DNA from: Leptolyngbya ohadii IS1
GTDB taxonomy: Bacteria > Cyanobacteriota > Cyanobacteriia > Elainellales > Elainellaceae
Direction: 5' to 3'
DNA: 64,000 bases
NCBI RefSeq assembly: GCF_002215035.1
Contig: NZ_NKFP01000001.1
Coordinates: 803,501-867,500 of the forward strand
Part shown: in pieces, positions 1 through 64,000 of the stretch
How positions within the stretch are numbered: the first letter of the stretch is position 1
How the letters are laid out: each line of letters begins with the position of its first letter
Notes under the pieces: model-generated
What the model saw: only the letters and a program-made list of their open reading frames with translations
Told to the model about the DNA's origin: nothing
The model's database searches: none
Position numbers and translations under genes: made by a program

Positions 1-658
1 TGATGCCGATGACGCTTTGCACAATCGCCATCACAATGACGCCGATCGCTACGATCGTTAGCAGTTGCGTATCGCCCCGAACCAAGACATCATCGGTCAA
101 CACCTGCATCATTAAGGGCGACGCCAAGGCGAGCAGCCCGATCACAACGTTGAGCGCGATTGCCTGCGCTAGAATCCAACGGTATGGTAGAACACGTTGG
201 AAGAAACGCCCCAATCCGGAGAGGCGATCGTCCATCTGCTCCGCAAAGCGGCTTTCATCCGGTACAAGCAGCAGCATGATCCCGTTTTCCCAACCTGCCG
301 CTAATTCTTGACGAGTCAGATAGCGCAGACCGACGCCCGGATCGGCAACAATGTACTTCTTACCGCGCTGACCGTATAGGACAACCCAGTGATAGCCCTT
401 CCAGTGAATCACGGCTGGAAGCGGCACTTCGCCCAGTCGATCGAGCAGTTGGGCATTGGCTTTGACATGGCGAGCGTTAAATCCTAGATTTTCCGCACCT
501 CGGTTGAGTCCGAGCAAGCTAGTTCCTCGTGTGCCTGTGCCGACTGCTTCTCTTGCGTGAGCGATCGAAATGGTGCGTCCATAGTATTTAGCGACGGTGG
601 CAAGGCAGGCTGCTCCGCAATCTTCTTCGCTATGCTGCTGCACGATCGGATATTTCAT
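1..658 (-). CDS. C39-peptidase ABC transporter, 5' part only (partial)
   Basis: Exporter that cleaves double-glycine leaders and secretes the cargo through the inner membrane (known role of the family). Reading back from an ATG at 658, the protein begins MKYPIVQQHSEEDCGAACLA, the catalytic-Cys motif of C39 peptidases. The catalytic His lies in HWKGYHWVVLY and the Asp in VADPG, so the peptidase domain (about residues 1-135) looks active. A transmembrane domain starts near residue 165. The gene runs off the left edge, so the ABC ATPase is not visible. The start is supported by GAGGAA 8 bases upstream. It follows two genes for GG-leader proteins on the same strand, the expected cargo. The open frame has no stop inside the window. 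Confidence 0.9.
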   Translation of the reverse strand, partial: MKYPIVQQHSEEDCGAACLATVAKYYGRTISIAHAREAVGTGTRGTSLLGLNRGAENLGFNARHVKANAQLLDRLGEVPLPAVIHWKGYHWVVLYGQRGKKYIVADPGVGLRYLTRQELAAGWENGIMLLLVPDESRFAEQMDDRLSGLGRFFQRVLPYRWILAQAIALNVVIGLLALASPLMMQVLTDDVLVRGDTQLLTIVAIGVIVMAIVQSVIGI

Positions 659-729
659 TAACTGTTCCTCAGATGAATTCAGGCGATGGAACGAGTTGCC
701 CCATCCCCATGAGCAGTTAGGCGATCGCC

Positions 730-1155
730 CTAAACGGCACTGTAGAAAATTCGGTAGCGCGACCCGCTGCCAGAAACCCGCTTACTGAAGATTTGTCCAC
801 CTGTTGAGTTAGCGGTAAAGCCACCCATGTGGTCATCGCTGTTACCAAAGTTGCCATCGAGATCAAACAGATCGATTCGCAGAGAACTCTTAAAGTTCCT
901 CCAGGTTCGATTCACTGTACGGCTGTTACCTGAGTCCATACTCATAACGCCAGTAGCAGTCGCTCCAGGAGCTTCAATGAAACCACTGTCAGCACTTGTG
1001 ATGTAAGTATCGTCTTTGCCTCCAAAAAAGCCGTCAGCACCTGCTTTGAGACACTGAATGGAGTGAACTGCCAAGGTAAGTCCGCCTTCAACGATCGCGG
1101 CTTGCTCGGATGGAATATCGGTAAATAATGAGTTATCGAGATTAAAATCAGACAT
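730..1155 (-). CDS. Double-glycine-leader exported protein (cargo 1)
   Basis: 141-residue protein with an N-terminal leader ending in SEQAAIVEGG (GG at about residues 24-25), the type cut by C39 peptidases. The remaining ~115 residues form an unusually large core for a GG peptide. The core is Gly/Ser/Asp-rich with alternating hydrophobic residues, an acidic LFDLDGNFGNSDDHMGGF stretch and a final strand SGSGSRYRIFY, which suggests a small beta-sandwich that may bind calcium (inference). It is a paralogue of the next upstream gene (shared leader, QCLKAG/RCLQAG and C-terminal pattern) and lies 71 bases before the C39 transporter. AGGAGAA precedes the ATG. It contains one Cys, close after the leader. 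Biological activity is unknown. Confidence 0.85.
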   Translation of the reverse strand: MSDFNLDNSLFTDIPSEQAAIVEGGLTLAVHSIQCLKAGADGFFGGKDDTYITSADSGFIEAPGATATGVMSMDSGNSRTVNRTWRNFKSSLRIDLFDLDGNFGNSDDHMGGFTANSTGGQIFSKRVSGSGSRYRIFYSAV

Positions 1156-1236
1156 GATTCTTCTCCTAATAATTGGAAAAAACTTGAGAGGGTGCTGCGA
1201 TCAAACCGTGAGGCGATCGCAGCATGATTTGCGCGA

Positions 1237-1644
1237 TTAGAACGGTGCGTTGAACGTCACATCGTAGGTAGAACCGTTGCCAGAAATCCTCCTCGTTTGT
1301 GAGTTTCTGGTGGTGCTGGATACAATGAAGCTCCCTAGAGAGCGGTTGCCATCGCTCGCGTCCCGCAAACGAACACGGACAGAAGAACCTGAACCGCCAG
1401 CTTCAGCGAAATTAGCAACAGAGTTCGTCCGCATGAATTTTGTTCTACCGAAACCACTTCTAACACTATTGAATTCGGCGAACACTTGGTCAGAACCTCC
1501 ACCTGCTTGTAAACAACGAAGCTGTAGAAGTTGAACTCGCAAACCGCCTTCGACGACAGCCGCTTGTTCGGGCGAAACTTCGGTAAACAGTTGGTTGTTG
1601 ATTTCAGACAGAGCAATCGAATTAGATTGATTAGAGCGTGTCAT
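1237..1644 (-). CDS. Double-glycine-leader exported protein (cargo 2)
   Basis: 135-residue paralogue of the neighbouring cargo gene. The leader ends in SPEQAAVVEGG (GG near residue 34) and is longer at its N-terminus (MTRSNQSNSIALSEI). The core has RCLQAGGGSDQVFAEF, a region with LRDASDGNRSLGSF, and a last strand GNGSTYDVTF, the same layout as cargo 1, so the two probably share a fold. AAAGGAAAA precedes the ATG. It is probably the first gene of a cargo-cargo-transporter transcription unit, because a terminator lies between it and the parvulin-like gene upstream. The function of the mature protein is not recognised. Size and composition argue against a classic small bacteriocin. Confidence 0.84.
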   Translation of the reverse strand: MTRSNQSNSIALSEINNQLFTEVSPEQAAVVEGGLRVQLLQLRCLQAGGGSDQVFAEFNSVRSGFGRTKFMRTNSVANFAEAGGSGSSVRVRLRDASDGNRSLGSFIVSSTTRNSQTRRISGNGSTYDVTFNAPF

Positions 1645-2128
1645 AATTTTCCTTTGAATTGAGTGTTGATAGATGATTGACGAACTTTGAGAACGGTTTA
1701 ATTTCTCCTTGCTTGTCTCACCTGAAACTAATTTATTCCATTTGCCTTGCGATCGCAGTCTGAAAAGGTATGAAAAAGTCAGATAGTTCTGAATATGCTG
1801 TGATTAGAGGCGCAAAGCTAGAGTAGATAATGTTCTAGACCTATGAAAGTAAGGAAAAAAGGGACGTCTCTCTCGAAACGCCCCTATTATTTGAAGAATA
1901 TGCTCGGCTACTCGATAAAGACTACATGAAGTCGATAAGCATCATATCCAGGAGATCGAACAGATACACTTAATCCTACAAACTTGGGTTAAGCGACTAG
2001 CACATAAGATAATCGGTTTTTTGAAATCGAAGTAAATACACAAATGCAGTTAGGCTAACCGCGAACCGCTATAAATTCGGGCTTCCGTCTAAATCTTTCC
2101 ACAGTTCTAGAACACCACCCAATGTCGT
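1645..2128. other. Intergenic region upstream of the cargo genes
   Basis: About 480 bases without a credible gene. On the minus strand it holds a terminator (1855-1886) for the parvulin-like gene and then the presumed promoter of the two cargo genes. The 14-base string TGAAAAAGTCAGAT at 1772-1785 recurs upstream of the PPC-protein gene (3928-3941). Confidence 0.5.
1855..1886 (-). terminator. Rho-independent terminator
   Basis: Read on the minus strand, GGGGCGT and ACGTCCC form a seven-pair stem (one G-U) around the loop TTCGAGAGAG, followed directly by six T. It lies about 240 bases after the stop of the parvulin-like gene and separates that gene from the two cargo genes. Confidence 0.75.
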
Positions 2129-2887
2129 TTAGGGAATTGGTTGGCTAACACCCAGCCAAACCTTGTCTCGATCACTAAGCTGCTGAATCTGTGTCTGAAG
2201 CCAAGTCTCAAACTTCTCCTGAAGCAAACGCTGCCGCACTGATTCGTCAAGCTGAGCCGGAACTCGCTTTTCAAGCCGCACAATCATGCACCAGTCACCG
2301 AGTCTAAAGGTTTGAACATGACCAATCGGGCTGGTATAAAGCAGTTGGGCTAATTGCTGGTGCAGTGCGCCCAGTTCAATGGGACCTAACAGTCCACCTG
2401 TTTGCCTTTCGATGCCTTCAGAATATTGCAGCGCCAGTTCTGCAAATGATGCTTCATCCTCAGAGATACGAAAGTAAAGCTCTTGAGCCATATCTTCATC
2501 AGAGGTTCGTAACAGGGAATAAACAACCTGATCGAGATCCTGTTTGCGCTGAAGAAAATAGGAGTTGATTTGATGTGCCCAGGTTTGCTGCTGGAATTTC
2601 TCAATTCGCAGCGATCGCGTTGCAAGCTGTTCAAATTCGGCTGCACTCAAGCCATAGTGCGATCGCCAGTCTTGCTGCTGTGCTTCAGTGGTGAGCGACC
2701 ATCGTTGACAAAGCTGCTGGCAGGCTTGCAGGGTTTCTTCTGAAGTACAGGCAATTGATTGAATTGCACGGTCAAGGATGGTTTGAATCAGGAATTGCGG
2801 CATCATTTGATAGGTTGCCAGCAGCGGCAGCAATTCCTGAGTGGAAACGGTACGTCCTACTTTTTCAAGTAGGTTCAAACGAGTCAT
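2129..2887 (-). CDS. Parvulin/SurA-like peptidylprolyl isomerase
   Basis: 252 residues. The N-terminal ~120 residues are helical and Gln-rich, as in SurA/PrsA chaperone parts. A PpiC/rotamase-like core follows (about 140-230) with FAELALQYSEGIERQTGGLLGPIE, written here as FAELALQYS, then RQTGGLLGPIE, the typical parvulin segment, and a final IVRLEKRVPAQLDE. There is no signal peptide, so it is probably cytoplasmic or co-exported. The start is fixed by AAGGAGG 8 bases upstream. Genes of this type often sit beside C39/HlyD exporters in cyanobacteria, where they are thought to fold or hold the cargo (established context; the role here is inferred). It is followed by a terminator before the cargo genes. 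Confidence 0.8.
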   Translation of the reverse strand: MTRLNLLEKVGRTVSTQELLPLLATYQMMPQFLIQTILDRAIQSIACTSEETLQACQQLCQRWSLTTEAQQQDWRSHYGLSAAEFEQLATRSLRIEKFQQQTWAHQINSYFLQRKQDLDQVVYSLLRTSDEDMAQELYFRISEDEASFAELALQYSEGIERQTGGLLGPIELGALHQQLAQLLYTSPIGHVQTFRLGDWCMIVRLEKRVPAQLDESVRQRLLQEKFETWLQTQIQQLSDRDKVWLGVSQPIP

Positions 2888-3007
2888 AACAAATTCCTCC
2901 TTAAGTTGGATTTAAAGAAGGGAAGAAAGCGGCATTCACCTAACTAAATCTTTGCTAATGCCGCTAACCTTGAGCAGATTGATCGAAATATTGAAAAGGC
3001 GATCGGG

Positions 3008-3766
3008 TTAAACAGCCGAGTGATTAAAATTCACACCAAACCGTGTATTACCGCTGCTTTGGCAAACTTGTAGAATATAGTCACCTGCTCCCTTAAAACC
3101 CGCGATTGTGTCAAGGCTACCGTTGAGCGTGCTTGTCCCTTTAACGACAATCTCATTTTTATCAACAGCTCCATTGCCATTCAGGTCTTGCACCACACGA
3201 ATGTTGACGTCACCCTTCTTGCTGCCCAGTTCCCGAACATCAATATCGAGGCTGGAGCTGCTATCAAGTGTAAAAGCGAAGTTGTCAGCAGTGTCGCTAT
3301 TGTTAACGCGATTGGTCTTTTGCAAATCTTGTGAGATTTGACCGAGTGGAATTTCTGGTGAGGTTAAAGGATTTGCCTCTCCAGTTTTTGCCCGCTCAGC
3401 GAATAGGGTATAAGAAATATCCCTAGTGGCAAAAGATTTTGTTTGGGCAAAATAAACGCCCTGCTTCAAGATCACATTCAGCGATTCAAATGCAGCGTCA
3501 TTCACATCTGACGTGTCATCGGTTGCCCGAATGGTTCCTCTAGCAGCATCACCGTTATCTAGAATGTTATTAGCATTCATATCTTGAAACAGTGAAAGTC
3601 CAAAAGGAGACGTACTGCTACCCCCCGTTGAGATGGCGACGTTTTCAGGCTTGGTTCCGGTTTCAAATCTAAAAGTGTCTATTTTCGTTGTTCCATCTGC
3701 CTTCATGAATGCTTTTTGGGACTTAAATGTGCCCCGTTCCAAAAATCCAAAATTGAAATTTGTCAT
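3008..3766 (-). CDS. PPC-like domain protein with two Ca-binding-like loops
   Basis: Probably a secreted or surface protein of two pre-peptidase C-terminal (PPC)-like beta domains. Each carries the family pattern (DTFRFETG; DNFAFTLD) and a dockerin/EF-hand-like loop: DMNANNILDNGD in the first and DLNGNGAVDKNE in the second. The frame is open to an ATG at 3889, but the extra 41 residues do not fit the domain and no ribosome site precedes that ATG. The Met at 3766 (MTNFNFGFLERG) fits the domain edge and is preferred, though its ribosome site is also weak. There is no signal peptide or GG leader. It lies upstream of the parvulin and export genes on the same strand, so it may be another exported product; this is inference. 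Confidence 0.7.
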   Translation of the reverse strand: MTNFNFGFLERGTFKSQKAFMKADGTTKIDTFRFETGTKPENVAISTGGSSTSPFGLSLFQDMNANNILDNGDAARGTIRATDDTSDVNDAAFESLNVILKQGVYFAQTKSFATRDISYTLFAERAKTGEANPLTSPEIPLGQISQDLQKTNRVNNSDTADNFAFTLDSSSSLDIDVRELGSKKGDVNIRVVQDLNGNGAVDKNEIVVKGTSTLNGSLDTIAGFKGAGDYILQVCQSSGNTRFGVNFNHSAV

Positions 3767-4052
3767 CGGTTTACCCCATTTTGGTATTGTTTTTACACGT
3801 TGCTCGTGAATCTGTCCTGAGTTGGAGAAGCTGTAAATTATTAGCAGGTAAGTTTGCTTTGTCTTCTCAACTGCGGATTCATCGCTCATGAATTCAGAAT
3901 AGAAGCTAACGTTTTGTTTGTCTGTCTGAAAAAGTCAGATCAAAGATCAGAAAAGATGGGATCTAGGGGAGAAATGGGATTAGGCTCATTGGAACAGGTG
4001 TAGACGGTACAGCCTGAAGTTTAACTGCCACAGGTGTTAAATCTAAATTCCG

Positions 4053-4907
4053 TCAAATCGTGGCAGTCGCTTGATCGTCCTTTAGCTCAATCAGGACTCC
4101 ATCTATCCCACTGTCTTCTAAACGGGGTCTTAAAGATAAGTGTCCTGTAAATTGCGATCCATCACGTTTGCGAAATCGAGCTTTACCAGAAAACTCCTGT
4201 TTTGCCTGAAGTTTTGCCTGAACCTGGTGCTGATACTCGGAATCAACACAGTGATGCGAGAGTGCGATCGACTCGCCTCCCCCAAAAGGAGAACCGTTTC
4301 GCAGCGCCTGGTCTAGAAAATCATATCCCAGCATCTCAATGAATTGCTGATTTGCTGCCAGGATTACCCCATCCGTGTCAGTCCGAAAAACGCCTAGAAT
4401 TGAATGATTCCATAGGAACTGAAAAGTCGTTTCCTGTCTCTGCAACTGCTCTTCTAGCTGCTGTCGTTTCTGTATCTCGCGATCGAAACACTCACTCTGC
4501 TCCTGAAGCCGTCGCTGCAATCGCCTTATGGTCAACACATTTTCAACTCGCGCAAATACTTCTTCTTCACTAAAGGGTTTCGTAATATAATCTACGCCTC
4601 CGACTGCAAAGGCTTTGACTTTATCTAAAACTTCATCAAGCGCACTGATGAAAATAACCGGAATATCCTGGGTGTCGATCGCCGCCTTGAGGTGCTGGCA
4701 AACTTCATAGCCGTTCATGTCTGGCATCTTAATATCCAGCAAAATGAGATCGGGTGGGTGTGCCTGTGCAGTTTTCAACGCCATTTGCCCATTGATCACT
4801 CGTCGCACTTCATAGCCCTGATCGATCAGCATGGCAGAAAGCAGACGAATATTATTGGGCGTATCGTCAACCAGCAATATATTGGCTCTGGCATCACCTT
4901 TATTCAT
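4053..4907 (-). CDS. Response regulator with C-terminal PAS domain
   Basis: 284 residues. A receiver domain (about 8-125) has all key residues: acidic pair in LLVDDTPNN, phosphoacceptor Asp in LILLDIKMPDMNG, Ser in FISAL and Lys in YITKPF. A coiled coil follows (130-170, QRRLQEQSE...), then a PAS domain (175-280) with GVFRTDTDGVILAANQQF. The output is therefore a sensory PAS module rather than a DNA-binding or enzyme domain, so it probably acts by protein-protein contact with the kinase. GAGGAG precedes the ATG. It lies 67 bases downstream of the large hybrid kinase on the same strand and is probably co-transcribed. Confidence 0.9.
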   Translation of the reverse strand: MNKGDARANILLVDDTPNNIRLLSAMLIDQGYEVRRVINGQMALKTAQAHPPDLILLDIKMPDMNGYEVCQHLKAAIDTQDIPVIFISALDEVLDKVKAFAVGGVDYITKPFSEEEVFARVENVLTIRRLQRRLQEQSECFDREIQKRQQLEEQLQRQETTFQFLWNHSILGVFRTDTDGVILAANQQFIEMLGYDFLDQALRNGSPFGGGESIALSHHCVDSEYQHQVQAKLQAKQEFSGKARFRKRDGSQFTGHLSLRPRLEDSGIDGVLIELKDDQATATI

Positions 4908-4974
4908 ATTGGACTCCTCAGTATTTCAGTTCAGAAATGCTAAATTCCTTGATTACTTTAATATTCATGCTTAT

Positions 4975-7900
4975 CTATAAATCCACCAGAGGTTTTGCCA
5001 AATTCATAATTTGGTCGCAACGAAAATTGTCCACCAGGCTACGAAGCAAGGCAGCGGTCGATGCCTCTGATGGGGGAAGCTGCTGGACGAGATCCAGAAT
5101 TGCCTGCTCATCCGTACAGAGGGCAGCCCGATAGAGTTGTTCGAGCCAGCTTTGGGGCAGGACGGCGAGTTGGTCTGAGGTCAGTTCTTTTACTGGGGCG
5201 ATCGATCGCGGTAGAGGTGCGGCTTCATAGAGATAGTTCACCCCCAAATGTTGAGCAATTTTTTCAAAAATATTGCTTTCCTGAAAAGGTTTTCGCACCA
5301 GATCGTCGCATCCTGCTGCCAGGATGTTTACCTGCTCTTCCTCGAAGGCGCTGGCGGTGAGGGCGATGATTTTGGTGGGCGGGTGGGAAGGTGGATGAGT
5401 AGACGGGTAGGCAGGTAGATGAGTGGATGAGTGAAGGGTAAAAGGGGTAGAGGTGGTTTGATCGATCTTTTCATCACTGAACTCTCGCACTCCTTCACTT
5501 TCTCTCTGCTCCCCTGCTCTTCTGCTCCTCTGCTCCTCCCCTTGCTCTCCACCCCTCCACTCCCTCTCTAACCTCCGAATCTGCCGTGTCGCCTCATAGC
5601 CATCCACTACAGGCATTCGCATGTCCATCCAAATCAGGTGGGGTTGCCAAGTTTGCCATTGCAGGACAGCTTCTTGTCCATTACTGGCAGTGCAGGTGTC
5701 AAATCCGACGAGGTTCAGCAGGCGCAGCATTAAGTCTCGATTTTCGCGGCGATCGTCCACTACTAAAATTCGATAAGCGGGCTGATTGGAAGCCAGTCCT
5801 ACAACACGACGATCGGAAGAGGAGTCTGCGACTTTGGACGAATCGGCAATTTGAATGGGAATCTCGAACTGAAAGACAGTTCCCTGCCCAACTCGACTGG
5901 AAACTCGAATTTCGCCGCCCATCAACTGCACAAACTGACGGCTAATTGCCAGCCCCAGTCCGGTTCCTTCCCCAGCTTGCAATCCGGCTCCGGTTTGTAT
6001 AAAGGGCTGAAACAGGCGAACTGTATCTTCGGGAGCAATGCCGCAGCCCGTGTCTTCAACCGCAATTTGCAGGCGATCGGCGATCCTTTCCAGTGAAGCT
6101 TTCGGTTCTTCTCCCTGTTTTGTCTTAGTCTGTAAACCTGCCCGTAGGATAACGCTGCCAGCTTGCGTAAATTTAACGGCATTTCCCAGCAGGTTAATTA
6201 ATACCTGACGCAGTTTGCCTTCGTCTGTTTTAATGTATTTTGGGAGATTCTCTGCCAGTTCAAAGTGAAGTGTGAGCTGTTTTGCTTGCGATCGAATCTG
6301 AAACATCTCTTGCAGCGCTTGCAGCAGCCGATAGAGATCAAAGGTTTCGACGCTGAGAATGATTCGCCCTGCTTCAATCTTCGACATCTCTAGCACATCA
6401 TTGATCAGATTCAGCAGATGTTTCCCACTATGATTAATCGTGGACAATGCTTCTTGCTGACCGAGGTTAAGCGTGGCATCGCGTTCCATCAGTTGAGTGA
6501 AGCCGAGAATGGTATTCAGAGGTGTGCGAAGTTCGTGGCTCATGTTTGCCAGAAAAATGCTTTTAGCTCGGTTTGCAGCTTCGGCGGCTTCTTTGGCAAC
6601 CCGCAGCGATCCTTCTGCCTGTTTCCGCTCCAGTTCAGCTCCGGCACGTCCGGCAAAGATTCTCATGATTAGCTCGCGTCCGGCATCATACTGCATAGGT
6701 TGAGTATCCATGACTGCCAAATGTCCCAGAATGCTGCCCGATGAGTGAACCAGGGGAACACCCAGATAGCTTTCTGCGCCGAGTGCCAATAGCTCGCTGG
6801 CATGGGGAAAAGCCGTTTTTAGACCTTCCGGCAGGTAATAGAGTTCGTCGGTCAGAACAGTTCGACAGGGAAAATTTTGCGGGTTGCACTCGAAGTTTTC
6901 CCCCCAGGAGTCCCCCTGCCAGAAAGACAGCGTGCGAAGGGTCAAGGCTGTTTCAGACGTAGATTCAGGAGGCGTTTCAGAGTCCGCTTCATTCTCATTT
7001 ACCACCATCGCAACGATCGCATAGCGCACTTGCAGCACTTCTGCGAGGTAGCGAACACAGGACTGAAAAAATTCGTCGCCTGTTGTGGCAGCCGTGCCTT
7101 CTACGATCAGCCGGAGTGCCTGCTCCCGATGGCGGCGATCGGTGACATCTTCCGAAACTGCCAAAATATGGGAAACGTTACCTTGAGCATCATAGAGCGG
7201 CATCTTCCAGCCCCGTACCAGAAGTCGATCGCGACCATCCTCAATCCAGTGTTCGGGTAACTCCAGCAGTGTCCTGTGCTGGATTGCAGTCAAATCCTCC
7301 TGATGATGATAGTTGGCTTGTGCTTCCGGCAGAAGTTCATAATCGGTGTGACCCATGCCGCGATCGCGTGAAAAACCCAGAATTTTTTCAGAATGATGAT
7401 TAATCAGGACATAGCGAAACTGATTCTGGACATCCTTCGCAAATAACGCCAAAGGAATATTGTTGATGATGCTATCAAGAAATTGCTGAGATTGCCGCAG
7501 TTCTTCTTCAAGCCGCTTTCGCTCAGTAATCCTCACGCCAATTCCTAGAACGCTGTAGGTCTTGCTTCCCGGCAAGCGCAACGGTCGCTTTTGCCATTGC
7601 AGCCATTCATCGCCATCATCAAGCGTAATTTTTTCCTCTGGGACAAAGATTTCTTCTCCCGTTCTAATCACATGGCGATTTTCGATTGAGAACTGTTCAA
7701 CGGCTGCTTGATCAGGATGGAAGTCGCGATCGTATCTGCCCACCAGTTCATCCACCGTCATGTTGTAAAACTGCGCTGCCGCTTTATTCGCCAATAGATA
7801 TTGACCATCCCAATCCTTCACAAAAATCATGTTGGGGTCCGTGTCCAGCACGGTGCGCAGCAATTCCTGCTGTTGCCTCAGCGTTTCCTCGGCGCGTTTG

Positions 7901-9138
7901 CGATCGCCAATTTCAACCTGAAGCTGATTGTTAAGCTGTTTCAGCGCCAGGGTGCGTTCTTCGACTTTGGTTTCCAGATTAGAATATAGGGTTCGCAGTT
8001 GCTCAAGCATCTGGTTAAATACCCGTCCCAGCATCCCAATCTCGTTGTCTGAGGACACGGGAGCGGTCGAGGAGAGATCGCCTGCTGCCACCTGAGTTGC
8101 GGTCTGGGTTATTGCCAGAATCGGTCGTGCAATGCGCTTTGTGCCAGCGTAAACGCCGATCGCTAGCAGTCCCGCTAAGCTCAGTCCAGTCACAAAGATG
8201 GTTTGGGCAAGCTGCCGCGCTGGGGTGAAGGCTTCCTCTGTCGTGATCTCTGCCAGCAGTACCAGATCATGCTTTTTCAGCCAGCGATAAACCCCAATTA
8301 CCTCAACGCCCTCGTAATTGAGATACACTCCAGCCCCGCTTTGCCCGCGTGCCGCCCGTTCGATGCCTTCGCTGTAAACGTTTTTCTGAGACCCACTTCG
8401 CAGCGAATCGCGTTCTCCTGACGAAGGTTCCGACACAAAAACAGTGTAGCGTTCAAAGTAGCCGCCCTGGTTCGGCAGTGTATTTCCGACTAAGTACGTT
8501 TCTCCCGTTCTTCCCATCCCGGTTTGCTTGCGGACAATGTCATCAATGCGGCTCAGTTCCAGGTGAATCGCGAGCGTTCCGATCGGTTGATTCTGCTGAT
8601 TCTTCACATAAGTCGCAAAGGTCATGCGAGGCTTACCCGTGATCGATGACGGATAGAAATTTGGTGAGAAATTCGACTGCTGATTTTGCGGCAGATAGCT
8701 GTATTGAACCAGCGATTCATAGGTGTTTTCGGCGGCTTTATTGGTAGACAGCACGACTTTGCCGCCGCTGGTGAGTACCAGGATTTCCTCCAGACTGCTG
8801 TGGTTTGTAGCGATCGCCCTCAACGACTCAGAGAGGTGCTGATGAATTTGGCGTTTTTGCTCGTCGGGCGTTTTTGGATCAAACAGCAGAGGCAAGCCTT
8901 CCTGCACTTCCGGCGTTTGGATCAGCGTCACAATTTCTTCGCGCTGGTCTTCGACCCAACGGTTTAATTCATCTTCTTTCAGAGTTGCTGTTATACTCAG
9001 CCGTTCAAACACCGATTGCTTTAAGGCTTCCCGCGCCTGTAAAAAGGCAACAAAACAAATTGTCCCAACGCTGACAAACGACAGGAGCAGGAAATATCCG
9101 ATCAGTTGGACAATCAGGCTTCGCTTCCAGTGATACAT
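4975..9138 (-). CDS. Membrane hybrid histidine kinase (dCache-HAMP-PAS-PAS-GAF-HisKA-HATPase-REC)
   Basis: 1387-residue sensor kinase. A transmembrane helix (about 8-30) and a second one near 315-335 flank a periplasmic Cache sensor, so it probably senses an extracellular ligand. Then come HAMP, two PAS domains, GAF (about 690-835), HisKA with [14 protein letters not shown], and HATPase with [10 protein letters not shown] and GTGLGLAIS. The receiver has [10 protein letters not shown] and [16 protein letters not shown]. Between that part and its [10 protein letters not shown] strand lies a ~60-residue low-complexity insert (bases 5375-5560, Glu/Arg-rich then Pro/Ser/Thr/His-rich). The C-terminal tail ends [13 protein letters not shown], as in related cyanobacterial kinases. 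AGGAA precedes the ATG. Its probable partner is the REC-PAS protein downstream. Confidence 0.92.
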
Positions 9139-9401
9139 GGCTGTTCCTGAGTGTTTTGCTGGCGTTGGAAGCTGCTTGAGCAGTTGGTAACTTGAACCGC
9201 TTCCCTCGCCCCTAGTTCAGGGTGAACCCGAACTGTTGTAAATCTTCTCTTTGTAAAAGTCTTCTTTTTGTAATGGTCAATTCTGAGCTTATCAAAATCC
9301 CCCACGAATAAGGGATCTAGGGGGCAATGCAGAACCTTTGTTACTCATCAAACCTCCTCTTTGTGTATCCGTTAATTCCTTCAGTTTAGTTTCCCATTCT
9401 G

Positions 9402-10802
9402 CTATCGCTCCCATTCTGCAAAGATTTGATCGATTCGCATGATCGCCTCATTCACAGCGGCTTCTGGAGAGAGGCGATTGATCAGGATACGATGCAGGGT
9501 GTTACCCCAGACATTTTCAGCTTGAACCTGCGAGTAAGCCGGATTAAGGACATGGTAGAAGGGGCGCGTCGAGTGCTGCTGAAATTGCCGAATTCCGGCG
9601 GAGATATGGGGATCTTGAGTGTTCTGCCAGAAGGTATCTTGCAGCGAGTCGGGCATGACGGGAAACCAGCGACCGAGAGATTCCTTGATGTAGGTATTGA
9701 GGCGATCGGGCTGAATCAGATAGGTGAGAAAGTCTTTGGCGGCTTGGGGGTTCCGACTGTTGGCGAAGATGACCGCTTGCTTGACAGAAACCAGATAGCT
9801 CATGGGGCTACCGTCGGGTTTGCTGGGAAAGGGGCGGGTTACAAGCTGCTGGCGATAAACCTGTGGGTCGGCTCGCTGCGATGCCGGAATCGAGAGACTA
9901 GAATTGACGGTCATCAACGCACTGTGGTTGAGAAAAGTGACGTTGTTATCGGAATCGACCCAGTTGAGGGCGGCTTTAGGCACGTAGCCACTTCGGTAAA
10001 TGCCAGTCAACCAATCCAGCACGGCGATTAAACCCTGACTTACAGCGGGATCGGTAAGCCGCAGCTTGCCCTGATCATCGAGCAGTTGAATGTTGTTCGC
10101 TTCTAGAAGCTGCTCAAATAGAAAGAACGTATCGCTGGCTTTAGGGGAGAGCGGTAAGCCCAAGCCATATACAGGTTCTCCCTGCTGCCGAATGCGCTGC
10201 TGCGATCGCTGCCAGAACTGCCAGAATCCGTTCCAGTCGTTGGGAATGTCGGTATCCTTCAGATTCACCTGCTCCAGCAAATCGCGCCAGTAGTGAACAT
10301 GAATGGTTTGTAGCTCGATCGGCACACCATAATAGCTGCGCTGCTGTGTGGTTTTGTTGTACAAGTGGGCAGCATTGAGCGCAGTCGGACTATATTGCGG
10401 CTCGACCGATCGCACCACGTCTGAGACATCCGCCAGTTTGCCTTCCAGTGCCCACCGGGGCTGAAGCGTATAATCGGCGCGATGGGCAAACAGAATATCA
10501 GGCGGATCATTGTTTTCCAGGGCAATGACGGCTTGATTCAGAATGTCGTCCGAGCTAAAGAGAGATAGTTCAACTTTGATGTGGCTTTGCCGTTCCCAGT
10601 CGGCGATCGCCTTTTGCAAAGCCTGGTCTTCCTCGGCATAAAATCCCTGATTCCAGAAGATTCGCAGGACGGCAGGCGGCGGCGACTGGGGCTGGGGCGA
10701 TCGATTTGTCCAGTTTTGACAGGCGGTCAGGAGCGTGACCAGAAAACCCAGGCATAGCCAGACTCCAAATCGACGAAAGCGGAAATGAAACCATGAATCC
10801 AA
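9402..10802 (-). CDS. Extracellular solute-binding lipoprotein of an ABC importer (family 1)
   Basis: Periplasmic binding protein, probably for sugars. The mature part begins at a lipobox (LVTLLTAC) after an n-region RFRRF and a hydrophobic stretch. Typical family features follow: LRIFWNQGFY near the start, DPPDILFAHRADY, and the C-terminal NSRNPQAAKDFLTYLIQ. The frame continues upstream to an ATG at 11060, but the first ~50 residues of that longer frame are the remains of an IS6-type transposase. The TTG at 10802 gives a normal lipoprotein signal peptide and is preferred; an ATG at 10889 is the other candidate. No permease or ATPase gene is adjacent, so this is an orphan component. The ribosome site is weak. 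Confidence 0.78.
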   Translation of the reverse strand: MDSWFHFRFRRFGVWLCLGFLVTLLTACQNWTNRSPQPQSPPPAVLRIFWNQGFYAEEDQALQKAIADWERQSHIKVELSLFSSDDILNQAVIALENNDPPDILFAHRADYTLQPRWALEGKLADVSDVVRSVEPQYSPTALNAAHLYNKTTQQRSYYGVPIELQTIHVHYWRDLLEQVNLKDTDIPNDWNGFWQFWQRSQQRIRQQGEPVYGLGLPLSPKASDTFFLFEQLLEANNIQLLDDQGKLRLTDPAVSQGLIAVLDWLTGIYRSGYVPKAALNWVDSDNNVTFLNHSALMTVNSSLSIPASQRADPQVYRQQLVTRPFPSKPDGSPMSYLVSVKQAVIFANSRNPQAAKDFLTYLIQPDRLNTYIKESLGRWFPVMPDSLQDTFWQNTQDPHISAGIRQFQQHSTRPFYHVLNPAYSQVQAENVWGNTLHRILINRLSPEAAVNEAIMRIDQIFAEWER

Positions 10803-10904
10803 CCGAGTACGAAACTGCCTGCAAAATGGCAATTGATTAAAAATTGTTGAATGAAAAACAAATGTATAAAACACGGATGTATAAAACATGATTGTGTCAC
10901 AAGA

Positions 10905-11150
10905 ACTTTTTGGGGCGAGCGATCGGTATTGTTTGCATTCCCTCAAAGTGGGCTGACCCTTCAAACCCTTGTGCAAGAATCGTGCTGCCTCCTTGCCATC
11001 TCGCTTAGCACTGAGCATACAGTCGAGGGTGTTACCTTCCGCATCCACAGCACGATACAAATGCTTCTACACTCCCCTGACTTTGACATAAGCCTCGTCC
11101 ATATACTACGAATCGTTCGTCGGTTTCAGATGCTGTCAAATCTGTAGAGA
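10905..11150 (-). pseudogene. IS6-family transposase remnant
   Basis: Read on the minus strand in one frame, this stretch gives TNDS*YMDEAYVKVRGV*KHLYRAVDAEG followed by NTLDCMLSAKRDGKEAARFL, the core of an IS6/IS240-type DDE transposase. The two stop codons shown fall where the family has Trp (TGG to TAG), so the gene has decayed by point mutation. The rest of the transposase is missing on both sides. The 3' end runs in frame into the solute-binding-protein gene, so an automatic caller would join the two. No terminal repeats were recognised. Confidence 0.8.
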
Positions 11151-11222
11151 AGCAGTAGACATCAGAGGGCACGAAGGAAAGGGGATACCATAATCCTGCT
11201 TTCATTCCGCTGCTCTCCTGTC

Positions 11223-11885
11223 CTACCTATCATACTGTCTCACTGAAGGCGGTAACTGGATTTCTGAGGATAGCAGCGGGTCGGGAACGGGGGATAAAGA
11301 AGTCAGACGTAAGGGCAATTCTCCTGCCCAGATGGGAAGTTCATAGTCAGCATCATCATCACTGGGCGGTCCCGTTCTCACTTTGGCAGATGCTTCGGTG
11401 AGCGGGAGTGCAAGAACGATTGTTCCAGCCACTTCCTGAGCGGTAACCGGACGAACCTCAGACCAGCGACCCGGAATAATATGTTCTGTAAAAGCTTTCA
11501 ACGCTGCCAGTTTTTCTGCTGCCTCTTCAACCACCACAGCTTGCCCGAAAACCACAACTGAGCGGTAATTCATGGAGTGATGAAACGCCGATCGTGCCAG
11601 AACCAGTCCATCGAGCAGCGTCACCGTCACGCACACCTCAACGCCTTGCTTGAGCGTCCGCAGCATTCGGCTGGCAGGTGAGCCGTGAATATAGAGGAGA
11701 TCGTCTACTCTGCCATAGGCAGTTGGAATCACAAAGGGTTGTCCGTTGACTGCAAATCCCAGGTGACAGATCAAGCCTTCATCCAGAATTTGGTGAATCA
11801 AAGCGCGATCGTAATTGCCCCGTTGCGGTAGTCGTTTGATTTGAGTGCGCTGCGTTACCGCAAATGAATTCATTGGTGTATCCAT
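11223..11885 (-). CDS. Pyridoxamine 5'-phosphate oxidase family flavin-binding protein
   Basis: 220 residues. The split-barrel flavin-binding fold is suggested by LICHLGFAVNGQPFVIPTAY, here read as ICHLGFAVNGQPFVIPT, then LYIHGSPASRMLRTL, VCVTVTLLDGLVLARSAFHHSMNYRSVV (seen as separate strands) and RTGPPSDDDADY near the end. Members of this group bind FMN, or sometimes haem, and act as small oxidoreductases; the substrate cannot be told. The gene sits close to a GNAT enzyme and a divergent MocR/PdxR-type PLP regulator, a grouping that suggests linked B6 or amino-acid chemistry. There are two possible Met starts four codons apart, and no strong ribosome site. Confidence 0.85.
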   Translation of the reverse strand: MDTPMNSFAVTQRTQIKRLPQRGNYDRALIHQILDEGLICHLGFAVNGQPFVIPTAYGRVDDLLYIHGSPASRMLRTLKQGVEVCVTVTLLDGLVLARSAFHHSMNYRSVVVFGQAVVVEEAAEKLAALKAFTEHIIPGRWSEVRPVTAQEVAGTIVLALPLTEASAKVRTGPPSDDDADYELPIWAGELPLRLTSLSPVPDPLLSSEIQLPPSVRQYDR

Positions 11886-11979
11886 AGCGTTGTATTTTGT
11901 ATCTTTTACATCTGTATCAATTTTTACGTTTGATGGACGATCAATACCTGTACTTAATTCTGTTCTCGATTAACCAGAA

Positions 11980-12474
11980 TTAACATCCTTTAACCTGCTG
12001 TAAATCCAATCGCATTACATTACTCTCCGCAAATCCCAACTGGGAATAGATGGGTTTACCAAAAGGAGAGGCATTGAGGACGGCATGGGTGCAACCAATC
12101 GCTTTGAGGTGAGCGAGGGTTTGCTGGGTAAGTTGGGTGCCAATTCCCTGCCCCCGATAGGCAGGCTCCACATAAACCCCCCAAATATATCCGTCGCACC
12201 GCTCGCTGGTTTTAAGAATATTGGGGTAGAGTCCGGCAAACTGCTGGCATCCCGCAGAACCCACTACTCGTTTGTCAACCTCTGCGATAAACGCCTGGTA
12301 GTACAGCGTATAACGTGCCTGCCGCATAAATTGCAGCGTGATGTCTAGCCAGTCTTCTCGGATCGCGTTTTTTGCAATCTGGTTATCTACCCACATCTGA
12401 TAAAAATGATGGGCGATTAAAACATCTTCCTGCGGGGTGGCTGAGCGAACGTGAAAGCGTTGTTGCGTCAACAT
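11980..12474 (-). CDS. GNAT family N-acetyltransferase
   Basis: 164 residues with the GNAT acetyl-CoA-binding motif A: VYVEPAYRGQGIGTQLTQ (R/Q-x-x-G-x-G/A loop), followed by ALKAIGC-like and GFAESNVMRLDL segments. It probably transfers acetyl from acetyl-CoA to a small amine or amino-acid-like substrate, which is not identified. It is divergently transcribed from the MocR-type regulator at 12616, with 141 bases between, and on the same strand as the PNPOx-like gene, so both may be controlled by that regulator (inference from position). Confidence 0.85.
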   Translation of the reverse strand: MLTQQRFHVRSATPQEDVLIAHHFYQMWVDNQIAKNAIREDWLDITLQFMRQARYTLYYQAFIAEVDKRVVGSAGCQQFAGLYPNILKTSERCDGYIWGVYVEPAYRGQGIGTQLTQQTLAHLKAIGCTHAVLNASPFGKPIYSQLGFAESNVMRLDLQQVKGC

Positions 12475-12615
12475 GGCGGTTGGTTCAACTTCTGGTATTC
12501 TGAGCTTAACCAGCCAAGTGGACTCTTACAATAGCCAATTTCGTTGTTTTGCACCAGTCCACTTTGGTCGGTTGTCCTGCATCGCCACTGAACACAAGCA
12601 CTGCTTACCGCCCCT
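12475..12615. promoter_or_regulatory. Divergent promoter region, GNAT / MocR regulator
   Basis: 141-base gap between two divergent starts. MocR-type regulators commonly bind such gaps. TGGACTCTTACAATAG and the related ACCAGTCCACTTTGGT lie here (AGTGGAC and GTCCACT at 12517-12523 and 12556-12562 form an inverted pair), a possible operator. No tested site is known. Confidence 0.4.
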
Positions 12616-14079
12616 ATGGACTTAACCATTACCCTCGATAATCAGATCGATCGACCGCTGCATCAGCAGCTTTATGAGGAACTGCGACAAACCATTCTGA
12701 CAGGACGGCTCCTGCCTCGCCAAAAGCTGCCTTCCACCCGATCGCTGGCTCAATCGCTCCACATTTCTCGCACCACCGTCACACAAAGCTACGATCGCCT
12801 TTTGAGTGAGGGATATCTAGAATCGATCGTGGGTTCTGGCACTTATGTTTGCGCTCAGCTTCCAGATGAGCTACTGCATTCCAGTCCGGTTGAAACTGAG
12901 CAAACGCTAAATTCTGACCCCATTCATTTGTCCTGCTATGGTAATCACCTCAGTCAAACCCTCTTTGCGCTACAGCCCAAATTAGAGCAGCCGATTAGCT
13001 TCCGCTTGGGGCAGCTAGCCCTGCAACACTTCCCGATCGCTCTGTGGCGCAAATTGCTTTCCCGTTACTGTCTTGCCAGCTCTGATTGGTTAGACTACGC
13101 AGCCGACTTTCAGGGCTATCTGCCGCTGCGGCAAGCGATCGCCGCTTATCTGTCGCGCTCAAGAGCCGTGCAGTGTACGCCTCAGCAAATCATTCTAACC
13201 AATGGAACTCAGCAAGCCCTGGATCTGGTGATGCGCCTGCTCATTGATGCGGGGGATGGGATTGTGGTTGAAGATCCGGGCTACCTCAGTGCGCGACGGG
13301 TCTTTCTCAGCCATCAAGCAGTTCTGGCTCCTGTTCCAGTCGATGAGTCAGGCTTAATCGTTGAAAAACTTGCTGGTTTAGACTCAACGTCTCTCAAACT
13401 GGTATATGTCACCCCCTCGCATCAGTTTCCCACCGGATCGATTCTCTCCCTTGCGCGTCGTCTGGAACTTTTAGCCTGGGCACATCAGCACCACTGTCTA
13501 ATTCTAGAAGATGACTATGATAGTGAGTACCGCTATGGGGATCGTCCGATTCCTGCTTTGCAGGGGCTAGATCAGAGTAATTCAGTGATTTATATCGGTA
13601 CGTTTTCAAAAGTGCTGTTTCCTTCCCTTCGCATCGGCTATCTGGTCGTTCCGCCCTCACTGGTATTCTTATTTACCCAGGCAAAATGGCTGTGCGATCG
13701 CCAGCTTCCCATGCTCGAACAACAGGTACTCACAGAATTTATCGAAGCCGGACACCTGGAAAGTCATATTCGCAGGATGCGATCCCACTACGACCAATTG
13801 CGTCAGACCTTAGTAAAAGCGTTGAAAACTCACTTGGGCGATCGGGTCGTGATTTTGGGAGAACAAGCAGGAATTCATATCATGGTAAAACTGCAAACGT
13901 CCTGGAATGATGCGGAGGTAATTCAACGGGCATCTGAAGCTGGCGTGGGCTTAGAGTCTGCTCAGCCCTATTATTTACAGGGGATCGATCGAGGGGAGTT
14001 TATTCTAGGCTACGGAGATTTGGATTCAGAAACGATCGCAATGGGGATCGATCGTCTGGCACAAGCATTAGAAAAGTAG
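12616..14079 (+). CDS. MocR/PdxR-type transcriptional regulator (GntR HTH + aminotransferase-like)
   Basis: 487 residues. An N-terminal GntR winged helix (about 10-75) has PLHQQLYEELRQTILTG and LPSTRSLAQSLHISRTTV. It is joined to a class-I aminotransferase-like domain (120-485) with ILTNGTQQALDLV, EDPGYLS, EDDYDSEYRY and the PLP-Lys motif GTFSKVLFPSLRIGY. Such proteins use PLP as a sensor and control genes for B6, GABA or taurine metabolism. The catalytic Lys, the Asp of DDYDSEY and the Arg in the last third are present, so PLP binding is likely. It is divergent from the GNAT gene. The target is not proven. Confidence 0.92.
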   Translation: MDLTITLDNQIDRPLHQQLYEELRQTILTGRLLPRQKLPSTRSLAQSLHISRTTVTQSYDRLLSEGYLESIVGSGTYVCAQLPDELLHSSPVETEQTLNSDPIHLSCYGNHLSQTLFALQPKLEQPISFRLGQLALQHFPIALWRKLLSRYCLASSDWLDYAADFQGYLPLRQAIAAYLSRSRAVQCTPQQIILTNGTQQALDLVMRLLIDAGDGIVVEDPGYLSARRVFLSHQAVLAPVPVDESGLIVEKLAGLDSTSLKLVYVTPSHQFPTGSILSLARRLELLAWAHQHHCLILEDDYDSEYRYGDRPIPALQGLDQSNSVIYIGTFSKVLFPSLRIGYLVVPPSLVFLFTQAKWLCDRQLPMLEQQVLTEFIEAGHLESHIRRMRSHYDQLRQTLVKALKTHLGDRVVILGEQAGIHIMVKLQTSWNDAEVIQRASEAGVGLESAQPYYLQGIDRGEFILGYGDLDSETIAMGIDRLAQALEK

Positions 14080-14580
14080 TTATGCATCACGACAAGCCAT
14101 GATTATAGGCTGGTGAAGGATGCCGTCTAAGCGTTGTACCCCTGTAAAACCTGCCTCTGTAAAAAGAGACATTAGCTGATCGACTGTAATGGCATAGTAA
14201 CGAGATAAACCAGCCGTCACGCGAGCGGGAGTGTCTTTTGTGACTTCACGCACAAAGTACATCGCAACATCGTAAGTATTATTACTCCAATGTCGCGTTT
14301 GGTAAACAAAGTAGCGATCGCTTCCGTCATTGCGAAAGCCATACGGCAGCATTTGGAGAGCGGAGCGGTCTTCATCGTCGCGATAATCACGGATGCTGGC
14401 GATCGCGATGCCGCCCTGTCTCAAGCACTGGTAGAAGCCTTGCAGCGCAACTCGAATTCCATCCTCAGTGAGGTGTGGCAGGGAGTTATCGCCACTTAAG
14501 TCCACATCAAATCCAGAACCATGAGTTTTGGTACAGTCACGCATATCTGCTACTTTGAGAAACTGTTTGTAAACAAGCAT
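14080..14580 (-). pseudogene. 5'-truncated SAM-dependent methyltransferase
   Basis: The 166 residues match the second half of a class-I methyltransferase: FKVADMRD-like strand 4 region (here FLKVADMRD), FDVDLSGDNSLPHL, then GFYQCLRQGGIAIASIRDYR. The SAM-binding glycine motif that should come before is missing. The break lies just before the IS5-type fragment at about 14.6 kb, so insertion most likely removed the 5' end. The surviving frame is open to its stop, which directly abuts the stop of the regulator gene on the other strand. It is probably not functional. Confidence 0.7.
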
Positions 14581-14650
14581 GAAGCAGGAATGCTGTGAGA
14601 CAAGGAGGAATGATATTCAAAAGGAATCCCTAATCGCGATGCCCTAACTG

Positions 14651-14960
14651 ATGACTGCCCCCCTCTACGACAGCGACTTGACCGATGCCGAGTGGACAAT
14701 CGTTGAACCTTTGTTACCTGCTCCTAAACCTCTGGGCAAAGACCGAGAGGTGGATTTAAGAGACGTTCTCAATGCCATCTTCTACCGGGCAGACAACGCT
14801 CTAAAATGGCGGGCACTCCCCAAGCATTTCCCAGCGTGGCAAACGGTGTACGGCTACTACCGCTTGTGGGTGAGATTGGGAGTATGGGAGCAAATTAATA
14901 CTGCACTGGTGCGGCAGGTGCGGCAAGCCGCAGGACGAAATGAAGAACCGAGCTTCCCTC
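14651..14960 (+). pseudogene. IS5-family transposase, N-terminal fragment
   Basis: The 5' ~100 codons of an IS5-type transposase: LYDSDLTDAEWTIVEPLLPA, LRDVLNAIFY, KWRALPKHFPAWQTVYGYY, then RNEEPS, where family members continue with the first catalytic Asp (VIDSQSV). The frame is cut at 14961 by the left end of the IS3-type element. The rest of the transposase is not found after that element, so part was lost. It is only distantly related to the intact IS5 copy at 38.9 kb. Confidence 0.85.
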
Positions 14961-15023
14961 TGTGACAATATGAGTGAGACACCTGACCGCTTTCAAATTA
15001 CTGTCTAGTTCAGGTGAACGCTT

Positions 15024-15461
15024 ATGGTCATGCCACCTCCCTCTACTTCTCATAGCAACGGTTCTCAGGCATCAGGGGTACCGAATCCCGAAGTGGTCGA
15101 AAAAGCGCAGCGTCGAATCTACACGGCAAAGTACAAGCTGCAAATCCTTCAGGAGACCGATACCTGTAGTGAAGGACAAATTGGTGCGATCTTACGACGC
15201 GAAGGACTGTACTCTTCCCACTTGACCTGCTGGCGACGGCAAAGACAAGCCGGACAACTGGAAGCGTTAACGGACAACAAGCGAGGACGTAAACCCACCC
15301 CTGTTAATCCTTTGGATGCTGAAGTCGAGCGGTTGCGACGGGAGAATGAACGCCTCAGTCAACGGCTGCAACAAGCCGAGTTGATCATCGATATTCAAAA
15401 AAAAGCCTCGGCGATCTTAAACATCACGCTGGGGAGCAACAACAGCGACAACAGCGATTGA
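15024..15461 (+). CDS. IS3-type transposase OrfA
   Basis: 145 residues with a helix-turn-helix (YTAKYKLQILQETD, IGAILRREGLYSSHLTCWRR) and a C-terminal leucine-zipper-like coiled coil (AEVERLRRENERLSQRLQQA), as in IS3 OrfA proteins that bind the element ends. A run of eight A followed by G at 15397-15405 is a classic -1 slippage site. Slipping there reads ...SLGDLKHHAGEQQQRQQ and joins the frame of orfB, which would give the OrfAB transposase. orfB starts at an ATG overlapping the orfA stop. Confidence 0.85.
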   Translation: MVMPPPSTSHSNGSQASGVPNPEVVEKAQRRIYTAKYKLQILQETDTCSEGQIGAILRREGLYSSHLTCWRRQRQAGQLEALTDNKRGRKPTPVNPLDAEVERLRRENERLSQRLQQAELIIDIQKKASAILNITLGSNNSDNSD

Positions 15462-16466
15462 TGAGCGCTGTCGAACAACTGGCACCAAGTCTGGGTGTTG
15501 CGCCTGTTTGTCAGGGATTGGGGGTCAGTCGTGCCAGCTATTACCGCAAGCAAAAGCCCAAGGGTGAACCCAAGCTCAAGCCGAAACCAAGAGCGTGCGC
15601 TCAGTGACGAGGAACGACAACAGGTTTTAGATCTACTGCATAGTGACCGTTTTGTAGACCAATCGCCCCAGGAGGTGTACGCTACCCTACTCGACGAAGG
15701 CACTTATTTGTGTTCAATTCGCACAATGTACCGTATCCTGGCAGACCATGCCGAAGTCAGAGAACGCCGCAATCAATTACGCCATCCCAACTACACCAAG
15801 CCCGAACTGCTGGCAACGGGGGCAAACCAGTTGTGGTCGTGGGACATCACCAAACTCTATGGACCTTGCAAATGGACCTACTACTACCTCTATGTCATCT
15901 TGGATGTTTTCAGCCGCTACGTCGTGGGCTGGATGGTCGCCCACCGGGAATCTGCTTCCCTAGCAGAACGGCTGATTGAACAAACCCTCCAAAAACAACA
16001 GATTCAGCCCGGACAGTTAACGATTCATGCTGACCGAGGAGCCGCCATGACATCCAAAGCCGTTGCCCTGTTGCTGTCTGACCTCGGTGTCACCAAAACC
16101 CATTCTCGTCCTCATGTTTCCAATGACAATCCCTATTCCGAAGCGCAGTTCAAGACCCTCAAGTACCAGCCTCAATTTCCGAAGCAGTTTGGTTCGATTG
16201 AAGATGCTCGCACCTTTTGTCAAACCTTTTTCCAGTGGTACAACCACCACCATCACCATAGCGGTATCGGCTTGTTAACACCTGCGGTCTTGCACTACGG
16301 ACAAGCCGATGCCGTGACGCAGCACCGAGAGCAGGTGTTGCAAGCCGCATACCTTACCCATCCAGAACGCTTCGTTAAAGGTTTGCCCATGCCCCCTGCC
16401 ATTCCCACAAAAGCTTGGATTAATCCGCCCGTGGTTTCCACTGCCCAGGGACAAGAGCAACACTAA
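15461..16466 (+). pseudogene. IS3-type transposase OrfB with a frameshift
   Basis: DDE integrase-fold transposase. Translation from 15461 gives a normal OrfB start (MSAVEQLAPSLGVAPVC, then GVSRASYYRK) but stops after KPKPRACAQ. The body continues in another frame from about 15,590 (ALSDEERQQVLDLLHSDRF). The catalytic residues are all in the second part: WSWDITKLYG, HADRGAAM and YSEAQFKTLK. A single indel near 15,590 therefore separates the N-terminus from the catalytic core and probably inactivates the element, unless it is a sequencing error. There is an unusual run of five His near residue 250 (FFQWYNHHHHHSGIG). Confidence 0.8.
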
Positions 16467-16539
16467 TTTCTCGCTCTACGCTGTCTCATTCTTGTTGACA
16501 CATTCCGATGGGCTGCAATGCAGCAGCGTGAAGGGATCG

Positions 16540-17010
16540 AGCCCCGCAATCAACCAAAGTTGTGGATGCCGACCTGGTTTGCGACAGGGAAGGCAATACC
16601 CAATGAGCCAATTGCCAAGGTTCAGGAGGGTTCACCGGGGTCTTAGACCGTGGCACGTCACAAAGGCAAAGTCGGGAACTCGGGAGGTCCCAAGCAGTCC
16701 CCAGTCGAGGGGTAAGGTGGCACAACCAGAAAACGGAAGGAAGCCTGAAGCTGCTAGGGAAGTCGGATGCTCTCATAGTAGTGAGGAAGTGGAGTAACGT
16801 CCACGGAGCGAAGGGGAGCACAGAGGGTCAATTATGAGATGGAAACGCTACCCACACCCAGAGATGGAACGATGGCGACAACAGGAGTCGAACAAATCGC
16901 GGAACGGGCAATCCGGTCTCATGAATGACCGTCTGAAGAGGCTTGTGCGGGAGAACCGCAGGCAGGCTTCTGTGAGGGGGAGGCTTCCAACGATGCAAGG
17001 CTAAATCTTG
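16540..17010 (+). mobile_element. ORF-less group II intron remnant
   Basis: The stretch from CACAAAGGCAAAGTCGGGAA through GGGAAGTCGGATGCTCTCAT to GGAGCGAAGGGGAGCACAGA resembles the 5' RNA domains that precede a maturase gene in cyanobacterial group II introns. No reverse transcriptase frame follows. Instead, ~130 bases later comes a domain V-like hairpin (16938-16970) and a short tail. The 5' edge is uncertain; GTTTGCGAC at about 16,575 could be a variant of the GUGYG start. The remnant directly follows the IS3-type element. The 111-residue reading frame on its minus strand is an artefact of RNA structure. Confidence 0.65.
16938..16970 (+). ncRNA. Group II intron domain V-like hairpin
   Basis: GAGGCTTG pairs fully with CAGGCTTC (including two G-U), then TGCGG pairs with CCGCA around GAGAA, with a 2-base bulge (GG) on the 3' side. 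This is the shape of domain V. The usual catalytic AGC triad reads AGG here with a compensating C opposite, and the tetraloop has an extra A, so activity is doubtful. Confidence 0.6.
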
Positions 17011-17374
17011 TGACACTCTCGTGTTCCGAAAGGTGAGAGCAACGGGGAATACAAAGCAAGCCTAAACATTGAAAGAACCCTCTCTACTCGACAAACTGGT
17101 CAATGATAAGGTAGACAAGCTGAACTCTGCCAGGAGAGGGGCTAGGAAGATCGAGATAAGAGAAGCAGCAGGCAAAAAAAGTAAACCATAAGAGGGATAT
17201 CGTAACCAAAAAAATTTACTTTCTTGCCAATACTAAATTCACTATTACTCCACTAAATTCGGAATGCCAACAAATGCGATAGAAGCTGCATTCACTATCT
17301 AATTTTAGCCAATTTAGTGTTAGCAGCATGACAAACCGGATTACAGTTAGCAAATGCATAGTTGAATTGAAACT

Positions 17375-17604
17375 CAATCGATTGATATGAGGAATGCCAT
17401 AGCTACGAGCGAGGGTAATCAGTGCCAGGTTCAGGGCATCGTCTCTCAGTGCAGCGACTACCACATCTGCTTGACGAATGGCTGCTTCCAAACCGACGTG
17501 CTAACCGCAACGCCCTCAACCGCCATCACGCCAATCCTCTCCCGTGCAAAGCGACAGGCAAGCGGATCGAGATCAGCGGTGGCAAAGATATGACCAAAAA
17601 GTAA
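17375..17604 (-). pseudogene. TrkA-N (RCK) domain fragment
   Basis: Remnant of a K+ channel or antiporter regulatory NAD-binding domain. In one frame it reads ADLDPLACRFARERIGVMAV then EGVAVSTSV. After a frameshift at about 17,490 it continues LEAAIRQADVVVAALRDDAL and NLALITLARSYGIPH, the typical TrkA-N strand-helix pattern. Past this point (down to 17216) the open frame is unrelated sequence. Both ends are lost. It lies next to the intron remnant, so mobile-element activity probably destroyed the gene. Confidence 0.6.
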
Positions 17605-17796
17605 GCCATCAGGACTGAGCTATCACATTTGAGTCACATTTCTGATCCACAGTAAAGGTAAGCAGAACAGCCAACCTCGTGGACTACCATAAACTTGGCT
17701 TGGAAGAACGCAGCTAACACGGGTTGAGCAACCTATTAGAGTACAAGGAATTCCTCGTACCTGAGAAGCTTTGTAGGAAGGAGACGTGACAGAACT

Positions 17797-18324
17797 ATGG
17801 CTTCCAAAGCGTTAAAACAAGCGGTGGGTGTCTTTCCTAACCGAAGAGAAGCAGAACAAGCAATCTCGGCACTGCTGGGCAGTGAGTTTTTCAGCTATCA
17901 AATTTCTGTGGTCACGATCGCCTCAGAGCAGGCTCAGCATAACCTACCACTTGAAAATCTTGCTTCGATTCCTCGGACTGAAGGTGCAAGAGCAGGCGCG
18001 ATCGTTGGCGGTACACAGGTTGGACTCACGACATTAACGATCGGGTTGGGTGTTCTGTTAATCCCTGGCATTGGTCCAGCATTGGCAGTTGAGAGTTTGC
18101 TGCTGACATTTTTTGCAGGGGGAATTGCAGCGGCGGTTGGAGGACTCCACGGCGCATTTTTGGGCTGGTTTTCGCCTCAGGAGCAAACTCAACTTTATCG
18201 CGATCGATTCGCTGACCAGGATTGTCTTGTAATTGTGAAGGGAACCGAACGGCAGATAGCATTAGCTGATCCTGTTTTGCGTCGGTGGAATTTTCAGGTA
18301 TTGCATCCTCATGATGCTGCCTGA
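17797..18324 (+). CDS. YflT-like general stress protein
   Basis: 175 residues. The N-terminal half (about 8-60) matches the general-stress 17M/YflT domain: AVGVFPNRREAEQAISALL followed by ISVVTIA. The middle is a Gly/Ala-rich hydrophobic stretch (about 68-125, GAIVGGTQVGLTTL and LLIPGIGPALAVE) that probably forms a membrane hairpin. The end (FADQDCLVIVKGTERQI) repeats the domain's last strands. Cyanobacterial relatives are small membrane-associated stress proteins of unknown mechanism. A purine-rich AAGGAGA lies upstream of the ATG. The 3' end overlaps by 16 bases the end of a convergent small gene. Confidence 0.8.
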   Translation: MASKALKQAVGVFPNRREAEQAISALLGSEFFSYQISVVTIASEQAQHNLPLENLASIPRTEGARAGAIVGGTQVGLTTLTIGLGVLLIPGIGPALAVESLLLTFFAGGIAAAVGGLHGAFLGWFSPQEQTQLYRDRFADQDCLVIVKGTERQIALADPVLRRWNFQVLHPHDAA

Positions 18325-18452
18325 TTCCATTGCGTAGATTCAAGAAAAGAGCGTTCAGTCGATCGATTCTGAATCCAGGCAAACAAAGCAGCGGCTCCCA
18401 CTAAAACAACCGTTGTGCCTACAACAATTTGCAGCATGATACTATAACGCAT
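18309..18452 (-). CDS. 47-residue single-pass membrane protein
   Basis: Small gene: MRYSIMLQIVVGTTVVLVG, then AAALFAWIQNRSTERS and ending TQWNQAAS. A single hydrophobic helix (about 6-27) with a positive, polar C-terminal tail suggests a small membrane protein. AGGAG lies 10 bases before the ATG. It is convergent with the YflT-like gene (16-base overlap of the ends) and upstream, on the same strand, of the ferric-reductase-like gene's 3' end side. No known family is recognised; homologue conservation would decide whether it is real. Confidence 0.55.
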   Translation of the reverse strand: MRYSIMLQIVVGTTVVLVGAAALFAWIQNRSTERSFLESTQWNQAAS

Positions 18453-18513
18453 AAAAGCCTAACTCCTACCTCTCTAAATTCCAGGTTTTCCATTCCCCCG
18501 CTCCCCCCAATCA

Positions 18514-19848
18514 TCACGCCAAATCAAAGTGTTCCATATGCACATTCGTCACCGGAACCTCCAGCTCAAACAGTGCCCGTTCAACAGCATCCATCATAAC
18601 GGGAGCGGCACAAACAAAGTAATGACGACTGCCGCGATGGAGCGGGATGTATTTCTCTAGCAATTCCCGATCGACGTATCCCGTATCCCCTTCCCAGTCA
18701 TCGTGCGCTTTCCGCAGCACATAAACGACGATCAGATCCAGCTTTTCTTTTAATGTCTCAATTTCTTCCCGATAAGTAATATCACTCCAGGATGGAGCGG
18801 CATAAATCAGCAGAAAGGGGCGATCATCTTTGCGTTCGGCGGCAGTTAGGAGAATACTGTAAATCGGCGTAATGCCAACTCCCCCTGCAATTAATACAAA
18901 TCCGGCACTGTCCCAGTATCGCTCGGTTGTGAACACGCCATAAGGACCGTCCAGATAAGCCATTGTTCCCGGCTTGTAGTCTTTGATGCGTTTGGTAAAA
19001 TCCCCGATCGCCTTGATGCCAAACTCGATGCGATCCGGACAATCACCGCTGGAGGACATCGAAAAAGGATGCTCGCGCATACTAAAGGGCGTGATATTCA
19101 GCGTCAGCCAGGAAAACTGACCGGGCTGGAAAGTAAAGCCACTGTGACCGATCGGACGTAGCGCTAATGTCCAGACATCGCCTCGCTGAGGCAGAATTTC
19201 TTCGACCACATAGGGCTTTTTCTTCAGCAGCCAGGGTTTAACCAGACGCACATAGATAATCAGCCACAGCGACACCAGGATAATGCCTGACCACAAAACT
19301 ACCTTCCAGAACAAGCCGAGATAGTTGCCCACCAGAATAGCGTGCCCAAAGCCCAACCCCACTGCCAGCACCGCCAGCACTGTATGGGACGCTCGCCACG
19401 GCTCATAAGGAATTTTCAACGGCTTGCGCCAAATTGTGGTGACAACCATTGCCAGAAATGCGATCGTTGCGATCGTTGCCATTTGTGCCCGCAGGGGAGC
19501 CTGGGGGAAGTTGAGCAGTTGCAGCGTGGCAGGTTCCACCACAAACAGGATGATGGGATGCGCCAGCACCATGAAAAAGGCGACGATCGAGGTATAGCGG
19601 TGAAACTGAAGCAGAATGTCAATCCCGTAGGAGGATTCAATCCGATTGACGCGAGCCGTGAGGACAAACTGCAACGCCATCACCGCCAGCGCAATAAAGC
19701 CAAGCGCAACGGAAAAATCGATCCAGAATCCCCGGTTTGGTGGTGGGTACAGCAGCAGCACCATTAACGGAAACACCGTGATTGCTAGATACGCCACAAT
19801 CCAGAGTGCAGCAACTGTGACTGGACTATGCATCAACAATCGTCTCAT
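18514..19848 (-). CDS. Ferric-reductase-like transmembrane flavo-oxidoreductase (FRE/NOX type)
   Basis: 444 residues. The N-terminal half has about six membrane helices with two His pairs spaced 14 apart (HRYTSIVAFFMVLAH and HTVLAVLAVGLGFGH), expected to ligate two b-type haems. The C-terminal half is a ferredoxin-reductase-like domain: FAD motif REHPFSMSSS, NAD(P)-binding IAGGVGITPIYSI, and HYFVCAAPVMMDAVE near the end. It should move electrons from cytosolic NAD(P)H through FAD and haems across the membrane to Fe(III) or oxygen. The acceptor cannot be told from sequence. It stands alone on the minus strand, with no obvious iron-uptake genes beside it. Confidence 0.9.
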   Translation of the reverse strand: MRRLLMHSPVTVAALWIVAYLAITVFPLMVLLLYPPPNRGFWIDFSVALGFIALAVMALQFVLTARVNRIESSYGIDILLQFHRYTSIVAFFMVLAHPIILFVVEPATLQLLNFPQAPLRAQMATIATIAFLAMVVTTIWRKPLKIPYEPWRASHTVLAVLAVGLGFGHAILVGNYLGLFWKVVLWSGIILVSLWLIIYVRLVKPWLLKKKPYVVEEILPQRGDVWTLALRPIGHSGFTFQPGQFSWLTLNITPFSMREHPFSMSSSGDCPDRIEFGIKAIGDFTKRIKDYKPGTMAYLDGPYGVFTTERYWDSAGFVLIAGGVGITPIYSILLTAAERKDDRPFLLIYAAPSWSDITYREEIETLKEKLDLIVVYVLRKAHDDWEGDTGYVDRELLEKYIPLHRGSRHYFVCAAPVMMDAVERALFELEVPVTNVHMEHFDLA

Positions 19849-20102
19849 GGGTTTAGCATAGAAATGACAAATTAAAAATTAACGCCGTGTTGCGTTCCAG
19901 CATTCCAGTATGAATGCGGAATGTGACTTAAAAATGACAGAATAAAGACCTGTCCAGCAAAATTGGCAGTACTCTGAAAATAATTGGTAGTGTCCTAGAC
20001 CCGTGGAAGTGAGCGCAAAAGCTGCCGTAGCGCGGAATAAAACTGCTGTCCCACACCGATCGCTAAGGGTGGCAGCTCAAATGCTTGGTTTAGCTCGTCC
20101 GC

Positions 20103-20579
20103 CTACGAGCGGTAAAAGCGGCGATGCAGTTCACGCACCTGCTCCGAAAGTTCGAGAACCGGACCCTCCACCGCAAGCCCAGGAACAATCTCCTGGATAG
20201 GCAACGGTTTCACGGGGGGCTGAGATACCTCCATTTCAGCAAGCCAGGTTGTCAGTTGTGCAGAAGAACTGACATACACAATTCGACCCAGCCCAACCCA
20301 ACCATGAGCTGCCGCGCACATGGGACAATGTTCTCCTGAAGTGAAAACCGTTGCCGCCGATCGGGCTTCAGGCGACAAATTTGCCGCTGCCCAGCGTGCA
20401 ATTTCAAATTCAGGGTGACGGGTTTGGTCTCCGGAAGCGACGCGATTCCGATCCTCAAATAGAATCGTGCCATCGGCGGCAACCAGGACAGAGCCGAACG
20501 GTTCGTCACCTGCTTCGAGTGCTTCGGTCGCTAGTTCCACACAGCGGCGCAAATACTTCAATTCAGTGTTGTCTACCAT
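20103..20579 (-). CDS. Nucleoside/guanine deaminase-like protein (CDA fold)
   Basis: 158 residues. The zinc-site motifs of the cytidine/deoxycytidylate deaminase superfamily are present as HPEFEIARWAA (His and catalytic Glu) and GEHCPMCAAA (two Cys), although the usual HAE is HPE and PCxxC is HCPMC. DEPFGSVLVAADGTIL is the typical opening strand pair of guanine/nucleoside deaminases. The C-terminal 55 residues (VKPLPIQEIVPGL...) resemble guanine-deaminase-type tails. It probably deaminates a free base or nucleoside in the cytosol. Start VDNTEL... follows ATG at 20579 with a weak ribosome site. Confidence 0.85.
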   Translation of the reverse strand: MVDNTELKYLRRCVELATEALEAGDEPFGSVLVAADGTILFEDRNRVASGDQTRHPEFEIARWAAANLSPEARSAATVFTSGEHCPMCAAAHGWVGLGRIVYVSSSAQLTTWLAEMEVSQPPVKPLPIQEIVPGLAVEGPVLELSEQVRELHRRFYRS

Positions 20580-20762
20580 ATTAAGGAATTTGAATCGGGT
20601 TCTCTAGTGTACGACGATCGCTGCCGATATCACGTTCAATTTGTCTGAAGGTCATACGGCAACGATTGCCATACTATCTGGTTTTATCACCGCTAAGGCG
20701 ACGAGCGTGCTGGGAAAGCAAAGATTGTGCGCTTCGATCGCAGTAGCTTAAACCGATGTAGC

Positions 20763-21650
20763 TTAAATCGATGACTGTAAGGACGAGAGCGAATATGTGC
20801 CGCCAGCAAACACAAACTGCTCAACTTCTTTAAAGAGCATCTCTCCAATTTTGATGCTGTTGGGGGTGCTTCCCAGGGACAGCAGATTTTTGTCGTAGCC
20901 GATGCCCAATATAGCAGTGTCAAACCCTTTGCCCCCATCCACAGATTGAGACCCAAATCCCTCAATGCGATCGTTTCCATTCCCTAGAATAATCGACCCG
21001 CCTCCAGCAATTTTGCCAATCGACCCGCTGTCGGTGATCGCCCGAACGATGTCGTCGCCATTGCCGGTGCTGATCGTGCCGCTATTGAGAATGTCGGGGG
21101 AAGGATCAACAGACTCCATCGGACCTGCTTTTCCTGCCGTTCCAGTCACGATGTCATCGCCATTGCCGGTGTCGATCGTGCCGCTGTTACTCAATCCCGT
21201 GCCGCCAGGGCTACCCATACTGGGCATGGGGGAGTAGGATGAAGAGCCGCCCTGATAATTGCTCCGATAATAAAACCACCCGCTTTCCCCAAAGCCCCCT
21301 GCACCCCCAATGCCGGTAATAGTGTCCTTACCGTTGCCAGTGTACAGCCCGCCCCGATTATCGATGCCAGTTCCCCCCGCACCGCCCTGACCCGCATAGT
21401 GCCCTTCAAGGTGCCCATAGGGAATACCAATGGAAAAAAAGGCTCCTTTGTGTCCATAGCCACCGATGCCGCCTTGCCCAATCAGAGTATCGTCAGCATT
21501 TCCCGTATTGAGCGTTTCTGTATTCTCAATCCCAGTGCCGCCAGAACCTGAGTCAACGGGGGGTCCAAAGGCTGAACGACCATAGCCCTCCGTTCCGGGA
21601 CTCCCTGTTTGAATGATGTTATTTGAGCTGTTACTCCAGGGCTTTGACAT
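20763..21650 (-). CDS. Gly/Asp-rich repeat protein (RTX-like, probably calcium binding)
   Basis: About 295 residues from the Met at 21650, which has GGGAGG six bases before it; the frame is open for a further 49 codons upstream without support. Imperfect repeats alternate Gly-rich blocks (GIGGYGHKGAFF, GAGGFGESGWFYY) with the signature GTxxTGNGDDxhxG (LNTGNADDTLIG, YTGNGKDTITG, IDTGNGDDIVTG, ISTGNGDDIVRA, ILGNGNDRIEG). This is the beta-roll pattern of calcium-binding exported proteins. The last ~60 residues (DTAILGIGYDK ... GGTYSLSSLQSSI) resemble the terminal domain of such cyanobacterial proteins. No signal peptide is present, so type I-like secretion is likely. Confidence 0.75.
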   Translation of the reverse strand: MSKPWSNSSNNIIQTGSPGTEGYGRSAFGPPVDSGSGGTGIENTETLNTGNADDTLIGQGGIGGYGHKGAFFSIGIPYGHLEGHYAGQGGAGGTGIDNRGGLYTGNGKDTITGIGGAGGFGESGWFYYRSNYQGGSSSYSPMPSMGSPGGTGLSNSGTIDTGNGDDIVTGTAGKAGPMESVDPSPDILNSGTISTGNGDDIVRAITDSGSIGKIAGGGSIILGNGNDRIEGFGSQSVDGGKGFDTAILGIGYDKNLLSLGSTPNSIKIGEMLFKEVEQFVFAGGTYSLSSLQSSI

Positions 21651-22156
21651 ATAAACCTCCCTGAATCCGAATAAACTGTGGACATCAACTGATGTAGCGT
21701 TTAGCCTAAGCCCACTTTTATCTATACTCAGAGTATAAATCGCGTAGATGTTGGATCTCCATGAATTCACAACATCGTATCGAAACTTTATATGCAACGA
21801 CTCAGGATGTGCAACAACTCAGGATATGTAACCACTCAGGCTGAAACCTCAGAGAAGTAGGATGCCCTGGCAGCCGCTGTTCTGGAGCGTCGAGTAGAGG
21901 ACGCCCCTGCTTTCGACAGTTCTAGAGAAGAGTAGCGCGATCGATAGGTTTGCCCATCAAAAATTTGCCCATCAAAAATTTGCTCACAGATGCGAGAGCC
22001 ACCCAATATCTTTGGATAGCTCCCGCTGATTCAGAGCGCCGCTCTACCTGACGGCAAGTTTAACTTTATCGAACTTTATCGATGCACTCCTGACGAACCT
22101 TTAGCGATCTGGGCAGAGGGTTAGGCAAGCTGTTGGGGCGATCGGCTTATATTTCC
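21651..22156. other. Intergenic region with a short direct repeat
   Basis: About 500 bases with no credible gene. It holds the promoter side of the Gly/Asp-rich protein and a 15-16 base direct repeat TTTGCCCATCAAAAA at 21949-21979. CTTTATCGAACTTTATCGA at about 22066-22084 is another short duplication. Confidence 0.45.
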
Positions 22157-22627
22157 TCATGGGATTTGTCGCCTTCTCTGCATCATCCTTACCGTACTAG
22201 CCGCAGCATCGCGAACGAAAGCTTCTGGATCAGTGTCAGCAACGTGCTGTAATGTTGCCTCTATTTCTTGCGATCGAAATTGCCTTGTAGAGTTTAGTGT
22301 TACCTTGCGGATACCGGCATCTGCGTCGTGCACTAATTGATCCAGAACCCTCTCCGCCTGTACTTCGGGTAGATTGCGAAGGCTTGAAGCAGCCGCAACT
22401 CGCACTACTGCTTCTGATCGAGCGGCAGCCGTTTCGATGACGGCAACAGCCTCTTCGGTATGAATCAAACTTGCTAAATAGGTGGCTTTGGAAGCCAGGG
22501 CTAAGTTATTTCCCTGAACGAGTTCCATGAGGAACGGGATGGCTTCGGGACCCAGTTCCTTTGCCCGATTATAATTCACTTCTTCTGCATCTAACCAGAA
22601 GCGAACATCTTGCATTGTAATTGGCAT
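22157..22627 (-). CDS. HEAT-repeat protein
   Basis: 156 residues made almost entirely of HEAT-like helical pairs: ASKATYLASLIHTEEAVAVI, VVRVAAASSLRNLP, GIRKVTLNSTRQF, FVRDAAASTVRMM, each with the Arg/Asp-Ala-Ala core. It is probably a protein-binding scaffold. The start at 22627 (MPITMQDVRFWLDAEEV) is chosen because AGGAGAG precedes it. The frame extends 7 codons further, overlapping the stop of the gene upstream, from which it is separated by 10 bases; the two are likely one operon. The partner may be the FG-GAP/metallopeptidase protein, but this is only positional. Confidence 0.8.
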   Translation of the reverse strand: MPITMQDVRFWLDAEEVNYNRAKELGPEAIPFLMELVQGNNLALASKATYLASLIHTEEAVAVIETAAARSEAVVRVAAASSLRNLPEVQAERVLDQLVHDADAGIRKVTLNSTRQFRSQEIEATLQHVADTDPEAFVRDAAASTVRMMQRRRQIP

Positions 22628-22637
22628 AATTCTCTCC

Positions 22638-24338
22638 TTAGCCTGCAAAGGTTAATGTGCTTGCCCGCATCGAATTGACCTCAATCGATATGAGATCGGG
22701 TGGGGCATTCGTAATGTTTGAAGTGCCATTCCCGGTCATTAACCGATTGTTGTCGTTGACATGATTTAATCCCAGAACATGTCCGACTTCATGGGCAAGG
22801 GTCCACACGGTGGCAATTTGAGCCACGACAGCTCCAGGACGACCCGCAGGGTGAGATGCACAGCCGTTAAATACGGGAACTGTTGACCGCACAAAGTAGA
22901 CGACTACATCACTGCCCCAGGCGTTATTCCGGTTTGCGAAGAGTTGGGTCTGCTCCGCAGTGACAGATCCAAGCGTGCAGGAGCCAACGTCAACATCATT
23001 TAGAGCGGGTAGATTCAATGTTTCCGTACTTACCCGGTGCACGCGAATTCCTACGGATTCATAGACCTGCTGCATGGCGACAACCATGCGATCGATCGCA
23101 ATGCTGGGGTTTGTCAGAATTTTAATGTGCAAACGCAGAATTTGCTCGCCTAATTCAAAGCGGTTGTTAGCGGTGCTGAGTAACCATCCGCCAAAGCGAG
23201 TGCCATTCGGTGCCATCATCGGCACGCTGAAAGAATTACCCGTGAAACGAAAGATACCAATACCCCAAGGACTGGTGACTAAGATATCATCGCGACCATC
23301 CCCCGTGAAATCAACCAGACTGTCAAAGTGGTTATCTGCGGTATTGAGCAACCATCCCCCAAAGCGGGTGCCATTCGGTGCCATCATCGGCACATTGAAT
23401 GTACTCCCAGCCAGTTTGAGGACTCCAATTCCCCACGGGCTGGCGATTAGAAGTTCGGCTCTGCCATCCCCGTCTAAATCAGCGGCGGGTCCGATGCGAT
23501 TGTCCAGCGTGTTAAGCAGCCATCCGCCAAAGCGAGTGCCGTTGGGTGCCATCATCGCAGCAGTTAATGTATTCCCTGACAGCTTCAATACGCCAATTCC
23601 CCAGGGGCTGGTAATGACAATCTCAGCTCTGCCATCCCCATCTAAATCAGCAGCTGTGACGACATGGTTATCTGCGGTATTGAGCAACCATCCGCCAAAG
23701 CGAGTGCCGTTCGGTGCCATCATAATTGCCGTCAGCGTGTTGCCCGACAGCTTCAGAATACCAATGCCCCAGGGACTCGTGACCAGAATTTCGTCTTTGC
23801 CATCTCCATCCACGTCTCCGATCGGACTGAAGCGATTATCTGCTGTGTTCAGCAACCAGTCACCAAACCGAGTTCCGTTAGCAGCGATCGCTGGCACGGT
23901 GATCGTATTGCCTGAAAGCTTAAAAATGCTAATCCCCCAGGGGCTAGTGACCAGAATTTCGGCTCGTCCGTCTCCATCAAAGTCGCCTACTGGACCAAAT
24001 CGATTATCGACCGTGTTGAGTAACCATCCGCCAAAGCGGGTGCCATTGGGTGCCATCATGGGGGCAGTGAGCGTATTGCCGGATTGCTTCAAGATTCCCA
24101 TCCCCCAGGGGCTAGTGACCAGAATCTCAGTTCGTCCGTCCCCATCAAAATCCGCCATCAGGTCAAATCGATTGTCTGCGGTATTGAGCAACCACCCGCC
24201 AAAGCGAGTGCCGTTCGGTGCCATAACGGGTGATGTGAGCGTACTACCAGAAAGCTTCAAAAAGCCAATACCCCAGGGACTAGTGACAGGAATTTCAGAG
24301 ATACCATCCCCGTCAAAATCACTTCTTCTTCGGATCAT
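22638..24338 (-). CDS. Seven-repeat FG-GAP (VCBS-like) propeller with C-terminal metzincin-type peptidase
   Basis: 566 residues from the Met at 24338 (AAGGAG upstream). Residues ~1-395 are seven near-identical 56-residue repeats (168 bp each), each with a Ca-loop (DFDGDGRxEI), LVTSPWGIGIL and NGTRFGGWLLNT. Seven units fit a seven-bladed beta-propeller as in integrin alpha chains. The C-terminal ~170 residues form a zinc peptidase with AHEVGHVLGLNH (metzincin HExxHxxGxxH) and a later Met (RLMTGNGTSN) that may be the Met-turn. It is presumably secreted, but there is no signal peptide or GG leader. A HEAT-repeat gene follows 10 bases later. The substrate is unknown. Confidence 0.85.
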   Translation of the reverse strand: MIRRRSDFDGDGISEIPVTSPWGIGFLKLSGSTLTSPVMAPNGTRFGGWLLNTADNRFDLMADFDGDGRTEILVTSPWGMGILKQSGNTLTAPMMAPNGTRFGGWLLNTVDNRFGPVGDFDGDGRAEILVTSPWGISIFKLSGNTITVPAIAANGTRFGDWLLNTADNRFSPIGDVDGDGKDEILVTSPWGIGILKLSGNTLTAIMMAPNGTRFGGWLLNTADNHVVTAADLDGDGRAEIVITSPWGIGVLKLSGNTLTAAMMAPNGTRFGGWLLNTLDNRIGPAADLDGDGRAELLIASPWGIGVLKLAGSTFNVPMMAPNGTRFGGWLLNTADNHFDSLVDFTGDGRDDILVTSPWGIGIFRFTGNSFSVPMMAPNGTRFGGWLLSTANNRFELGEQILRLHIKILTNPSIAIDRMVVAMQQVYESVGIRVHRVSTETLNLPALNDVDVGSCTLGSVTAEQTQLFANRNNAWGSDVVVYFVRSTVPVFNGCASHPAGRPGAVVAQIATVWTLAHEVGHVLGLNHVNDNNRLMTGNGTSNITNAPPDLISIEVNSMRASTLTFAG

Positions 24339-24566
24339 TGTTAAGTCTCCTTGCAACAGGAAAAACGTTCATCGCTGCAAATGAAAGGATTTGCTTCGGG
24401 ACTTCTTTTGTTTGCAGCAGCCTATAGCCTTTTCCAGACCAACAGAGTACAAGAAATGGGGTGCAGGAGTGAAACCCCTGCGTGATGCGAAGCCCCACAC
24501 CCCCTTTCTCACAAATCATTTGGGATTGCTATATCTCAAATATAGATGAGGAAAATCCGTAAAAAA

Positions 24567-24587
24567 GTACCCCTGAAGGTACTCTCA
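24567..24587 (+). promoter_or_regulatory. Palindromic motif, copy 1
   Basis: GTACC-CCTGAA-GGTAC inverted repeat followed by TCTCA. The 21 bases match a second site at 55145-55165 at 18 positions. Both lie in gaps between divergent genes, about 205-230 bases from the minus-strand start. It could be an operator or a processed RNA element. Confidence 0.4.
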
Positions 24588-24665
24588 CCCAGGCAATAGC
24601 GTTGCTAGTTTTGAAATGAGCTTTTATACGGCAGGAAACAGTTCAGAATGAAGAATTATACGATC

Positions 24666-24732
24666 GCTTAATAAAAGTTGCTTAATAAAAACTGCTTAAT
24701 AAAAATTGCTCAATAAATTGCTCGACAAAATC
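24666..24732. repeat. Degenerate 14-base tandem repeat
   Basis: Four to five units related to GCTTAATAAAAACT, decaying toward the right. It lies just upstream of the glycosyltransferase operon and may affect its promoter. Confidence 0.6.
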
Positions 24733-24793
24733 CCCAATAAAAAATATAGGTCTATTGTGCTAGTTTCACGATTTGCATCCCACGGCGAGACAA

Positions 24794-25663
24794 ATGAAAA
24801 AAATCTACGTTCAAATTCCAGCCTACCGTGACATTGAATTGGGAGCAACGTTGCTCGATCTCGTTGAAAAGGCAGATGATGCAGACGCCCTTCGCATTGG
24901 TGTTCTTTGGCAACGAGCAGAGGGGGACACGCTGCCAGAGGCAGTACACGCAAACCCGAATACTGAAATTATTGAGCAATCCTACCAGGAAAGTAAGGGG
25001 TGCAATTGGGCAAGGGCTGAGCTTCAGAAGCGTTGGCAAGGAGAGCCATACACATTATTTCTCGACTCCCATCACCGTTTTATTCCTGGCTGGGATCGGC
25101 ATTTGATTGAAATGCATGAAGGTCTGAAGCAGAGCGGCATTCAAAAACCTTTAATCACAGCCTATCTTCCGCCCTATGACCCTAGGAACGATCCCGATAA
25201 CCGTCTACTAGACCCGCTGCAAATCTGGGCCCATAGCCGAGAGCAAGGAATGCTGATTTATTTAATCGCGCAGCCAATCCCAATGTGGCGCACTCTCGAA
25301 AATCCTATTCCTGCCCGGTTCGCTTCACTTCATTTCGTTTTTGCAGAGGGCACATTTAATCGTGAGATTGTTCTCGATGAACAGGTGTATTTTTTCGGTG
25401 ATGAAGTCGTACTCGCCCTCAGGGCATTTACCCACGGTTACGATTTATTCCATCCCCATTATGTGCTGGGGTGGCATCTATACGATCGCGTTGCGACACG
25501 CACAACCCATTGGGAAGATCATTCAGACTATCATGAGCGGAATGAACGATCGTGCAATCGGTTACGCGATATTTTTCTGGGCATCGACGATGAGGCGATC
25601 GGCACTGCTCGCAGCCTAGACGAGTATGAGTTTCTAATTTGTGACAAGTTAATCCGGTGCTAA
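24794..25663 (+). CDS. GT60-like glycosyltransferase (Skp1 GlcNAc-transferase family)
   Basis: 289 residues, cytoplasmic. It begins KKIYVQIPAYRDIELGATL, the family's opening strand. The donor/metal-site region YTLFLDSHHRFIPGWDRHL matches the DSHxRF...GWD pattern of PF11397 (GlcNAc) enzymes, such as Dictyostelium Gnt1, which add GlcNAc to hydroxyproline. GCNWARAELQKRW and a late FFGDEVVLALRAFTHGYDLF with HPHYVLGWHLY also fit. The ATG at 24794 is preferred over a TTG 21 bases upstream. The next gene, a prolyl-4-hydroxylase-like enzyme, starts 3 bases after the stop, so translation is coupled. Together they suggest hydroxyproline glycosylation. Sugar and acceptor are inferred. Confidence 0.85.
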   Translation: MKKIYVQIPAYRDIELGATLLDLVEKADDADALRIGVLWQRAEGDTLPEAVHANPNTEIIEQSYQESKGCNWARAELQKRWQGEPYTLFLDSHHRFIPGWDRHLIEMHEGLKQSGIQKPLITAYLPPYDPRNDPDNRLLDPLQIWAHSREQGMLIYLIAQPIPMWRTLENPIPARFASLHFVFAEGTFNREIVLDEQVYFFGDEVVLALRAFTHGYDLFHPHYVLGWHLYDRVATRTTHWEDHSDYHERNERSCNRLRDIFLGIDDEAIGTARSLDEYEFLICDKLIRC

Positions 25664-25666
25664 ATT

Positions 25667-26272
25667 ATGGCTACCGTTCTAGATGTATTGGAAGAAGAAG
25701 GAATTGCTGTGGTGGATGACTTCATTACTCCACCAGAATGCAGCCTAATGCTGGAAGAACTGGAGTTTACCTACTGGCAAGATAGCGTAGTGGTGAAATA
25801 CATCGGCGATGAAAATTCCCCGGCGTATTTAAGCAGTATGAGAAAGAGCCAGACATCAGGACAGATCTGGTTTAGTGACGAAATAAATGCTATTCTTGCC
25901 TTGATTGAGGAGCGGTTAGCTTGCCTTTTAAATACCACACGCGATCGTTTTGAAGAGTGGCAGGCTACACGATATCAGAAGAACGATAGGTTTGATTATC
26001 ACGTCGATGGTGGCAATTGGGAGCGAACTGCTGCCGGAGAAAGAAAGCGCAGTATTATCATGTATTTAGACACGCCTATTCACGGCGGCGAAACTCACTT
26101 TCGGGCATTAAATAGGACTATTGAAGCCAAAGCTGGGCGAGTCCTGATCTGGAACAATCTTCTACCAACGGGGAAATGCAATTTTGCGATGATTCACGCG
26201 GGTCTTCCTGTTGAGGAGGGGACAAAGACAATCCTTGTTTCCTGGGAACGGGAACGGCGATTGCGTTTATAA
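25667..26272 (+). CDS. Prolyl-4-hydroxylase-like 2OG-Fe(II) oxygenase
   Basis: 201 residues with the double-stranded beta-helix of P4H enzymes. Iron ligands are His and Asp in FDYHVDGGNW and the distal His in MIHAGLPVEEGTKTILVSW. The Lys of GTKTILVSW is the expected 2-oxoglutarate anchor. GGETHF and GRVLIWNN are the other family landmarks. It should hydroxylate Pro using O2 and 2-oxoglutarate in the cytosol. It follows the GT60-like gene by 3 bases and precedes, by 48 bases, a gene for a small protein with X-Pro-Gly sites. It is of the size of bacterial/Skp1-type P4Hs. Other amino acids as targets cannot be excluded. Confidence 0.87.
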   Translation: MATVLDVLEEEGIAVVDDFITPPECSLMLEELEFTYWQDSVVVKYIGDENSPAYLSSMRKSQTSGQIWFSDEINAILALIEERLACLLNTTRDRFEEWQATRYQKNDRFDYHVDGGNWERTAAGERKRSIIMYLDTPIHGGETHFRALNRTIEAKAGRVLIWNNLLPTGKCNFAMIHAGLPVEEGTKTILVSWERERRLRL

Positions 26273-26320
26273 ACAACAAAAGAAACACAAAAAAGAAACA
26301 CAACAAAAGGAGAAGCCAAA

Positions 26321-26644
26321 ATGGATACGAACAAAATGAATACGAACAAGATGTCCGATGACGAGATTATCAAAGACATTATTACCCGTTATGGGGAAGT
26401 TATTAACCTGCGTAAGACACCGTACCTGGTTGTTGAAATTCTACGCACCTATGGAGGTGGAATCGTGAATGTTCCCGATGGTGGGGTTTCAGTCGCTGGA
26501 GTCGGGACACCCCCTGGACCTTCAGGTGGCATCAATTCCCCAGGCAATGTTGTGGATAACGTGCAAATCATGAAGGAGATCCTCAAGCTTTCCAAGCAAG
26601 TTGCATCGCTAACAAAGCGCATTGAAAAACTGAGCGGCAAGTAG
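26321..26644 (+). CDS. Small protein with Pro/Gly-rich segment and coiled coil; candidate substrate
   Basis: 107 residues, with no family recognised. Layout: Lys/Asn/Met-rich start (MDTNKMNTNKM, a small duplication), a helical part (about 12-42, DEIIKDIITRYGEVINL), then a Gly/Pro-rich segment (about 46-75) with GTPPGPSGG and NSPG, and a C-terminal coiled coil (QIMKEILKLSKQVASL, TKRIEKL). The PPG and SPG tripeptides are X-Pro-Gly sites of the kind hydroxylated in collagen. AGGAG precedes the first ATG. It is the third gene of the operon after a GT60-like transferase and a prolyl hydroxylase, so it is the obvious candidate for Pro hydroxylation and glycosylation. The coiled coil suggests it oligomerises. 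All of this is inference from context. Confidence 0.8.
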   Translation: MDTNKMNTNKMSDDEIIKDIITRYGEVINLRKTPYLVVEILRTYGGGIVNVPDGGVSVAGVGTPPGPSGGINSPGNVVDNVQIMKEILKLSKQVASLTKRIEKLSGK

Positions 26645-26891
26645 GATTGAGCGAAGAGCTTCCAGAGGTCTAGAACCTTCCCACGGGCTTAAAGTACTGC
26701 CGTTCTGCTTATCGGCGTGCGTCCCGACTACAGGTTGAAATGTTCTGGGTAATTTCCGTCTCACTGAAAAACTCAGCCATACCGACGTTTCTCAGGTTTC
26801 TCAGAATTTTTGCACGGCTGAATTCAGAAAATTAGAAGCTGCTGGAAGCTCCGTCTGATTTAATGAATTTGGCAGGTTCTGAGAAAGGTTC

Positions 26892-28361
26892 ATGAGAATT
26901 ATTGTGATTGGCAGCGGCTTTGGTGGACTCTCGGCTGCGATTCGGCTCCAAGCCCAGGGACATCAGGTGACGATCGTGGAGAAGCGGGATCAACCTGGGG
27001 GGCGTGCCTCTGTGTTTCAGCAGGAGGGCTTTACCTTCGATGCCGGTCCGACGATTATCACTGCGCCCTATCTGATTCATGAGCTGTTCGAGATCAGCAA
27101 CCGCAAAACCGAGGATTACGTGACGCTGGTGCCGTTAGACCCGTTTTACAACGTCCGGTTTGAAGATGGCTCCGTGTTTCACTACAACGGCGATCGCGAT
27201 TACCTGCTAGAGCAAATTCGGCAGTTTAATCCGGCAGACGCGGCGGGCTACCATCGCTTTTATCGGGCATCAGAACAGGTGTTTGAGAAGGGTCTGCCAA
27301 TGATGACCCAGCCTTTCAGCCACCTTACCGATATGCTGAAGGTCGCACCCGCTATGCTGCAATTACAGTCATTCAAGTCTGTGGCGGGTTTTGTGAACCA
27401 GTACATCCAGGACGAACGACTGCGGCAGATTTTCAGCTTTCATCCGCTGTTAATTGGCGGCAATCCCTTCCAAAGCACCTCGGTCTACGCCATGATTCAC
27501 AAATTGGAGCAGGCGTTTGGAGTCTGGTTTGCGATGGGGGGAACGGGGGCACTGGTTCGAGGATTGGTGCGGCTGTTTGAGGAATTGGGGGGAGAATTAC
27601 GCTTTAACTGTGAAGTTGCAGAAATTTTGATCGAGGGCAAGACGAAACGAGCAGCAGGAATCGCGCTCAAGAATGGAGAGCTGCTCCAAGCGGAGGCGAT
27701 CGTCAGTAATGCGGATGTGGCTTCGACTTACCTCCATCTAATTCCCGCTCAGTTTCGGCGCAGGTATCGCGATCGTCATCTGGAACGGTTGCGCTATGCG
27801 ATGTCGCTGTTTGTGCTGTACTTCGGCACCGATCGTCGGTATGAGCAGATGGCGCACCACGAGATTCTGATGGGGCCGCGTTACCGGGAGTGGATGGTGG
27901 ACTTGTTCGATCGCAAGCATCTGGCATCTGACTTTTCGCTGTATCTGCATCGTCCGACAGCAACCGATCCGACGCTTGCCCCAGAGGGGTGTGATTGCTG
28001 GTATGCCCTGGCTCCTGTCCCTAACCTGGATGGCGCAACCGATTGGCAGGAGCAGGCAAAGCCCTACCGGAATGCGATCGTGCAGTATTTGGAGCAGCAC
28101 TATTTGCCGGGCTTGTCAGAGCATATTGTCACAGAGCACATCATCAACCCACTCTATTTCCGGGATGAACTGAACAGCTACAAAGGAAGTGCCTTTTCGG
28201 TCGAGCCAACGCTGTTTCAGTCGGCATGGTTTCGTCCCCATAATCGGAGCGAGGATATTGCCAATCTCTACTGTGTGGGAGCGGGAACCCATCCGGGAGC
28301 AGGGCTACCAGGAGTGATGAGTTCTGGAAAGATTGCGGCGGAGATGATCGGTAAAGCATGA
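26892..28361 (+). CDS. crtI: CrtI-type phytoene/carotenoid desaturase
   Basis: 489 residues. The N-terminal dinucleotide-binding motif VIGSGFGGLSAAIRLQAQGH and EKRDQPGGRAS bind FAD. The C-terminus has VGAGTHPGAGLPGVMSSGK, the CrtI signature, and FTFDAGPTIITAP is typical. The enzyme desaturates phytoene toward lycopene at membranes. Most cyanobacteria use the CrtP/CrtQ/CrtH route instead; Gloeobacter is a known CrtI user. The gene could also be a CrtD- or CrtO-like paralogue. No phytoene synthase or other carotenoid gene is adjacent, so the role rests on sequence alone. GAAAGG precedes the ATG. Confidence 0.8.
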   Translation: MRIIVIGSGFGGLSAAIRLQAQGHQVTIVEKRDQPGGRASVFQQEGFTFDAGPTIITAPYLIHELFEISNRKTEDYVTLVPLDPFYNVRFEDGSVFHYNGDRDYLLEQIRQFNPADAAGYHRFYRASEQVFEKGLPMMTQPFSHLTDMLKVAPAMLQLQSFKSVAGFVNQYIQDERLRQIFSFHPLLIGGNPFQSTSVYAMIHKLEQAFGVWFAMGGTGALVRGLVRLFEELGGELRFNCEVAEILIEGKTKRAAGIALKNGELLQAEAIVSNADVASTYLHLIPAQFRRRYRDRHLERLRYAMSLFVLYFGTDRRYEQMAHHEILMGPRYREWMVDLFDRKHLASDFSLYLHRPTATDPTLAPEGCDCWYALAPVPNLDGATDWQEQAKPYRNAIVQYLEQHYLPGLSEHIVTEHIINPLYFRDELNSYKGSAFSVEPTLFQSAWFRPHNRSEDIANLYCVGAGTHPGAGLPGVMSSGKIAAEMIGKA

Positions 28362-29198
28362 ACCAGAGCCAGAAGGTCAATCCGTAATCCTGTTTTTGTA
28401 TAGCAGAGTCCCCAATACCGCTGCCCGTAGGTAATATGGCGATCGCTCACAAGATGGCGGATCTGCTAGTGGCCGGGAACAACCCATCATAAAGCCCCTC
28501 CCCGGCGATTACACCCTTTAACTGGAACCTGGCTCTATTTTTAGCTCTATTGATAGGTTCTAATAATCCTTAACCATAGCTTTACAGTTATAGCTAGCTG
28601 TATCCCCGCTTACCCTCTTCTCCAGGGGAAAAAAGAGTTTTTTCCTCTCGGATTTCCATCTTGAGGTAACTTGACACCTCGTTTCGCTTGTGCATTTATA
28701 GATTTGCTGACGTAGAAAAAATGAAGATTGCTTGAATTCCTTGTGAACTTAGGGATTATCCTGCAATGATTGAAGGGTAACAGGGTTCTTAAGCTACTAA
28801 AGTTCATAGCGCTGGCTAATACTTGCGATCGAGTATGTTCAACGTACTCTTTTTATAAAAATAAAGTAAGTTCTTCTGCATCTCCATCCCTCAGCTAGCA
28901 CAGTCAGCCAGAGCTGTGAACCAGGCTGAGATTGATCCTTCCGCAAAGGCAAATCAGGGTCTACTCTCGATAGGCTGCCTAGGCTGACGTTGTTCTGTCT
29001 AAATTAGAAAACCCAAGGGTAACTTTCCCAGCAAAAAGATGTTCCTCTATTAGTGAAGCTTAGTGAAGCTGTGCTGCCGCTGCGGTATGGCTGCTGTGTG
29101 GTGAACTAATGGGAGTATGTGTGTCTGTGCAGCTTGCGGTGACTATCTACCCAACTCCTCTATTTTCCGTTGCTTGTGGGTTTTGCACGTCCAATCTA
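28362..29198. other. Intergenic region before the taxis operon
   Basis: About 750-840 bases without a credible gene. AT-rich stretches around 28,560-28,870 (TTTTTATAAAAATAAAG) may include the operon's promoter. A short duplication TTAGTGAAGCT TAGTGAAGCT lies at 29050-29070. The frame from 29109 to 29198 is open and in frame with the next gene. Confidence 0.45.
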
Positions 29199-30614
29199 AT
29201 GAATCCAGTACCGTCGATTAGTTTATTATCTAGTTCATTGTCTACTAGCCCAATTGAGAATTCTTTGAGCATCAACAGCGTAGATAACCTCAGTGAATTG
29301 GAACAAACTATCCAGTTTTTTCGTCAAACGCAGTTTACAGGTTGTCTAGACTTAACCGTTGTCCATTCAGATAGCATTCAGCCGGATAGCATTCAGGAAA
29401 GTAGCTCTCAGGCAGATAGCTTTCAGCCAAACCGTTCTCAGATAGATCGTTCTCAGACGAATAGCTTTCAGATAGATCGTTCTCAGACGGATTGTTTTCA
29501 GATAGATCGTTCTCAAACGAATAGCGTTCAGGGAAGCTTATTCTTCAATGCAGGTCTTTTATTCTGGGGAGATAGCACTGTTCACCCTGCCCGCCGCTGG
29601 GGTCGTCACCTTGCTGATCACTGTCCCCATCTCATAAAGTCCATCCTGGTTAAGAGAATAGCCCAACTTCAGCCCTGGAAACAGAATTTGTTAACAGGCT
29701 TAATAAAGCAAGGGATCATTTCGGAGCAGCAATCGACTGCGATCGCGGAAAGCAATCTGATAGAAATCTTGTTTGATCTGTATCAGGCGGCTGTGTTGTC
29801 AGGTGCAGCTATCCATCTGTCCCATAGACCCCTGCCAACCAATCTCCTGCCTCCCGTTTCAACTTCTGTTTCAGCCAGTCGCGTTTTCCAGCAGGCTCAG
29901 CAGCTTTGGCAAACCTGGCAGGAATCGGAGCTGACAGACTGGTCGCCTAACCTCGCTCCTGTTATCTGGGATAACGACGCACTCCGCCAGCAGATGTCCT
30001 TTCTGGCATATCACAACCTCACAATGCTGGTAGATGGCGATCGAACCCTAAGGGATATTGCGATTCAGCTCAAGCAGCCGTTAGTGCCGCTTACCCGCTC
30101 CCTGATGCCTTACGTCCAGAAGGGAATTATGGGTTTAACAGCGGTAAAAGATTGGGGTAGCGATCGATCCTTTAAATTCACTCAGTCAGGGGCATCTTCA
30201 GCAAATTCTCCCGGCGGAATTGCTCAAAATCCGATTGCATCAACCCATCCCTTAGTTGCCTACATTGAAGACAGCCGCTTTGATAGTGTTGCGATGAATC
30301 AGATTGTTACCCAGGCGGGCTATCAATTTGTGAATATCCAAGATCCGATTGAAGCCTTACCCATTCTGCTCGAACAAAAGCCCAGCCTCATCTTTCTAGA
30401 TCTGCTGATGCCTGTCACGAACGGCTATGAAGTGTGTACTCAAATTCGGCGGATTTCTGCCTTTAAAGACACCCCTGTCATCATCGTGACGGGCAAGGAT
30501 GGAATTGTCGATCGTGTTCGGGCAAAGCTGGTTGGTTCTTCAGACTTCATTGCCAAGCCGATCGAGCCAGGAAAAGTTCTGAGCGTTTTGAAGACCTACT
30601 TAAGCGCTCGCTAA
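29199..30614 (+). CDS. PatA-like regulator (PATAN/DUF4388 + receiver) of taxis operon
   Basis: 471 residues from ATG 29199 (ATG 29109 also possible; neither has a clear ribosome site). The N-terminal PATAN domain starts ELEQTIQFFRQTQFTGCLDL and resumes GSLFFNAGLLFWGD after an insert of 11 pentapeptide units (29370-29534). A central helical region follows. The C-terminal receiver (about 350-470) has YIEDSRFDS, LIFLDLLMPVTNGYEV, VTGKDG and FIAKPIEP. In the Synechocystis pix and Nostoc hmp operons the first gene is such a PatA-like protein (PixG/HmpA), acting on the type IV pilus motor. It heads a six-gene taxis operon here. Confidence 0.88.
   Translation: MNPVPSISLLSSSLSTSPIENSLSINSVDNLSELEQTIQFFRQTQFTGCLDLTVVHSDSIQPDSIQESSSQADSFQPNRSQIDRSQTNSFQIDRSQTDCFQIDRSQTNSVQGSLFFNAGLLFWGDSTVHPARRWGRHLADHCPHLIKSILVKRIAQLQPWKQNLLTGLIKQGIISEQQSTAIAESNLIEILFDLYQAAVLSGAAIHLSHRPLPTNLLPPVSTSVSASRVFQQAQQLWQTWQESELTDWSPNLAPVIWDNDALRQQMSFLAYHNLTMLVDGDRTLRDIAIQLKQPLVPLTRSLMPYVQKGIMGLTAVKDWGSDRSFKFTQSGASSANSPGGIAQNPIASTHPLVAYIEDSRFDSVAMNQIVTQAGYQFVNIQDPIEALPILLEQKPSLIFLDLLMPVTNGYEVCTQIRRISAFKDTPVIIVTGKDGIVDRVRAKLVGSSDFIAKPIEPGKVLSVLKTYLSAR
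29370..29534 (+). repeat. Coding minisatellite, 11 x 15 bp
   Basis: In-frame 15-base units encode the pentapeptides DSIQP, DSIQE, SSSQA, DSFQP, NRSQI, DRSQT, NSFQI, DRSQT, DCFQI, DRSQT, NSVQG. The central units are also duplicated as three 30-base pairs (29439-29528). The insert sits in the PATAN domain, in a probable loop between strands. Confidence 0.9.
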
Positions 30615-30758
30615 ACATTTATCAGTAGACTGTGAACTTTGGCTCATCCACTACTAAGGGGTTCAAAAATAAGCTATACAGGAAAAGTAGAAATAGAATT
30701 TCGTGAAAAGTTCTGCATCCCTCTTCAGAATTGCTAAGAGATAAAACTAAGTACGCTA

Positions 30759-31175
30759 ATGCCACAGAATTCAGAATTAGACCGAGTACCAAAAGTTCTC
30801 CTGGTTGAAGATAGCTTAACGGACGCTGAAGTGTTAATTGCCTATCTCAAACAGGCAGGAATTGCAGTCGTTAAAGTGTCCAGCAGCGAGGAGGCTTGTT
30901 TAATTCTCCAGCACCATCAACTTGACTTAGTTGTTTTAGACATTATGCTGCCGGGACGAAGCGGATTTGAACTTTGCCACGAACTCAAAACAGGTTTGGC
31001 GACAGAACATATTCCAGTGATTTTATGTTCCACGAGGCAAACCAGCGTAGATAAACTCTGGGGATCTTTACTGGGTGCGGATGCCTATCTACCAAAGCCG
31101 ATCGATCAGGATGAGCTACTGCATACGATCGCTGAACTGACCCAGCTCAAAGGACTGACTGAATGGAAAAATTAG
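30759..31175 (+). CDS. CheY-like single-domain response regulator (PixH/HmpB-like)
   Basis: 138 residues, receiver only: LLVEDSLTDAEVL (acidic pair), VVLDIMLPGRSGFEL (phosphoacceptor Asp), LCSTRQ and YLPKPIDQ (Thr/Ser and Lys). No output domain, so it acts as a diffusible CheY for the taxis pathway. Its stop overlaps the start of the cheW-like gene by 13 bases. It is the second gene of the operon, the position of pixH in Synechocystis. Confidence 0.9.
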   Translation: MPQNSELDRVPKVLLVEDSLTDAEVLIAYLKQAGIAVVKVSSSEEACLILQHHQLDLVVLDIMLPGRSGFELCHELKTGLATEHIPVILCSTRQTSVDKLWGSLLGADAYLPKPIDQDELLHTIAELTQLKGLTEWKN

Positions 31176-31705
31176 ATCCAGGATTTGTAGCACCCGGTCG
31201 TCTTGATGCCCTGTTGCTCGATCCGCTGCCTCTGGAAGTTCGTCAACGACTACTTCGTCTATCGCTGGGGGGACAGGATCATGTCCTTGTGCCTCTGGAG
31301 CAGATTACGGAAATTCTCCACGTTGAACCAGCGGCTATTCTACCAATTCCGGAGATGCCCCGCTGTGTTCTGGGAATCGGTAACTGGCGAGGAGAGATGC
31401 TTTGGCTCGTAGATTTAGACCATCTCATCGGTTTTCCAACGCTGCTTCAGGAACCGGAATCCTCATTTTTCACGGTTCTTGTTGTTCAATTCAACCACCA
31501 GTTTGTTGGCATCCGGGTACCGCAGGTAAAGGATATTGAGCTGCACGATCTCCAACAGCTTCAGCCCGCTCTACCCAGCCTATTTCCGCCCAACCTGCTG
31601 CCGCTGATTCTAGGAATTCTGCCCGAAAGCTGTGATGCCGTCCTCAACCTCCAGGCGATCGCCCAATACCCCCTATGGAACAGACACCCGAAAAAAGGCG
31701 TTTGA
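31163..31705 (+). CDS. CheW-like coupling protein (PixI/HmpC-like)
   Basis: 180 residues. The CheW fold is shown by [58 protein letters not shown] and a C-terminal [10 protein letters not shown]. It couples the chemoreceptor to CheA. The extended N-terminus (about 30 residues: [13 protein letters not shown]) resembles PixI-type proteins. It overlaps the CheY gene at its start (13 bases) and the receptor gene at its end (31 bases), so translation of all three is coupled. Confidence 0.9.
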
Positions 31706-34700
31706 GATTTCTCAATCCAGACACCTCGCCGATCGTGCGGTTTGCGCGACACATTGTAGCGAGTCCTAACCCGGATTCCCCCACGGCAGATTTCTCGGAC
31801 ACTCAAACGGCTCAAAAGACTCAAACGGCTCAAGTTAATGATGTAATTCATTCGGAGGACACAGCTTTGCGATCATTTGAAAAGTCCCAGCAGAAATACG
31901 GTTCTGAAAAGCCCTTTATCTCAGAGGTTGAAATGGGCGGTAGGACATTCGAGAACGCCAGTGGAAATCAATTGCTGAACGCCAGAAAAACAGCTGAAGA
32001 AAAACTGGTTGATCTCCAGCAAGCCTTCGCGATTATTCAGCAGATGCGGCAGGCTGAAGATCTTAATGCTCTGCTGTCGATCACCGTTCACGAGATCTAT
32101 CAGTGTCTACGAGTCGATCGGGCGATCGTTTATCAGTTTCATAGCGAGCGGCAGGGTGTTGTGCGGGCGGAGGCAATGGCACCAGGCTATACGCCGAGTT
32201 TAGATGAAACGCTGCCTCCCACTCTGTTTGGCGCTGCAATACCGCAGGTGGATCAGCCTTTTATTGCGATTAATACAGCTGCAAAAGCATTGCTCACTCC
32301 CCATCAGGTGCAGCTGCTCGATCGATTCCAGGTGCAGGCAAGCTTGAGTTTGCCGATTTGGCTGGAGGATGGACTTTGGGGATTGCTGGTGGTGCAGCAG
32401 TGTGGACGGATGCGGCAGTGGCAGGACATGGAAATTCTGGTTTTGCGCCAGATCGCTACCGAATTGCAGCTCCAGATGCAGCCGATCGAATTTCGGAATC
32501 AGCGGAAGCAAAAAGCAAAGATGGAGCCAGTTTTGGCTCAAATTTTGGAATCCACTGTGCCCTCTTCGGATACCTATGTTGCCCTGACGAACCTCTGTGA
32601 GCAGCTGCGGCTGTTTTACAAAGCAGATCGAGTTGCGGTGTACCGCTTCTACCCGGATTGGCGAGGCGAATTTGTTTCAGAGTCGGTCGGGGCGGGCTGG
32701 CGTTCTCTGGTGGAGGCACAGGCTAGTGATCCGAGCCTGACTTCCTCCGAAATTGTGAACCACGATCGCTGTGTAACCAAGCGTAGCGGTGCGCCTACGT
32801 TTAACGATGATCAGGACAGAATTCTGCAAGATACCCAGGGCGGCAGTTACACCAAACGGCAGCAAATCAAGCGCGTGAACGATATCTACAGCGCTGGCTT
32901 TTCGAGCTGCTATATCGAAACGCTGGAAAAGTATCAGGCAAAGGCTTACATTATCGCGCCTGTGTTTGAGCAGGATAGTATCTGGGGGTTAATTGCGGTT
33001 TATCAATGCGCGACATCGCGAGTCTGGACGGATTCGGAGGTGATGCTGCTTTCTCTGTTAAGCGATCGGCTTAGTACCGTGCTGCGACAGATTGAGTCGG
33101 TGAGCCGGGTTCAGGAGAAGTCCGAACAGCTTGAAAGCCAGTCTCAGCGCTTAACCCAACTGGTCGATCGGGGCGTTGCCTACAGCAAGTTAATGTATAA
33201 ACTTAGCTCCGCCCTGCTTCAGGAGAATTTCTCGATCGATCACATTCTTCAATTTGTCGTGAAAGAGGTGCGACAGCAGCTAGAAACCAGCCGCATTGCC
33301 CTTTATCGCTTCAATGACAACTGGAGCGGGGAATTTATCATTGAGGATGTCGATCGCGACTGTAGCTCGCTCGTGGGGACAAATCTAAAGGTATTTGGGG
33401 AAGATTTGCTGCAACTGAGCCAGGGTGGACGCTACCGCCGTCGAGAAACCCTCTGTGTTGATGATGTATCGGCGGTCGAGCCTTCGGACTTTCCGCTGAC
33501 GCTGCTTCAGGAGTGGGGCGCAAATGCTTATCTGGTTGCCCCGATCGTCAAGGAGGAACAGCTTTGGGGATTGATTGTGGCATTCCAGAATCAGAGTCCC
33601 CGGCACTGGGAGCAAATTGATATTAACTTGCTGGCGCAGGTCGGCATCCAGGTTGGGCTTGCCCTCCAACTTGCAGAATCCCTCAAGCAGCTCAGGGAGC
33701 AGTCAACACGGATGTCACAGTCGGCGGAGCAGGGTCGCTTTATTCTGTCCGTGGTGGATCGAATTCGCCGATCGCTCGATTTGCAGCAGGTGTTTAAAAC
33801 CACCGCACGGGAAATTCGGAATTTTCTGGAGGTCGATCGCGTTGCCATCTTTAAGTTTCACGCCGATTCCCAGTTTACGACGGGAGAGACGATCGCCGAG
33901 GATGTGCGTCCGGGCTACACTTCGGCATTAGCCGTTCAGGTGGTGGATCACTGCTTTAATGAGCGATACGCGGAGGAATATCGCCGGGGGCGCGTTTGGG
34001 CAATTGCGGACATCTATCAAGCGAATTTGCAAGCCTGCTACATCGATGTGCTGGGGCAATTCCAGGTCAGAGCGAATCTGGTCATTCCGCTGTTGAAGGG
34101 CGAAGAACTCTGGGGCTTATTCTGTATTCACCAGTGCAGCGGGGCAAGGGAATGGCAGGACACCGAAATTGAATTCGCCAAGCAGATTGCGGCACAGCTT
34201 AACGTGGCAATCCAGCAGGGAGAATACGTGGAGCGTTTGCAGGCTCAGTCGATTCAGCTTGCCGAAGTTGCCGATCGGGAAAAGGTAGCAAAGGAACAGT
34301 TGCAGCAGGAGGTCATTCAACTGCTCTCGGCGGTGCGTCCGGCACTGGATGGCGATTTGACTGTTCGCGCTCCCGTCACCGATAACGAAGTGGGCACGAT
34401 CGCTGCGGCTTATAACAACACGCTGGGCAGCCTACGGCAAATTGTGATGCAGATGCAGACCGCTGCCAATCAGGTCGCGCAAACGTCCCAGGACAGTGAA
34501 TCCTCGATCGCCAGTCTGACTGCCCAGGCACAGGAGCAGTTTCGGGCATTGAGTCAGGCATTAGAGCGAGTCCAGCAAATGGTTAGCTCAACCCAGGCAG
34601 TTGAAACCAACGCCCAGCAGGTCGAGGCGGCAGTGCAGCAGGCAAACCAGATTGTAATCGCCGGGGATACCGCAATGGATCGGACGGTGGACGAAATGGA

Positions 34701-35286
34701 AGGCATTCGAGAAACGGTTGCCGAAACGAACGAACGGCTCCAGAGGCTGAGCGAATCTTCCCGCAAGATTTCCAGAGTCGTCAGCCTGATCAGCAACTTT
34801 ACAACCCAAACCCAGCTCCTAGCCCTGAATGCGGCGATCGAAGCGACCCGTGCCGGAGAATATGGACGAGGCTTTGCCGTGGTTGCCGATGAAGTTCGAT
34901 CGCTTGCCCGTCAATCTGCCAATGCCGCGACCGAGATCGAACAGCTCGTGCAGGAAATTCAGGCAGGCACCGCAGAAGTATCAACGGCGATGGAAACGGG
35001 CATTAGGCGAGTCGTTTCTGGAACGGAGGTGGTGAACGATGCGCGGGAAAATTTGAATGCGATCGTGGATGCAACGAGCCAAATTAGCTATCTGGTTGCG
35101 GGGATTACGCAGGCAACGCAGGAACAAACGCAGCAGTGTCAGTCGGTGACACAAACCATGACGGAAGTTGCAGCAATTGCAAACAAAACCTCGGATGATG
35201 CGGTCGAAATTGCCACCTCATTTAAGCATCTGCTGGGAATGTCACAGAATCTACGATCGAAGAGTGAGCAGTTCAAAGTAGATTGA
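31675..35286 (+). CDS. Soluble methyl-accepting taxis receptor with four GAF domains (PixJ-like)
   Basis: 1203 residues, no membrane helix. After a ~90-residue leader come four GAF domains (about 105-270, 285-470, 510-670, 690-850), a HAMP-like segment ([17 protein letters not shown]) and a methyl-accepting signalling domain with [20 protein letters not shown] and [20 protein letters not shown]2 ([18 protein letters not shown]) and GAF4 ([18 protein letters not shown]) keep a Cys at the bilin-binding place of phytochrome-type GAFs, with Tyr in place of the usual His. GAF1 and GAF3 lack it. Light sensing is therefore possible but unproven. It is in PixJ/HmpD position in the operon. The stop lies in a 12-base tandem repeat. 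Confidence 0.9.
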
Positions 35287-35346
35287 AAAGTGGATTGAAA
35301 AGCAGACTGAAAAGCGGATTTAAAAGCAGACTGAAAAGCAAACTGA
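35275..35346 (+). repeat. 6 x 12-bp tandem repeat containing the receptor stop codon
   Basis: Units AAAGTAGATTGA, AAAGTGGATTGA, AAAGCAGACTGA, AAAGCGGATTTA, AAAGCAGACTGA, AAAGCAAACTGA. Every unit but the fourth ends in a TGA in the receptor's frame, so five in-frame stops follow each other. Confidence 0.9.
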
Positions 35347-35377
35347 CGAATTCATTGACTGAGCCAACATCGGCAAA

Positions 35378-38300
35378 ATGATTATTAGCGGAAACATGAC
35401 GACAGATTCAGACATTCGCGAGAAAACATACCAGTACTTTCTGCAAGAAGCGCCAGAATTACTGCAAGCCTTAGAACAGGGATTGCTCAGCTTCAAGGCA
35501 GAACAGGGAATTAATCAGGTCAATAACCTGATGCGAGTTACCCATACGCTGAAAGGGGCAGCAACAAGCGTCGGATTAAAAACGATCGCCACGGTTGCCC
35601 ATTCCCTGGAGGATATTTTTAGGGCATTGTGTAATCCGCAAGCCTCGATCGACTCTGAGACTGAAGCATTGCTGTTTGAAGGGGTAGAATGTCTGCGTCT
35701 CCCGTTAGTAGCGGAGCTGAGCGGCGGAGTCGTGAACCACCCGGAAATTCTCGATCGTGCCGCAACTATCTTTACCCAATTGCAGGAAAAACTGGGGGAT
35801 TGCTTCGCCCAAACGGCCTCCCTGCCAACGTCTGCGGAATTAGGGTTTGATGTCACGCTGTCTATTTTTGAGGTTGGCGTCGCCCAGCGCCTCAATCAAA
35901 TTGCAGCCGCTTTAGCCCAGGATCAGCCCGTCGAACTGGCGGCAACCCTGCGAACCCAGGCGGAGGTGTTTCTGGGATTAGCAGAATCTTTGAATCTCCA
36001 GGGCTTTGGGGCGATCGCTCAGGCAACCCTACGGGCACTCGATCAGCAGCCTGAGCAAATTACACCTGAGCAAATTACAACCATTGCAAACCTGGCATTA
36101 GCCGATTTTCGGACAGGTCAAACTGCGGTACTGGCGGGCGATCGCAGTCAGGGCGGTTTTCCTTCGGAGGATTTACAGCAGCTTGCAGGACAAAACCTGT
36201 CTGTGGCGTTAACCCTCTCCCCTAGGATCGAAAGTGCGATCGAAAGTGCGATCGAAGAGGCAGAGTTTGGATTAGAGCAAACCGAATTATCCGAGCAGAT
36301 CATAGCTCAGAACTCGGATCAGCCCCAGGAGTCGTTCAATGATGCCCTCATCGAGAATATTTGGGGACAGTCTACTGCGCTGGCGAACTTCAATTCTGAA
36401 GAAGAAATAGAGCAATCCGCCGCGATCGCCGTTGTATCAGCAGCCCAGTCCGATCCAAATTCCCCCTACCCGCTGGATACCTCTCCGATTGATGCAAATA
36501 CCACTGCAACACCGACTCCAAAGGAGACAAGTAATCCGCCGATTCATGTTCGAGTGAACGTTAAGCACCTGAATGAACTGACGTATCTGGCAGGTGAGCT
36601 ATTAACAAACCATAGTCGCCAATCCCTACAAATCGAGCAGATCCAGAACACCACTCAAGCCCTGGTGAATCGAATTAGACAGCATCAACAGCACCTTAAC
36701 CAGCTCAGAAGCTTATCTGCGGGAAAATCTAACGTATTAGAACGAAAGCCGCGCAAATCTAAAAAACGTTTGTCCCGAAACGAGAGCAATCCAAAAGCGA
36801 CGGGTACCAAAAACGAAGCGCAGCCTCTCTCAGGTTTAAACTCAAGCAATACAAAGCTGATTCAGTCCCTCCTGGATGATATTGTTCAGCTAACCGAAGT
36901 TGCAGACGCGATCGATTTGTTTGCGCGGGAGTCGAGCCAGACTGTAGAGAACCAACGATCGCTGCTCACCAATACCCGCCGTGCCCTAATTGAAGCGCGA
37001 ATGCTGCCTCTGGGCGAAATTCTCAACCGTTTGCCGCCGATCGTCCAGCAGCTTGAAACCCTGCACAGCAAGCAGGTAAAGCTTGAACTCAATGGAGCTG
37101 AAGTCCTTGTGGATAAGGTCGTTGCTGAAAAGCTCTACAATCCACTGCTGCATCTGGTTCGCAATGCCTTTGACCACGGTATCGAGCCGCCAGCTATCCG
37201 GCAACAGCAGGATAAGGTGAGCTACGGCACAATTGGCATTTCTGCCAGAAATCAGGGCAAATATCTGCTGATTGAAGTTCAGGACGATGGAAAAGGTCTA
37301 GACTTTGAACAGATTCTCAGGCGGGCGATTGAGGGGCAAATCATTCCTGCCAGTGCAGCAGCCAATCTCAAACCCTCTGAACTGATCGATCTTCTCTTTG
37401 AACCCGGCTTTTCTACCGCCGATCGAGTTAGCGATTTGTCGGGACGGGGAATTGGGCTGGATGTGGTACGGGATCAAATTCAGGCGCTCGGCGGCTCTGT
37501 CACCGTTGAATCGCGGACGGGTGAAGGCACCCAGTTTACACTCAAAATTCCCCTCAACCTGACGGTTGCGCCGCTGCTGGTCTTTGAAGCTCAGGCGGAA
37601 TGCTATGCACTGCTGGATGATGCAATTGAGCAGATTATCATTCCCCAATCTAATCAGGTGCTTGTTCGCAACAATCGCCGGATATTGCAGTGGGGAAAGG
37701 GCGACGACATTCAGCTAGTTCCGCTGTACAGACCCACGGATCTACTAAGCTTTGATACCCTGCCCCATTTGCCTCAAACCAAAAATCGGGCTTTAGCCAC
37801 GCAGGCAGATATTAAACCTGTTATCTTAATCCGGGTCGATGAAGCACTATTTGGTTTAGAAGCAGATCAGTTAATTGGAGAACAGGAATTAGTGATTCGT
37901 CCCTTTAGCAGTCTGCTGAAAGCACCGGATTATATTCATGGTGCCAGCATTTTGCCGAACCGCCGTTTAGCGTTGGTGATTGACGGAGCCTTGCTGATGC
38001 AAGAAGCGGCTGATCGTTTAGTTGCGGACAGTTTAGTTGCGGACAGTTTGCTACAGGACGATCGCCCTGTGGAGCGCCAAAATTTCCAGAACGCCCCCCT
38101 CGCTGTTTTACCGGGTCTGCCAAACTCGGCAATCGCGTCCAATTCCCATACCAGCATTTTAGTCGTAGAGGACTCGATCACAACCCGTCAAGCTCTGGTC
38201 ATGATGCTACAGAAATCTGGCTATCAGGTGCATCAGGCGCACAATGGGTATGAGGCTTTAGCTCAACTTCAGCAGCAAAAGATTGAGCTGGTGCTTTGCG

Positions 38301-38524
38301 ATTTGGAGATGCCAAACATGAACGGTTTTGAATTTTTAAGGCGCGTTCAGCAGAGCATAAATCTAGCAGATCTGCCCATCCTCATGCTAACTTCCCGCAA
38401 CGATCCAAGCTATCGCCTCCTTGCTTCTCAGCTCGGTGCGGCTGCCTATATGACTAAACCTTACATGGAACACAAGCTGCTGGAAATGGTAGCGACTTTA
38501 CTGCAAAAATCAGCACTCAGATAA
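35378..38524 (+). CDS. Hybrid CheA taxis kinase (HPt-kinase-CheW-REC, PixL/HmpE-like)
   Basis: 1048 residues. An N-terminal HPt domain has the phospho-His in THTLKGAATSVGL. A long linker follows, partly repetitive (ESAIESAIEEAEFG). The dimerisation and ATPase domains follow (HLVRNAFDHGIEPP, GRGIGLDVV). A CheW-like regulatory domain and a C-terminal receiver (VVEDSITTRQALV, VLCDLEMPNMNGF, MLTSRND, YMTKPYMEH) complete it. It phosphorylates the CheY and PatA-like proteins of the operon. The ATG at 35378 may be followed by a better start at MTTDSD, six codons later. Its stop overlaps the start of the last cheW gene (TAATG). Confidence 0.92.
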   Translation: MIISGNMTTDSDIREKTYQYFLQEAPELLQALEQGLLSFKAEQGINQVNNLMRVTHTLKGAATSVGLKTIATVAHSLEDIFRALCNPQASIDSETEALLFEGVECLRLPLVAELSGGVVNHPEILDRAATIFTQLQEKLGDCFAQTASLPTSAELGFDVTLSIFEVGVAQRLNQIAAALAQDQPVELAATLRTQAEVFLGLAESLNLQGFGAIAQATLRALDQQPEQITPEQITTIANLALADFRTGQTAVLAGDRSQGGFPSEDLQQLAGQNLSVALTLSPRIESAIESAIEEAEFGLEQTELSEQIIAQNSDQPQESFNDALIENIWGQSTALANFNSEEEIEQSAAIAVVSAAQSDPNSPYPLDTSPIDANTTATPTPKETSNPPIHVRVNVKHLNELTYLAGELLTNHSRQSLQIEQIQNTTQALVNRIRQHQQHLNQLRSLSAGKSNVLERKPRKSKKRLSRNESNPKATGTKNEAQPLSGLNSSNTKLIQSLLDDIVQLTEVADAIDLFARESSQTVENQRSLLTNTRRALIEARMLPLGEILNRLPPIVQQLETLHSKQVKLELNGAEVLVDKVVAEKLYNPLLHLVRNAFDHGIEPPAIRQQQDKVSYGTIGISARNQGKYLLIEVQDDGKGLDFEQILRRAIEGQIIPASAAANLKPSELIDLLFEPGFSTADRVSDLSGRGIGLDVVRDQIQALGGSVTVESRTGEGTQFTLKIPLNLTVAPLLVFEAQAECYALLDDAIEQIIIPQSNQVLVRNNRRILQWGKGDDIQLVPLYRPTDLLSFDTLPHLPQTKNRALATQADIKPVILIRVDEALFGLEADQLIGEQELVIRPFSSLLKAPDYIHGASILPNRRLALVIDGALLMQEAADRLVADSLVADSLLQDDRPVERQNFQNAPLAVLPGLPNSAIASNSHTSILVVEDSITTRQALVMMLQKSGYQVHQAHNGYEALAQLQQQKIELVLCDLEMPNMNGFEFLRRVQQSINLADLPILMLTSRNDPSYRLLASQLGAAAYMTKPYMEHKLLEMVATLLQKSALR

Positions 38525-38904
38525 TGCTGGGGAAGGAGAGCGTTGTGGGAAATAAGCAGCTCAAGAGTGGAAATGGCACCCTACAGCCTGTACCAGAACA
38601 AAGAACATTTGTTGTGTTTGCAGTTGCAGGCTACCATCTGGCACTGCCGATCGAAATTATCGTTCAGGTCATCCGATGTCCTGCAAGGTTAGACAGTGAC
38701 CTGGGCAAAGCTGGCTTGATGCAGATTGGGCAGCATTTGATTCAGGTGATTAATATTGAGCAGAAGTCAGATGAGAGTTGCGATCGGCAGCCTGGAGGAA
38801 ATCAAGATTTTTTGATCGTAATTGCTGATCCTGAAAAGAAGCTTTATGGAATTGTTGTTGATGAGCCACCTAATTTGATGAAACAGCCCTCAGAGGGTGT
38901 TTTA
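38524..38904 (+). pseudogene. CheW-like gene, 5' part, split by an IS5 element
   Basis: Last gene of the taxis operon. FVVFAVAGYHLALPIEIIVQ, then LMQIGQHLIQVINIEQ and FLIVIADPEKKLYGIVVDEP are CheW strands. The frame enters the insertion sequence after KQPSEGV and ends in it at 38943, giving a false C-terminus VWGVSTMLPIA. The missing C-terminal third is found on the other side (39767-39966). The product is probably non-functional. Confidence 0.85.
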
Positions 38905-39772
38905 AAAGTATGGGGTGTGTCAACTATGCTGCCAATCGCTTGAGCATGATACGGATCATGGCAAGGTAGATGAAGGTTTCTGAGGTTTCTGGCAACAACT
39001 CATAATCGCGGACCAATCGGCGACACCCCATGAGCCAGCCAAAGGTTCGTTCCACGACCCACCGCTTTTTGAGCAACACGAAGCCCTTGGTCTGTTCGGG
39101 GCGCAAGACGACTTGCACGACCCAACGGCAAACATCCATCACCCACATTAGAAACGGTGCGCCATCAAACCCACCATCGACCCAAATCGTCGTTAAGCGA
39201 GACACCGCTTGACCCATCTGCTTGACTCGCTTAAGGACTTGTTTGCCCCCCTCCCGCTCACCCACACTTGCCGCTGTCACAAACACACGCAACACCAGCC
39301 CTAACGTATCCACCGTGGCAAACCGCTTCCGCCCTTTGATCGCTTTGCCGCTGTCGAATCCGACGCTCTCACTCACACCTGCTGCCGTTTTGACGCTTTG
39401 CGAATCTACAATTCCTTCCGATGGACTTGGCGGGCGGTCAGCGTCCAGGCGCGTCCATGCGTTTAAGCGGTCATGAATCGCAATCCAGGTTCCGTCCTTG
39501 CGCCAGTTTCGGAAATAGGTGTACACGGTCTGCCAAGCGGGAAAGTCACCCGGTAAATCTCGCCATTTGCACCCTTGCACCAGCACGTATAACAACGCAT
39601 TCAATACATCCAGCATCTCAATAGTTCGGGGTCGTCCACCGGGTTTAGCGGCAGGAATCAAGGGTTTAATCAATTCAAACTCACAAGCTGTCAAATTGCT
39701 GGAGTATGCTTTAGTCATGGCTCGCTCGGTGCTGTGTTCTTTTCTATTCGCAGCTTACACTGAGTGAGCTTT
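38905..39772 (-). mobile_element. IS5-family insertion sequence (about 0.87 kb), intact
   Basis: Complete single-gene element inserted in the cheW-like gene. The ends are estimated at AAAG (38905) and CTTT (39772), with TTTA on both sides (38901-38904 and 39773-39776) as a possible 4-base target duplication. Terminal repeats are weak (GTGT and GCTGC blocks match). The exact junction lies in a T run and is uncertain by a few bases. Confidence 0.7.
38924..39718 (-). CDS. IS5-family transposase
   Basis: 264-residue complete DDE transposase. The catalytic residues are in EGIVDSQSVKTAAG (D), TIWVDGGFDG (D) and KKRWVVERTFGWLMGCRRL (E, in the YREK-like region). The N-terminus FELIKPLIPAAKPGGRPRT and FPAWQTVYTYFRNW fit the IS427-like group. 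The length is normal and the frame is unbroken, so the element may still be mobile. It is oriented opposite to the taxis operon that it interrupts. Confidence 0.92.
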   Translation of the reverse strand: MTKAYSSNLTACEFELIKPLIPAAKPGGRPRTIEMLDVLNALLYVLVQGCKWRDLPGDFPAWQTVYTYFRNWRKDGTWIAIHDRLNAWTRLDADRPPSPSEGIVDSQSVKTAAGVSESVGFDSGKAIKGRKRFATVDTLGLVLRVFVTAASVGEREGGKQVLKRVKQMGQAVSRLTTIWVDGGFDGAPFLMWVMDVCRWVVQVVLRPEQTKGFVLLKKRWVVERTFGWLMGCRRLVRDYELLPETSETFIYLAMIRIMLKRLAA

Positions 39773-39966
39773 TTTACTCCTTCCCAGACTTTTCAAACGT
39801 CCTCTCAAACAAGATTCAAGCGTTACCCTCAGCCAATTATCAGTCCCCCGTCCTCAACGGGGTCAGCCACATGATCGCGAGAGAACACACAGACAATCCA
39901 AACGCTATATTCCTGCTCAATCTGGATAAGCTTTACAAACAGAATGACTGCCTAGAATTACTGTGA
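39773..39966 (+). pseudogene. CheW-like gene, 3' part after the IS5 element
   Basis: From the element's right end a plus-strand frame reads YSFPDFSNVLSNKIQALPSA, then SPVLNGVSHMIA and ends AIFLLNLDKLYKQ...LELL. LLNLDKL is the terminal strand of CheW proteins, so this is the missing end of the split gene. Joining across the best target duplication leaves a frame difference in the T run, so either the junction estimate or one T is off. Confidence 0.75.
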
Positions 39967-40011
39967 TTATTTTTCTTAGAGCTATCTCAATTCAGCAAGG
40001 AGCTTGTTAGC

Positions 40012-40392
40012 TCATACCTTCCATTTGAGGGCAACCGCAATTGTGTTAGACAAGGTTACAGGATTAAAGGGTTTAGAAATGGCTGATATAATCCCCAGCT
40101 GTTGAAGCTTTTGGGATGTGAACCAGTGGGCTTTAACCGTTAAAAGGAGAACCGGAATTGAGGCGGTTGACGGATTGCTGTGAAGTCTCTCAAGAAAGGT
40201 GATCGCGTCCATCCCTGGCATCAGGAGATCGAGCAGAATTGCATCAGGGTGGTGAGCTGTTAACTGTTTTAATCCTGATTGGGCAGAAGCAGCGGTAATG
40301 ACGTTCCATCCTGCCAAATCGCACAGGCAGGTCTGCACTAGCTCGCGCACACACTCTTCATCGTCAATTAGTAAGATTGTTCTAGCTACCAA
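40012..40392 (-). CDS. Single-domain response regulator
   Basis: 126 residues, receiver only: ILLIDDEECVRELV, AILLDLLMPGMDA, LLLTVKA and ISKPFNP hold the acidic pair, phosphoacceptor Asp, Thr and Lys. It is a paralogue of the receiver protein 0.2 kb upstream (both have CLxDLxGW in the first helix). It lies last on the minus strand after a kinase operon, but 209 bases separate it, so it may have its own promoter. It is convergent with the split cheW gene, 45 bases away. Confidence 0.88.
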   Translation of the reverse strand: MVARTILLIDDEECVRELVQTCLCDLAGWNVITAASAQSGLKQLTAHHPDAILLDLLMPGMDAITFLERLHSNPSTASIPVLLLTVKAHWFTSQKLQQLGIISAISKPFNPVTLSNTIAVALKWKV

Positions 40393-40601
40393 TCTTCTAC
40401 CTCTCTATCTCATACCATTATCCGACAAAGCTTTAACTGTCGTCTGATAATGAATAGTTTTCGCTAAAAATTCTGTCTGATCCAGCAAAATGACCCGCAG
40501 TTTAGGGATATTGCTTAAGCTAGATCAATAAACTAAGGAACTGATAAGAAGCTTCCACCGTTTCTAGGCTTTGGGCTGGCGTACTTCTTCTCCCTTTCGG
40601 A

Positions 40602-40976
40602 TCAATCCCAGTTCAATAAATCTGCAATTTGGTCACAGATAAGGATGGGGTCAAAGGGCTTGGCAACGGTTCCGGCAACGTCCATCTGGGCGAAGCGAAC
40701 CCGTTCATCGGGCAATACTTTGGCAGTGAGCAGCACAATCGGAATGCTTTGGGTGACGGGATTTTCTTTGAGCTTTTCATAGCACTGAAACCCATCCATC
40801 TCTGGCATAGAAATATCGAGGAGAATGGCATCGATCGCACAGGCTTCCGCTTTGTCCAGCGCTTCCTGACCAGAGGCAGCAGCGATCGTCCTCCAACCCC
40901 CCAGATCCTCCAGGCAAGTGCAGGCAAGGTCGCGCAGAGAATCTTCGTCATCCACGACAAGAATGCAGTAGGTCAT
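40602..40976 (-). CDS. Single-domain response regulator (kinase operon)
   Basis: 124 residues: ILVVDDEDSLRDLACTCLED, AILLDISMPEMDGFQ, VLLTAKV and VAKPFDP carry the receiver's catalytic residues. The ATG at 40976 overlaps the stop of the large kinase (ATGA), which shows translational coupling; a longer frame starting at 41048 lies inside the kinase and is not used. It is probably the phosphorylation partner of that kinase. Confidence 0.92.
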   Translation of the reverse strand: MTYCILVVDDEDSLRDLACTCLEDLGGWRTIAAASGQEALDKAEACAIDAILLDISMPEMDGFQCYEKLKENPVTQSIPIVLLTAKVLPDERVRFAQMDVAGTVAKPFDPILICDQIADLLNWD

Positions 40977-43900
40977 TGTTCTCCTCCGGACATCAGGGGC
41001 AAGGTGAAATAGAAAGTACTGCCATTGCCAGGAATGCTTTCCGCCCAAATACTGCCGCCATGCTGCTGCACAATACTCTGGCAGATTGCCAGACCTAATC
41101 CCGTTCCACCTTTTTGGCGGGAATCTGACACATCAACCTGCTGGAAGCGCCCAAAAATTGTTTCTAGCTTGTCCGCAGGAATGCCCCTGCCCTGATCTTG
41201 CACTGAAAATAATACCGAATCGGTTCGGGCTTGGACGGAAAGGGTAATGGCGGAATTGGGCGGCGAGAACTTGATTGCATTACTCAGCAGATTCGTCAGG
41301 GTTTGAATAATGCAATCCGAATCTGCCCAGGCTTCAGCCACCGTCGGTACAATGATTAGCTGAATATTGGCTTGATCGGCAAGCGACTGTACTCCGGTCA
41401 CGGCTCGCTGCATCAGCTCCTCCGCACCGCAGGCTTCCTTAATGAGCTGGATTTTACCAGAGGACAACCGTTCCAGGTCGAGAATGTCGTTGACCAGGCG
41501 CACTAATCGATCGCTGTTGGATAATGCCTGTCCAATCATGTGTTTCGCTTTTTCTGGCTTCTTGTCATAAATGCCTGTATCGAGTAAGCCTAAAAAGCCG
41601 CGAATGGCGGTTAACGGAGTGCGTAGCTCATGGCTGACAATGGAAATGAACTCATTCTTCATTCGATCGATCGCCCGACGCTCGGTAATATCCTGAATTT
41701 GGGCAACGTAATAGAGCGGTTTTCCCTGCCCATCGCGGACGAGGGAGAGACTCATTAAGCCCCAGATAATTTGTCCTTGCTGACAGCAGTAGCGCAATTC
41801 AACCTGAGCATTGCGATTTTCGCTCGATAGCACCTGCTGAATACACTTCTGAAGTTTATTCCAGTCCTCAGGGTGAACCAGGCTAGAAGCAGTTCTAGAC
41901 AGCAGCTCTGACTCTGTAAAATCGAGCATATCGCAGAGCATCGGATTCACTTTGATCCAGCGATCGTCTAATCCAATCAGAGCCATACCAATCGGAGCAT
42001 CTGAGAAGGCTCTCCGGAATCGGGTCTCACTGTCTAACAGGGCGGCTTCTGCGCGTTTGCGATCGGTGACATTGCGGACAATCACGAGAACGCGATCGTC
42101 TCCCACCCCAATCACCCGCACTTCTTCGTAGGAGGTTCCCGATTGAAGAACAACCTGTTGTTCATAGATCTGGACTTCACCTGTGTTTAACGCCTGTTGA
42201 ATTGCGTTCATTCGCGCTTGTGCCAGATCAAAGGGCAGTATTTCATAGAGATTTTTACCGACTGCTTCTGATTTATTGTATAAATTTGTCACGCTGTTGC
42301 CATCAATCAGATCAATACAGGTACCACCTGAATTCATCCAGAGGATTAAATCCGGAATCGCCTTCAAGATTTGATTTTTAGTGGCTTCGCTATTTCGTAA
42401 TGCCTCTTCAGCTTGTTTACGCTCTGTAATATCAAGATTCGTCCCAATCATGTAAGTTGTGCGTCCCTCCTCGTTGATAACGGCATCCCCTCTTGCCTCT
42501 ACATAGCGCAGAGAGCCATCTGGATGAATCACGCGGAACTCAACTTTATAGGGAATTTGATGGGCAATTACAGATTCAACTTGCTGGACTAACAAGTTTC
42601 GATCGTCTGGATGAATTAGCTCATAGAACTGGGGGAGCGACGGCTCCGGTTGGGAAATATCCCAGCCCATAATATGAAAGCTTTCCTCAGTCCAGGTCAC
42701 TTTTCCGGTTTGCACCTCCACCTGCCAACTCCCCACATGGGCAACCTGCTGGGCGCGACGCAAGGTGGCTTCACTTTGGCGCAGGGCTTCCTCTGCCTGT
42801 TTGCGATCGGTAATATCGTCAGCCAGTCCAACCTCGCGGATCGGGTTGCCGTTCTCGTCGCGCACAATCCAGGATTCTGCCCTGATCCAGTGAATCTTGC
42901 CATCTGCGGCAATCATGCGGTATTCCTGGAGATTACGGTTGTCATCCGGGAACGAATTAAACCCGGACATAACGTACTCTAAATCTTCGGGATGAACCCG
43001 ATCGAGCCAGGATCTTGGGTCTTGATAGAGGCTTTCGGGGGAATAGCCCCACAGCCTTTCGTAGGATGGACTGATATAGAGATACTGATTTGTCGTCAGA
43101 TCCAGCACAAAGAATATCTGACTGATTGTTTGGGCAATCTCCTGGAATCGAGCTTCGCTTTCTTGCAGGGCAATTTCAGCCTGTTTGCGTTCGTCTTCGA
43201 CGCGCTTGCGCTCAGTAATATCCAGCAGTACGCCATACCAGGCAATATCACCATTGTCTCGGCGTTCGGGACGGGAGTTTGCCTGTACCCACTTTAATTT
43301 GCCCGATGGGGTAATGACGCGCCACTGGTGAGAAAACGGTTCTAGGGTCTTAAAGCTGCGGTAGGTCACTTCGTTGTACACCGCCCGATCGTCCGGGTGC
43401 ACCTGAAAATACGTGAGCGTTGCATCTTGCAGCAGTTGCTCTGGCTCTAATTCTTGAATTTCTCGAACGCCAGAATTGACATATTCAAATCGCAGGTTAG
43501 AGCCATTTGAATCGCAGACGAGAATATAAATCTGGGCAGGGGAGGCAGCCGCAATTTTTTGGAAGCGGGCTTCACTTTGGCGCAGGGCTTCCTGGGCTTG
43601 CTTGCGATCGGTAATATCCTGTACCTGAGCGACAAAATAAAGCGGTTGATTCTGTAGGTCTCGCACCAGGGAAATACTGACTAATCCCCAAACCACATAA
43701 CCCTGTTTATGAATGAATCGTTTTTCAATGTGGTAATAGGAAATCTCTCCAGCCACGAGCCTTTGAATCGTGTTTTCTAGGTTGATTGCCAGATCGTCAG
43801 GGTGGGTAATGTCGCGATAGGATGCCTGCAATAGCTCAGACTCGGTATAGCCGAGCATACGGCACAGGGCTTGATTCACTCGCAGATATTTTCCTTCTGG

Positions 43901-46900
43901 AGAACGGATACTGATGCCAAAAGCACTGGTTTCAAATGCGCCTCGGAACAGCTGTTCACTCTGTCGCAGCGCTTCTTCAATTCGTTTTTGCGGACTGACA
44001 TCCGTGACTCGCACCAGCCACATTGATCGATCTGCGACCTGAATTTGCTTGATTGCCAGGCTTCCCCAGAATATTTTGCCTGTTCTGGTCACGTATTCAA
44101 TTTCTCGGTTCCAAAGTCCTCCCTGTTGCATTACTAAAGCAATATCTTCCAGGTCAGCCCTTGTAAGAGGGTGTTTCTTGAGCGCATTGCCTTCAAGACC
44201 AATTAATGCGGCTTTAGCCTCCACTTCAAACAGCTCTACCGCCCGCTGGTTGCAGTCCAAAATGCGTAAGACAGGAGGCAGTTCTAGCAGAAAAATAGCA
44301 TCTGCCGAAGCGTTAAAAATTGCTTCCCGCAAATCACGCGACTCGATGAGCGACAGCTCTGCCTGCTTGCGATCGGTAATGTCGCGAATCATCACCAAAG
44401 CCGCGTCACGACCACAGGGAGCAACCCGCAATTCCTCATACTGCCACCGATCCTCAAACCAAATTCGCTGTTCCTCTCTCTGAACTTCACCTGTCGCCAA
44501 GGCGCGCTTGATCATTCGCAGCTGTCTTTGCGCTACCTCCTCAGGCAGCATTTCCGTCAAATGTCTACCCACTGGGTTCTCCGTGGACGGCACCAGATCA
44601 ATCAGAGCATTGCTGCGAATCGCACTTAAATAGATGCCTTCAGCACTTACCAGGGTCATCAGGTCAGGAATGGCAGAAAGAATGGCACGATTGCGTTCTT
44701 CACTCTGACGCAGAGCCGCTTCTATTTGTTTGCGATCGGTAATGTCGCGAATCATCACCAGAGCAGCATCACAGCCGCAGGGAACCGCCCGCACTTCTTC
44801 ATATTGCCAGCGATTGTCCAGCCAGATTCGCTGCTCCAGGGTTTGCATCTCGCCCGTTGCCAGGGTTTGCTGAATCAACCGAAGTTTGCTAGCCGCGATC
44901 TCAGGCGGCACCACTTCCGTTAAATGTTTGCCAATCGGATTGACATCTAATGGAATCAGATCAATCAGGAGATTACTGCGAACAATATCGCGATAAATGC
45001 CCTCTGCACTGATCAGGGTCATCAAATCCGGCATTGCCGAGAGAATTGCTTGATTTCGCTCCTCACTGTGGCGCAGGGCTTCCTCTGCTTCCTTCAGGTG
45101 GGTAATATCGCGCCCAACGGACTGAATCTCGGTGGGGTTTTCCTGCTCATCAAATAGCAGGCGATCGGTCCACTGCATCCAGCGCACTTCTCCGTTGACC
45201 ACCCAGCGGTTTTCCGATGTAATGATTGGCTGGTCGATGCTCAAAGAGGCAATAACCTGTTCAACCTCAACCCGATCCGGTTCGTAGATAAACTGCCAGT
45301 AGCTCTTGCCAGTAAAATCCTCACGGTTTACACCAAAATAGCGACAACAGGCATCATTAACAAAAAGCACCGTGGTATCGGGAAGCGATCGACAAACGAG
45401 TTCGGTCTGGTCTTCCACAATGGCGCGATAGCGGGCTTCGCTCTGCTGCAAGGCAAGTTCGGTGGCTTTGCGATCGGTGATGTCCCGATGCGTCACAATA
45501 ATCCGATCCTGCCCTTCCAGATTACAGACTTCCGCCGACAGCAGAACGGTTTTGATCTCGCCCGACTTAAGGCGAACCTGCACCTCCAAATTCCGTACGC
45601 TGCCCTGCTGCGCCAACAGTGCCCGATACTGCTCCCGCTGCTCCGGATGCTGCCAAAGGTTCAGTTGCAGTGCCGTATTGCCAGTGATTTCCTCTCTGGA
45701 ATAGCCAAAAAACTGGATCGTACTCTCATTGACCTCCACCAAGCAGCCATCGTTGAGATTGGCAATCGTAATGGGTTCGGGACTGATGCGAAAAATCGTA
45801 GTGAACTTTTCTTCCGATTCTGCTAATGCCGTTTTGATGCGATCGAAGGACTGCTGAAGCTGGGCTGCGTTCTGATTCAGGGCGTGGACGAGTACCTGAA
45901 TTTCAGCGATTGGGCTATCTTCTTTGAGGGGTTTCTGCCACTTTCCTGCCGTGAGGGAGTCACTGGCACGGCTAAGCTGGCGAATCGGTCGGGCAATCCA
46001 GTGGGCAAGCCACAGTCCAAGCAGAATTGAACCAATTAATGCCGCTCCACTGAGAATAAGGGTGTCCTGGGTATTGCTGTGGATGCGCTCCATGAAGCTA
46101 GATTCTGGAACCGTGATTGCAATCAGCCAATCCAGTCCAGACTCATCCTGAAAGGGCATCACCTGAAGAAACTGCCGTTGCCCTTCGATGTCGAACTGAA
46201 GCTGCGTTGGGTTTTTAATCTGGTTGAGATCGCCAAACTGAGTCGCAAGATACTGACTCGCTGATCGGATTGAAGTTTCCTGACTCTCGATCGCTTTCAG
46301 GCGTTCCGTTTGATTGCTGTTTGCCGAGGTGAAAAAGGGCTTTTCCGGCGTAGAGGAAGCGACCAGCAGCCCGGAGCGATCGACAATAAACACCGTGCCG
46401 TTTGTGCCAACCCTTAGCTTTGCAAGGAACTGACTGATGGCAGACAGGGTGAGATCGCTCGATAAAACTCCCTGAAGCTGTCGCGGCTGCCCCTGAATCT
46501 GCTGGTTATAGAGAGGATAGCTGGCAGAGATGCCCAAACCCCTGGAGGTAGGTACATAGACATAAATCGGAGTCCAGAGGGGCTGACCTGCCTTAATCGC
46601 TTCCTGGTAAAAGGGTCGCTGCCGGGAATCATAGCCGGGACGTTCTACCAGCAGTTTCCTGCGGTTTCCCTGCGAATCGACGCTATGAACCTGGAGTGTG
46701 CCGCTGACGAAATTGCGGGTGGTCGCCACAGAGAGTCCGCGATCATCGTTGCCTGTGGAAAGGTAGCCGCCCTGCGGGTTGCTGAAGTGAATGCGGCTCA
46801 CCGAGTCAAAGACTTGAATTTGCTGAACGAAATGACGCTTCAGGCTTTCAGAATCAGTGATGTCGATCTGGTTGAGGCGAACGGCATTTGCATTGAGGCG

Positions 46901-47146
46901 ATTAATCACGTGGGGCGTTTTTAGATAATCCGTGAGGTACAGGTTCACCCGATCGCCCGTCTCTGCCATTAATTGATGGGCAAGATCTGCTATGGCTTGT
47001 TGCCCATTGCGGATACATAAATAGCCGACTAGCCCGGTTGTACCAACGGTCAGCAGCACAAAAGGAACTGTGAGAATGCGGCTGAGGGGACTCTTTGCCC
47101 TGAGCGGATTATTTCGGGGTCGTTTTAGAAGGTGAAGTAGGGTCAT
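40973..47146 (-). CDS. Membrane histidine kinase with 11 PAS domains
   Basis: 2057 residues. A membrane helix near 25-47 and another near 357-380 enclose a Cache sensor (SRIHFSNPQGGYLSTG), followed by HAMP. Eleven PAS/PAC units (about 445-1815) each begin ALRQSE-like and end DITDRK-like. Units 3 and 4 are near copies (AILSAMPDLMTLISAEGIY and AILSAIPDLMTLVSAEGIY). HisKA has [18 protein letters not shown], and HATPase has DQGRGIPADKLE and GTGLGLAIC. There is no receiver; regulators lie upstream (4-base overlap) and downstream (4-base overlap). It probably integrates an external ligand with several cytoplasmic cues such as redox or light. Confidence 0.92.
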   Translation of the reverse strand: MTLLHLLKRPRNNPLRAKSPLSRILTVPFVLLTVGTTGLVGYLCIRNGQQAIADLAHQLMAETGDRVNLYLTDYLKTPHVINRLNANAVRLNQIDITDSESLKRHFVQQIQVFDSVSRIHFSNPQGGYLSTGNDDRGLSVATTRNFVSGTLQVHSVDSQGNRRKLLVERPGYDSRQRPFYQEAIKAGQPLWTPIYVYVPTSRGLGISASYPLYNQQIQGQPRQLQGVLSSDLTLSAISQFLAKLRVGTNGTVFIVDRSGLLVASSTPEKPFFTSANSNQTERLKAIESQETSIRSASQYLATQFGDLNQIKNPTQLQFDIEGQRQFLQVMPFQDESGLDWLIAITVPESSFMERIHSNTQDTLILSGAALIGSILLGLWLAHWIARPIRQLSRASDSLTAGKWQKPLKEDSPIAEIQVLVHALNQNAAQLQQSFDRIKTALAESEEKFTTIFRISPEPITIANLNDGCLVEVNESTIQFFGYSREEITGNTALQLNLWQHPEQREQYRALLAQQGSVRNLEVQVRLKSGEIKTVLLSAEVCNLEGQDRIIVTHRDITDRKATELALQQSEARYRAIVEDQTELVCRSLPDTTVLFVNDACCRYFGVNREDFTGKSYWQFIYEPDRVEVEQVIASLSIDQPIITSENRWVVNGEVRWMQWTDRLLFDEQENPTEIQSVGRDITHLKEAEEALRHSEERNQAILSAMPDLMTLISAEGIYRDIVRSNLLIDLIPLDVNPIGKHLTEVVPPEIAASKLRLIQQTLATGEMQTLEQRIWLDNRWQYEEVRAVPCGCDAALVMIRDITDRKQIEAALRQSEERNRAILSAIPDLMTLVSAEGIYLSAIRSNALIDLVPSTENPVGRHLTEMLPEEVAQRQLRMIKRALATGEVQREEQRIWFEDRWQYEELRVAPCGRDAALVMIRDITDRKQAELSLIESRDLREAIFNASADAIFLLELPPVLRILDCNQRAVELFEVEAKAALIGLEGNALKKHPLTRADLEDIALVMQQGGLWNREIEYVTRTGKIFWGSLAIKQIQVADRSMWLVRVTDVSPQKRIEEALRQSEQLFRGAFETSAFGISIRSPEGKYLRVNQALCRMLGYTESELLQASYRDITHPDDLAINLENTIQRLVAGEISYYHIEKRFIHKQGYVVWGLVSISLVRDLQNQPLYFVAQVQDITDRKQAQEALRQSEARFQKIAAASPAQIYILVCDSNGSNLRFEYVNSGVREIQELEPEQLLQDATLTYFQVHPDDRAVYNEVTYRSFKTLEPFSHQWRVITPSGKLKWVQANSRPERRDNGDIAWYGVLLDITERKRVEDERKQAEIALQESEARFQEIAQTISQIFFVLDLTTNQYLYISPSYERLWGYSPESLYQDPRSWLDRVHPEDLEYVMSGFNSFPDDNRNLQEYRMIAADGKIHWIRAESWIVRDENGNPIREVGLADDITDRKQAEEALRQSEATLRRAQQVAHVGSWQVEVQTGKVTWTEESFHIMGWDISQPEPSLPQFYELIHPDDRNLLVQQVESVIAHQIPYKVEFRVIHPDGSLRYVEARGDAVINEEGRTTYMIGTNLDITERKQAEEALRNSEATKNQILKAIPDLILWMNSGGTCIDLIDGNSVTNLYNKSEAVGKNLYEILPFDLAQARMNAIQQALNTGEVQIYEQQVVLQSGTSYEEVRVIGVGDDRVLVIVRNVTDRKRAEAALLDSETRFRRAFSDAPIGMALIGLDDRWIKVNPMLCDMLDFTESELLSRTASSLVHPEDWNKLQKCIQQVLSSENRNAQVELRYCCQQGQIIWGLMSLSLVRDGQGKPLYYVAQIQDITERRAIDRMKNEFISIVSHELRTPLTAIRGFLGLLDTGIYDKKPEKAKHMIGQALSNSDRLVRLVNDILDLERLSSGKIQLIKEACGAEELMQRAVTGVQSLADQANIQLIIVPTVAEAWADSDCIIQTLTNLLSNAIKFSPPNSAITLSVQARTDSVLFSVQDQGRGIPADKLETIFGRFQQVDVSDSRQKGGTGLGLAICQSIVQQHGGSIWAESIPGNGSTFYFTLPLMSGGEQ

Positions 47147-49062
47147 GTCACACTCCGCTTCATGGTTTCAAGCTCTTGCTGAAGGCGCGATCGATCGATT
47201 CGGCTGATCACCCGCGTCACCAGTTCTGGTCCAGCGACGGGTTTGCCAATAAAATCATCTGCTCCCGCCGCAAACACTTCATGAATGGAGGCGATGTCGG
47301 TGTGAGCCGTCACGACCAGAATTGGTAGGTTGCCCCACTGTGGGTCTTGTCTCACCACTCGGCACAAATCAACCCCATTAAAGGTCGGCATTTCTAAATC
47401 CAGCACCAGCAGATCGGGCTGCGTGGCAGTTAGGACAGCCCAGAATTGCTCTGGATTTTGCAGCGTTGTGACCTGCATTCCCCAGGGCTGTAATAGATTG
47501 CATACCGTATCCAGCATCAGCGGATCGTCGTCTAGAACCATGACTTTGGCGTCGGTTGCCTGGGAACTGATTAAAACTTGCTCGATCGCCTGGAAGACTT
47601 CAGCCGTTGCGATCGGTTTATGCAAGAAGCGCTTAATGCCCAATCGAGAGAGAATAACGCGATCGCTCAGCCGATCTTGCTCTGTGGTGACCAGAATAGG
47701 AACGGTTGGAAACTGGGCTGTAAGGGTCTTAATCAGGTGCAGTCCCGCTTCGAGGGGTTCCTGTAGACTCAGCACAATTGCTTGAGGGGTGTCCTGCTTC
47801 AGCTGTTCCTGAATCACCTGCGGAATGGCGGCTGTATCCGTTACGGCTTGAACTTTCAGACTCCAGTTCGGGGCATCCTGGCAAAGTTGCTCAACAAAAG
47901 CGGTTTCCGGGTCAAGGACAAGGACAACCGGAAGCCGAGGAGGTGGCGGCACTTGCACGCTCAGAGGGGTAGGCGGTTTCGCTAACTCCTGGTTGAGTTC
48001 AGAAATCAGACCGGTAATTTGGGAAACCTGGTTTGGGGCGAGGGGATGCTGATCCAGCAGCTTTTCGAGCGATTTAGCCAGGTATGACCCTCGTTCGTAG
48101 CCAAAGGAACCTAACGTTCCTGCTAACCGATGCGCTTCCTGGGCGAGATCCTGCTGTTTTGCGAGATTCAGGCTTCCTGTCTGGAGGGCTGTCTTCACCT
48201 GTCCCAGTGCTGCCACCCGTTCTCGAAAGATGTTTTGATACTGATTGAGAACTTTATTAATTGACGTTAGATCCTTCTGGCGATTCAGCCCACTTTTCTG
48301 GTCTTTTGTTTCTTTCAGCTCATCATTAAATGGTTGAGTCTGATTTGATAGCGTCTTACTTTTGGTTGGTGAATGGGATGACTGTGGGGGTACTTTGAGC
48401 CGATATCCCAGCCCGTAAATGGTATCTAGCAGCTCTGTCTGCATTCCGGCAGCTTTCAACTTCCGCCGCAGATCCTTCACCAGGTTAGTTACTGTTCCCT
48501 CACAGGGGAAGGTGTCAATTGACCAGAGGCGATCGATCACATCATTCCGGCTGAAAACGCGCTGAGGATGGCGAAGGAATAGCCCCAGTAATGCGTACTC
48601 CTTTGGCGTCAGTGAGAGCAGTTGCCCACGATAAGTCACTTCTGCGGAAGCTGGATTGACGCAAAGATGCTCCCAGGTTAAAACCGCAGGGGCTAAACCC
48701 GTTTGCCCTCGCCGCAATAACGCTCGCATTCGTGCTAGCAGCGTGGATAAGTCGTAGGGTTTGGTCACATAATCATCTGCGCCTGCATCCAACCCTTTCA
48801 CCACATCGTCGCTGGAATCTTTTGCAGTCAGTAAAAGGATGGGCTTTTGAAACCCGGTTGCCCGCAGTTGGCGGCAGAGACTAATGCCGTCTAATTTAGG
48901 AATCAGCAAATCCAGCAGAATCAGGTCATACTCCCAGGACGTCGCAAACTGTAAACCCGCTTCCCCATCGGTTGCGACATCAACGCTATAGTGCTGCGCG
49001 ACGATGACTTCCGAAAGGACTGCCGCTGCCAATGAGTCATCTTCTACTAATAAAACCTTCAC
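47143..49062 (-). CDS. Multi-domain response regulator (REC-wHTH-HPt-REC-REC)
   Basis: 639 residues. REC1 (LLVEDDSLAAAVL, LILLDLLIPKLDG, YVTKPYD) and an OmpR-type winged helix (about 125-225: LTPKEYALLGLFLRHPQRVF, VTNLVKDLRRKLKAAG, LLDTIYGLGYRLKV) form a complete DNA-binding regulator. It is followed by an HPt domain (AHRLAGTLGSFGYERG with the phospho-His), a degenerate receiver (LVLDPETAFVEQL) and an intact one (VLDDDPLMLDTV, LLVLDLEMPTFNGVD, FIGKPVAG). A phosphorelay within one chain is therefore possible. Its stop overlaps the start of the 11-PAS kinase by 4 bases, and it heads the operon. Confidence 0.92.
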   Translation of the reverse strand: MKVLLVEDDSLAAAVLSEVIVAQHYSVDVATDGEAGLQFATSWEYDLILLDLLIPKLDGISLCRQLRATGFQKPILLLTAKDSSDDVVKGLDAGADDYVTKPYDLSTLLARMRALLRRGQTGLAPAVLTWEHLCVNPASAEVTYRGQLLSLTPKEYALLGLFLRHPQRVFSRNDVIDRLWSIDTFPCEGTVTNLVKDLRRKLKAAGMQTELLDTIYGLGYRLKVPPQSSHSPTKSKTLSNQTQPFNDELKETKDQKSGLNRQKDLTSINKVLNQYQNIFRERVAALGQVKTALQTGSLNLAKQQDLAQEAHRLAGTLGSFGYERGSYLAKSLEKLLDQHPLAPNQVSQITGLISELNQELAKPPTPLSVQVPPPPRLPVVLVLDPETAFVEQLCQDAPNWSLKVQAVTDTAAIPQVIQEQLKQDTPQAIVLSLQEPLEAGLHLIKTLTAQFPTVPILVTTEQDRLSDRVILSRLGIKRFLHKPIATAEVFQAIEQVLISSQATDAKVMVLDDDPLMLDTVCNLLQPWGMQVTTLQNPEQFWAVLTATQPDLLVLDLEMPTFNGVDLCRVVRQDPQWGNLPILVVTAHTDIASIHEVFAAGADDFIGKPVAGPELVTRVISRIDRSRLQQELETMKRSVT

Positions 49063-49827
49063 AGCAGATGCAACTCCTTATGTCTTGCACTAATCCTAAG
49101 GCTTCTAAAGCAGTCAAGTTTCGCGGAATGATCTGCCTGTACTCGGAATGGTCTGAATGAATCCGTCTGTATTATAAAAATATTATAAAAATTATAAAAC
49201 CCGTTTTTCCTGAGCTGTGCATAGCCTTTCCAGAAGGGTACAGGATTAATGCATAAATCGCAAAACGGCATTGCTGATTAGACGTATGATTCGCCCCCCT
49301 AACCCCCAAATTCTGGGGGGAACCGAGCCGACACGGGCATTCCTTTTGACACAGGCAATTCTACCGATTTCAAAGTCCCCCCTCGCTCTTTTAGAGCGGC
49401 AGATAACAGATGGGGGATTTAGGAGGCGATACAGGGACTCCAATTGCACCTTCATACTTTGATTCAGCAACGCCTAAAATTTCTATCTGCTTTCAGCAAT
49501 GCCCGCAAAATGAGTGCATCAATTACAGACCTAAGATACAGACTTGAGATGTCAGTAAGACAGCCAGTAAAACGATCGAGCTAGAACAGCGGAATGTCCC
49601 ATTCTAGATAAAACTGATTTTGTCTACCCTCTTAGGACAGAGATCTATGGTGCGATCGGAACGAATAGTGCTTCTCCTGCAATTCTTAGAATTGTTGATG
49701 CTGCCGCAGTTCACGCGATTTTGGCGATCCCTGAGATTACGTCCTGGAGCAAAATTTCCTCCCTAGCGAATCCTTATTTTTTCTTGGTTCAGTTTATCCA
49801 GAGTCCATCCAATGTTCTGATACTGCG
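49063..49827. other. Divergent intergenic region with a repeat element
   Basis: About 765 bases between the regulator operon and the HTH-AAA gene. It contains the inverted-repeat element at 49292-49428. Elsewhere only short open frames occur. ATTATAAAAATATTATAAAAATTATAAAA at about 49171-49198 is a strongly AT-rich direct repeat close to the operon's start and may be part of its promoter. Confidence 0.5.
49292..49428. repeat. MITE-like element with imperfect inverted ends
   Basis: The left arm CGCCCCCCTAACCCCC and the right arm (read inward) CGCCTCCTAAATCCCCC are imperfect inverses bounding ~137 bases. Inner copies CTGGGGGG and AAAGTCCCCCCTC are of the kind seen in many cyanobacterial interspersed repeats. 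It holds no gene. Confidence 0.6.
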
Positions 49828-51207
49828 ATGTTTGTAACCAAGACAGCGGAGCAATCCAAGACACAGCGACAGAGAGGAGTAGTACTAACTCCCGCAGGTC
49901 TCTACAAATTGCAGATCGCGATCCAGGCGTTGGAGGCATCCGAGATTAGTAATTCTCGTCTCACCTTAGAAAAGCTCAGCGAGCGGATCAATATTTCTAG
50001 TAAAACGCTGGGACGGTTGTGGTCGTTGAATTCAGGTGTGGATCAAAAAACACTGAAGCTGTGTTTTAACGCATTGGATCTGGAACTTCATGAGAGCGAT
50101 TACACCCGGCTAAGCAAACAAACTCAAGGAAACCATCCTACTAAGGGAAATCAGCCGAGTTTTCCCAATTTGTCCTATCCCGATGGTCCTATCGGGCTTG
50201 ACTCTCCTTTTTATATCGAACGTCCTCCGGTCGAAGCCCTTGCCTACCAGGAGATTGTTCAACCGGGCAGCATAATCCAAATTCGATCGCCTAAGGGAAT
50301 GGGCAAAGGTTCCCTGGTGCTGAGGCTTTTGGCATTTTGTCAGCTTCAAAAATACCGTACTGCAACCCTGGATTTTTGTCAGTTTGATACCTCTTGTCTG
50401 GCTAATTTCAATCGGTTTTTACGCTGTTTTTGTTTTAGCGCTGCAAAGTCATTAGAGATTGAACCGCAGCTCAATCAGCATTGGCATGAGGATCTGGGCG
50501 GTAAGCTAAGCTGTAGCTTTTACTTCAAGAATTACTTGCTCAAACAAATTGAGCAGCCGATCGTTCTGGTGTTGAATGATGTAGATCACATATTTGAATA
50601 TAGCGATATTTCCAAACAATTCTTTCTACTACTGCGATCGTGGTATGAAGAATCGCGGCAGAGTTCAATTCTACAAAAGCTGCGAATTGTGCTCGTTCAA
50701 TCGACGGAAGGACGTTCTGCTTCAAACATTAATCCTTCTCTTTTCGATGTGGGAATGCCGCTGCGTTTGCCGGAGTTAACTCATGCTCAGGTTCAGGATT
50801 TGGCTCAGCGATATGGCTTGAACTGGAGCCCAATTGAGGTCAATCAACTCATGCAGCTTCTGGGCGGACACCCACTCCTTATCCAGATTGCGTTTTACCA
50901 TATTTGCTGCAAAGGACTGCCGCTGGAGCAATTGTTGCAGCAGGCGATCGATCAGGAAGAAATTTTCAAAGCCCATTTATCGCAGCTCTGGCTGACACTG
51001 CACAGACATTCAGATTTAGTTGAGGCATTGAAATCGATCGTCAACGCTGAGCGCGGAGTAGCTCTAAGCCCGATTCAAGCCCATTTTTTGGAAAGCCAGG
51101 GATTGATTTGCTATGAGGGGACGGCAGCTAGGCTTCGCTGTCAGCTTTACCAGGGCTACTTCAAGCAGCAATTCCAGTCTTCTCAAAGAGAGAGGGTATC
51201 GGTGTAA
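49828..51207 (+). CDS. HTH + AAA-like ATPase domain protein (AAA_35 type)
   Basis: 459 residues. The N-terminus (about 20-95: LTPAGLYKLQIAIQALE, LTLEKLSERINISSKTLGRL, VDQKTLKLCFNALDLEL) is the helix-turn-helix module found on many cyanobacterial STAND/AAA proteins. After a linker, IERPPVEALAYQEIVQPGSI and the P-loop IRSPKGMGKGSLVLRLL start an AAA_35 NTPase (130-400), with VLVLNDVDHIFEY as Walker B-like strand. No effector domain follows, so its output is unknown; a regulatory or signalling role is likely. It lies 55 bases before the outer-membrane-protein gene on the same strand. Confidence 0.82.
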   Translation: MFVTKTAEQSKTQRQRGVVLTPAGLYKLQIAIQALEASEISNSRLTLEKLSERINISSKTLGRLWSLNSGVDQKTLKLCFNALDLELHESDYTRLSKQTQGNHPTKGNQPSFPNLSYPDGPIGLDSPFYIERPPVEALAYQEIVQPGSIIQIRSPKGMGKGSLVLRLLAFCQLQKYRTATLDFCQFDTSCLANFNRFLRCFCFSAAKSLEIEPQLNQHWHEDLGGKLSCSFYFKNYLLKQIEQPIVLVLNDVDHIFEYSDISKQFFLLLRSWYEESRQSSILQKLRIVLVQSTEGRSASNINPSLFDVGMPLRLPELTHAQVQDLAQRYGLNWSPIEVNQLMQLLGGHPLLIQIAFYHICCKGLPLEQLLQQAIDQEEIFKAHLSQLWLTLHRHSDLVEALKSIVNAERGVALSPIQAHFLESQGLICYEGTAARLRCQLYQGYFKQQFQSSQRERVSV

Positions 51208-51262
51208 GCTCTGCGCTGAATAATTTTCCTCTCAATTTGATTCTCAATTGATAAAGCTAAGC

Positions 51263-52639
51263 ATGGTAATTCAAAGTATCAGGAACGGTCAAAGTAATAG
51301 CTCGGTGAATCAGATTTCTCCAAATATTAAAGTTTATTGGCAAAAGATTAGCTATCAATTATCAAAATCGCTGTGGTTATGCTCTAGCAGCGCTTTCTCG
51401 GCGGCGATCGTTCTTTCCGGTTCACCTGCCTGGGCAGATCCAGGCTTCGATTCAGATTCCAATGAATTTGGTCTAAATTTTAAAGTTACCCTCAGCGCGG
51501 ACGGCACACAAACTTCCGATCGATCGCCCAGCAACCCACCTGTGGAGGAATCTGCTGCGGAACTCCAGCCGTCCGCGCCATCTTCTGAGCTATTGTTTGA
51601 AACACAGCCATTGGAGCCGTCTTCTGAGCCATCTTCTGAGCCATTTTCTGAGCCACCTTCTGAGCCGTCCCTTGAGGTGCAGCCTTCCGAACCCTCTTCC
51701 ACTTCGACGTCTCCTGCCTCTGCCTCAAATCGGAGCTGGCAATTTTCAGTAGAACCCTATTTCTTTGCCCCCCTGGACGTGAACGCTGATGTTACTGTCT
51801 CTGGGCGAAGTGCCTCGATCGATCTGGGCTTAGATGATATTCTGAATTTCGATCGTGCCTTCGATGCTGGGCTGCGGCTTCGGGCACAAAACGATCGCCT
51901 GGGATTTCTGTTGGACGGTTTCTATCTGTATGCTGAAAACAGCGGTAATCTGGGCAGAACCTTTTCTTCGGGCAGCATCTTTCAGTTTGTGCAACAAAAT
52001 TCCCCCGGAACGTCGGCAGAGTTCGCGCAGCGATTTGAACCCCAGCAAATTCAGCGGTTTGTCCAGATTGGGCAACAAATTGGATTAAATACTCCCGTGA
52101 ACGTCACTGCGGATGGGACAGTCTCCGTTCGTCAAATCACCATTGATGCTGCGGTTTCCTATCGGGTGGTTGATACTTCGCTGAATCGATCGGCTGAAGG
52201 AACGAATTTCTATCCCCGACTGGCGATTGCGCCGATTGCAGGGGTGCGAACTAATATCTTGCGGCAAACGATCGAGGTTGATGATATTCGGATTAATGGT
52301 CGAACAATTCCCGATCGTGCTTTGCCTCCGATCGATCGCAGCTTCCGCTCTACCAGAACACTGGTTGAACCTTTGATTGGCGCGCAGATTGATCTGGCGT
52401 TATCGGAGCAGTGGGCACTTGCATTTCGCGGCGATGTCTCCGGATTTAATATCGGTGCGCGGCAAAACTTTACCTGGAATGTAATGTTCGGCACTCAGTA
52501 CAATCTCTCTCGCAATGTTGCGCTTCAGCTTGCCTATCGCTTCAATGGGTTTGATTTCGAGACAGGCGAAGGTCTGAGGCGAACGGAATTAAATCTGCGC
52601 CAGAATGGGGTGATGCTCAACACGATATTCCGATTCTAG
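51263..52639 (+). CDS. Outer-membrane beta-barrel protein with Ser-Glu-Pro linker
   Basis: 458 residues from the ATG at 51263; an upstream TTG (51248) is possible. A long signal peptide ends near SGSPAWA-DP. A low-complexity linker (about 85-145) contains SEPSSEPFSEPPSEPS, made of 12-base units, and may span the peptidoglycan. The rest alternates polar and hydrophobic residues in strand-like blocks (SWQFSVEPYFFAPLDVNADV, LGFLLDGFYLYAE, WALAFRGDVSGFNIGARQNF) and ends LNTIFRF; a terminal Phe is the usual barrel-insertion signal. The cargo or pore function is not known. It follows the HTH-AAA gene. Confidence 0.82.
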   Translation: MVIQSIRNGQSNSSVNQISPNIKVYWQKISYQLSKSLWLCSSSAFSAAIVLSGSPAWADPGFDSDSNEFGLNFKVTLSADGTQTSDRSPSNPPVEESAAELQPSAPSSELLFETQPLEPSSEPSSEPFSEPPSEPSLEVQPSEPSSTSTSPASASNRSWQFSVEPYFFAPLDVNADVTVSGRSASIDLGLDDILNFDRAFDAGLRLRAQNDRLGFLLDGFYLYAENSGNLGRTFSSGSIFQFVQQNSPGTSAEFAQRFEPQQIQRFVQIGQQIGLNTPVNVTADGTVSVRQITIDAAVSYRVVDTSLNRSAEGTNFYPRLAIAPIAGVRTNILRQTIEVDDIRINGRTIPDRALPPIDRSFRSTRTLVEPLIGAQIDLALSEQWALAFRGDVSGFNIGARQNFTWNVMFGTQYNLSRNVALQLAYRFNGFDFETGEGLRRTELNLRQNGVMLNTIFRF

Positions 52640-52998
52640 TAATTTTTTCTGGTTCTCCTTTTGAAGCCTGGAGTCTGACTTCAAGCGTAAAAATCCGTAC
52701 TACTTCCTTCTCTAATCTTATACTTTCTTCGTTCATGGTGGTATCTCTGTTTGAACCTCTGTTTTGTCCCTGCTGTATGCCAGCCTTTCTGCATACGTTG
52801 TCCCAATGCAGCACCCCGCTTCTGCTGGAATCCCTGCTGCAACTAAAATCGGGTTCCCTGGCAGCGGCGATCGGGCTGGAGCGGCATTCTTTAGATTCTG
52901 AAGAGAACGTTCATCTTTTGCCAGGCTATTCAGATCAGACTGTATAGAAGACTGGATTGAAATTTGTGTAAGGAATTACTTGTAGGGAATTACTAGCA
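52640..52998. other. Intergenic region before the M20 amidohydrolase gene
   Basis: About 360 bases. A 70-codon plus-strand frame (52735-52947) and a 65-codon minus frame occur, but neither has homology-like composition or a good ribosome site. Nothing else was recognised. AAGGAATTACTTGTAGGGAATTACT near 52971-52994 is a short duplication. Confidence 0.4.
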
Positions 52999-54441
52999 AT
53001 GTCGTTCTTCCGTAATATTTTTCCTAAATGGTGGCTGAAGCGAGGCGGTCTGCTCATCCTGGGGGCGATCGCCACAAGTCTACTCCTGTTGTTCAATCTG
53101 TCGGTTAATTTGCCTTTCCTGGGGTCCCAGCCTGCCCAGGCACAAAGAACCTTTGAAGGCACTCCTGCCGCTAAACCTGCCTATTACGATCGCCTGCTGT
53201 CGGTGATTGATCGAGATGGCGATCGGCTGATCAATATTTTCAAAGATATTCATCAAAACCCTGAACTGGGATTCATGGAAACGCGCACGGCAGAAATCAT
53301 CGCGAAGGAACTGCGATCGCTCGGCTATGAGGTCAAAACCGGGATCGGCAAAACGGGTGTGGTCGGGATTCTACGGAACGGTGAAGGGGCAAAGGTGATG
53401 TATCGGGCGGATATGGATGCGCTCCCTGTGCAGGAAACCACCGGATTACCCTACGCCAGCACCAAGCGAGTCGAAATGGAGGATGGGGACGATCGCTATG
53501 TGATGCACGCCTGCGGTCACGATTCTCATGTGGTCTGGATGCTGGGACTGGCGAAGGCAATGGCGGAACTGCGATCGGACTGGAAGGGGACGCTGATTCT
53601 GGTGGCACAACCCGCAGAGGAGGGAGTTGCAGGCGCAAGGGCAATGGTGGAGGATGGTCTGTACACCCGTCATGGTGTTCCCGTTCCTGACTTTCTGCTG
53701 GGGATGCACAGTGCCCCGGGTCCAACTGGATTGATCGCCAGCGCACCGGGTGTTCAAACCGCAGGCAGCGATCCGATCGACATTTTGTTTAAAGGAGTCG
53801 GGGGACACGGTTCCTCACCCCATCTGGCAAAAGATCCGATCGTGATGGCTGCCCATGCGATTACGCAGTATCAAACGATCGTGGCACGGGCGATCGATCC
53901 AAAGGAAGCAGCGGTGATTACGGTTGGCTCAGTGCAGGCGGGCGAGGCAAATAATGTGATTCCGGGTGAGGCACTGCTAAAGCTGAGTTTACGCTGGTTT
54001 AATCCAGAAGTGCGGCAAACCATGCTGGCGGGCATTCAGGCAGTGAATCAGTCGATCGCTCGCACCTATGGAATGCCGGAAGATCAGCTCCCCACGATTA
54101 CAACCAAGGGGGGAACTACGCCAATGGTGAATGACCAATCGGTCATCGATCGAATTAATCCTCAGCTTGCAAATCTGGTGGGAGCAAATAGACTGATTAC
54201 GCAGTTTGAGGGGACGACCGGCTCAGAGGACGTTCATTTGCTGAAGGGAGACAATCAAAACATTCAGTTCGGCTTTGTCTTTGTTGGCGTTGCGGAACCG
54301 AGTCTATTTGCCAAAGCCCTCGCCGAAGGTAAACAGGTTCCTTTTTCTAACCACAACAGCAACTTCCAGGTGGATCTCAATGCCATTCCGTTTGGCGCGA
54401 AGGTTGCCAGTGTCATGACCATGGAGCTGCTGCAAAACTAG
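52999..54441 (+). CDS. Exported M20-family amidohydrolase
   Basis: 480 residues. The N-terminus (about 1-50: LILGAIATSLLLLFNLSV, then PAQAQ) is a signal peptide, so the enzyme is periplasmic. The mature part has the M20D pattern: DIHQNPELGFMETRTA, YRADMDALPVQE (metal Asp), HACGHDSHVVWMLGLA, QPAEEGVAGARAM (catalytic Glu), LLGMHSAPGP and the dimerisation domain around GVGGHGSSPHLAKDP. It should hydrolyse N-acyl amino acids, such as hippurate or indole-amide conjugates, using a two-metal centre. EDVHLLKGDNQNIQF near the end holds the last ligand region. It is a single gene. Confidence 0.92.
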   Translation: MSFFRNIFPKWWLKRGGLLILGAIATSLLLLFNLSVNLPFLGSQPAQAQRTFEGTPAAKPAYYDRLLSVIDRDGDRLINIFKDIHQNPELGFMETRTAEIIAKELRSLGYEVKTGIGKTGVVGILRNGEGAKVMYRADMDALPVQETTGLPYASTKRVEMEDGDDRYVMHACGHDSHVVWMLGLAKAMAELRSDWKGTLILVAQPAEEGVAGARAMVEDGLYTRHGVPVPDFLLGMHSAPGPTGLIASAPGVQTAGSDPIDILFKGVGGHGSSPHLAKDPIVMAAHAITQYQTIVARAIDPKEAAVITVGSVQAGEANNVIPGEALLKLSLRWFNPEVRQTMLAGIQAVNQSIARTYGMPEDQLPTITTKGGTTPMVNDQSVIDRINPQLANLVGANRLITQFEGTTGSEDVHLLKGDNQNIQFGFVFVGVAEPSLFAKALAEGKQVPFSNHNSNFQVDLNAIPFGAKVASVMTMELLQN

Positions 54442-54535
54442 AAAGTCCTGACCTCTTCCGGGAGCGCAAATGCTCAGGGAACTGATGGACTGGCGATTCA
54501 GGTGCTTTATTAACACGTACCCACGCTAGACTTTT

Positions 54536-54940
54536 TCAAGTCGGGTTAATGTTAAAGTTACGCTGATACCAGGCTACTATGTCAGCGATAACAACTCGTC
54601 CTGAGTTAAGGAAAATTCTGAGTGGGACGTTATTGGGAAAACTCGTTCCTTCAGGAAAAGCATCTCTTGCGTCGAATGCTTCCGTGATATGTCCAACAAA
54701 CCCGCTGCCGAAACTTAGCCCATCTATAATCAACCTGTTGTTAAGGAAGATATTCATAGAGGATGCACTTTGGGCTGCAACGTTAAAGGCTAGAATTGGT
54801 TTTCTTGTTCCGTTATCAAACACAAACCCGCTGGGGAATAGAAACGTTAGCGTTACCTCGTTGGGTTCTGGCTGACCTGTATTGTCTAAAGTAGTTCTGC
54901 CGTCTTTTATCACTTGGTAGTCTGCAATAGATTCTGCCAT
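54536..54940 (-). CDS. Conserved-looking protein of unknown family, beta-rich
   Basis: 134 residues, no family recognised. It alternates hydrophobic and polar residues in strand-like blocks (EVTLTFLFPSGFVFDNG, KPILAFNVAAQSASSMNIFL, NRLIIDGLSFG, VPLRIFLNSGRVVIADIVAW), suggesting a beta-sandwich. LRIFLNSGRVVIADIVAWY could be its last strand pair. It has no signal peptide, no Cys and a neutral to acidic charge. A clear AGAAGGAAAC lies before the ATG, which supports it as a real gene. It is alone on the minus strand between the amidohydrolase and a divergent DoxX-like gene. Confidence 0.65.
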   Translation of the reverse strand: MAESIADYQVIKDGRTTLDNTGQPEPNEVTLTFLFPSGFVFDNGTRKPILAFNVAAQSASSMNIFLNNRLIIDGLSFGSGFVGHITEAFDARDAFPEGTSFPNNVPLRIFLNSGRVVIADIVAWYQRNFNINPT

Positions 54941-55068
54941 GCTGTTTCCTTCTGTTTATTGTTGAGTAAACTTAATGTTGGGTGAACTTAATTTTGAGTG
55001 AACTTTTAAAAACTAAGCTGGATAGAGATTGAGTTGAATTTGTCCTCAACCTTGTTCTCACAGTTTTG

Positions 55069-55110
55069 CTTTTGCGGTCTTGTTTTTGCGGTCTTGTTTT
55101 TGCGGTCTTG
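55069..55110. repeat. 3 x 14-bp tandem repeat
   Basis: Units of TTTTTGCGGTCTTG, the first with one changed base. It follows another set of three 15-16 base repeats at 54960-55006. Confidence 0.7.
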
Positions 55111-55144
55111 TCTTCACGATATAGTCTGAACTTCAGGATAAGCA

Positions 55145-55165
55145 TTACCCCTGGGGGTACTCTCA
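55145..55165 (+). promoter_or_regulatory. Palindromic motif, copy 2
   Basis: TACCCC-TG-GGGGTA inverted repeat followed by CTCTCA, matching the 24567-24587 site at 18 of 21 positions. It lies 89 bases before the DoxX-like start and about 205 bases from the divergent minus-strand start. Confidence 0.4.
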
Positions 55166-55254
55166 ACCGTTAACTTCACGTGCAAAAACTAACCTGCGGA
55201 GGACGATCGCTGCTTGGACGATCGCTACGCTTAATTCAGAATTTGGAAATTTTC

Positions 55255-55707
55255 ATGACTTCTAGCCTCCCTCCCCAGCATCGTCGGAAGGAAATCCTGC
55301 GGGGCATTCTTGCCCTTTCGCTCGTGATTGTGGGCATTACCCATTTCCTTAGACCGGAACAATATGCCCGCATTGTGCCGCCTCCCTTCCCGCCGCTGAC
55401 CTCAGTTTACTTGAGCGGTATCTTTGAAATTCTCGGTGGAATTGGCTTACTGATTCCAGTTTTGAGCGTGACGGCTGCCTGGTGCCTGATCGCCCTGTTT
55501 ATTGGGGTGTTTCCTGCAAACCTCTACATGACGTTCCACAATATTAAAATCGACGGTATTCCTCAGAATCCTACGCTGTACTGGCTAAGATTGCCGCTGC
55601 AAGCCGTTCTGATTGCCTGGGCATATTGGTACACGCGCAACCCCCAGAACCAGGTTGGAGCCTCTACCGTTGCTGAAGCGATCGCATCACGCTCCGGTGA
55701 CGCGTAG
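55255..55707 (+). CDS. DoxX-like membrane protein
   Basis: 150 residues from the ATG at 55255; the frame opens at a GTG 75 bases upstream, but that part looks like duplicated noncoding DNA. Four hydrophobic helices: ILRGILALSLVIVGITHFL, VYLSGIFEILGGIGLLIPVL, AAWCLIALFIGVFPANLYM and YWLRLPLQAVLIAWAYWY. The PEQYARIVPPPFPP loop between helices 1 and 2 is typical of DoxX/YphA proteins. The family includes small quinone-related or redox membrane proteins; the exact activity is unknown. It stands alone, 170 bases before a convergent kinase gene. Confidence 0.82.
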   Translation: MTSSLPPQHRRKEILRGILALSLVIVGITHFLRPEQYARIVPPPFPPLTSVYLSGIFEILGGIGLLIPVLSVTAAWCLIALFIGVFPANLYMTFHNIKIDGIPQNPTLYWLRLPLQAVLIAWAYWYTRNPQNQVGASTVAEAIASRSGDA

Positions 55708-55876
55708 CGGCAAGCCGATCGATTCACGCAAATCATCTAAGGTATAGACGCTTGATTAAACGAGGGGTTGGCGTTCTTTGATCCCTGCCGATTCCGTTAT
55801 TCTTCCATTCCTATTCACGTTTGCTTCCCTCAAACCATTATCTTAGTATGCATATTTTTGTACATAAGCCGATCGC

Positions 55877-58681
55877 TTAGCGTTGCTTAACCGCTTGAAC
55901 GATCGCTTTCACCAACTCTTCTGGTGCTACGGGTTTAGAGACGTGGTACTGAAATCCAGCCGCGAGTGCCTGACGGCGATCGTATTCTCCTGCGTAGGCG
56001 GTGAGCGCTATGGCTGATATTGTTCCTCCTGCTTCCGGCGATCGCGCTCGAATTTGCCGCATCAGGGTGTACCCATCCATTTCTGGCATTCCAATGTCAC
56101 AGAGTAGAACATCAGGAATAGACTGAGACAATTTCAACAATGCCTCTGCCGCAGAATGGGCAACGGTGACTTGAGCGCCTTGCTGAGACAGAACGAACTC
56201 TGCCAGGCTCAGCATATCGGCTTCATCGTCTACGACTAGAATTTGTAGCCCTGCTAAATTTACAGCTTGAGTGAGGGATTCTGGGACTATAAAGCTTTCT
56301 GGAGCAACGGTGGCAACGGGTAAGCAAACGATGAAGGTTGCGCCTAATCCTTCTCCCCGACTCTCTGCCTGAATGGTGCCGCCGTGCAGCTCTACAATTT
56401 GACGGGCGATCGCAAGTCCCAACCCTAAACCGCCAAACTGACGGCTTGTGCTGCTGTCAGCTTGTCGAAAGTATTCAAACATATGGGGAAGAAAATCAGG
56501 ATCAATTCCTTTGCCGTTATCCGTGACTCGAATTTGAATCTGGTCATTCAGATCTTCTAGCTGAATCTTGATTTGCCCCTCATAGGGTGTAAATTTGACA
56601 GCGTTTGAGAGCAGATTCCACACAACCTGCTGAAGACGATTGGCATCCCCAAGCAGCGTTTTCTTGGGCGATTGCAGAACTGTCTCAATCTGAATAAATT
56701 TCGTTGAAGCGGCGAGCTGCACTGTTTCGATCGCACCTTGAATCACGGTGGTTAAATCAACTGGCGCAATATTGAGACTCAGTTTACCCCGCAGCATTCG
56801 AGAAATGTCCAGCAAGTCTTCGATGAGCTGCGCCTGGAGTTTGGCATTGCGTTCAACGGTTGCCAACGCCTGATCGACTTTTTCGGGCGGCAGCTTTTGA
56901 GTTCGCAGCAGCTTTGACCAGCCCAGAATCGGGTTCAGCGGCGATCGCAGTTCGTGGGACAGGACTGCCAAAAATTCATCTTTCACCTGGTTTGCCTGTT
57001 CTGCCTCGGCTCTCGCATTCCGTTCGGCTTCGTACAGTTGGGCACGAAAAATTGCCTGGGCACATTGACGGCTGAGGGCTAGCACAAAGTTGCGATCGTC
57101 CTGACTGGGATTCCTGAATTCTTTGAAGCTGAGCAGCAGCCCCCCCACGGATATGCCTTCAACCACTAAGGGAAGCGCCATCCAGGATTCAAAGTCATAG
57201 CGCCTATAGACAGAGGCTAAGTGGGGATAGCGGGAAATTCGATCGATGAAGCTTTCCATCCAGGCTGGCTCTCCCGTTCTAATCGCCTCTGCCAGCGGCA
57301 CATCGGTATCGATGGAGAATCTGCGCCAGCTTTTGACTAAATCTTCTGCATATCCAACTGATTTAACGATCTCAAGTTCTGTCCTGTCTTTGCTGACTAA
57401 AACCACCAGGGCAGCCGTCGCCTCCAAAGTTGCCATGCTCTGCTCTACAATCACTTCAGCAACCTGTTCGGGCGTGAGGGATTCTGAAAGGGCAGCCGTT
57501 ACGGTTTGCAGGCGGGCGGTGCGATCGGCAGCGGTTTCGGCGGCGTGTTTTGCCTGTTGCGCCGTGTGGTAAAGATGGGCATTATCAATGGCGATTGCTG
57601 CCCGACGTGCCAGATCTTCCGCCAGCTCCAGATCCCCCATGCTGTAATGGCGATCGGATTCGGCAAATACGAAGGAAATGCTGCCCAATACGCGTCCACG
57701 CGCCCGGAGAGGAGCAACGATAGCGGACTTTAAGCCCAATCCGCATAAAATTTCCAGATATTCAGGGTTTGAAACCGCTGCTGCGAGCTGCTCATCAGAA
57801 ATGGCGATCGCAATTTCGCTCTGTCCAGTTCTCATAACCTGAGAAATGCCATATCCATCGTTCAAATGTCTGGGAAAGCGGTGAGCCAGCTTCCAGCCAA
57901 ACTGAACCTTTTCTGGGTCGGAATGGGCGACAGCAACGCGGCTAATGCTGCCATCCTCGTTCAGCAAATCGACAGCGCACCAGTCGGCAAAATAGGGCAC
58001 TGCTAACTGGGTGACGCTCTGGAGCGTTTGTTCGTAGTCCAGCGAGGACGCAAGAACTTCACTCACAGCTACCAAAAATGCGGAACGGCTTTGAGCTTGT
58101 TCTGGCTCTTTGGCAGACCATTGCGCGACGGAGGTTAGCGGCTTTGACTGTTCCCTGGGATCAGGGGGATTCCTCTCTGCTTGAGCGCTATCTAACTGCG
58201 CGTCTAATTGCGCTTTGAGGAGTTCCTGCTGCTTCTGCAAGGCAGATTTGGTTTCTTTGCGCTCGGTAATATCCAGAAAATAGGCAGCCAACCCGTCCGG
58301 AATGGGGAATAGACGCACTGTAAACCATCGATTTAAAGATGGGTAAAACTCCTCAAACTTCACTGGCTCAAATTCGACGGACAGCAGTTGCTTCGTGATC
58401 GCCTGCTGACAAAGCTGACAAAGCTGGGATAGGGGATCAACCTGAAAAATATCCCACAGGGCTTTACCGAGCAAATCGGTGCGAGTGATGCCAAATAACT
58501 GTTCTGCCGTGGTGTTGAGGTAGGTACAGCGTCCGGTTGCGTCCAGCGCAAAAAATGCCTCCGCTATGTTTTCGACCACAGTAGCAAATAATCCTCCAAC
58601 CGTTTGAGCCTGTAAAGGAAGCTGCGCCCACGGCTCTGATGAGGAGCGATCGAGGTTTGCATTCGTTGGATTCAGTTCCAT
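55877..58681 (-). CDS. Hybrid histidine kinase (PAS-GAF-GAF-HisKA-HATPase-REC)
   Basis: 934 residues, soluble. PAS (about 35-145: AFFALDATGRCTYLNTTAEQ), GAF1 (about 215-380: LASSLDYEQTLQSVTQLAVP), GAF2 (about 395-560: GEPAWMESFIDRI), HisKA with FLAVLSHELRSPLNPILGWS, HATPase with VTDNGKGIDPDFL and GLGLGLAIARQIVELHGG, and a receiver with VVDDEADMLSL, VLLCDIGMPEMDGY and HVSKPVAPEE. It starts 26 bases after the stop of the neighbouring 1659-residue kinase, so they are probably one operon. The two share the GAF-to-REC half and are paralogues. The signal sensed is unknown. Confidence 0.92.
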   Translation of the reverse strand: MELNPTNANLDRSSSEPWAQLPLQAQTVGGLFATVVENIAEAFFALDATGRCTYLNTTAEQLFGITRTDLLGKALWDIFQVDPLSQLCQLCQQAITKQLLSVEFEPVKFEEFYPSLNRWFTVRLFPIPDGLAAYFLDITERKETKSALQKQQELLKAQLDAQLDSAQAERNPPDPREQSKPLTSVAQWSAKEPEQAQSRSAFLVAVSEVLASSLDYEQTLQSVTQLAVPYFADWCAVDLLNEDGSISRVAVAHSDPEKVQFGWKLAHRFPRHLNDGYGISQVMRTGQSEIAIAISDEQLAAAVSNPEYLEILCGLGLKSAIVAPLRARGRVLGSISFVFAESDRHYSMGDLELAEDLARRAAIAIDNAHLYHTAQQAKHAAETAADRTARLQTVTAALSESLTPEQVAEVIVEQSMATLEATAALVVLVSKDRTELEIVKSVGYAEDLVKSWRRFSIDTDVPLAEAIRTGEPAWMESFIDRISRYPHLASVYRRYDFESWMALPLVVEGISVGGLLLSFKEFRNPSQDDRNFVLALSRQCAQAIFRAQLYEAERNARAEAEQANQVKDEFLAVLSHELRSPLNPILGWSKLLRTQKLPPEKVDQALATVERNAKLQAQLIEDLLDISRMLRGKLSLNIAPVDLTTVIQGAIETVQLAASTKFIQIETVLQSPKKTLLGDANRLQQVVWNLLSNAVKFTPYEGQIKIQLEDLNDQIQIRVTDNGKGIDPDFLPHMFEYFRQADSSTSRQFGGLGLGLAIARQIVELHGGTIQAESRGEGLGATFIVCLPVATVAPESFIVPESLTQAVNLAGLQILVVDDEADMLSLAEFVLSQQGAQVTVAHSAAEALLKLSQSIPDVLLCDIGMPEMDGYTLMRQIRARSPEAGGTISAIALTAYAGEYDRRQALAAGFQYHVSKPVAPEELVKAIVQAVKQR

Positions 58682-58707
58682 AAGGACACCACTTCAAGGG
58701 CATAGGA

Positions 58708-61700
58708 CTAATATAAGCTTGTTGACCGGGCAACCAGGCTCGCAATCCTGGAGATAAGATGTTCAGGTTCAACAGGTTTCGAGATATGCATGTGGAATCC
58801 CGCAGTTAGGGCTTGCTGCTGGTTAATCTCCCCCGTATAGGCAGTCAGAGCGATCGCCGGAACGTTTCCACCCTGTTCAGATGTCCGCTGTCTGATTTGC
58901 CGAATTAGAGCATAACCATCCATCTCCGGCATTCCAATGTCGCACAGCAGCAGATCGGGCACAAACTGATCCAGGAGAGTCAGAGCTTGCGCTGCGGAAG
59001 CTGCGGTTATCACCTGCGCTCCAGATTGGGTGAGGATGAAGAACGCTAATTCCCGCATATCCACCTCATCGTCCACTACCAGGATTTTAATATCCGTTAA
59101 GTCTGCCATTTCTGCTGAAGGCTCAACCTGAGAAGACGGATTTTGATCAGCGCCATTGAGCGGCAGGGAAACGGTGAATGTTGCGCCCAAGTCTTGTCCT
59201 GGACTCTCTGCCGAAACGGTTCCGCCGTGCAGTTCAGTCAGCTGCCGCACGATCGCTAATCCTAATCCGAGTCCACCAAACTGGCGGGTAGTGGTGCCAT
59301 CTTCCTGACGGAAATAATCAAACACATGGGGTAAAAACTCAGAGCTGATGCCTTTGCCCGTATCTTCAACCTGAATTTGAGCCGATCGACCGACTTGCTC
59401 AAGCCTGATTGTCACCCGTCCTCCTGATTCAGTGAATTTCACGGCATTGGAGAGCAGATTCCAAATGACTTGCTGAAGGCGGTTTGTATCTCCCAGAATG
59501 CTGCCAGCAATGGGATTCAGGATGGTTTGAAGCTGAATGTGTTTTGCTTCGACTGCCAGGCGCACCGTTTCCAAAGCGGCTTCAATCGTCGTTGCTAAAT
59601 CAACAGGGGCAATATTGAGGGTCATCTTTCCTTGCAGAATGCGGGAAACATCCAGCAAATCTTCGATCAATTGCGCCTGTAGTCTGGCATTTCGTTCGAT
59701 CGTTTCCAGGGCTTGTTCTGTCTTGGTTGCAGCAAGTTGCCTGGTGCGGAGCAGCCTTGTCCAGCCTAGAATTGGGTTCAGGGGCGATCGCAGCTCATGG
59801 GACAGCACTGCCAGAAATTCATCTTTGATCCGGTTCGCGGCTTCCGCTTTAGCTCGATCGCGCTGGGCAACCTGATAGAGCTGGGCATTATCGATCGCGA
59901 GAGAGGCACGACGCGCCAGTTCCTCTGCAAATTGCAAATCTGCCGCAGTGTACCGTCGTCCAGATTCGGCGGAAATAAAGGAAATCACTCCAATAACGCG
60001 TTCTTGAACTCGCAGCGGCACAGTCATCACAGAGCTGAAGCCGACCTGCCGCAGAATCTCTAAATGTTCAGGGTCATGGGCTGCCTGCACCAGCATTTCA
60101 TCAGGAATTTCCGGTACAAAATCCGATTGCCCAGTGCGTAGCGTTAAGGCGGCTCCACGCGCTGCTTCTGGGTCTAAAGGATATTTCTCTCGCAGCTGGT
60201 ATGCCCACTCTAGCTTGGCAGGATCGATGTGGGCGACTGCAATTTGATCGATCGTGCCATCCGCCTCAACGATGTGAACAGTACACCAATCTGCCAATTC
60301 CGGAACGGTTAGCTGCGCCACTCGCTCCAGCGTCGTCTGGTAATCCAGAGAAGATGCCAGCACTGCACTTGCCTCAGCAAGAAACTGTTGGGCACGTTCT
60401 AATCTGACCCGTTCCGTCACATCCACTACATAGATCAGAACGCTTTCCACCCGCTGATGAGCGTTAACGGTGGGCAAATAATAAACATTGTAGTAACCGG
60501 GACGACGATCGCTGCGTCCGGGAGCATTCACAGCAAAATCAGGTGAAATGAACGGCTCTCCGGTTGTGTAGATCTGCTGGAAGACTTCGACGAGTTGGGG
60601 ATCGGATTGACCAAACAGATCTGAAATGGAAGCTCCTAAATGCTGCCCACGGGTTAAGCCGTTAATTTCTGCCAGGGCTTCGTTAATTGCAATAAACCGC
60701 TGTTGATTGTCCAATAGCGCCAATCCGATCGGAGAGGTTTCAAAGATAGTTTCTAGCTGCTGTTGGGCATTTTCTGCCTGGGAACGGGCAATTTGCTCAC
60801 GCTCTAGCAGCTGTTCTCGCTCCTGCTCGGCTTGTTTGCGCTCTGTAATGTCAATGACAGCGCCAATCGAGTGCTTGGGATGTCCCTGAATATTGTAGGT
60901 AAACTGTCCTCTGGCTTCGACCCAGTGGATTGAACCATCCAACCAGCGCAGACGGTATTCGTGATGGTACTCTGTTCTTTCCTCAAGCGATCGCTGAAAC
61001 TTTGCCTCGGCTTCTGCCAGGTCATCCGGGTGAACTCGACACCTCCAAACGTCGTAGCTGGGTTCACATTCATAGGGCTGTAGACCCAGGATAGTGAAAT
61101 GCCCTGCTGACCAGAGAAGTGCTTCCGTCTGGATATTCCATTCCCAGGTGCCCATACGACCGACATTCAGGGCAAGCTGCAAATGCGCTTCACTTTCTCG
61201 CAGCTCCTCCTCGGCTCGCGATCGCTCAACTGCAAGCCAGGTTTTTTCGGCAACTCGTTCCAGCAGCACGATGTTTTCCTTTGTCCAGTGGCGCGGAGCC
61301 ACATGGTGTAGCACCAGCAAGGCTACAAATCGTCCCTGTTTCACCAGGGGAACACACAGCAACGATTTCGTTTGAATGGCGTCAAAAGCAGCCGCTCCCG
61401 CTCCGGCAGTTCTGGGATCGCGATCCACATCATCGACCACAATCGTTTTGCCCTGCTTTAACTCCGCAATGATTTCAGAACCAAACGAATCCAAATGGTG
61501 TTTGCCAATGACGCTAATCACCCCGTTGCAGTAGTCGCGATCGACAATTACATATTCCTGGGTTTCATCAATTTCACCATAGGTGCAGCGGGTGACGTTA
61601 AAGTGCTGCCCTGTTGCACTCATGACCTGCCACATAATTTCTTTTGAATCCTGAATCGTGCGAACTGCATCATTCAGTTCAATTAAAAATTGCTGTTGTC

Positions 61701-63687
61701 GTTCCTTGCGCTGCAATTCTGCGAGGAGTGCCTGTGCCTGTTGACGTTCGTTTTCGGCTAATCTTCGAGCATTCTGTTCCTGCTCCAGCAGGCGATCGCG
61801 CTCAGCTTCAATCTGCTTGCGCTCTGTGATATTGACCGAAACGCCAGTCATGCGAGTTGCCCGCCCAGCGTCATCCAGATAAACTCGTCCCTGGCTCTTA
61901 AACCAGCGGATGTCCTCGCCTGGCACAAGAACTCGATATTCTTCAGAGAAGGACTGATCTCCCGCAATTGCCCGGTCAACGGCTTGTTCTAACTGCTGTC
62001 GATCGTCGGGATAGATTAAGGTGTAAAACTCCTCTGCGTTGCCCGCTTGAATCCCCCAAACCTCTGCTGCATTCGGAGAACACACCGTCCGCCGAGTTTG
62101 TGGATCAAAATCCCAGGCAATCATTTGAGCCGATGAAAGGGCAAGCTGTAGGCGTTCTTCAGTCTGCCGCAGGCTCTCTTCAATTTGCTTGAGGCGAGTG
62201 ACATCCTGAAACATGCCAATCCCGATCGCAGGATGCCCATGCATGGCTGGCAAAATTTCTCCCCAGCAAAGCGTTGCGCGAACGCCCCCCGGCGTGTACC
62301 AGTTCATCTCATAGTTTTCTAGCCGTTTCCCCTGAGCGATCAAAACAGCAGGCATTCTTTCCGTCGGAATGCGATCGCCATTGCCATCGGTACAGTAATA
62401 GACGTCGGTGTATTCATCCAGGGATTTATTCTTGGGTAAGTCTCCTCCTGCCAGTTCGTTCGCAATTCGGTTAGAGAAAGTGATAGCTGCGGTTTCCGGT
62501 TCAATGAATACGGTTGGCGTTGGCATTAAATCCAGCACTGTCTGCAACCATTTCTGCTGGTTTTCCAAAGCCTCAGTTTGCTGCTGAAGCAGTAGTTCGG
62601 TTTGCTTTCGCTCGGTAATATCCTGGAAAACTACAACGGCTGCCAGAATTTGCTTCTGCTGGTCTAAAATTGGCGTTGAATTGACTGCAATCGTGGTACG
62701 GCTACCATCTTCCTGGCGCAGTTCCATCTCCTCATTGATGATAATTTCCCCGGTTTGGAGCGATCGCATTAACGGGTATTCGTGCGGCGCATAAGCCTGT
62801 CCGTTGGGGCGAAATGATTGAAAGGGAGTCACCGAAGCATATTCTGCAAGCCCAAGAATCTGACCATAATCGTATCGGGAAATGCGTTTGGCTTGTTCGT
62901 TTGCCAGAATCAATTTGCCTGAGATCGCATCGGCGATCAGTACCCCTGCGGGCATTTGTTGCAGGACGGTTTCAAATTGGGCACGTTCTGTTTCTAGCTC
63001 CTGGAGCAGCCGTTCTCGTTCTGCTTCTGCCTGCTTGCGCTCCGTTACGTCCCGGAAGTAGATCGCTATGCCCTCGCTGGAGGGGTAGGCATTGGCTTCC
63101 AGCCAAGATTGAATAGAATGCGAAAATTCTTCCCAGGCAACGGGAATCTGTTCAGTCACTGCCCGTTGCAGCGTCTTGTAGGCAATGCCACCGACTAATT
63201 CTGGAAAAACTTCGTCCCAAACGTGCTTGCCAATAAGCTGTTCCGGTGTTTTGTGCAGAATTCGAGCTGCTGCCCCATTGACATAGGTGTAGCGCCAGTC
63301 GCGATCGAAGGCAACAAATGCATCGGTTATGCTCTCCAAGATAGTAGCAACCTTACGCTCAGTGACTCTGGCAATCTCGCCCGGAGCTTTTTCGAGCTGA
63401 GCTTCCAGTTCCTGCTTTTGACGCTGTAGGGCTACAATCTGCTGCTGTTGCTCAAAAATCTGGTTTTGAAGCCGCTGAATGTCAATATTTGCCTGATTGG
63501 GGCTAGCCAGGTGTCCAGCCTCAAGAGTGCGAGCAAAATGCTCAATGACTTCAGAACGAGAAATTTCCCGTTTTTGAGCCTCCTGGTCAAGCGATCGCCA
63601 CGCTGTACTGGTGAGAGAGATACTGAATCGATGCTTTGCCTCAAGTTGCCACTTATTCACAAATTTTCCAGCAGCGTCACGTTTCAT
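58708..63687 (-). CDS. Giant hybrid histidine kinase with ribbon-helix-helix-like N-terminus
   Basis: 1659 residues. Residues ~17-55 (HRFSISLTSTAWRSLDQEAQ then SRSEVIEHFARTL) match the ribbon-helix-helix (CopG/Arc-like) pattern, followed by a coiled coil (65-110). Then PAS x4 (about 112-625), GAF (about 660-830), PAS x2 (about 850-1130), GAF (about 1140-1310), HisKA (FLAVLSHELRSPLNPILGWT), HATPase (VEDTGKGISSEF) and a receiver (VVDDEVDMRELA, LLLCDIGMPEMDGYAL, HISKPVEPEH). No membrane helix. It is a paralogue of the next gene downstream. The N-terminus may bind DNA or only dimerise; this is inference. Confidence 0.9.
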   Translation of the reverse strand: MKRDAAGKFVNKWQLEAKHRFSISLTSTAWRSLDQEAQKREISRSEVIEHFARTLEAGHLASPNQANIDIQRLQNQIFEQQQQIVALQRQKQELEAQLEKAPGEIARVTERKVATILESITDAFVAFDRDWRYTYVNGAAARILHKTPEQLIGKHVWDEVFPELVGGIAYKTLQRAVTEQIPVAWEEFSHSIQSWLEANAYPSSEGIAIYFRDVTERKQAEAERERLLQELETERAQFETVLQQMPAGVLIADAISGKLILANEQAKRISRYDYGQILGLAEYASVTPFQSFRPNGQAYAPHEYPLMRSLQTGEIIINEEMELRQEDGSRTTIAVNSTPILDQQKQILAAVVVFQDITERKQTELLLQQQTEALENQQKWLQTVLDLMPTPTVFIEPETAAITFSNRIANELAGGDLPKNKSLDEYTDVYYCTDGNGDRIPTERMPAVLIAQGKRLENYEMNWYTPGGVRATLCWGEILPAMHGHPAIGIGMFQDVTRLKQIEESLRQTEERLQLALSSAQMIAWDFDPQTRRTVCSPNAAEVWGIQAGNAEEFYTLIYPDDRQQLEQAVDRAIAGDQSFSEEYRVLVPGEDIRWFKSQGRVYLDDAGRATRMTGVSVNITERKQIEAERDRLLEQEQNARRLAENERQQAQALLAELQRKERQQQFLIELNDAVRTIQDSKEIMWQVMSATGQHFNVTRCTYGEIDETQEYVIVDRDYCNGVISVIGKHHLDSFGSEIIAELKQGKTIVVDDVDRDPRTAGAGAAAFDAIQTKSLLCVPLVKQGRFVALLVLHHVAPRHWTKENIVLLERVAEKTWLAVERSRAEEELRESEAHLQLALNVGRMGTWEWNIQTEALLWSAGHFTILGLQPYECEPSYDVWRCRVHPDDLAEAEAKFQRSLEERTEYHHEYRLRWLDGSIHWVEARGQFTYNIQGHPKHSIGAVIDITERKQAEQEREQLLEREQIARSQAENAQQQLETIFETSPIGLALLDNQQRFIAINEALAEINGLTRGQHLGASISDLFGQSDPQLVEVFQQIYTTGEPFISPDFAVNAPGRSDRRPGYYNVYYLPTVNAHQRVESVLIYVVDVTERVRLERAQQFLAEASAVLASSLDYQTTLERVAQLTVPELADWCTVHIVEADGTIDQIAVAHIDPAKLEWAYQLREKYPLDPEAARGAALTLRTGQSDFVPEIPDEMLVQAAHDPEHLEILRQVGFSSVMTVPLRVQERVIGVISFISAESGRRYTAADLQFAEELARRASLAIDNAQLYQVAQRDRAKAEAANRIKDEFLAVLSHELRSPLNPILGWTRLLRTRQLAATKTEQALETIERNARLQAQLIEDLLDVSRILQGKMTLNIAPVDLATTIEAALETVRLAVEAKHIQLQTILNPIAGSILGDTNRLQQVIWNLLSNAVKFTESGGRVTIRLEQVGRSAQIQVEDTGKGISSEFLPHVFDYFRQEDGTTTRQFGGLGLGLAIVRQLTELHGGTVSAESPGQDLGATFTVSLPLNGADQNPSSQVEPSAEMADLTDIKILVVDDEVDMRELAFFILTQSGAQVITAASAAQALTLLDQFVPDLLLCDIGMPEMDGYALIRQIRQRTSEQGGNVPAIALTAYTGEINQQQALTAGFHMHISKPVEPEHLISRIASLVARSTSLY

Positions 63688-63895
63688 GAAACACCAAACC
63701 GTGTACGTAAACGGGTACCTCCATTCAATCCAACTTTGCTGTGAATAAAAATCCTCCTTAGGACGGAGGCTTGCGTGACTTAACAGACATCAGCAGCAGG
63801 TTAGCTCTGTAAATCAGATACAGCCATCATGCAGTTGATGTTTGAACACTGTTTGAACACTGAATGCGGCTGGAGCAATGACACGGTTTGCAGGC
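63688..63895. other. Gap between kinase genes
   Basis: About 208 bases holding the presumed promoter or leader of the giant kinase. TCCTCCTTAGGACGGAGG at about 63752-63769 forms a small inverted repeat (CCTCC/GGAGG), which could be a leader hairpin. GTTTGAACACTGTTTGAACACTGAA at 63841-63863 is a direct duplication of 12 bases. Confidence 0.4.
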
Positions 63896-64000
63896 TCATC
63901 TCGATTCGCTAAATTCCAATCCCTGGACAATGGCTTGCACAATCGCCTCTGAATCCACAGGCTTGCTCAGATGGGCTTGAAAACCCATTTGAAGTGCCTT
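63896..64000 (-). CDS. Receiver-domain C-terminus of a further hybrid kinase (partial)
   Basis: The last 34 codons of a gene entering from the right edge: KALQMGFQAHLSKPVDSEAI then VQAIVQGLEFSESR. The Lys of LSKPV is the conserved receiver Lys. The sequence closely parallels the ends of the two downstream kinases (QALAAGFQYHVSKPVAPEE and QALTAGFHMHISKPVEPEH), so this is a third paralogue in tandem. Confidence 0.85.
   Translation of the reverse strand, partial: KALQMGFQAHLSKPVDSEAIVQAIVQGLEFSESR

Follow-up and report, generated by a model that had tools for sequence, protein, structure and literature searches.

The window analysed here, a 64,000-nucleotide stretch of the Leptolyngbya ohadii IS1 genome, carries three adjacent genes that, judged from their sequences, probably constitute a self-contained modification cassette, in which the linker prolines of a small protein would be hydroxylated and then glycosylated, a reading to which we assign a probability of roughly 65%. 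Linkage of the three genes across phyla, the catalytic residues and the Pro-Gly linker of the small protein are all conserved; the glycosyltransferase (GT) has a fold like that of polypeptide transferases, and the oxygenase is akin to prolyl 4-hydroxylases (P4Hs). The hydroxyproline O-glycosylation put forward in the original prediction is partly supported, on its genomic side.

Genomic arrangement of the cassette

The spacing of 3 and 48 bp originally reported between the three plus-strand genes is recovered when their ORF coordinates are read in the sequence (Table 1), and comparison of the window with a same-genus genome yields dN/dS values of 0.074, 0.075 and 0.093 for the cassette genes. 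Promoter- and terminator-like sites show no excess over shuffled sequence, and inspection of the window proteins by eye reveals no evident signal peptide. The upstream FG-GAP metallopeptidase gene, oriented divergently to the GT gene and the single match within its own genome, is present in three of 24 other genomes, each time no more than about 6 kb away from the cassette, and absent from the remaining 21, the same-genus genome among them.

Table 1. Features of the cassette region, in window coordinates.
Feature	Coordinates	Strand	Basis
FG-GAP repeats and zincin-like metallopeptidase region (HEVGHVLGLNH), possible accessory gene	22638..24356	-	FG-GAP and Reprolysin_3 above cut-off
PF11397/GT60-type glycosyltransferase, 289 aa	24794..25663	+	ATG start; Pfam PF11397
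Prolyl-4-hydroxylase-like 2OG-Fe(II) oxygenase, 201 aa	25667..26272	+	PF13640; P4Hs are the nearest solved chains
AAGGAG, Shine-Dalgarno-like, 8 bp ahead of the small-protein ATG	26307..26312	+	Read in sequence
107-aa small protein, proposed as the dedicated acceptor	26321..26644	+	Family adjoins GT and P4H
Helical N-terminal domain (small-protein residues 13-48), proposed to dock the enzymes	26357..26464	+	Model; 28-row alignment A2
Pro-Gly linker (residues 49-78), PDGG...GTPPGPSGG, proposed modification region	26465..26554	+	Low pLDDT; P67 invariant
C-terminal helix (small-protein residues 80-104), probably a coiled coil	26558..26632	+	Model helix

The glycosyltransferase and the oxygenase

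Pfam confirms the first gene as a PF11397/GT60-like transferase (1.8e-50, 172.8 bits against a cut-off of 21), and the FLDSHHRFIPGWD segment singled out in the original prediction is present in the window translations. Residues D91, S92 and H93 are invariant in 27 aligned GTs, and answer to a metal-binding D-x-H/D-type motif. By sequence the GT has no match in the PDB; in structure comparison its model (pLDDT 95.1, pTM 0.93) aligns with GalNAc-T2 over 266 residues (Z 23.6, rmsd 3.3). The GT27 polypeptide GalNAc-transferases are the nearest solved fold (Z 20-24), and they share a DSH motif with the window GT, but identity is just ~10-15% and the window GT, unlike these enzymes, consists of one 289-aa domain. 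Polypeptide GalNAc-transferases use serine or threonine as acceptor. Genes for UDP-galactopyranose mutase stand next to the GT at two loci (L124 and L117), and the transferred sugar may therefore differ from GlcNAc.

The second gene product matches PF13640 (5e-10, 40.6 bits, cut-off 27). Its iron ligands H112, D114 and H177, described as complete in the original prediction, and the 2OG-binding K187 are kept in all 29 rows of an alignment that represents 28 different loci (L276 duplicates L119). In profile comparisons with solved P4H chains the oxygenase matches 2jig (2.8e-25), 5iax (8.4e-25), 7zsc (4e-24), 5c5t (1.8e-22) and 6tp5 (8.5e-15), whereas Dictyostelium PhyA (6t8m) is many orders weaker than the algal/collagen-type chains (E 0.0015) and no other PHD-type chain among PDB chains matches at E <= 0.1. 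On these profiles, the oxygenase is closest to algal/collagen-type P4Hs and not to the PHD/PhyA type. The likeness to the Skp1 pathway invoked in the original prediction is for this reason confined to the pairing of enzymes, which holds at 27 of the best 80 GT loci, and does not extend to an orthologous P4H.

Among the PADLOC models of anti-phage defence systems, the oxygenase (P0002) matches PDLC01653 '2OG' at 1e-14 over its oxygenase domain, and this model carries the PADLOC label CRISPR-Cas associated; P0001, the small protein (P0003) and the small protein of L095 return no match there.

The small protein and its Pro-Gly linker

The GTPPGPSGG and NSPG segments noted earlier are present in the translation of the 107-residue small protein. 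Its structure model places helices at residues 13-24 and 35-48, forming a two-helix N-terminal domain that the original prediction had missed, and at residues 80-104, in agreement with the C-terminal helix that it had described. From this predicted C-terminal helix, the small protein may oligomerise as a coiled coil, and GCN4-type coiled coils are found among its weak profile matches (best E 0.02). The intervening linker has pLDDT < 50 over residues 51-63 and 65-76. In alignment A2 (28 rows), G25, L30 and P34 are invariant, as is P67 (codon 26519-26521), the last Pro of PPGP; the NSPG segment is not conserved, reading NSQG within the same genus. Linkers average 29% Pro in 28 small proteins and are flanked by conserved ends. 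Across 29 linkers (the window, 27 loci of L093-L124, and L275), a PG step is universal and at least four prolines occur in 28, while the length of poly-Pro runs varies freely between some members. In the 29-row comparison of 28 different loci, the Pro of PGG is kept in 27 rows but lacking from the window protein and its sister, which read VAGVGTPPGP there, so that the alignment singles out no one proline as the modification site.

Serine or threonine also occurs in 27 of the 29 linkers, often as P-T/S-S, and the acceptor could consequently be one of these residues. The GT would then modify linker Ser/Thr and the oxygenase would act independently on proline or another residue, with no sugar placed on hydroxyproline. 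The fold of the GT, being that of Ser/Thr polypeptide transferases, speaks for such a division of labour, which we nevertheless consider very improbable, given that two linkers (L118 and L123) contain neither Ser nor Thr and that each of the 33 GTs of the cassette clade has a 2OG oxygenase gene in its vicinity, that of L122 being incomplete. The accessible part of one source places a Trypanosoma cruzi polypeptide GlcNAc-transferase within GT60 as well (PMC6939170), a point in favour of the Ser/Thr route, and membership in PF11397 hence does not imply a hydroxyproline acceptor.

No Pfam or NCBIfam model matches the small protein above cut-off; weak matches of single members (best Pfam E 0.011, NCBIfam E 0.0029) differ among members and were taken as chance. 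Comparison of its model with the PDB gives no useful structural match (best E 7.3), and the Skp1 family appears neither in the Pfam matches of 28 members nor in PDB sequence matches. A collagen-like target was ruled out, since Gly-X-Y runs reach a maximum of four triplets in one of 31 proteins and at most three in the other 30.

Distribution and co-inheritance

The co-occurrence that the original prediction had proposed as a check was found among the best 80 of 395 GT homologues on genome contigs, 27 of which lie in complete cassettes, from at least four phyla; the others comprise four variant cassettes, one broken cassette and 48 loci of neither kind. Spirosoma spitsbergense and an Aquimarina species are among the cultured carriers. 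The small protein stands beside the P4H in 27 of the 28 loci carrying this P4H, the exception being L122, where the P4H match is incomplete. Neither the cassette P4H nor the small protein was detected at the 48 outside loci, one of which has a weak oxygenase match, and both partners, like any oxygenase, are absent from 80 viral GT loci; several GT loci end at contig edges, where absence of a partner is weak evidence. The cassette GTs form a single branch of 33 rows (28 single-P4H, four variant and L122) with SH-aLRT support of 100 in a tree built by a quick method. Pairwise distances within the three protein families are closely correlated over 29 rows (Mantel r 0.944-0.956), as would equally be expected if the genes had simply been inherited together as a cluster. 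L124, with its GT in two pieces, was excluded from the tree and the distance comparison; L034, which is the L093 record, was left out, and L276, from the L119 genome, was retained among the 29 rows.

That the three genes are chance neighbours without shared function is hardly credible. The rarity of the cassette is all that was found in favour of this notion, which is refuted by the finding that several phyla, with differing flanks, share this trio of genes on a common strand; together with the low dN/dS values, this recurrence indicates a cassette that is more than chance.

Rather than being cyanobacterial, the system is rare and has a patchy distribution across phyla. In a family of 201 genomes, searching with the small protein returned four matches, all with GT and P4H adjoining; three of them had been collected before, which leaves G612 as the one addition. 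Two of 36 genomes of the order, both from one genus, carry the small protein, and its own genome is the only match at E <= 0.001 among 386 genomes from the phylum; weak matches (E <= 1) occur in 126 of these, the best besides its own at E 0.0035 (L053). In the genome searches with alignment A2, among them that of the 201 genomes, scoring covered part of the first-look candidates in many genomes. With so few carriers in the order and phylum, a cyanobacterial invention was rejected. At L278, the 5 kb examined contain a copy of the small protein but neither GT nor P4H. Two further matches were discarded: a second one in the window's own genome (C6, E 0.136), for which no such ORF is listed and which by eye overlaps a PadR-like ORF, and G708 (E 1e-4), judged by eye to be another protein, which we take to be nuclease-like with a UVR-like end. 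A phage or plasmid origin was likewise rejected, the viral GT loci being without partners and the small protein (P0003) having no relative in viral contigs; against plasmids it gives one match, at E 1, and the proteins of L104, L107 and L114 have none at E <= 0.01.

Variant cassettes and the role of the small protein

At the four variant loci the GT is kept, the oxygenase is a dual 2OG/JmjC protein, and a repeat protein is rich in PDGG-Pro motifs, which stand three to four times in each; a PDGG-like match also occurs at one unrelated locus (L141). The small-protein profile has no match in the genomes of variants L114 and L116, and the kinship of their repeat proteins to the small-protein family rests on the motif and on inspection by eye. 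Two cyanobacterial loci that fall outside the cassette clade also combine a PF11397 enzyme with a 2OG oxygenase domain, by fusion in L038 and as neighbours in L050.

Rather than being the main substrate, the small protein might serve as a scaffold or adaptor that joins oxygenase and GT and presents other proteins to them. This is unlikely in our estimation: the helical ends are conserved on either side of the linker, as an adaptor would have them, and the small protein is single-copy in 16 of the 17 genomes where it is found, G437 having two copies, and hence not an expanding target family, but the recurrence of PDGG-Pro in the variants and the freely varying poly-Pro length suit a target better. 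It is distinctly unlikely, too, that the small protein is a RiPP precursor, with an N-terminal leader and a Pro-Gly core that is later excised and exported. A small ORF adjoining modifying enzymes, the multi-core-like repeats of L111, L112, L114 and L116, the FG-GAP metallopeptidase near four cassettes (that of the window included), a gene behind the L104-L106 cassette that by eye we take to be transporter-like, and a PqqD-like protein next to the related GT/2OG pair of L050 are all in keeping with such a precursor. Its conserved helical region, however, lies after the supposed core, and the flanks of 25 loci (inspected by eye, Pfam run on part) show no transporter, peptidase or recognition element that distantly related carriers have in common.

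A model for proline modification by the cassette

To our knowledge, hydroxyproline O-glycosylation has been described in eukaryotes, and no description of a bacterial GT60-P4H pair was found among the open-licence PMC entries listed, judged by title and abstract start. What follows is our inference as regards the substrate, its docking, the sequence of steps, the residue that accepts the sugar, the sugar itself and the role. The small protein would be the dedicated substrate, with its N-terminal helical domain docking both enzymes and its C-terminal helix forming a coiled coil. The oxygenase, using 2OG, O2 and Fe(II), would hydroxylate at least one proline of the Pro-Gly linker, and the GT60-type transferase would next decorate the hydroxyproline with a sugar, probably a HexNAc donated by a UDP-sugar. 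The product would be a cytoplasmic oligomer bearing a glycosylated, stiff linker and, by analogy with Skp1, the cassette may act as an O2/2OG-responsive switch in protein interactions.

Plant and algal hydroxyproline transferases belong to other families and work in the secretory pathway, whereas the cassette uses PF11397 and has no evident secretion signal. The hydroxyproline-rich glycoproteins of algae and plants are likewise Pro-rich targets, and the nearest solved oxygenase (2jig/3gze) is an algal P4H, 3GZE being named CrP4H in the accessible text of PMC7864055. In the Skp1 pathway of Dictyostelium and Toxoplasma, a 2OG prolyl hydroxylase and a GT60 transferase together modify a flexible site of a cytosolic protein (PMC6939170, PMC7864055). 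This coupling of P4H and GT60, there represented by PhyA and Gnt1, is shared with the cassette, in which the genes are adjacent, but here the setting is a bacterial operon, the candidate target is small and unrelated, with a Pro-Gly linker, and the three genes include no further GT. Prolyl hydroxylation of a bacterial protein also has a precedent in Pseudomonas PPHD, a PHD-type hydroxylase that acts on EF-Tu; its P4H type and target differ from those of the cassette, and the accessible part of the source mentions no GT partner (PMC7864055).

Taken more broadly, the cassette may be a patchily distributed bacterial module that O-glycosylates hydroxyproline in a small coiled-coil protein dedicated to it. 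It would come in two forms, one with a single P4H and the other with a dual 2OG/JmjC enzyme and a target motif in several copies, and would work as an O2-/2OG-responsive switch, a counterpart of the Skp1 pathway built from different parts; we regard this wider reading as evenly balanced. If true, it would assign a function to a small-protein family unrecognised by Pfam and NCBIfam, and would offer a simple system for how PF11397 enzymes select hydroxyproline. With three small genes, the cassette would also make the chemistry and the use of hydroxyproline glycosylation testable in E. coli.

Results

The window (G000:C1:803501-867500) lies within a 7.9-Mb genome whose cyanobacterial placement rests on the same-genus genome G026 (Cyanobacteria bacterium FACHB-502). 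Its cassette, formed by adjacent genes for a PF11397/GT60-type transferase (GT), a prolyl-4-hydroxylase-like oxygenase (P4H) and a small protein with a Pro-Gly linker, recurs as the same trio in G026, with identities of 93, 92 and 90-91% and dN/dS values of 0.074, 0.075 and 0.093, and inspection by eye revealed no signal peptide in the three window proteins. The original prediction had singled out two motifs of the small protein; GTPPGPSGG is identical in G026, and NSPG reads NSQG there. In the window's order, the small protein is found in 2 of 36 genomes (E <= 0.01). In its phylum, PF11397 is detected in 19 of 386 genomes (E <= 0.001; 17 over the cut-off), and the nine of these loci placed on the GT tree, besides the window, all fall outside the cassette clade.

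Features of the window cassette and of other loci carrying related genes
Feature	Location	Strand	Remarks
FG-GAP repeat and zincin-like metallopeptidase gene	window 22638-24356	-	one match in own genome
Cassette	window 24794-26644	+	three genes; intergenic gaps 3 and 48 bp
PF11397 transferase (GT)	first cassette gene	+	289 aa; Pfam 1.8e-50
PF13640 oxygenase (P4H)	second cassette gene	+	201 aa; Pfam 5e-10
Small protein	third cassette gene	+	107 aa; no Pfam family above cut-off
Second, diverged small protein of G437	L278:3836-4387	+	PPGPPPPP linker; near contig end
Cassette remnant, Rhizobium lusitanum	L122:6870-7639		incomplete oxygenase, then transposase-like frame (judged by eye)
UDP-galactopyranose mutase gene	L124:4574-5608		directly upstream of cassette GT
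UDP-galactopyranose mutase gene	L117:4280-5455		directly upstream of cassette GT
PF11397, AhpC/TSA and 2OG-FeII oxygenase fusion, G249	L038:6912-9164	-	751 aa; AhpC-like part in the middle
PF11397 and NTP_transf_5 fusion, G386	L050:6053-12486	-	2OG oxygenase adjoining
Alternating-frame array, G273	L039:20-6094		mostly 65 and 100 aa; period 624 bp; upstream of PF11397 gene

A scan of a genome-contig collection with a GT alignment confirmed 395 relatives, and P4H and small-protein profiles were run over the best 80 of these loci. This P4H type occurs in 28 of the best 80, and the small protein accompanies it in 27 of those 28. The P4H match of the remaining locus, L122, is incomplete, and the small protein was not found across the whole genome of its host. 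The 27 complete cassettes are carried by Cyanobacteriota (FACHB-502, Nostoc MG11), Bacteroidota (Spirosoma, Aquimarina, one MAG), Actinomycetota (Mycolicibacterium and Mycobacterium, Nocardia, Rhodococcus, Arthrobacter, MAGs), Pseudomonadota (Saccharophagus, one Caulobacteraceae MAG, one further MAG) and a MAG titled Deltaproteobacteria. Gene order is GT, P4H, small protein throughout, except at L104-L106, which begin with the small gene, and the flanks are unlike one another in distant carriers (25 loci inspected). Neither this P4H type nor the small protein was found in the other 48 of the 80 loci, some of them short; a broader oxygenase profile gave one weak match over these 48 (L126, E 0.00025, 4.3 kb from GT), and the PDGG-like motif of L141 sits in an unrelated frame. 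The 80 viral GT loci contained no P4H, small protein or oxygenase match. In a tree of 102 GTs built by a quick method, with 70 rows (including L122) labelled as lacking a cassette, one branch (SH-aLRT 100) unites 28 single-P4H cassettes, four variants and L122.

The small-protein profile was also run over whole genomes, to avoid selection by GT. Among 201 genomes of the family to which the Mycolicibacterium genome G425 belongs, four contain the small protein, with GT and P4H adjoining in all four; three of these (G425, G430, G615) belonged to the set before, which leaves G612 as the sole new one. Two of 296 genomes match in the phylum of G423, G423 itself and G708, whose match was judged unrelated, and the phyla of G431 and G435 yielded 1/316 and 1/309, each the centre genome itself. 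These counts make the cassette rare and patchy in distribution, and the search added little independent evidence. Among 21 genomes of GT loci, 17 contain a small-protein match (E <= 0.001), the exceptions being those of L122, L114, L116 and L125. At the diverged second copy in G437, neither GT nor P4H lies within the 5 kb examined.

Within the small-protein family, the N-terminal domain has one G, one L and one P that are conserved in 29/29 rows, and a DGG motif keeps its D in 26 rows, its first G in 27 and its second in 28. The PGG proline, present in 27/29, is absent from the window and its sister, and the Pro before the last helix is found in 27/29 rows of this alignment and in 28/28 (window P67) of another. 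The centre of 28 of these proteins is 28.9% Pro and 20.5% Gly, with Pro at 4.8% and 1.0% in their N- and C-terminal parts. With linker limits set by a simple rule, a PG step is seen in 29/29 linkers, a PP step in 25/29 and at least four Pro in 28/29, and Ser/Thr are absent from 2/29. The model of the window protein (mean pLDDT 70.0) places helices at 13-24, 35-48 and 80-104 and is of low confidence in the stretches between, and its comparison with the PDB gave no useful match.

The GT model has high confidence (pLDDT 95.1) and, among solved structures, comes closest in fold to polypeptide GalNAc-transferases (Foldseek E 3.1e-10; Z 23.6, rmsd 3.3, 266 aligned; first other family, 17.9). Residues D91, S92 and H93, invariant in 27 GTs, resemble the DSH motif of GT27. 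In the oxygenase, H112, D114, H177 and K187 are kept in 29/29 rows. Its nearest solved relatives by profile are 2jig and 3gze (2.8e-25), followed by 5iax (8.4e-25), 3itq (8.7e-25), 7zsc (4e-24) and 5c5t (1.8e-22); apart from 3gze, which is entered as 'Predicted protein', each bears the name of a prolyl hydroxylase or of procollagen-proline dioxygenase. We take 2jig/3gze, 5iax/3itq, 7zsc and 5c5t to be algal, Bacillus, human and viral P4Hs. The profile matches 6t8m at 0.0015. Passages of PMC7864055 identify 3GZE as CrP4H, 5C5T as vCPH and 6t8m as Dictyostelium PhyA.

The variant cassettes (L111 and L112, Nitrospira MAGs; L114, Nocardioides; L116, Paracoccus MAG) have GTs forming one branch (96) inside the cassette clade. 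In L111, L114 and L116, a 2OG-FeII_Oxy_3 domain is joined to a Cupin_8/JmjC domain (Pfam); the L112 oxygenase (profile match 5.9e-27) is interrupted by the contig end. The third protein in these loci is about 225-240 aa long. In L111 and L112 it hits the small-protein profile over the N-terminal part (1.8e-4 and 3e-4); in L114 and L116 this N-terminal likeness was judged by eye only, and the profile has no match anywhere in their genomes. All four proteins carry PDGG-Pro repeats such as PPDGGPPEPGVPPVGP (L114 and L116 by motif search). The core PDGG-x-PPGGVGPVGPTS appears once in several single-P4H cassettes, and poly-Pro stands in its place in others. That the motif is repeated in the variant cassettes gives the best indication that the cassette enzymes may act on the Pro-Gly stretch.

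In L124 and L117, UDP-galactopyranose mutase genes adjoin the GT, so Galf may be the sugar donated there or one added later. The C-terminal 440 residues of the FG-GAP/metallopeptidase protein recur in 3 of 24 further genomes (G430, G437 and G612, the last as a 109-aa frame), no more than about 6 kb from the cassette in distant hosts, and are absent from the other 21, same-genus G026 included.

PF11397 genes also occur in other settings. Two cyanobacteria outside the cassette clade (L038, L050) couple the enzyme otherwise to a 2OG oxygenase domain. The L038 fusion adjoins a protein O-mannosyltransferase-like gene, and L050 has a PqqD-like protein, an epimerase-like gene and a second NTP_transf_5 protein nearby. 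On Azospirillum, Cupriavidus, Burkholderia and Paraburkholderia plasmids (L083, L084, L086, L087), the PF11397 gene follows a fimbrial-domain gene in the last three, is flanked by type VI secretion and RHS genes in L086 and L087, and lies near DUF4255 and tail-sheath genes in L083. Viral contigs are rich in relatives (at least 568 confirmed of 600 stretches; 80 analyzed, L173-L252), which also appear in three Xanthomonas and Stenotrophomonas phage records (L091 and L092 among the viral loci); in phage XacN1 one adjoins a carbamoyl transferase.

Discussion

Computation supports the linkage of the genes, the relationships of both enzymes and their catalytic residues, and the Pro-Gly character of the linker. 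The cassette is most likely a dedicated module whose putative chemistry is the hydroxylation and glycosylation of linker prolines in the small protein. A scaffold role for the small protein is conceivable but unlikely, a RiPP-like precursor improbable, and sugar transfer to Ser/Thr of the linker very improbable. No description of it was found among the matches listed from open-licence PMC full text. The proposed chemistry is of the same kind as in the eukaryotic Skp1 pathway, but the cassette differs in its unrelated target, its P4H type, its variant oxygenase and its setting. By analogy with Skp1, as treated in passages of PMC6939170, PMC7864055 and PMC9485057, we would guess at a candidate role as a cytoplasmic switch responsive to O2 or 2OG.
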